Positions 1 to 24,446 of a stretch of 24,446 bases of DNA are shown here, piece after piece. How positions within the stretch are numbered: position 1 is the stretch's first letter; each line of letters starts with the position of its first letter. The position numbers and the translations under genes are program-made. The DNA lies in assembly GCA_025999115.1 (NCBI GenBank), contig BNWW01000035.1, positions 1 to 24,446 on the forward strand. Direction: 5' to 3'. The notes beneath the pieces were generated by a model that saw only the letters and a list, made by a program, of their open reading frames with translations, searched no databases and was not told the DNA's origin. This DNA is from Bacteroidia bacterium. Its GTDB lineage: Bacteria > Bacteroidota > Bacteroidia > Bacteroidales > Azobacteroidaceae.

Positions 1-2964
1 TATGAATTGTGGTTGAACGGTGCAATCGTAACAGGTCTTGCTGCAAGTGACGGTCCGAATACGGGAGTCTATACAGGCTTGACGGCAGGAGACTATACAT
101 TAAAAGTAACGGATACAACAGATCCTTCTTTACCGGCAGGTGAAGTAAAAGTTACTTTGGCAGCCGAAGCAGTAAATCCATTGAAGGTTGAAGCAGTAAA
201 AGGAAATCCGACCTGTACAAACGATGACGGAGAAATTACGATCACTGTAACCGGTGGTAGTGGAACTTATACCGTATCGGGCGACTTGGCAGATGGAGCC
301 AACACGGGTTTAGCCGCCGGTTCCTATAATATCCTGGTAACCGATGATGATTGTCCGGCCGTACTTCCGGTAAACTTGACAATCACGCTGGATCCGGATT
401 ACAATCTGCTCCATCTGGATGTAATAGAAAAGATTGATCCCAAGTGCCATGATGGAAATGACGGACGTATCGTTATCTCTGTTTCGGGAGGCAACGTTGG
501 TGACTATATCTTTGAATGGCATAAAGACGGTGATGCTTCCGTTTATTCTACGGAACAAAACCTGATCGATGTTCCTGCCGGCACTTACAATGTGATTGTA
601 AGAGCTTCGGGAGACGGTTACTCTTGTTTCGCAGAATTGAAAGATCTGATTTTGGCTAATCCGGCTGAATTGGTTATCGCTGCTATTGCTCCGAGAACGT
701 TCAATAACGGAGACTATGTGCCTGATTATGCATTTACAGCAGCTAACATTCCTCAGGGAGCCAAATTCTCTTGGGAATGGGTAAGCGGAGATCAAGTCGG
801 TTCTACCTTAAGTGGCGTCGGATTTATTCCAGCTTTCTATGCAGTCAATGAAACGGGTCATACACTTACCGCTACTTACAAAGTAACATTGGATTATGAA
901 ACCTGCTCGAGCAATGAGGTAATCTTCACGATTTCGGTAAATCCGAAAACGTTGGGTATCGATTTGGATTTGTCTATCAAGTCTATTGCCGATCAAACGG
1001 TTTGTGAAGATGAAGATTTTGCTGATATTGACTTTATCGCAGAACATACTTTCTATGATCTGACTTTGAATACCGACAAACTTAATTTTGAATGGAAATT
1101 AATCAGCGGTATTAATGTAACCGACTTGGCTGTAAATTCAGATCGTGATGAAATAAATTCCGGTAATACTTACAATTGGGTAACGAATGGCGCTCCTAAA
1201 GTAGGTACGGGTGTTTATGAAGTAACTCCTATCTGGCATAACAACAGAGGTATCTCTACAACGTTTACGTTAACTCGCGTAGCGAAACCGGTTGTAATTC
1301 AACCAAGTGATATCGTTCTTTGCAACGAAGAAGCGCTGAAAGTGAACTTCTCCAGCCCAACGGCAGGCACTGAATTTGACTGGGTACTCGTTAGTACTCC
1401 TTCTCAATTGGGTATTCCTGCATTGGGAAGCAACGGAATTGATGTTCCCAAATTGACTAACAACACGGCAGCTCCTATTACGGAAACGATTAAGGTAACT
1501 CCGCGTGCTTCCGGTAATAGCTGTTTTGGAGATTCTGTCACCTTTACGGTAACGGTTCTTCCGACTCCGAGAGTGAATGTTATCAATAACGTGATTTTGG
1601 CAAACGGCGATGCTTCCTGGTCTGCTGCTAATAAACCGGCATTTCAATTTACCGGTACTGCTACAGCATACCAATGGGTAAGCGGCAATTCGGCTATCAA
1701 TGCCGACAATACGGCTCCAAGCCAAGGAATTGTTACCGCTGATGCTAACGGTGAATTCTATTTGCCTCAGTTTATTGCACAGAATATCAATCAGGAACCG
1801 ACCATCAGTAAGATTACGGTTACTCCGGTTTATGAGAACTCAGGTCATACATGTACGGGAACTCCGACCGAATTTTATGTGATAGTAGCTTCTAAACCTA
1901 CTTTGGATGCGATTGCGAATAAGACCGCATGTGAAAATGAACTCGTTAGTGCTTACAGTCCTACAGGATTACCTTCGGGCGCCGGTTATTTCATAACCTG
2001 GTCGGGTGGTAACACCATAGGATTGATTGATGAACTTGCTGTTAATCCTCCTGCTCTGAAAAGAAGCCTTCCTCCTTTTACAACAACAGTACCTGTTGCA
2101 GGACAGCGTGAAGACGTGACTATTACAGTTACTCCTCACTTGTATTTCGGTGGAACTTCGTTCGCAGGAACTCCGGTTACGTTTACTTATACCGTATTAC
2201 CGAAGATCGTATTGGATTTTGACAAAGACGCAGCTCCTGTAATTGTTGAACGTTGTATTGGTGAAGATATCACGAATGTTCTTACTGTAGTCGCAACCGG
2301 TTACAATTTGAAATACCAATGGTATAAGAACCATATCGCAATACCGGGAGCAACGCAAGCTACTTACAACCTTACTAATGTTGATTTGTCAACCACAGGT
2401 ATTTATCATGTTGTCGTAACAAGCGATTGTGACAGTAAACAATCACGAACTTATAATGTACGTATCAAAGTGCCTGTAGTACAACAACGTTGGGGTGATG
2501 TAATGGTATTGATCACCAATCCTGATGATAACGGAGGTTATAAGTTCTCTGATATTCGTTGGTACAAAGATGGAGTTGAATTGCCGGGTGAAACGCAATC
2601 TTATCTGTATTCAACAGAACCTGTAGAAGGTCACGAATACTATGTAATTGCAATCACGCAAGACGGAACTATTTACGAATCATGTCCTGTTACAGGTGAA
2701 GCATACAGTCCTGTTAAGATCTCTATCTATCCGAATCCGGTGAAGACAGGAGAAACGATCACGATTGATGCACAACTTCCAGCAAGTGATTTGAGCAGTA
2801 CATCCATACAGATTCTTTCTCTTGAAGGACGGGTACTCACTTCGTTGAAGGCAAACGGACAAGTAACAACAGTTGCGGCTCCGAATACTCAAGGTATTTA
2901 TCTTATTAAGGTAATTGTAGGTAGTAGCAGCGCTGTATATGAATATAAAGTCGTTGTAAAATAA
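1..2964 (+). CDS. Large T9SS-secreted adhesin-like protein with SprB-type and Ig-like repeats (5' truncated)
   Basis: The reading frame is open to the window edge (codons TAT GAA precede position 7), so the gene begins upstream and only its last ~987 codons are seen. Counting residues from position 7, the N-terminal ~220 residues hold SprB-like repeats. These have the pattern Cys, acidic Gly-Asx stretch, ITVTVTGGSGTY-like strand, then GLAAGSYN-I-VTD; units start near residues 1, 59 and 134. The middle is a chain of PKD/Ig-like beta-sandwich units containing Thr/Val-rich TFTVTVLP strands. An Ig-like unit with paired Cys and a YQWYKN core lies at about 745-825. The last ~80 residues (VKISIYPNPVKTG through IYLIKVIVG to VVK) are a typical type A T9SS C-terminal sorting domain, which predicts export across the outer membrane and cell-surface attachment. 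The family role is adhesion or gliding-type surface filaments; the ligand is unknown. An OmpA-family gene follows 64 nt downstream. Confidence 0.85.
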   Translation, partial: YELWLNGAIVTGLAASDGPNTGVYTGLTAGDYTLKVTDTTDPSLPAGEVKVTLAAEAVNPLKVEAVKGNPTCTNDDGEITITVTGGSGTYTVSGDLADGANTGLAAGSYNILVTDDDCPAVLPVNLTITLDPDYNLLHLDVIEKIDPKCHDGNDGRIVISVSGGNVGDYIFEWHKDGDASVYSTEQNLIDVPAGTYNVIVRASGDGYSCFAELKDLILANPAELVIAAIAPRTFNNGDYVPDYAFTAANIPQGAKFSWEWVSGDQVGSTLSGVGFIPAFYAVNETGHTLTATYKVTLDYETCSSNEVIFTISVNPKTLGIDLDLSIKSIADQTVCEDEDFADIDFIAEHTFYDLTLNTDKLNFEWKLISGINVTDLAVNSDRDEINSGNTYNWVTNGAPKVGTGVYEVTPIWHNNRGISTTFTLTRVAKPVVIQPSDIVLCNEEALKVNFSSPTAGTEFDWVLVSTPSQLGIPALGSNGIDVPKLTNNTAAPITETIKVTPRASGNSCFGDSVTFTVTVLPTPRVNVINNVILANGDASWSAANKPAFQFTGTATAYQWVSGNSAINADNTAPSQGIVTADANGEFYLPQFIAQNINQEPTISKITVTPVYENSGHTCTGTPTEFYVIVASKPTLDAIANKTACENELVSAYSPTGLPSGAGYFITWSGGNTIGLIDELAVNPPALKRSLPPFTTTVPVAGQREDVTITVTPHLYFGGTSFAGTPVTFTYTVLPKIVLDFDKDAAPVIVERCIGEDITNVLTVVATGYNLKYQWYKNHIAIPGATQATYNLTNVDLSTTGIYHVVVTSDCDSKQSRTYNVRIKVPVVQQRWGDVMVLITNPDDNGGYKFSDIRWYKDGVELPGETQSYLYSTEPVEGHEYYVIAITQDGTIYESCPVTGEAYSPVKISIYPNPVKTGETITIDAQLPASDLSSTSIQILSLEGRVLTSLKANGQVTTVAAPNTQGIYLIKVIVGSSSAVYEYKVVVK

Positions 2965-2973
2965 AATGAATTA

Positions 2974-2997
2974 GGATGGCAGGTCATCCTGCCATCC
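2974..2997 (+). terminator. Perfect 10-bp hairpin between adhesin and OmpA genes
   Basis: GGATGGCAGG and CCTGCCATCC form a perfect 10-bp stem around a 4-nt loop (TCAT), 9 nt after the adhesin stop codon. No run of T follows, so it may be a weak terminator, a processing or stability hairpin, or an attenuator that lowers expression of the downstream OmpA gene, rather than a full intrinsic terminator. Confidence 0.55.
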
Positions 2998-3028
2998 TGT
3001 AATTATCATTAAATTAAAATAATAAAAT

Positions 3029-4471
3029 ATGAAACGAATAATTTTAATAATCGCAATCGGACTTTTTACCGCTTCTGCTTTCGCTCAAACATTGCAACAA
3101 AATAAGCATGAGTTCTCCCTTTGGGCAGGAGGTGGTATATCCTCCTTTGATTATGACCTGACAGCAGGTAAACACGACCTGGGCTTCGGGGGTATTGCGG
3201 GAATCGGTTATAACTATTTTTTAGATTATAACTGGAGTCTTGGAATTGGCGCTGAATTTTCCATTGTAAATGCAAAAGCCACCCTTTCCAAATCTTTTTC
3301 GGATACTTATGATGTTCCGGATTATGGTACTCTTTTCCGTGTAAGAACGGAAACGAATGGCACAACTTATGAACAAAAGCAATCGGCTTATTACATCAAT
3401 ATCCCGTTGCAAGTAAAATATCAATTCGATATTTGGAAAGAACATAAGTTTTATGCAGCTATCGGTCCTAAGATTGGTATTCCTGTAAAATCCGAATATG
3501 AAACGAAAGGTTCATTGAAGACTACAGGAGTAGAACTGAATGCAAACTTGGATCCAATCACGCGCGACTGGTATGGAAATGGACAACCCATGCACGGATT
3601 TGGTACGACAGCTATCACCGGGAAGAAAGATTTTCCTCTCAATGTAAATTTCATCGCTTCTATCGAAGCCGGTGTGAAGTGGAAATTTAACAAAGATTGG
3701 GCGCTTTATTCAGGTGTATTCTTCGATTATGGATTGAATGACGTAAGAAAAGACGACAACAATCAACAATTGTATGAATATGGCAGAAAGAATCTGACCA
3801 ATGCAAACGCACCTCTCACTTTCAATGCTAATAATATCCTTACCTCTCAACAACGCCAATACGACCTTGGAAACAATCAATACAACGGATCCAAACAGGC
3901 GTTCACAGACAGGGTAAATACGTTGGCTTTAGGTCTTAAGTTGCAATTGACGTTCGGTATCAAACCTTTCGACAAGAAAACAAAAGTAGTCCCTGTGGTG
4001 GAAGAAAAACCATACGAAGGCTTAACCGCCGCACAAATGGAAGACATCCTCGCACGGAATACCGACAAATTGATCGATGCACAGTATAAGGAATTTGAGG
4101 ATCTGAAAGAATTAATCAAGAAAGACGATCCTGATTTTGAAGGAGTTATCTATGGATTTGATGTAAATTCTTATACCTTGCTTCCGATAATGCTTCCGGA
4201 GTTAGACCACAAGGTTGCCTTGTTGAAGAAATATCCGGCTGCAAATGTTGAATTGGCAGGTCACACAGACAATAGCGGCGGTGACGAACTTAATGATGAA
4301 TTGGGCTTGAACCGTGCAAAAGCGGTTAAGACTTATCTTATCAACAAAGGAATCAACGGAAATCGCTTGTCTGTATCGACGAAAGGGAAAACGCAACCCG
4401 TTGTCTCCAATGCTACGGAACAAACCCGTAGATTCAACCGCAGGGTAGAATTTAACTTGAAATCCAAATAA
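3029..4471 (+). CDS. OmpA-family outer membrane protein (N-terminal beta-barrel, C-terminal peptidoglycan-binding domain)
   Basis: The 480-residue protein starts with a signal peptide (MKRIILIIAIGLFTASAFAQ). Residues ~25-310 alternate in the manner of a porin-type outer-membrane beta-barrel (FSLWAGGGISSFDYD, YYINIPLQVKYQF, GVKWKFNKDWALYSGVFFDYG). A charged linker leads to an OmpA/MotB domain at ~370-480. The motif GHTDNSGGDELNDELGLNRA carries D414 and R429, 15 residues apart, the same spacing as the diaminopimelate-binding Asp/Arg pair of E. coli OmpA. It should anchor the outer membrane to peptidoglycan. It lies 64 nt after the adhesin gene on the same strand and is closed by a strong terminator, so the two are probably co-transcribed. 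Whether the barrel works with the adhesin is inferred from position only. Confidence 0.88.
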   Translation: MKRIILIIAIGLFTASAFAQTLQQNKHEFSLWAGGGISSFDYDLTAGKHDLGFGGIAGIGYNYFLDYNWSLGIGAEFSIVNAKATLSKSFSDTYDVPDYGTLFRVRTETNGTTYEQKQSAYYINIPLQVKYQFDIWKEHKFYAAIGPKIGIPVKSEYETKGSLKTTGVELNANLDPITRDWYGNGQPMHGFGTTAITGKKDFPLNVNFIASIEAGVKWKFNKDWALYSGVFFDYGLNDVRKDDNNQQLYEYGRKNLTNANAPLTFNANNILTSQQRQYDLGNNQYNGSKQAFTDRVNTLALGLKLQLTFGIKPFDKKTKVVPVVEEKPYEGLTAAQMEDILARNTDKLIDAQYKEFEDLKELIKKDDPDFEGVIYGFDVNSYTLLPIMLPELDHKVALLKKYPAANVELAGHTDNSGGDELNDELGLNRAKAVKTYLINKGINGNRLSVSTKGKTQPVVSNATEQTRRFNRRVEFNLKSK

Positions 4472-4478
4472 GGATTAG

Positions 4479-4724
4479 TTAAAGACACCATACATCTAAT
4501 TGGGCATAACCATCATTTCGATAAAAGAAATGGTGGTTATGTTTTTTTGTGCATTGAAAATAAAATCCTGACTTTGCCCCTTGTATTTGCTCCACAGAAA
4601 GTCCGGTCGCTTTGATGATATCTTGGATGGGGAATCCCAACAGCCAGCGATCGATATCACTTTGCAATTCCGCTAATGTCTTGTTAAATTTAGTCAACTC
4701 TATAGTATAACGTAAAATTAACAT
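4479..4724 (-). pseudogene. Remnant of an Rpn/PD-(D/E)XK nuclease-family transposase-like gene, internally deleted
   Basis: An 81-codon frame on the minus strand. Residues ~8-28 (TIELTKFNKTLAELQSDIDR plus WL) match the segment of Rpn-type recombination-promoting nucleases that follows the catalytic domain (consensus like ELPKFNK..EEL....DKWL). Residues ~29-48 (GFPIQDIIKATGLSVEQIQ) match the short helical C-terminal end of the same family (..I..I...TGLS.EEI). In intact members these segments are separated by a substantial stretch, and the catalytic domain lies upstream of both. The piece is therefore a 5'-truncated, in-frame internally deleted relic. Its 3' end runs through the OmpA terminator and is not meaningful. 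Family recognition is from memory of the motifs. Confidence 0.5.
4505..4548 (+). terminator. Rho-independent terminator after the OmpA gene
   Basis: CATAACCATCATTTC (4505-4519) pairs with GAAATGGTGGTTATG (4527-4541) through 15 positions, one of them a G-U wobble, around a 7-nt loop. Seven T residues follow directly (4542-4548). This is a textbook intrinsic terminator 33 nt after the OmpA stop. Confidence 0.9.
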
Positions 4725-4953
4725 TTAACATCACACTAATTCGGTTTATTAAAAATCCGTACGATTCATCTGTTGTATATCAACAGTTTACGATTAAGCA
4801 AAAATTAGGCTTAACGACTCGATTGCTGGGTTTCAATTTTTTTCTTATTATATATCTTATTTTAATAGAAATAATTTTACGGCAAGTTGGGATTGATGTT
4901 ATAGGCGTGGGAAAATTCGCTTGCCTTTGTCATTTAAAAAGAAAGATATTTAC

Positions 4954-5259
4954 ATGGCTTGTTTTGTTTTATCCGGCGCACTGATTATACATCTTGGTAA
5001 ACAGATAGATAATGAAGCTAATAAAACATTGATCTGCTTCGGCGTATTATTTTTAACTACATTATTTTGTCTTATTCTTAGCAGACAGAAGACATTATCA
5101 TCTGAAAATTTGAAAGATAAATATGGCAAATACATTGTATTCCCGCAGTTTTGTTTTGCCGTTTCTATTTCTTATTGTCGCATTCGTTTGGGTTTTTTAT
5201 ATGGTGTATTATTACACATGGTTTGGAATGTCCTTCCGGCTCTGTCTGTATCGCTTTGA
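4954..5259 (+). CDS. Small hydrophobic membrane protein, possibly the remnant of a CPBP intramembrane protease
   Basis: The ATG at 4954 gives 101 residues; a TTG at 4921 would add 11. There are two hydrophobic segments near the N terminus (ACFVLSGALIIHLG; TLICFGVLFLTTLFCLIL). The C-terminal part, VFPQFCFAVSISYCRIRLGF then LYGVLLHMVWN, resembles the last conserved block of CPBP-family proteases in Bacteroidetes (PQF...GY.R...GF.Y.ILLH...N). The catalytic EExxxR motif is missing and the length is less than half that of the family, so this may be an internally deleted relic. The 196 nt upstream (4725-4920) are AT-rich, with no clear gene or convincing promoter. It may be a non-functional ORF. 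Confidence 0.35.
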   Translation: MACFVLSGALIIHLGKQIDNEANKTLICFGVLFLTTLFCLILSRQKTLSSENLKDKYGKYIVFPQFCFAVSISYCRIRLGFLYGVLLHMVWNVLPALSVSL

Positions 5260-5383
5260 TTTAATATATTACGTTGATGTTACCACACTCAAGTTGTGTC
5301 GGGCGAGATTATGGAATCCGTATCGCCGAAAACACGGAAGTGTAAAAAGGAGGCAAGACGTTAGTCGGGTAAAGACATACTAA

Positions 5384-5401
5384 GGAATTGTTACGAATTA
5401 A
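5384..5401 (+). repeat. Left terminal inverted repeat of the ISAzo13-like element
   Basis: GGAATTGTTACGAATTAA. It matches the reverse complement of 6367-6384 at 16 of 18 positions and lies 8 nt beyond the transposase stop codon. Confidence 0.75.
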
Positions 5402-5409
5402 AATGACAA

Positions 5410-6330
5410 TTACGAAGGCATTATTCTATAATTCCATTCTTCATGAAAAGAGCTGCCCATCAGATTGACATTTTCCATTTCATCCTCATCAATTGTTATG
5501 CCTGTTTGATAATTTTCCATATCCAACTCACATTCCACTTCAAGTCCTTTTTCCGTCTTTGTAGAGCCAATCAGCTGAACAATAACTTCATAACTTATCA
5601 ATGGCTTTCCTCTCCAATTCTTTGAGATGTAAGAAAACAAACGGTGTTCTATTTTATTCCACTTGCTGGTTCCCGGCGGAAAATGAACGACCTCTATCTC
5701 CATTCCTGTTTCATCCGCAAATTTTTGCAGTTCGCGCTTCCACAGTTTCCCTTTGCTGCTATTGCTTCCGCCGCCATCTGCGGTTATCAGCAGTGAATTG
5801 GCATTGTTGTGGTAATAAATACCCATTTTGTACCACCAGTTTCTTATGCTCTGAACAGCAAATTCTGCCGTATCTTTTGTGATGCCCACATTGACCCAAC
5901 CTTTATTCTGTGCGATGTCATAGATTCCATAAGGTATTGCAATACCCTCGGCATCAGTCAGAAAATCGTATGCGTTTACTTCAACAGGCGTATTTTTACT
6001 TTGCCATTCTACACCGCCATTCTTGAAGTTGCCTATCAATTCCCGCTTTTTGGCATCTACTGATATAACCGGTTGTTCCTCTGACATATAGTCTTTTACC
6101 TTGCGGCTTATAAATTCAAACTGGGCATCTCTGTCCGCATGTCCTCTGCCTTCAAAAGTCTTTCTGTTGGCTTGCAAACTAAAACCGTTGGCTTTCAATG
6201 ATTCTCCTATTACCCTGTGACTTACATCTATCCCTCGCGCTTCTAAAGCCAAATAGATTCGCTTTTGATGCTCATCCAAATAAGGCAAGAATGCCTTGAT
6301 CTTTTCTATTGTATCTTTTATTGCTTCCAT
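5410..6330 (-). pseudogene. ISAzo13-family DDE transposase with an in-frame N-terminal-region deletion
   Basis: 306 codons. The C-terminal ~275 residues are a well-kept ISAzo13 (Rhodopirellula-type DDE) catalytic domain. It contains SLQANRKTFEG and HADRDAQF, VDAKKRELIGNF with D92, ITADGGGSNSSKGKLWKREL with D185, PPGTSKWNKIEHRLFS with E228, and NWRGKPLISYEV. The D92/D185/E228 triad is therefore present. The first ~30 residues (TIEKIKAFLPYLDEHQKRIY) match the extreme N terminus of the family. They are joined at residues ~30-34 directly to the VSHRVIGESLKANGF helix, although in full-length members (about 400 aa) the helix-turn-helix, basic linker and roughly 100 residues come between. The DNA-binding part is thus lost without breaking the frame. 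Probably inactive by itself. Confidence 0.8.
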
Positions 6331-6366
6331 GCTGCATGGATACGAATAATATTTTAATTAGTTAAG

Positions 6367-6384
6367 TTATTTCGTAACAATTTC
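6367..6384 (-). repeat. Right terminal inverted repeat of the ISAzo13-like element
   Basis: Its reverse complement, GAAATTGTTACGAAATAA, pairs with the left end at 5384-5401. It lies 36 nt upstream of the transposase start. Confidence 0.75.
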
Positions 6385-6464
6385 TTTGTTATATTTCCTG
6401 ACGTCGTCATTTTTGGGAATTTATCTTTAGTAGATTTTTATATTATTGATAATAAGCATATTAT

Positions 6465-6502
6465 ATATATTCGGGACACCAAAAACAGTGTCCCGAATAT
6501 AT
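6465..6502. repeat. Perfect 15-bp palindrome at the left end of the IS1634-like remnant
   Basis: ATATATTCGGGACAC (6465-6479) and GTGTCCCGAATATAT (6488-6502) are exact inverted copies separated by 8 nt. A TACCTTTG box (6508-6515) matches the Bacteroidetes -7 consensus TAnnTTTG and lies only 4 nt before the remnant's ATG at 6520. Such a hairpin could shield a transposase from outside transcription or be part of the element's terminal repeat. Neither role is proven here. Confidence 0.7.
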
Positions 6503-6519
6503 TTTGGTACCTTTGTCGT

Positions 6520-6978
6520 ATGTTTGTCAGGCAAAAAAGAATTCAAGCGGAGTAATCAGCGTTCAGGTAATAGACAAGAGCATCGGAAAATACAAAATGC
6601 TGAAAAGTATCGGTAACAGTGCTCATCCTGATGAAGTAGAGCAGTTATGCAAGCAAACAAGGGCAAGAATAGATTAGAGGTTATGGAGAACAATTAGATA
6701 TGCTTTCGCTGTTGGAAGAAGAGCAAGTTGCCCGCCATGAGATGGAAGAAACAGCACGCGTTTTAGACAATATATACAACGTTTTCATCAACGGGACACA
6801 ACTGATTCTCAATCATGTCTTTCATTGTGTAGGCTTTGATAAAATCAATGATGACCTACTCAAACAACTTGCCATATCCTGCTTATGCCAACCATCCAGC
6901 AAGTCGGGGACGGTTGATTATTTGAAGTCCTACTTTGATATGGCTTTTGCTTTGGCTATCATTCAGGGAAAAATTTAG
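6520..6978 (+). pseudogene. IS1634-family transposase remnant with two frameshifts, 3' truncated
   Basis: Three reading frames must be joined. The ATG at 6520 gives MFVRQK. After a shift in the A-run near 6532, the next frame reads KNSSGVISVQVIDKSIGKYK, then MLKSIGNSAHPDEVEQLCKQ, up to a stop near 6673. A second shift gives GYGEQLDMLSLLEEEQVARH and continues through NGTQLILNHVF and VGFDKINDDLLKQLAI to QPSSKSGTVDYLKSYFD. This follows the N-terminal ~150 residues of IS1634-type transposases of Bacteroidetes (VQVIDK..GKY....SIG, then NGTQL.L....D.VGF, then Q..SK..TVDYLK). After YLKSYFD (about 6940) the match stops and a non-family tail runs to a stop. The DDE catalytic core is absent. Confidence 0.75.
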
Positions 6979-7168
6979 TGTACAACTTCTTCATGTTTTC
7001 CAAATGCAGGGCAATTTCAGGAATTAATTCAGGCGCTTTGTTTTTGATGTAATTTCCGATTTTCGTGAAATTGGAATTGTGAGTGCAAATCTTTTGGTTC
7101 GCCTCTGCCTGCAAATGTTTAATATAGGCAGTTTTATTCATAAGTGCAGATGGTAAATTGTTCCACAC
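6959..7168 (-). CDS. Small orphan ORF of unknown function, 69 residues
   Basis: A GTG start at 7168 gives 69 residues (MWNNLPSALMNKTAYIKHLQ at the start, YTKFFPE at the end). The frame is open a little further upstream (WIYFYLAKK) to a stop near 7196, without a better start. The composition is Lys/Asn-rich, helical and protein-like rather than random, but I do not recognise a family. It overlaps the end of the IS1634 remnant by 20 nt. It may be the 3' end of a gene broken when the remnant was truncated. There is no visible promoter, since the region upstream is the start region of the next plus-strand gene. Confidence 0.3.
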   Translation of the reverse strand: MWNNLPSALMNKTAYIKHLQAEANQKICTHNSNFTKIGNYIKNKAPELIPEIALHLENMKKLYTKFFPE

Positions 7169-7172
7169 TTTT

Positions 7173-7204
7173 TTTGCAAGATAAAAATAAATCCACTACT
7201 TTTA
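7173..7204 (+). promoter_or_regulatory. Putative Bacteroidetes-type promoter for the membrane-tethered regulator
   Basis: TTTG at 7173-7176 and TACTTTTA at 7197-7204 are separated by 20 nt. The second box fits TAnnTTTG except for its last base. The start codon lies 37 nt downstream, a sensible leader length. Confidence 0.45.
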
Positions 7205-7240
7205 CAACCCGATTCGCACAACGAATCAAACGGAATAAAA

Positions 7241-9766
7241 ATGAACAAACTACCGGTAATATTTCTTTTCCTTGCTTTGGCGGAACTCGTTTTTGCTTCC
7301 GGGCGGCCGGATGATTCCAATTATGGCTTGATGGTTCAAGCGATGCCGTCGCCGGATGCGCAGAAAACAAGTTTGATTCTGGAAAATAATTCTCCGGTTG
7401 TATTGGGAAAAGAAACAAGCGTTTCGTTCCAAATGTTGGTTCGAGATGAGTATATGTTCGGTTTGGTCGTTCGAATGGTAACCAACCAAAACGAAAATAT
7501 TGATTTGATGCTGACCGTTACCGAAACATTTCGTCATCCGATATTGGTTATCAACGAATTTGCGCACGCCGTCCGGGAAGCGATTGTGGCGGACGAATGG
7601 ATTCCTGTAGAGATTACTTTTAATAAGGGAACGAATGAAATTATTCTTGATTACGCCGGCCGGAGATTAAATATATCGCATGATTTGAGCCGTACTTCCG
7701 ATGTTAGAATTTCTTTCGGAACCTGTTCGTTCAAATCGTTTGAATCCACCGATATTGCTTCGGTCAATATCCGGGATGTAAAAATTTTCCAAGACGGCGC
7801 ATTGAAACGCTATTGGAAATTAAAAGAACACCGGCAAAACATCGTATTGGATTCGGTGGCGCAAACGGCAGCCGTAGCAACTAATCCTTTGTGGCTCATA
7901 GATATTCATTCCACTTGGAAGAAAATTTATTCCGGCGAACTGCCGTTTAATACCCAAATCACATTGGATAATCAAGGGATATTCTACCTTGTTTCTCCCG
8001 ATTCGCGCAATATCCGGGTGTTTGATACGAAAAGTGGAAATGAGCGGCAAATTCATCCCCGGAACGGATTTATCGTATCCACAAGCCCCAATACCCTTTT
8101 CTACGATTCCGACAACCGGCAATTGGTCAGCTACAATCTGCGCGACAATTCGTCGTCGCGTTATTCGTTCGAGGCCAACGAGTGGAGTTCGCCGTCAGGT
8201 TCGCCAACCGACCCGTTTCTCAACAATTCCGCCGTCTATCATTCATCCGATAAAATCTTGTATTCTTTCGGCGGATACGAATATTATAAATACAGCCACA
8301 GTCTGATAAAAATGAATTTGGCCACCGGTGAACAAAAACGCACGGATTTAATGGAAATCGCCCCTCGTTTCTCGGCCTCTACCGCGATTGTGGGCAATAC
8401 AATATATATTTTCGGCGGTCGCGGAAGTAAAACCGGCAAACAGGAAATCGCCCCGCACAATTATTACGACTTTTATTCGGTCGATTTACTGATGGGGCAA
8501 ACGGTCGGTCTGTGGACGATGGATTCGATTGCCGGCGATTTTTTGCCGGGCGAAAACATGATATTTGATGCAGAACGCAATTGTTTTTATCTGTTTACCA
8601 CCCACAACGGCGGTTGCTTGATGAAAATCGAGCCTAACCGGAAAGGATTTGAAACGATGTCGTTCCCGATAGGTGAAAATATTGACGCGCTTTATTTATA
8701 TACGAATTTGTATTACGATTTATCGCAACAAAAATTATTTGCGTTGATTTATCAACAGAAAACCAAAGATCAAACGAATGTTTCCATCTATTCCTTGGAT
8801 TATCCGCCGGTTTCCATTCAAAGTTTAAATCAAGATTTGCCGCAAACAATTGAAAATCATTCTAAATGGTGGCTGATTCTAATTTTGATAGCGGGAATTG
8901 CAATTGCCATGCTTCTATACATAATAAGGAGTAAGAAAACAAAAAAGCCGGCGAACGGCAAAAAACCGGAACCGGTTGCTCCGAAAACGGAAGAACCCGT
9001 CCAAGCCCCCGAAACGCAATATTACGATTTCTCCAAGCGTTCGATTTGCCTTCTGAAACGGTTCAATGTGATTGATAAGGAGGGAAATAACATTACCGAA
9101 CAATTTTCGCCGACCTTAAAAAATCTGCTGATTCTTTTAATACTCGGTTCCGAGAAAGACGACAAAGGCGTTTTCGGCAATAAAATGATTCAATTGCTTT
9201 GGCCGGACAAAACCGAAGAATCGGCGAAAAACTCGCTTTATGTCTATTTGAGTAAATTGCGTTCCCTGCTCGAAAAAACGGGCGATACGGAAATCATCAA
9301 TAAAAACGGATTTTGGTCGTTTCGTTCCGGCAACAACGTGTTATGTGATTACACTGAAGCCATGCGTTTATTTACTTCCCTGAAAATCAATCATTTCAAA
9401 GATAACGAGCCAACCAATCGCTTGCTCGAATTGCTGTTGCGCGGCGTTTTGTTACCCAACACCGAAATTGATTGGGTGGATAATTACAAAAGCGATTTTT
9501 CAAACCTGACCATCGACGTTCTGACCAAATTGGCGCATGAAGACGACCGCATGAGCAACGAATTACGCCTCAAAATAGCCGGTACGCTACTTCTCCACGA
9601 TGTGATCAACGAAGACGGCTTGTATATCAAATGTTCGATTCTTTTCAATTCGGGTAAAAAGGGAATTGCCAAAACCGTTTACGATAATTTCTGCAAGGAA
9701 TACAAAAATTTGCTCGGAGTTCAATACAAATATTCTTTAACCGACGTGTTGAGTAATAAAAAATAA
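7241..9766 (+). CDS. Membrane-spanning transcriptional regulator: LamG-like and kelch-like ectodomain, one TM helix, SARP-type DNA-binding domain
   Basis: 841 residues. A signal peptide (NKLPVIFLFLALAELVFASG) leads to a jelly-roll/LamG-like region at ~25-200 that ends in VNIRDVKIFQDG and YWKLKEH. A beta-propeller-like region follows at ~235-530. It contains two kelch-type strands, YSFGGYEYY (GG at 344-345) and IYIFGGRG (from about 388). One strong transmembrane helix starts at W543 (WWLILILIAGIAIAMLLYII) and is followed by RSKKTKK, so the C-terminal part is cytoplasmic. A Pro/Glu linker (~565-595) leads to a winged-helix domain of the SARP/BTAD type at ~600-690. Its recognition helix, LLWPDKTEESAKNSL, continues into YVYLSKLRSLLEK; W654 is the typical LWPD Trp. 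The rest (~700-841) is helical and BTAD-like. There is no histidine kinase or receiver domain. This predicts a one-component regulator that reads an extracytoplasmic ligand and binds DNA from the membrane. The domain calls are from motifs; the signal is unknown. Confidence 0.8.
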   Translation: MNKLPVIFLFLALAELVFASGRPDDSNYGLMVQAMPSPDAQKTSLILENNSPVVLGKETSVSFQMLVRDEYMFGLVVRMVTNQNENIDLMLTVTETFRHPILVINEFAHAVREAIVADEWIPVEITFNKGTNEIILDYAGRRLNISHDLSRTSDVRISFGTCSFKSFESTDIASVNIRDVKIFQDGALKRYWKLKEHRQNIVLDSVAQTAAVATNPLWLIDIHSTWKKIYSGELPFNTQITLDNQGIFYLVSPDSRNIRVFDTKSGNERQIHPRNGFIVSTSPNTLFYDSDNRQLVSYNLRDNSSSRYSFEANEWSSPSGSPTDPFLNNSAVYHSSDKILYSFGGYEYYKYSHSLIKMNLATGEQKRTDLMEIAPRFSASTAIVGNTIYIFGGRGSKTGKQEIAPHNYYDFYSVDLLMGQTVGLWTMDSIAGDFLPGENMIFDAERNCFYLFTTHNGGCLMKIEPNRKGFETMSFPIGENIDALYLYTNLYYDLSQQKLFALIYQQKTKDQTNVSIYSLDYPPVSIQSLNQDLPQTIENHSKWWLILILIAGIAIAMLLYIIRSKKTKKPANGKKPEPVAPKTEEPVQAPETQYYDFSKRSICLLKRFNVIDKEGNNITEQFSPTLKNLLILLILGSEKDDKGVFGNKMIQLLWPDKTEESAKNSLYVYLSKLRSLLEKTGDTEIINKNGFWSFRSGNNVLCDYTEAMRLFTSLKINHFKDNEPTNRLLELLLRGVLLPNTEIDWVDNYKSDFSNLTIDVLTKLAHEDDRMSNELRLKIAGTLLLHDVINEDGLYIKCSILFNSGKKGIAKTVYDNFCKEYKNLLGVQYKYSLTDVLSNKK

Positions 9767-9782
9767 GTTGTAATATTTCAAC

Positions 9783-9843
9783 CACAGAGGATGCGGAGTG
9801 CACGGAGTTTAGTAATTTTAAAAATTTCTCTGCGTTTTCTGTG
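9783..9843. repeat. 16-position imperfect hairpin downstream of the regulator gene
   Basis: CACAGAGGATGCGGAG (9783-9798) and CTCTGCGTTTTCTGTG (9828-9843) can pair at all 16 positions in the plus-strand RNA if four G-U pairs are allowed, with a 29-nt loop. On the opposite strand the same four positions become A-C mismatches, so the structure favours plus-strand RNA. It resembles short dispersed intergenic repeats with CACAGAG arms and may serve as a terminator or mRNA 3' end for the regulator. The rest of this 183-nt gap is AT-rich with no other clear feature. Confidence 0.4.
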
Positions 9844-9949
9844 ATTAAATACTGTATTTTAAGGTCTGCTTTAATATTATTTTTAGGTTAGCTTTAATAG
9901 GCAAGTATTTACTTTGCACCTATTAATTTTAATTCTAAAAAATATCAAC

Positions 9950-11431
9950 ATGAAACACGTATTTCTTACATTTTTAGCAGTTTCGTTTGCTTTGAATCTG
10001 ATGGCAGACGATATTACATTGGATAGAATCGATTGGGTCGCCACCGATTGCGGCGACGAAACTTGGGATTTGCTTAACCTGATGGACGGAAACACCGGCA
10101 CCGAATGGCGCGCCGCACCGCAAAAAGCCGGTCAATGGTTGGTGGTAGATATGCAATCGCCGCAAACTTTCAATCAAATTATGTTGGATCAAACCGATAG
10201 TTGGGGCGATTATCCGCGCAGCATTGCCGTTTTTGTTTCCAATGACGGGAATGACTGGGGAAATGCCGTATTTGTAGGCGGTGGTTCCGATGCCGCGGCA
10301 ACTATCATCAATCTGGAAGACCAAACGGCGCAGTACATAAAATTTGAAGTGCTTACCAATTGCGAGATGTGGTGGAAAATCAAAGAACTGAACGTCCGGT
10401 TAATCGACGATAAAATATTGTGGAAACAATGGACGGCCGCAACGATCTATCAAAACGGGATTACTTGGAACGAAACAAAAAATATGTTCGACGGCAATCC
10501 CGACAGCCGTTGGAATACGAGCAAGCAACGTCCCGGTCAATGGGTCATTGTAGATATGAAGGAAGCGCAAACCTTCAATCAAATCCAACTTTTTCAAAAC
10601 GGCGGCGATTATCCGCGCGGATATGAAGTGTATGTTTCCGAAGATGCTTCCGATTGGGGCGACGCTATTGCAGTGGGCGCCGGAAGAGATTTTGGCGGTA
10701 CAGATCCTTTCACATTCATCAACTTGGCGGATACACAACAAAAACGCTTTGTAAAAGTGGTGCAAACATTCGACAGCGGCGATAACGATATGTATTGGAG
10801 TATCAATGAGTTTTCGGTCAATTTAGTTACGCCCGGCGATTACCGTTTCGGATGGACGCTTTCGGTATTTCAACAAGCCGGCGATGGTGATGCGGCGTTT
10901 CAGGCTTTGGACAATAATCCGGATAGCCGTTGGGGTTCGGGAACTGTACAAGCGCCCGGTCAGTGGATTATTTTAGACATGAAAAAGATGCAGTCATTCA
11001 ATAAAATCATTTTGAATCAGCCGGCCGGCGACTATCCGCGGGGTTACAGCATTTATCTTTCCGGCGACCGGCTTGCTAACGACGATACAAATTGGGGCGA
11101 AGCCGTTTATACCGGCGCACAATCGTCGGATATTGCAGAACTTACGATTGATTTGGGAGAAGTCAAATCTGCTCGCTGCATCAAAATAGAACAGACCGGA
11201 ATTTCCGGCGGATGGTGGTGTATCAACGAAATCCATGTCAGCAATGTAGTTACCGGTTTGCATCTTGTTTCCATTGACGGCCCGATAAAAGCAATTCATT
11301 ATTACAATCTGCAAGGGGTGGAGATCCCGGTAGAGACGGGGCATGCCCCGTCTCTACATAACGGCGTTTTCATCCAGAAAACGATTTATGAATCGGGTGC
11401 GGTAAGCGTTAGCAAAATCATTGGGAAATAA
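9950..11431 (+). CDS. Secreted protein with three discoidin (F5/8 type C) domains and a T9SS-like C-terminal tail
   Basis: I chose the ATG at 9950 over a TTG at 9914 because it gives a clean signal peptide (MKHVFLTFLAVSFALNLMAD) and lies after an A-rich stretch; the product is 493 residues. Three tandem discoidin-type repeats follow, each with the core D-[GN]-N-x-D-[ST]-[RE]-W, PGQW-[IV]-hh-DM, Q-[TS]-FN-x-I, and GDYPR-[GS]-Y/I-x-V/I-Y/F-[VL]-S, spanning about residues 20-155, 160-290 and 290-425. Discoidin domains usually bind carbohydrates or protein surfaces. The C-terminal ~60 residues (AIHYYNLQGVEIP, then NGVFIQKTIYESG to KIIGK) resemble a type A T9SS sorting tail, interrupted by a palindrome-encoded insert (VETGHAPSLH). 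No catalytic domain is seen, so the role is probably binding. It lies 183 nt after the regulator on the same strand, possibly one of its targets. Confidence 0.82.
   Translation: MKHVFLTFLAVSFALNLMADDITLDRIDWVATDCGDETWDLLNLMDGNTGTEWRAAPQKAGQWLVVDMQSPQTFNQIMLDQTDSWGDYPRSIAVFVSNDGNDWGNAVFVGGGSDAAATIINLEDQTAQYIKFEVLTNCEMWWKIKELNVRLIDDKILWKQWTAATIYQNGITWNETKNMFDGNPDSRWNTSKQRPGQWVIVDMKEAQTFNQIQLFQNGGDYPRGYEVYVSEDASDWGDAIAVGAGRDFGGTDPFTFINLADTQQKRFVKVVQTFDSGDNDMYWSINEFSVNLVTPGDYRFGWTLSVFQQAGDGDAAFQALDNNPDSRWGSGTVQAPGQWIILDMKKMQSFNKIILNQPAGDYPRGYSIYLSGDRLANDDTNWGEAVYTGAQSSDIAELTIDLGEVKSARCIKIEQTGISGGWWCINEIHVSNVVTGLHLVSIDGPIKAIHYYNLQGVEIPVETGHAPSLHNGVFIQKTIYESGAVSVSKIIGK
11330..11357. repeat. 28-nt perfect palindrome inside the discoidin gene
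   Basis: GTAGAGACGGGGCA is followed directly by its exact reverse complement, TGCCCCGTCTCTAC, making a gap-free 28-nt palindrome. It is read in frame as V-E-T-G-H-A-P-S-L-H and falls between the NLQGVEIP and NGVFIQKT strands of the sorting-like tail. GTAGAGACG/CGTCTCTAC-ended palindromes look like mobile short repeats of the REP/MITE type. I know of no function for this copy. Confidence 0.8.
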
Positions 11432-11464
11432 TCGATCCTTATTAACCTCCCAACTTTTTTTGAT

Positions 11465-11499
11465 TAGCGAGAGATTTTTTTAATGAAAATTTCTCGCTA
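11465..11499. terminator. Hairpin between the discoidin and barrel genes
   Basis: TAGCGAGAGATTTT (11465-11478) and AAAATTTCTCGCTA (11486-11499) form a 14-position stem with one G-U pair and a 7-nt loop, 33 nt after the discoidin stop. The downstream T tract is short (ACTTTTAAA), so termination may be partial. A TACTTTTA box at 11500-11507, close to the -7 consensus, could start transcription of the next gene. Confidence 0.55.
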
Positions 11500-11559
11500 T
11501 ACTTTTAAACTTTCCCCGTTTTCAATTGTCATTATTTCCGACATAATTTTTTCAACAAC

Positions 11560-14460
11560 ATGAGGCATATAATAATTCTTGGGATTTTTTCCTTTCTTCT
11601 CTTCTCTTCAACCGTTTTCGGACAAAGTACAATTACCGGTATAATTTTGGATAAAGTTGATAACGAGCCGATTATTGCAGGCAGCGTGAACCTGTTGCAG
11701 CGTAAAGACAGTATTTCTATTACCGGCGCAATTAGCGATGCCGGCGGTCGTTTTTCGATTAAAAATGTAAAAGAAGGCAATTACATCCTCAAAATCACGT
11801 ATCTGGGTTACAACACTTTAACCAAAAACATCGGCGTGAAAGCGAACGAAGACGTGAATATGGGACGTATCTTCCTCGAAACCAACGATGTGCTGTTGCA
11901 GGAAATGGTAGTTGAAGGGAAACGCCCCGAAGTGGTAGTCAAAAACGATACCATCGAATACGATGCCGGTTCGTATAAAGTTACCGAAAATGCCGCTGTG
12001 GAAGAATTATTGAAGAAAATGCCCGGAATCGAAGTCGATAAAGACGGAAAAATCACGGCCAACGGCAAAGAAATCAAAAAAATCATGCTCGACGGCAAAG
12101 AATTTTTTACCGACGATCCGCAAGTGGCTTCCAAAAACCTGCCCGCTACGATGGTCAATAAAGTGCAAGTAGTGGATAGAAAGTCGGATATGGCGCGCAT
12201 GACCGGTTTCGACGACGGCGAAGAAGAAACCATCCTCAACTTGATGATTCGCCCCGGAATGAAAAAAGGTACGATGGGAAACGCCCTGTTGGGCGGTGGA
12301 GCCGATGTTCCCGCAAGCCATGACATGCGCTATCAAGGCGCCGCTTTCGTCAATCACATGAAAGACGACGACCGCTATACCTTAATATTAGGAACAAATA
12401 ACAACAACAACATGGGCGCTGCCGATTTGGGCGCCGGTCGTTTCGGTGGAATGCGAATGCGGCGCGGCAGCGGCAATGGCGGTGGAATTGCCGAATCGAA
12501 TATGGTGATGCTGAACGTGAACAAGCAATTTTCACCGGCCTTCAGTTTGAATGGTGATGTGCGCTACAACGGTTCCGATCGCTCGGCGCAAAACCTTACC
12601 GAACAATGGATTAGCTCTCAATTCGATAAAACGCTCACAAACAATAATTATGGATCCAACAGTGTGGCCGCCAATCTTAATATCGAATGGAAACCCGACA
12701 CGCTCAATTCCTTGATTTTCAAGCCGCAATTCGGGATGAACGGAAGCAATAGTACGGAAACAGGATCGCTCTACAAGGGAAAAACCTCAGAAGCCGACAG
12801 CGATTTGCTCGATGACCTTTACAACGCCTATTCCGGCTCGCGCAGCAAAGGTCGCGGTTTCAATTTCGGCGGGACATTGGATTACGCCCGGAAATTTGAT
12901 AAACCCGGCCGCGTGTTCAGTATTAGTTTACGCGGAAATTTAAATAATAGCTATTCTTACGAAAACGATTCTACAAAATACGACAGACATCCTTTTACCA
13001 ATATTGTCGATTTCCAACGGCGATACGAAAACGACGACCGCGCCAATAGTTACCGTGCAACCATTTCGTGGGTTGAACCCTTGGGAAATAATAATTTCTT
13101 GCAAGCCCTCTACCGTTATTCTTACAACAATACCAAAAGTTTGAATACCACTTACGATGTGGATTATGAAAGCAATCCCGATTTGTATTTAGCTTTGCTG
13201 AACGATTCATTGAGCCGAAGCACTTTACGCCACAGCACCGGACAACGTTTCGGATTGAGTTTTAAGGCCGTAAGAGAAAAATACAACTATACCATCGGAT
13301 TAAATGTCGATCCCGAAAAATCAATCAACGAAACTTGGCAAGCTTCTTTGAATACCAATCCGTTTACTTACGGCGATGATATCCGTTTGCCGAATATTCT
13401 GGGAGACTCGCTCATTTCGTCGATTCCCCAAAACAATATCTATTTTTCGCCCACTTTGAATTTCAATTATATTTTCGGGCAACGGACCAATTTACGCATT
13501 GATTATGAAGGAGAAACCACACAGCCTTCGTCGAATCAATTGCGCGATTATGTGGATATGAGTAATGCGTCGAATTGGGTGAAAGGGAATCCGAATTTGC
13601 AACCGGGTTACAGAAACTCCTTGCGGGCGCGTTTCCAAAAATACGTTCCCGAAACGCAATTGATGTACAATTTATCGTTGAACGGCGGATTTTCCATCAA
13701 CGATATTACGTCGGTTACACAAATGCAGGATTCGGTAAGATTGACCGAATACGAAAATATCAACGGCAATTGGAATGTGAATACGCGCGGAATGTTCAAC
13801 CTTCCCTTGAAGAACAAACGCTTCACGGTCAATAGTTTTTTCAATGCCAGTTACAACAACCGCAATTCTTATGTTTATGAAAATCAGGAGAAACGCACCA
13901 ACCGGCAAAATACGCTGTCGGGCATGCTTCGCGCCAATATCAATTACCGTTCCGATTTGTTTGAAGTGGGATTAGGCGCTTTTACGAATTACAACGATAT
14001 TGTCAATTCCATCCGGCCGCAAAACGATTTAACGACGGTAAGTTACGGATTCAGCGTCAATACGATGTGGTATTTACCGTATAATTGGACACTCGAAAGC
14101 GACCTCAATTACACCACTCGCAACGGTTTCAAAGAAGGCCTGAATACTCCCGAAACAATGTGGAACGCCGCCGTAACCAAGCAATTATTCAACAAAAAAT
14201 TCGGAACCGGCTCATTGAAATTGCAGATTTTCGATATTTTACAAGACCGCAAATTCATCACTTCTTCGGCTATCGACAACGGAACACGCATTTCGGAAGA
14301 TTTGTTAGTCATTCCGAGTTATGTGATGTGCAGTTTCATTTATAAATTTACGGTTTTCCCGAAGGCAAGTTCTGCTACGGAAGATGATTTCCGGCCGCGG
14401 TGGGGTGGGGGCGGCGGTCGCCCGGAAGGGCCTCCTCCGGGTGTTCCCCGAATGTTTTAA
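11560..14460 (+). CDS. TonB-receptor-like outer membrane beta-barrel protein with carboxypeptidase-regulatory-like N-terminal domain
   Basis: 966 residues. A signal peptide (…SFLLFSSTVFGQ) is followed by a carboxypeptidase-regulatory-like beta-sandwich at ~23-110 (TITGIILDKVDNEPIIAGSV, GAISDAGGRFSIKNV, NYILKITYLGY). A plug-like region comes next at ~118-225 (EMVVEGKRPEVVVKNDTIEY, AAVEELLKKMPGIEVDKDG, IMLDGKEFFTDDP). A long barrel rich in aromatic, Asn and Asp strands makes up the rest. This matches the Bacteroidetes 'outer membrane beta-barrel protein' family related to TonB-dependent receptors, and no separate TonB box was identified. The last residues form a Gly/Pro tail (RWGGGGGRPEGPPPGVPRMF) ending in Phe, as many outer-membrane proteins do. 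No SusD-like partner is adjacent. The substrate is unknown. Confidence 0.85.
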   Translation: MRHIIILGIFSFLLFSSTVFGQSTITGIILDKVDNEPIIAGSVNLLQRKDSISITGAISDAGGRFSIKNVKEGNYILKITYLGYNTLTKNIGVKANEDVNMGRIFLETNDVLLQEMVVEGKRPEVVVKNDTIEYDAGSYKVTENAAVEELLKKMPGIEVDKDGKITANGKEIKKIMLDGKEFFTDDPQVASKNLPATMVNKVQVVDRKSDMARMTGFDDGEEETILNLMIRPGMKKGTMGNALLGGGADVPASHDMRYQGAAFVNHMKDDDRYTLILGTNNNNNMGAADLGAGRFGGMRMRRGSGNGGGIAESNMVMLNVNKQFSPAFSLNGDVRYNGSDRSAQNLTEQWISSQFDKTLTNNNYGSNSVAANLNIEWKPDTLNSLIFKPQFGMNGSNSTETGSLYKGKTSEADSDLLDDLYNAYSGSRSKGRGFNFGGTLDYARKFDKPGRVFSISLRGNLNNSYSYENDSTKYDRHPFTNIVDFQRRYENDDRANSYRATISWVEPLGNNNFLQALYRYSYNNTKSLNTTYDVDYESNPDLYLALLNDSLSRSTLRHSTGQRFGLSFKAVREKYNYTIGLNVDPEKSINETWQASLNTNPFTYGDDIRLPNILGDSLISSIPQNNIYFSPTLNFNYIFGQRTNLRIDYEGETTQPSSNQLRDYVDMSNASNWVKGNPNLQPGYRNSLRARFQKYVPETQLMYNLSLNGGFSINDITSVTQMQDSVRLTEYENINGNWNVNTRGMFNLPLKNKRFTVNSFFNASYNNRNSYVYENQEKRTNRQNTLSGMLRANINYRSDLFEVGLGAFTNYNDIVNSIRPQNDLTTVSYGFSVNTMWYLPYNWTLESDLNYTTRNGFKEGLNTPETMWNAAVTKQLFNKKFGTGSLKLQIFDILQDRKFITSSAIDNGTRISEDLLVIPSYVMCSFIYKFTVFPKASSATEDDFRPRWGGGGGRPEGPPPGVPRMF

Positions 14461-14469
14461 TCTTATACT

Positions 14470-14569
14470 TGTCATTGCGGGCTTGACCCGCAAACCACAA
14501 CAAACCGTTAATGACTAATAATTTGTCATTAACGGTTTGCAGGAGATTCCCGCTTTCGCGGGAATGACA
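14470..14569. repeat. Composite ~100-bp hairpin repeat (MITE/REP-like) between convergent genes
   Basis: Outer inverted ends TGTCATT (14470-14476) and AATGACA (14563-14569) enclose three hairpins. The first is TTGCGGG/CCCGCAA with a 5-nt loop (14475-14493). The second is a perfect 15-bp stem, CAAACCGTTAATGAC/GTCATTAACGGTTTG, with a 9-nt loop (14501-14539). The third is ATTCCCGC/GCGGGAAT with loop TTTC (14546-14565). Each outer TGTCATT is followed inward by a GCGGG/CCCGC hairpin, so the unit is nearly symmetrical. It fills the gap between the barrel gene (plus) and the PII-like gene (minus) and could act as a two-way terminator. Confidence 0.75.
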
Positions 14570-14586
14570 GGGGCTTGCTTGTGTTT

Positions 14587-14880
14587 TTACACCATCGCCT
14601 CTATATTCCAAACGAAAGCGCGCACGCCAACTTCGGGATTCCGCTTGTCGAGTTTGTGAGTCGTGTTGAGAAGTTCATCTACCCGGTCATCTTCTACAAC
14701 GCACATCACGGCGGAATTTAATTCCGGCCAAGTGTGAGTGCCGCGCCGCGGTTCACCACCGTTTGTACCTCTGCCCTGCACTTGTTCAAAAAGCGTAAAA
14801 CCGTTGATTTTGAGTTGATCGAGCATATATTCCACCCGTTCGGTGTTTGCTTGATTGAATATTATAAATACAGATTTCAT
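14587..14880 (-). CDS. PII-like, RND-transporter-associated protein (PG0541 type)
   Basis: 97 residues with a ferredoxin-like pattern: MKSVFIIFNQANTERVEYML opens with a strand and helix, TWPELNSAVMCVVEDDRVDE is the conserved central block, and GVRAFVWNIEAMV is the closing strand. It resembles the small PII-like proteins that follow AcrB-type pump genes in Bacteroidales, such as Porphyromonas PG0541 beside its RND genes. Its role is unproven; a ligand-binding or regulatory partner of the pump has been supposed. It is the last gene of the minus-strand efflux operon here, but a four-helix-bundle gene and repeats separate it from the pump gene. Confidence 0.75.
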   Translation of the reverse strand: MKSVFIIFNQANTERVEYMLDQLKINGFTLFEQVQGRGTNGGEPRRGTHTWPELNSAVMCVVEDDRVDELLNTTHKLDKRNPEVGVRAFVWNIEAMV

Positions 14881-14884
14881 TTTA

Positions 14885-14916
14885 TTTAGTGATTAATGAT
14901 TAGTGTTTAGTGATTA
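14885..14916 (+). repeat. Two direct copies of TTTAGTGATTA at the 3' side of the four-helix-bundle gene
   Basis: TTTAGTGATTA occurs exactly at 14885-14895 and 14906-14916, with a related TGATTAGTG between. The stop codon of the four-helix-bundle gene (14907-14909, minus strand) lies inside the second copy. The same 11-mer recurs on the far side of that gene at 15294-15304. Confidence 0.7.
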
Positions 14917-15275
14917 GAATTTATTTCTTGCGAAATAGTTTTTGTGGTAGCTGTTAGCATTTTTAGCAATTCCAAAGCATCTTTATTGATGGAATCAAAC
15001 TCTTCTTCATTGATATACTTTGTTTCAAATAATAGTTCTAACCAATAAACTGTTTCAGAACATTCTTTTAAAGCAATGTAAACTTTTGATAAAAAGTCCT
15101 TTTTTGAAATACCATAATCGGCTTCCGACAAATTAGCGCCAATACTTGTGCCGCAACGCAACAATTGTTTTGACAGCACGTATTCATGCTTTTGTTCTGT
15201 AAGAAATTTGTAAAGATTAATAATCCTAATAGCAAATTTTTTACTTTTAAACCTTGTCGTATTCTCCTTAACCAT
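14907..15275 (-). CDS. Four-helix-bundle protein (S23 / 23S rRNA intervening-sequence protein family)
   Basis: 122 residues. The helical pattern and motifs KFAIRIINLYKFL, YVLSKQLLRCGTSIGANLSE, KVYIALKECSETVYWLELL and ELLKMLTATTKTI are those of the four-helix-bundle (TIGR02436/S23) family. These were first noted as ORFs within 23S rRNA intervening sequences, though most copies, as here, lie outside rRNA. The function is unknown; homologues form pentamers. The gene sits between the RND pump gene and the PII-like gene, which are often directly adjacent in Bacteroidales. It is bracketed on both sides by TAGTGATTA repeats and is more AT-rich (Lys/Asn/Ile codons) than its neighbours, so it looks like a later insertion into the operon. 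Confidence 0.82.
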   Translation of the reverse strand: MVKENTTRFKSKKFAIRIINLYKFLTEQKHEYVLSKQLLRCGTSIGANLSEADYGISKKDFLSKVYIALKECSETVYWLELLFETKYINEEEFDSINKDALELLKMLTATTKTISQEINSNH

Positions 15276-15293
15276 CCTTTTTGGTGATGAATG

Positions 15294-15372
15294 TTTAGTG
15301 ATTAATTAGTAGTGATTAGTGGTTGGCGAGTAGCAAAATTTCTAATCACTACTAACTAAACACTAATCACTA
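15294..15372. repeat. TAGTGATTA repeat cluster with a 14-bp inverted repeat upstream of the four-helix-bundle gene
   Basis: TAGTGATTA occurs directly at 15296-15304 and 15310-15318, and inverted (TAATCACTA) at 15343-15351 and 15364-15372. A perfect 14-bp inverted pair, TTAGTAGTGATTAG (15306-15319) and CTAATCACTACTAA (15342-15355), encloses a 22-nt loop. With the two copies at 14887-14895 and 14908-14916, six copies flank the four-helix-bundle gene. The cluster fills the whole gap between that gene and the RND pump stop codon. Confidence 0.75.
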
Positions 15373-15386
15373 TTAACTACTCACTG

Positions 15387-18300
15387 TTATTTGATTTGCA
15401 TGAAAATGAACTCTTTCCGTTGTTTTTCCATTTTGTCGCGTTCGCCGTGGCGAGACATGACGGCATAGAGAACGGGAACGATAACCAGCGTTACGATGGT
15501 TGCGAAAGTCAAGCCTCCGATAACGACAATTCCGAGCGGACGCCACATTTCCGAACCTTCGGCTGTGGATAACGCCATCGGCACCATACCGAGAATAGCC
15601 GTGATGGCGGTCATCAACACCGGTCGCAAACGCGATTCGCCCGAAAGTGCAATGGCTTCGTTGAGTTCGTAACCTCTGTCGCGCATCAAATTGATGTAGT
15701 CCACAAGCACGATACCGTTTTTAACCACAATACCGACCAGAAGAATCAATCCCAACATCCCAACCATTTCCAAGTCGGTGCCTGTGAGGAACAAGGCCAA
15801 AACCGCGCCCGCAAAAGCGAACGGAATGGAGCCGACCAAGATGATAAACGGTTTGGAGAAACTTTCAAATTGCGACGCCATCACGATATAGACCAGCAAA
15901 ATAATCAGCACAACGAGCGTCATCATGTCGGATGCCATTTCCATTTGGTCTTCGTAAGTTCCGCCGACATTGACCAAAACGCCTTGCGGTAAGTCGATTT
16001 TCTTGATTTCCACTTTTACTGCGTTTGCCAATTCCACAAGCGATATTCCTTCGGGATATACGCTTACGGTTACAATTCGTTGACGGCGTTTGTGTTCAAT
16101 GGTTGGCGGCGTCCAAAATTCTTGGATTTTTGCCAATTCTTTCACTTTAACCAACTGACCGGCAGGTGTTTGCAAAGTCATTTCTTCAATATCGGTAATC
16201 GAATTTCGATAATCTTCTTGTAAGCGGACCATAATGTTGTATTCATCACCGTCTTCCTTCAAAAAGCCTGCGGTATAGCCATTGACGCGGTTACGAACGG
16301 CCACAGCCACTTGCTGAGCCGAAAGTCCGCTTTGAGCCAATTTTTCTTTATCAAAATTAATCTGTAATTCGGCGCGGTCTTCCTCGCGGGAAACGGTAAT
16401 ATTTCGCGCGCCTTTTACTTCTTTTACTAAGTTTTTAATTTGTTCTGCCACGCTGTTTGTCGCTTCAAAATCATAACCGAACACTTCTATGTCAATTGTA
16501 TTTTGCTGACCGCCGCCAAAACCGCCCGCCGTGGATACGGAATGGTTGATTACATCGGGGCGTTCTTTGAGGTACTGTCGCATTACTTCGGCAAGTTCAA
16601 AAACAGAGCGTTTCCGGTAGTTTTTATTCGGGAAACGAATCGTCATTGAAATTTTATTGTTGGTCGCTGACGAAAACAGGGCTGAAATACCCGATTCATC
16701 GCTTGCACCGGTTGAAGTTGAAATCAATTCGATTTCGGGAGCAAGGCTGATAAAATCGGCTTCAATTTCGCGGGCGATGCGCATACTTTCTTCCACTCTT
16801 GTTCCGCGTTGGAGTTCGACGGTTGCCGAAACCCGTCCATTGTCCTGTTCCGCCATAAAGTTGAACCCAATTTGTCCCGAACAAGCAGGCACAAAACACG
16901 CAATAATCAACAAAAGTGAAACGGATGAAGTGATTAATTTATGATTCAAACACCAGCGCAAAACATTTGCATACCATCTATCGAAAGCAACAAGCCATTT
17001 CATCACGCTTTTTTCATACCAGCCCGACTTGATGGCAATTTCTTCTACTTCGCCTTTTTCGTTGATAATCACTTTTTTACTTCTTAATAAAAGCGACGAC
17101 ATCATTGGCGTAAGCGCAATAGCCACCAGCGCCGAAACAGTGATACAGATCGAAACGATCCATCCCATTTCCTTAAACATGATTCCTGCCTGTCCGCCGA
17201 GCATGGTAAGCGGCATAAACACGGCTATAATAACCAGAGTACCTGCGATAACCGACACCCAAACCTCGTTAGTAGCATAAATGGAGGCGTCGCGCGGTCG
17301 CGCCCCGCGATCGATATGCCGCGTGATATTTTCCAGCACCACAATGGCGTCGTCGACCACCATCCCGATTGCAATGGTAAGCGAGCATAATGAAATAATA
17401 TTCAGCGAACTGCCGGCTACCAGAAGATAAATAAACGCCGCTATGAGCGAAATCGGGATAGAGAGCATAATAATCAATGTTGCCCGCCATTTGCCCAAAA
17501 AGAACAGCACCACAAGAATTACGAATAAAAAAGCGTACAAAACTGCTTCGGAAAGCCCGTTGATGGAGTTTTGGATGTTCTCGGCGCCGTCGTAAATCAG
17601 TTGGAATTGAATATCGGGTGGAAGATTCAGTTTGATGTCTTCCAGCATTTTGCGCACTTCTTTGGCGATGGCCACACTATTGGCGCCGGTTTGCTTCATA
17701 ATAACCAAACGCACGCCGTCTTGCCCGTTTATTTTTTCATCGAGCGTAATATCACGGATGGTGTCGCGAACAGTCGCTAAATCTCTGACAAACACCGATT
17801 TACCTTGCCTGTTAGCAATAACGATATTGTTGATTTCCGAACTTTCGACGTATTCGCTCTGCACGCGAAGTTGATATTGCTCTTTCCCCATTTTGACCGA
17901 ACCGGATGCAAGATTGAGGTTGTTGGCCGCAACCGCTTGCCCCACCTGTTCGACGGAAAGTTTGTAGGCATCTAATTTATTTTGGTCCAAATCAATATAA
18001 ACATAGCGTTGCGGCGCTCCCGAAAGCGAAATATTTCCGATTCCGTCAATTCGGTTCAATACGTTTATCACGTTGTCTTCCAAGATCTTATCCAAACCGG
18101 AATAACTTTCCGATGCCGTAACCGCATACTGCATAATCGGCATCATGGAAGTAGAAAGTTTGAAAATCATCGGGCGACTACAGCCGTCGGGCAGGTTGTC
18201 GTTAACCATATCAATCGCCGAGCGCACGTCATTGACGGCTTCGGTAATATCACTACCCCAATTCAACTCCAAGCTTACAAGCGAAATATTGTCTTTCGAT

Positions 18301-18548
18301 TGCGAAGTGATTTCTTTCAATCCGTCCACCGAATTGAGCGAATTTTCCAAAAGTTTGGTAACGTTGGTTTCAATTTCACTGCCGTTGGCTCCCGGATAGG
18401 TGGTCATAATCGACACGTAAGGCACGTCCATTTCGGGAAACTGGTCGATCGGCAACCGGGAAAATGAAAATATACCAAACACAATGACTGCCACAAAAAT
18501 TAATGCTGTGGTAATCGGTTTATCTATTGCTGATTTATAAATAGCCAT
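15387..18548 (-). CDS. RND multidrug efflux pump, inner-membrane subunit (HAE1/AcrB-like)
   Basis: 1053 residues, the usual size for AcrB/MexB-type pumps. TM1 is at the N terminus (PITTALIFVAVIVFGIFSF), followed by the porter motif RLPIDQFPEMDVPYVSI. TM4 has GMVVDDAIVVLENITRH with D399 and D400, equivalent to the AcrB proton-relay pair D407/D408. TM10 has GIVVKNGIVLVDYINLMRDR with K943, equivalent to AcrB K940. The essential relay residues are therefore intact and the pump is predicted to be active as a proton-driven exporter in the inner membrane. It starts 4 nt after the fusion-protein gene, so the two are tightly coupled. A hydrophobic-drug-type substrate range is likely from family membership; the real substrate cannot be read from sequence. 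Confidence 0.95.
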   Translation of the reverse strand: MAIYKSAIDKPITTALIFVAVIVFGIFSFSRLPIDQFPEMDVPYVSIMTTYPGANGSEIETNVTKLLENSLNSVDGLKEITSQSKDNISLVSLELNWGSDITEAVNDVRSAIDMVNDNLPDGCSRPMIFKLSTSMMPIMQYAVTASESYSGLDKILEDNVINVLNRIDGIGNISLSGAPQRYVYIDLDQNKLDAYKLSVEQVGQAVAANNLNLASGSVKMGKEQYQLRVQSEYVESSEINNIVIANRQGKSVFVRDLATVRDTIRDITLDEKINGQDGVRLVIMKQTGANSVAIAKEVRKMLEDIKLNLPPDIQFQLIYDGAENIQNSINGLSEAVLYAFLFVILVVLFFLGKWRATLIIMLSIPISLIAAFIYLLVAGSSLNIISLCSLTIAIGMVVDDAIVVLENITRHIDRGARPRDASIYATNEVWVSVIAGTLVIIAVFMPLTMLGGQAGIMFKEMGWIVSICITVSALVAIALTPMMSSLLLRSKKVIINEKGEVEEIAIKSGWYEKSVMKWLVAFDRWYANVLRWCLNHKLITSSVSLLLIIACFVPACSGQIGFNFMAEQDNGRVSATVELQRGTRVEESMRIAREIEADFISLAPEIELISTSTGASDESGISALFSSATNNKISMTIRFPNKNYRKRSVFELAEVMRQYLKERPDVINHSVSTAGGFGGGQQNTIDIEVFGYDFEATNSVAEQIKNLVKEVKGARNITVSREEDRAELQINFDKEKLAQSGLSAQQVAVAVRNRVNGYTAGFLKEDGDEYNIMVRLQEDYRNSITDIEEMTLQTPAGQLVKVKELAKIQEFWTPPTIEHKRRQRIVTVSVYPEGISLVELANAVKVEIKKIDLPQGVLVNVGGTYEDQMEMASDMMTLVVLIILLVYIVMASQFESFSKPFIILVGSIPFAFAGAVLALFLTGTDLEMVGMLGLILLVGIVVKNGIVLVDYINLMRDRGYELNEAIALSGESRLRPVLMTAITAILGMVPMALSTAEGSEMWRPLGIVVIGGLTFATIVTLVIVPVLYAVMSRHGERDKMEKQRKEFIFMQIK

Positions 18549-18552
18549 ATTT

Positions 18553-19563
18553 TTAATCTTTTACAACGTTAAGTTTTGATCCATTAACCAATCTGGCCTG
18601 ACCAACCACCACCAATTCATCACCCTTTTTAATTTCCGGGGAAATGATTTCGGTCTGATCGTCGAAGCGTTGTCCGAGTGTAACGGTGATTCGTTGTGCT
18701 TCGCCGTTGCGATTCACAAAAACGTAGCGGTCGTTGGAACCTTGTTGTTTCAAAACCGCTTGATACGGCACAACGATGGCATTGATTTTCCCGAGCGCAA
18801 GCGTGGTGCGGGCAAACATTCCCGGACGAAGTTTTTGGCTTCCGTTCGGAATATCCAATTTGACCATAAACGTGTGAGTTGCCGCATCAATGGTGGGATA
18901 AACGATTTCGATTTTACCTTTAAACGTTTCGTCCGGATAAATATCCGATACGATTTCGAGCGGAAGTCCCTGTTTTACAGCCGGGAAATAGCTTTCGGGA
19001 ATATTGACGTATGCTTTCAGACGCGAAATTTGCGAAAGTTTGAGAATCGGTTTTGCCGGCGAATATAATTCCCCGTCTTCGTAATTTTTTTCAGCAATCA
19101 CACCGGAAAAAGGGGCTTTCACAAAGGTGTTTTTTTCCAGATAAGCCATATTTTCAACCGCCACGTCATACTGCGATTTGAGTTGGTCGTAAACGCTTTG
19201 GGCGACATTGCCCGATTTGAGAAGCGCTTCCATGCGGGCAAGTTCCACGCCGAGCGTGTTTATTTGCACTTTCGATGAATTTAATTGCGTTTGGTCAATG
19301 CGAACCAGCAACGTTCCTGCCGAAACAAATTTTCCCGGTTCCACATAAATATGCTCAATATTTCCCGACACCGACGGAGCGATATTCACTTCTTCGTAAC
19401 CGGCCAACGTGGTGGAATATTCGATATTGCGATTGATTTCACGCGATTCGAGTTTGAGAACCTGCACATTTTCAGGTTGTTTTTCTTCCTGTGTTTGTTC
19501 TGTTTTGCCGCAGCTTGCAACAATCAATGCGGTAGCTGCCAAGAATAAAAATGACTTTTTCAT
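18553..19563 (-). CDS. RND efflux periplasmic adaptor (membrane fusion protein), lipoprotein
   Basis: 336 residues. The signal peptide ends in a lipobox, LIVASC, with Cys18, so it is probably lipid-anchored. Split biotinyl-lipoyl-like halves are visible: VNIAPSVSGNIEHIYVEPGK before a short helical hairpin (~90-140), and NTFVKAPFSGVIAEKNYEDG after it. The beta-barrel and membrane-proximal domains follow (PESYFPAVKQGLPLEIVSD, LRPGMFARTTLALG, VPYQAVLKQQG). It links the inner-membrane pump to the TolC-type channel. The gene lies 14 nt after tolC and 4 nt before the pump gene in one operon. Confidence 0.93.
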   Translation of the reverse strand: MKKSFLFLAATALIVASCGKTEQTQEEKQPENVQVLKLESREINRNIEYSTTLAGYEEVNIAPSVSGNIEHIYVEPGKFVSAGTLLVRIDQTQLNSSKVQINTLGVELARMEALLKSGNVAQSVYDQLKSQYDVAVENMAYLEKNTFVKAPFSGVIAEKNYEDGELYSPAKPILKLSQISRLKAYVNIPESYFPAVKQGLPLEIVSDIYPDETFKGKIEIVYPTIDAATHTFMVKLDIPNGSQKLRPGMFARTTLALGKINAIVVPYQAVLKQQGSNDRYVFVNRNGEAQRITVTLGQRFDDQTEIISPEIKKGDELVVVGQARLVNGSKLNVVKD

Positions 19564-19577
19564 TATTTTTTAATTTT

Positions 19578-20894
19578 TTATTTGTTCAAAAGATTTCTTA
19601 AAGCGATTTGCGCATTTACCATATCCATAAGAGATTGAATATAAGAATTTTGCGCTGATATAAAATCGGTACTGGCCTGTGTTACTTCCAACGAAGAGGC
19701 TTTGCCGTAATTGAATTTTTCCGCGACCTTGTTAAATACGCGATTGGTTACGTCGATATTTCTTTTCTGGATTTGGAAATTTTCGTAAGCCGAATTTAAG
19801 TTATACCGGAGTTGTTTGTCTTGAATTTTCAACTGGTTTTCGGTATCGTTGAACGTATTCAATGTTTTTTGATAATCGATTTTCTTTTCCGCAATAGCCT
19901 TAAACGTTCGGCCGGAAGTAAAAAACGGCATATTTACGCCGACCGTAAATGCGTGGGGCGGATTGGATTTCATCATTGGTTCTCCGCCGAAATATTGAAT
20001 ATCGGAAAACCGGTAACCAAACGTCAGATTTGGCGAATAATCCATGGCGGCAAGCGTAATTTGCTTTTTCGTCAATTTTAAATTCTGTTTCAACAGTTGA
20101 TAATTGTAATTTTCGTTGAGGTCGAATTGGGTGGATAAAAGGTCAAAAGCGGCTTCCGCATTGGTTAAGTCATCCAGATTGTCGGTCAATTCGATTTCCG
20201 TATCCACTTCCACACCGAGTTGCAGTTTGAGCGAATTAGTTAGAATTTCCAAACCCTGACGAGCCGAATTTAGACCGCTTTCGATTTTCATCACTTGCAC
20301 TTGAATTTTGTCTGCTTCCGTCTGTTCCAACATGCCGACTTTTACCGCTTCCAATGTGCTTTGATACATACTTTCAACATTTGTTTTGCTCGAATCCAGC
20401 AAGTTTACAATTTGTTGATTGGCCAAAGCAGACATGTAAAGCTGCGTAGTAGTGGATGTTACGGTTTGCTCGGTCTGTTTTTTTGAAATATCGGCCATTT
20501 CTACGGCGATATTTTGAACCAATGCGCCCACAATTTGCTTCCCGCTGATTTGCACACCGGCGGTGATGTTAAATGTTCCCTGCGATGGAATGGCGCGCGC
20601 AATCTCGCCCATCCCTTCGATTTTAAATTTCATTTCATAATCGAAAACATTTTGATAATCGTAGCCCGCCGAAACATTCGGCAACATCGAAGCGATGGTT
20701 TGCCAACGTTGCGCCTGCGTTTTGCGAACATCGAGCGAAGCATTTTGCAGCGTGCGGTTATACGTGATCGCGGTGTCTTTCGCCTGCTGCAAGGAAAGTG
20801 AAATTTTTTGCGGCGATTGAGCATACATTCCAATGGAAATAAGCGCCGCCATTGCCATCAGAGAAACTTTTTGAATCTTTTTGCCTACATTCAT
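19578..20894 (-). CDS. TolC-family outer membrane efflux channel
   Basis: 438 residues. A signal peptide (…SLMAMAALISIGMYAQ) is followed by two repeats of long amphipathic coiled-coil helices typical of TolC/OprM proteins: SLQQAKDTAITYNRTLQNAS with RWQTIASMLPNVSAGYDYQ, and KLTKKQITLAAMDYSPNLTF with FNYGKASSLEVTQASTDFIS and AQNSYIQSLMDMVNAQIALR. It forms the outer-membrane exit duct of the tripartite pump. It begins 20 nt after the tetR stop and is followed 14 nt later by the fusion protein gene, so all are probably on one transcript. Confidence 0.92.
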   Translation of the reverse strand: MNVGKKIQKVSLMAMAALISIGMYAQSPQKISLSLQQAKDTAITYNRTLQNASLDVRKTQAQRWQTIASMLPNVSAGYDYQNVFDYEMKFKIEGMGEIARAIPSQGTFNITAGVQISGKQIVGALVQNIAVEMADISKKQTEQTVTSTTTQLYMSALANQQIVNLLDSSKTNVESMYQSTLEAVKVGMLEQTEADKIQVQVMKIESGLNSARQGLEILTNSLKLQLGVEVDTEIELTDNLDDLTNAEAAFDLLSTQFDLNENYNYQLLKQNLKLTKKQITLAAMDYSPNLTFGYRFSDIQYFGGEPMMKSNPPHAFTVGVNMPFFTSGRTFKAIAEKKIDYQKTLNTFNDTENQLKIQDKQLRYNLNSAYENFQIQKRNIDVTNRVFNKVAEKFNYGKASSLEVTQASTDFISAQNSYIQSLMDMVNAQIALRNLLNK

Positions 20895-20914
20895 AATAAT
20901 TTACTAATTACCTG

Positions 20915-21532
20915 TTAAATTTGTTCTTGTTTTATTTTTTCTATCATTTGATCGACTTGAACATTGCCTTCCGGTGTAACTATCCCGCGAATGAAATTCA
21001 ATAAAATAGTGCGCATCACCTCTTCCGGCGAATATTTGTCGATCGGGATTTCGTCATCTTCCAGCACCGCTTTGAATTGCGCTTTGACTAACCAAAAAAC
21101 AATTTCCAGATTGACTTCTTGCCGGATCAATCCTTCTCTGATTCCTTTTTCCATCAAAGGGATAACAACATAATAACTGTCTTTTTGCTTGCATTGAATT
21201 TTCTTGAAAACACCGGGATAGTATTTGCGCAAATCGTAAATCAACGAGCGGTCCACCACATTCATGTTTCGCAATTGTTGGGCATATACGCGCATTAAAA
21301 TATCGAGAATGCTTTCCGAACTGTTTTTCAAAGCTTCGATTTCTTGATCCATTTTCGATATATGCAAATTGAAACAAGCTTCCAACAACTCGGTTTTGTC
21401 GCGAAACACTTCATACAAAGTACGTTTGGAAATGCCTAATTCGTTGGCAATGTCGGACATTGTCATGCTTCGGATGCCGTTTTTCAACAGCAACGGCAAA
21501 GTTTCTCCAATGATGCGTTCTCGTAAATCCAT
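20915..21532 (-). CDS. TetR/AcrR-family repressor of the efflux operon
   Basis: 205 residues. An N-terminal helix-turn-helix at ~23-45 (MTMSDIANELGISKRTLYEV then FRDKTELLEACF) is the classic TetR signature. The C-terminal ~150 residues are helical and poorly conserved, as expected for the ligand-binding/dimer domain. It is the first gene of the efflux operon (20 nt before tolC), so it very likely represses its own operon and is released by a pump substrate. A promoter and a perfect 10+10 inverted repeat lie just upstream. The gene is divergent from the DUF4886 gene, so the same repressor could affect that promoter too. Confidence 0.92.
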   Translation of the reverse strand: MDLRERIIGETLPLLLKNGIRSMTMSDIANELGISKRTLYEVFRDKTELLEACFNLHISKMDQEIEALKNSSESILDILMRVYAQQLRNMNVVDRSLIYDLRKYYPGVFKKIQCKQKDSYYVVIPLMEKGIREGLIRQEVNLEIVFWLVKAQFKAVLEDDEIPIDKYSPEEVMRTILLNFIRGIVTPEGNVQVDQMIEKIKQEQI

Positions 21533-21589
21533 TACACTGCTCTTATTTATTTAGACAATTAACTTTGAATAATATTTTAAAAACGGCTG

Positions 21590-21618
21590 CAAAGATAATA
21601 GAAAACTTTTGAAACAAA
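21590..21618 (-). promoter_or_regulatory. Putative promoter of the tetR-efflux operon
   Basis: On the minus strand a -33 TTTG (21615-21618) and a -7 TATCTTTG (21590-21597, a full match to TAnnTTTG) are spaced by 17 nt, slightly shorter than the usual ~19. The tetR start codon lies about 57 nt downstream. Confidence 0.65.
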
Positions 21619-21628
21619 AAAAGTTTTC
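21601..21628. promoter_or_regulatory. Candidate TetR operator: perfect inverted repeat over the tetR promoter
   Basis: GAAAACTTTT (21601-21610) and AAAAGTTTTC (21619-21628) are exact inverted copies with an 8-nt spacer. The repeat covers the interval between the -7 and -33 boxes of the tetR promoter and includes the -33 box, where a bound repressor dimer would block RNA polymerase. The assignment is inferred from position and symmetry; the AT-rich composition raises the chance of coincidence. Confidence 0.6.
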
Positions 21629-21682
21629 GCGTTTTATTTCTATTAAATAATGTTAATAGTCGGAAAAATCAACGATTTGTTG

Positions 21683-21690
21683 TAATTTTG
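21683..21690 (+). promoter_or_regulatory. Putative -7 box for the DUF4886-rpoN pair
   Basis: TAATTTTG is a full match to the Bacteroidetes -7 consensus TAnnTTTG and lies 42 nt before the DUF4886 start codon. No clear -33 TTTG is found at the usual distance. Confidence 0.5.
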
Positions 21691-21732
21691 TAAATGAATC
21701 AATAGGAAACATTAGAGAACAAAACAGGAAAG

Positions 21733-22590
21733 ATGATTGGAAGTAGAAAGTTAATTTATTTAATACTAATAGGTTGCGTATCGGTTTGCAGCCTTTTTTC
21801 ACAAGATACTCTTCGGATATTAACCATTGGTAACAGTTTTTCGGAAGATGCTGTTGAAAATTATTTATATGATTTGGCGTGCGCCGAAAATAAAATTTTT
21901 ATTATCGGTAATTTATTTATCGGCGGATGTTCGTTGGAGCGGCATTGGAATAACAAGAATCAAGATGCGCCCGCCTATTCCTACCGGAAAATCGATGCCT
22001 ATGGGATAAAAACCAAAACCGGGCAACAAACGCTCCAACAAGGATTAACGGATGAACCTTGGGATTATATCAGTTTTCAACAGGTCAGTCAAAATTCGGG
22101 ATTAATCGACACTTATTTTCCGTATTTAACGGATTTGATAAAATATGTTCGCCGGGAGGCTTTGAATCCGGACGTTCAATTGATTTTGCATCAAACCTGG
22201 GCGTATGCTCAAGATGCTTCCCACACTGGTTTTACGAATTACAATCGCGATCAACTATTTATGTATCAGTCTATTGTAAAAAGCGTGAATCAAGCGGCCG
22301 CTCGCACGGGGATTACAAAAATCATTCCGTCGGGAACAGCCCTTCAAAACGCCCGCAGTTCGTGGCTTGGCGACCAATTTTGCCGCGACGGTTTTCATTT
22401 GCAGATTTCGTTGGGACGATATGTCGCCGCTTGCACTTGGTTTGAGGCATTGACCGGCATTCCGGTTCTCGGAAATCCTTCGTTTCCGCCCGAATTAGCC
22501 AAAGAAGAAGTGAAAATTGCTCAAACGGCTGCGCATTTAGCGGTGGTTCAGCCATTTCAAATTACCGATATGGGTCGATTAGATTTTTGA
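21733..22590 (+). CDS. DUF4886 exported protein, SGNH-hydrolase-like
   Basis: 285 residues with an N-terminal export signal (KLIYLILIGCVSVCSLFSQ). LIGC at residues 12-15 fits a lipobox, so lipoprotein processing is possible, but cleavage after SQ (residue 24) is equally plausible. The family block ILTIGNSFSEDAVENYLYDL carries Ser35 in a GNS context, like block I of SGNH/GDSL esterases. DGFHLQISLGRY carries D219 and H222 in the DxxH arrangement of block V. IGNLFIGGCSLERHW and DYISFQQVSQNSG are other DUF4886 hallmarks. A periplasmic or surface esterase/deacetylase role, perhaps on carbohydrates, is suggested by fold only. The gene is divergent from tetR and ends 4 nt before rpoN, so it may share a transcript with sigma-54. 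Confidence 0.85.
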   Translation: MIGSRKLIYLILIGCVSVCSLFSQDTLRILTIGNSFSEDAVENYLYDLACAENKIFIIGNLFIGGCSLERHWNNKNQDAPAYSYRKIDAYGIKTKTGQQTLQQGLTDEPWDYISFQQVSQNSGLIDTYFPYLTDLIKYVRREALNPDVQLILHQTWAYAQDASHTGFTNYNRDQLFMYQSIVKSVNQAAARTGITKIIPSGTALQNARSSWLGDQFCRDGFHLQISLGRYVAACTWFEALTGIPVLGNPSFPPELAKEEVKIAQTAAHLAVVQPFQITDMGRLDF

Positions 22591-22594
22591 TATT

Positions 22595-24046
22595 ATGATT
22601 CGACAACAACTCGCACAGAAACAAGTACAAAAGCTGTCGCCTTTGCAGATTCAACAAGTTAAATTGTTGGAATTAAATTCATTGGAGATTGAAAATCGGA
22701 TTGCGCAGGAATTGGAAGAAAATCCGGCATTGGAAGAATTGCCCGATGCGCTTGCCGGCGACGACAGCGAAATTTCCGACGAAGAATTGAATTATCCCGA
22801 GGAAGGCAGCAATGAAGATTTTACTTTGGGCGATTATCTGACCGAGGACGATATTCCCGATTATCGTGTTCCACAGAAATACGACAACAACGAAGGCCGT
22901 CGTGAAATGCCGTATTCCGAAGCCGAATCGTTTCAGGAGTTTATGATTGATCAATTGCGTTTGAAAAATTTATCGGAAGATAAATTCAAAATCGGCGAAT
23001 ATGTAATCGGCAATATCGACGACGACGGCTATATGCGGCGCGATTTGGAGGCTGTGTCCGACGATTTGGCGTTTCAATACGGGCTGGATGTGCCGGTCGA
23101 AAAAATCCGGGAGCTATTGCGTTTGATTCAGACGATGGATCCGCCGGGCATCGGTTCGGTCGATCTCCGGCAATGTTTGTTGTTGCAACTTTACCGGAAG
23201 GAAAAAACGCAGGCGCGGCAAACAGCCATCCATATTCTGGAAAATTATTTTGAAGTTTTTTCCAAACGGCAATTCGATAAAATTATCCGGACGCTCAATA
23301 TTGAGGAAAGCGATTTGAAAAACGCCATCCGTGAAATTACTCAATTGAATCCGAAACCGGGCAATGCATGGGAAAGCAATATGGAAACGAAAATGTCGCA
23401 GATTACACCCGATTTCATTGTGGAATCCATCAACGGCGAACTCATTTTTTCGATGCCCAAACAAAACACTCCCGAATTGCGGGTCAATAAAGATTACGGT
23501 GTCATGCTGAATCGCTACTCCAATCCGAAAAAAGACAATGTCCAAATCCGCGAAGCCGCCAACTTCGTGAAACAAAAAATCGAATCGGCGCAATGGTTTA
23601 TCGATGCTATCAAACAACGCACGACGACACTTCGCCATACTATGCTCACGATAGTTGATATTCAACGGGAATTTTTCCTCAACGGCGACGAAGCCGATAT
23701 TAAACCGATGATTTTGAAAGACATATCCGAGCGGAGCGGTTACGATATTTCGACCGTTTCGCGGGTCAGCAACAGTAAATACGTGCAAACCAACTGGGGC
23801 ATTTTTCCGTTGAAATTTTTCTTTTCCGAGTCGATGGTCAATGACGAAGGCGCGGAAGTGTCGAGTAAAGAAATCAAATCCATTCTCAAATCCTTGATCG
23901 GAGTCGAAGATAAATCGTTTCCGTTGACTGATGATGCGTTGACCGAGCTGTTGCGACAGAAGGGGTATGATATTGCGCGGCGGACGGTGGCGAAGTATCG
24001 GGAGCAGTTGAATATTGCGGTGGCGCGGTTGAGGAGGGTAATATAA
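22595..24046 (+). CDS. rpoN: RNA polymerase sigma-54 factor
   Basis: 483 residues, full length for the family. Region I at 1-50 is Gln/Leu-rich (RQQLAQKQVQKLSPLQIQQV then KLLELNSLEIENRIAQELEE), the part that contacts bacterial enhancer-binding proteins. Region II is acidic (~50-110). The core-binding region includes DQLRLKNLSEDKFKIGEYVI and MDPPGIGSVDLRQCLLLQLY. The DNA-binding region includes MILKDISERSGYDISTVSRV then SNSKYVQTNWGIFPLKFFFS. The RpoN box ARRTVAKYRE is at residues 461-470 and recognises the -24 element. All key regions are intact, so an active sigma-54 is expected. The gene starts 4 nt after the DUF4886 stop codon; no separate promoter is visible in that gap. Confidence 0.96.
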   Translation: MIRQQLAQKQVQKLSPLQIQQVKLLELNSLEIENRIAQELEENPALEELPDALAGDDSEISDEELNYPEEGSNEDFTLGDYLTEDDIPDYRVPQKYDNNEGRREMPYSEAESFQEFMIDQLRLKNLSEDKFKIGEYVIGNIDDDGYMRRDLEAVSDDLAFQYGLDVPVEKIRELLRLIQTMDPPGIGSVDLRQCLLLQLYRKEKTQARQTAIHILENYFEVFSKRQFDKIIRTLNIEESDLKNAIREITQLNPKPGNAWESNMETKMSQITPDFIVESINGELIFSMPKQNTPELRVNKDYGVMLNRYSNPKKDNVQIREAANFVKQKIESAQWFIDAIKQRTTTLRHTMLTIVDIQREFFLNGDEADIKPMILKDISERSGYDISTVSRVSNSKYVQTNWGIFPLKFFFSESMVNDEGAEVSSKEIKSILKSLIGVEDKSFPLTDDALTELLRQKGYDIARRTVAKYREQLNIAVARLRRVI

Positions 24047-24061
24047 TCATCATTTATAGGC

Positions 24062-24220
24062 TCATTCAATAATCCTAATAAACTGTTCAATATCAGCCGA
24101 TTTTGTTAAAGGTTTGTTTTTTATGTAAGTATATATTTTTGACAACTCTTTTTGAAGTCTTTCTTTCACACCCTCAAAATCTATATTTACTGTCAGTTCC
24201 TGATTTAGGTTGACTGTCTT
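24062..24220 (-). pseudogene. 3' fragment of an unidentified gene, possibly cut by the IS200-like element
   Basis: On the minus strand a 52-codon frame runs from just after a stop (24221-24223) to a TGA at 24062-24064. It encodes a protein-like sequence beginning KTVNLNQELTVNIDFEGVKE, then RLQKELSKIYTYIKNKPLTK, and ending ADIEQFIRIIE. The residue mix (a strand followed by amphipathic helices) looks coding, but there is no ATG start and no upstream extension. The break lies close to where the IS200-like leader sequence begins. I do not recognise the family. Confidence 0.4.
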
Positions 24221-24258
24221 TCAGGGATCAGCAGCAAAACCATGTGTTTGTGCGAAAA

Positions 24259-24304
24259 GGCGCATAGCGCCAACATCCTTGTAGCCGTGTGCGTAAGCGC
24301 ACGG
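24259..24304 (+). repeat. Two compact hairpins in the leader of the IS200-like transposase
   Basis: GGCGC-ATA-GCGCC (24259-24271) is a 5-bp stem with a triloop. CCGTGTGC-GTAA-GCGCACGG (24285-24304) is an 8-bp stem with one G-U pair and a GNRA-type tetraloop. A weaker third palindrome, AGCT-GCGT-AGCT, follows at 24329-24340. In IS200/IS605-type elements such imperfect subterminal hairpins are the substrates of the Y1 transposase or restrain its expression. Either role fits the position, but the element's left end is not fixed. Confidence 0.6.
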
Positions 24305-24349
24305 TAATAAGAGCATAAGCAAATCCAGAGCTGCGTAGCTGCGACATAT

Positions 24350-24380
24350 TTTGCGATATTATAATATTATATTACCTTTG
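24350..24380 (+). promoter_or_regulatory. Strong Bacteroidetes-type promoter for the IS200-like transposase
   Basis: TTTG (24350-24353) and TACCTTTG (24373-24380) match both consensus boxes exactly with 19-nt spacing, and the start codon follows 30 nt later. It is the best promoter match in the window. Confidence 0.7.
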
Positions 24381-24410
24381 TGGACATTGACAAATCAAAA
24401 TTTTAACTAT

Positions 24411-24446
24411 ATGGCAAATACTTATTCGCAACTGTATGTACATCTC
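24411..24446 (+). CDS. IS200-like (Y1/HUH) transposase, first 12 codons only
   Basis: The ATG at 24411 begins MANTYSQLYVHL and the frame runs off the window. This start closely resembles the N terminus of IS200-type Y1 transposases in Bacteroidetes (MANTYTQLYIHIVFAV and similar). The preceding promoter and hairpin leader support the call. Neither the catalytic HUH motif nor the tyrosine is visible because only 12 codons are present. Confidence 0.65.
   Translation, partial: MANTYSQLYVHL

Follow-up and report, generated by a model that had tools for sequence, protein, structure and literature searches.

A predicted membrane-spanning SARP-type regulator with LamG and kelch modules, and its putative TTAA-repeat operator, in Bacteroidota

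For Bacteroidota, glycan sensing is known to run through hybrid two-component systems, through SusR, and through sigma/anti-sigma pairs. The hybrid systems of Bacteroides polysaccharide utilization loci (PULs) combine periplasmic beta propellers, a transmembrane (TM) segment, and a C-terminal cytoplasmic DNA-binding domain, and SusR is a membrane-spanning PUL regulator. The SARP family has been described from actinomycetes, where its members serve in antibiotic control; AfsR (Streptomyces coelicolor) and EmbR (Mycobacterium tuberculosis) are soluble proteins. In the membrane-bound regulators ToxR and CadC, the DNA-binding domain is N-terminal. More broadly, PMC10269533 presents transmembrane transcription regulators as a large one-component class enriched in Bacteroidota. 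PMC10936776 places the extra domains of AfsR and EmbR (NOD-TPR, FHA) C-terminal to the SARP domain, and this paper and PMC10972967 describe SARP boxes as 11-bp repeats over the -35 region.

The window analyzed here, a 24,446-nucleotide stretch of a Bacteroidia bacterium (contig BNWW01000035.1), encodes a regulator whose predicted parts are listed in Table 1. Like the hybrid two-component systems, it has a propeller in the ectodomain, a TM helix, a C-terminal DNA-binding domain, and relatives in a PUL context, but no histidine kinase or receiver domain was found in it, and a SARP domain replaces the AraC-type helix-turn-helix. With SusR it shares the description of a membrane-spanning PUL regulator. 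Whereas the extra domains of AfsR and EmbR follow the SARP domain, here that domain is itself C-terminal, behind the TM helix and the LamG and kelch modules, and the predicted DNA units are TTAA at 11/12 bp. ToxR and CadC carry their domains in the opposite order, and the DNA-binding domain here is a SARP with BTA.

Table 1. Predicted features of the regulator and of the adjoining DNA (window positions)
Feature	Position	Strand	Basis
LamG-kelch-TM-SARP regulator, 841 aa	7241..9766	+	intact frame; full-length homologues; AF2 model
Hydrophobic helix at the N-terminus (residues 1-21), possibly a signal peptide	7241..7303	+	AF2 helix 4-19; Kyte-Doolittle 3-21
Laminin-G-like sandwich, residues about 28-215	7322..7885	+	
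Kelch beta propeller, residues 223-525	7907..8815	+	
Transmembrane helix, residues 540-564	8858..8932	+	AF2 helix; Kyte-Doolittle 544-562, mean 2.91
OmpR-type winged helix of SARP domain, residues 601-696	9041..9328	+	AF2; Foldseek, VIA to AfsR/EmbR
Probable recognition helix, residues 659-678	9215..9274	+	helix limits from AF2
Helical BTA-like domain, residues 703-837	9347..9751	+	AF2; AfsR/EmbR alignment spans domain
Predicted operator: TTAA at 9859, 9871, degenerate 9882/9883, 9894 (pitch 11-12)	9859..9897	+	
TTTG, 15 bp after last TTAA; predicted -7 promoter element of next gene	9913..9916	+	
Predicted target gene; product with three discoidin (F5/8 type C) domains, probably secreted	9950..11431	+	Pfam PF00754

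The ectodomain has both the fold and the motifs of a kelch propeller, together with a laminin G/concanavalin A-like module. A DNA-binding domain (predicted fold) and at least one TM segment lie in one chain, as in transmembrane transcription regulators. Histidine kinase and receiver domains are absent from the Pfam list of the window protein and from the best 25 of 35 Pfam families in an alignment of 36 members (A1: the window protein plus 35 of the 119 listed homologues besides the window's own). Among those best 25 families, Peptidase_M56 appears as a single weak match in one of the 36 members (E 0.019). NCBIfam returned nothing above cut-off for the regulator.

The SARP assignment comes from the predicted fold and not from sequence-profile matches. 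A full-length fold search returned mostly propeller rows, and the C-terminal part was therefore folded separately. Among the PDB chains listed for the resulting model of residues 593-841 (pLDDT 94), the SARP domains of AfsR and EmbR rank first. The model contains an OmpR-type winged helix followed directly by an all-helical BTA, and the AfsR alignment covers model residues 6-249 of 249. Counting against this assignment, Pfam BTAD is matched only weakly, in 5 of 56 members (alignment A3: the window plus 55 of 59 qualifying loci, omitting L017, L046, L049, and L058). When PDB sequences were searched with a profile of the C-terminal alignment, no meaningful match emerged (best E 0.043). A profile of the full alignment returned kelch proteins and an unrelated regulator of G-protein signalling, the latter at E about 0.5.

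The original prediction, made from the sequence alone, had proposed a LamG and kelch ectodomain, single-pass topology, a SARP-type DNA-binding domain, and no kinase or receiver domain. These proposals agree, respectively, with the two modules, with the coinciding AF2 and Kyte-Doolittle segments, with the predicted fold matching AfsR and EmbR, and with the Pfam results. The prediction's further expectation, that the protein is conserved in relatives and is not a fusion artefact, was also upheld: the same order of parts occurs in 36/36 aligned members, and a genome scan located 61 loci, all with Bacteroidota titles. As modeled, the protein would be a single-pass transmembrane transcription regulator with an architecture that looks new.

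At least 196 homologous proteins were found at E≤1e-3 (the 7994 candidates with most shared words were scored), and those with a named organism, among the matches listed, are all from Bacteroidota. Fifteen genomes, picked because each carries a member, have 1-7 members each, with identity down to 22%. In a draw across the phylum, the whole profile matches 20/395 genomes with the centre counted, and for 9 of these 20 the match is short and partial; in a draw across the class, 4/295 match the C-terminal profile, centre included (best 9 candidates a genome). These sparse matches indicate that the family is not universal.

Topology was assessed in 87 regulators. A TM segment immediately preceding the SARP domain satisfies a strict placement rule in 81/87. 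Four of the remaining six carry one a little beyond the limits of the rule, and in two (L019 and L049) none is seen at that place. Lysine and arginine are richer after than before the TM segment in 77/81. Two counts speak against a uniform single-pass topology with an exported N-terminus: an N-terminal hydrophobic segment rises above threshold in only 64/87, and 25/87 have a further hydrophobic segment elsewhere. One 704-aa relative (L064:85-2199) has two LamG-like domains (by eye), a TM segment, and a SARP domain but lacks kelch, which suggests that ectodomains can be exchanged. At L088:4848-8572, an 869-aa member is followed directly by a 271-aa SARP-like protein without an ectodomain, possibly a receptor with a soluble partner. 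Two related MAGs (L053:11600-11800 and L059:11540-11760) have the gene interrupted at runs of G or C immediately ahead of the TM segment. Either the assembly is in error there, or phase variation switches the product between a single membrane protein and two fragments; the latter reading was set aside since a wrong assembly could explain the split.

A disordered linker (residues 565-590, pLDDT <50 in AF2) separates the TM helix from the SARP domain and could be cut, which raises the alternative that regulated proteolysis frees the SARP part after a signal, so that the activator is soluble and the membrane serves only for storage. We consider this unlikely: the linker is poorly conserved across the 36-member alignment, no protease gene occurs among 20 Pfam-named proteins (17 neighbor representatives and 3 window genes), and as a class transmembrane transcription regulators act from the membrane (PMC10269533).

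The genomic context points toward carbohydrate use. Genes around the regulators were called by a longest-ORF rule and clustered, one representative of each large cluster was named by Pfam, and neighbor assignments are rough. The named clusters comprise SusC, SusD, DUF3823, DUF4988, GH99-like, GH43, GH2, GH3, GH95, GH31, GH92, and CotH. Controls were 20 stretches of 20 kb at hand-chosen round-number positions, not random, from four regulator-bearing genomes (G005, G011, G012, and G013), and the neighbor families were built from the target loci, a bias in favor of these. Read with that bias, 26 full-flank loci versus 20 control stretches gave 16 versus 0 for GH99-like, 19 versus 5 for SusC, 16 versus 4 for SusD, 13 versus 1 for DUF3823, 8 versus 0 for DUF4988, 9 versus 0 for GH2, 7 versus 0 for GH95, 6 versus 0 for GH31, and 9 versus 1 for GH43. 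GH3, GH92, and CotH did not differ significantly in this comparison. SusD tallies made per genome took in at most 82 matches each.

Over all 61 loci, SusC occurs somewhere in 36, a divergent upstream neighbor in 40, and the GH99-like protein, the most specific neighbor, in 37; the substrate of the last may point to the regulator's ligand. The family is often found in PULs with SusC/SusD, GH99-like, and other glycosidase genes. Against a general PUL association, 6/26 full-flank loci have neither SusC nor SusD. Distant members at L091:8212-10728 and L089:4901-7458, one of them split in two frames, have as neighbors a gene resembling proS by eye along with further genes foreign to PULs; a PUL setting is thus not universal in the family.

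Many promoters of the divergent neighbors share a repeat array. Gapped words were compared between 37 divergent promoters (the 40 less L017, which nearly duplicates L042; L048, left out without sound cause; and one gap of <120 bp) and 173 intergenic stretches from elsewhere in these loci; related loci were weighted equally in the motif counts. ATTAA-N6-ATTAA tops the 5-mer list (25/37 versus 17/173), and TTAA recurs at 11 bp in 31, at 12 bp in 21, and at 23 bp in 26 of the 37. Triple arrays (12,11; at most 1 mismatch of 12) occur in 31/40 divergent promoters versus 1/21 other regulator promoters. Such arrays also stand in 36 of those 173 stretches, often next to CotH, GH, or DUF4988 genes, and in 1/103 intergenic stretches of similar GC taken from the control regions. 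Equal pitches of 8, 9, 10, 13, 14, and 15 were found in 0-4 of the 40 divergent promoters and (12,12) in 5/40. Unequal pitches also score, (13,11) in 14/40 and (14,12) in 8/40, which counts against a strict 11/12-bp pitch.

Along the divergent gene's strand, TTTG comes 15, 26-27, or 38 bp after TTAA in 22/27 cases. A recount by eye places a TTAA exactly 15 bp before TTTG in all 22; where the distance is longer, additional units intervene, some of them degenerate. Any one TTAA-TTTG offset on the regulator strand is shared by at most 2/20. The TTTG would be part of TAnnTTTG, the -7 element of Bacteroides. The full operator model thus has three TTAA at a pitch of 11/12 bp, N15, and TTTG, with mismatches counted over 16 positions. 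At ≤1 mismatch it is found in 26/40 divergent regulator promoters and 0/103 control intergenic stretches; at ≤2 mismatches, 32/40 divergent promoters match at spacing 15 versus 16-31 at other spacings, so spacing is hardly distinct there.

The predicted sites are direct repeats of about 11-bp pitch over the -35 region, as in SARP boxes. Judged by these patterns, a probable operator is an array of TTAA units pitched 11/12 bp apart, the last of which lies 15 bp ahead of TTTG. Because the array ends 15 bp before the -7 TTTG, the -33 region is covered. An array that abuts the predicted core promoter could instead block RNA polymerase, making the regulator a repressor, and a few SARPs are recorded as repressors or negative regulators (PMC10972967). 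We doubt this, as the geometry is like that of AfsR, an activator contacting sigma region 4 from a -35-overlapping box (PMC10936776); activation is the reading we retain.

Within the window, a full-model site (9871-9916, 1 mismatch) falls in the gap that separates the regulator from the discoidin gene, and no other occurs at ≤2 mismatches of 16 in the whole 24.4 kb. An equal or better site arose in 3/2000 Markov versions of this gap. Two intergenic regions had been put forward as target DNA in the original prediction; the site falls in the first (9767-9949), and none at ≤2 mismatches lies in the second (11432-11559). As the sole site precedes the discoidin gene, the predicted target is the discoidin protein, not a PUL. 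This gene (ATG at 9950) matches PF00754 in 3 stretches (E 8.7e-46), and its product is probably secreted, judging by eye from the N-terminus. In Candidatus Symbiothrix L001, a relative of it comes next after the regulator; in L013, the relative lies one gene further on. Both have five TTAA units just ahead of the discoidin relative, the last of them followed by TTTG at exactly 15 bp (by eye), and the L013 site is also an exact match in the 15-genome scan described below. A T9SS sorting tail scores above cut-off in the L013 relative and below it in the L001 relative, and was not found in the window discoidin protein at E≤0.01. An ISAzo13-type DDE transposase is encoded upstream of the regulator (5410-6330, - strand, E 1.9e-120).

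Several features would fit a window regulator that has drifted or lost function as a relic of a PUL regulator. The window array has one degenerate unit, the two downstream genes are the discoidin gene and then an OMP_b-brl_3 gene, not SusC/SusD, and there is the upstream transposase. In addition, the recognition helix carries L666 and Y667, at positions occupied by R and N in all 55 other rows of the 56; this departure at two otherwise constant positions and the degenerate unit both count against the window protein acting as its relatives may. The substitutions may be a sign of either drift or altered specificity. A protein 86% identical to the window protein (P0003) likewise departs in this helix. 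Loss of function nonetheless seems improbable: the frame is intact, the existence of P0003 shows a close relative elsewhere, and the window array keeps the exact N15-TTTG spacing, as do its kin in L001 and L013.

The model was also applied to loci beyond the discovery set. Thirty paralog loci, kept out of motif discovery but from the same genomes, have triple arrays next to the regulator in 16/30. At ≤1 mismatch the full model matches 15/30 versus 2-6/30 for ten other spacings, and at ≤2 mismatches 18/30 versus 9-18, where spacing is no longer distinct. Loci without a site at ≤1 mismatch (14/40 divergent promoters and 15/30 paralog loci) count against an operator common to the family. In the 15 genomes, the exact full pattern gave 35 sites in 12 genomes versus 1 for the reversed pattern; against the model, three TTAA without TTTG were not enriched (54 versus 58 reversed, 8 genomes). 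Of the exact sites, 8/35 lie ≤500 bp from one of 47 regulators versus 0.08 expected, and 19/35 lie ≤25 kb away versus 1.1 expected. The significance of the 35-site and 30-paralog counts is overstated because several are orthologues of one another.

The remaining 16/35 sites, which are >25 kb from any regulator found or on another contig, count against our reading and leave room for another factor binding the arrays while the SARP domain has other targets, a distinctly unlikely alternative given the sites ≤500 bp from regulators, the site kept in paralogs L106, L098, and L101 at 22-26% identity to the window protein, and an array pitch that is that of SARPs. An identical 46-bp full site occurs at G010:C28:9415-9460, G011:C4:543350-543395, and G013:C57:242350-242395, on contigs where no regulator was found; it is a possible target in trans.

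In the scheme we propose, export places the LamG and kelch modules in the periplasm; there they probably recognize a ligand, either derived from a glycan or found at a surface, and the TM helix would pass the ligand state to the cytoplasmic SARP domain. Ligand outside may alter how SARP domains inside are paired or spaced. SARP protomers would sit side by side on the tandem TTAA units and assist the polymerase at the -7 element, by analogy with AfsR at afsS. The target would be a polysaccharide utilization operon in many relatives and the adjoining discoidin gene in the window. A tethered protein would have to hold the promoter at the membrane or be freed by proteolysis. Taken as a whole, a single-pass transmembrane regulator whose SARP domain acts on a TTAA array to activate a PUL operon or the discoidin gene is the explanation we regard as likely.

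The original prediction had known of no characterized protein with this arrangement. That stands for LamG-kelch-TM-SARP, which, like its PUL context and its operator, we did not find in the open-access literature among the matches listed, and no title or abstract start there joined a SARP with a TM segment or a PUL (most subscription journals and bioRxiv lie outside this scope). It does not stand for one-component transmembrane regulators, a described class (PMC10269533). The class is known; the architecture, operator, and regulon look new. With less confidence, we lean toward a bolder statement: that these proteins form an undescribed, separate class of PUL regulators in Bacteroidota, joining a LamG-kelch receptor to an AfsR-type activator under one operator code, with the Symbiothrix-like member re-wired from glycan uptake to discoidin.

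If this is true, one protein acting as receptor and activator, with a readable operator, would be a further and simple route of glycan sensing, and one shared operator code would make each member's regulon predictable from sequence. The short, defined DNA site makes promoter access by a membrane-bound activator a testable question. SARPs would extend from actinomycete antibiotic control to carbohydrate control in gut bacteria.
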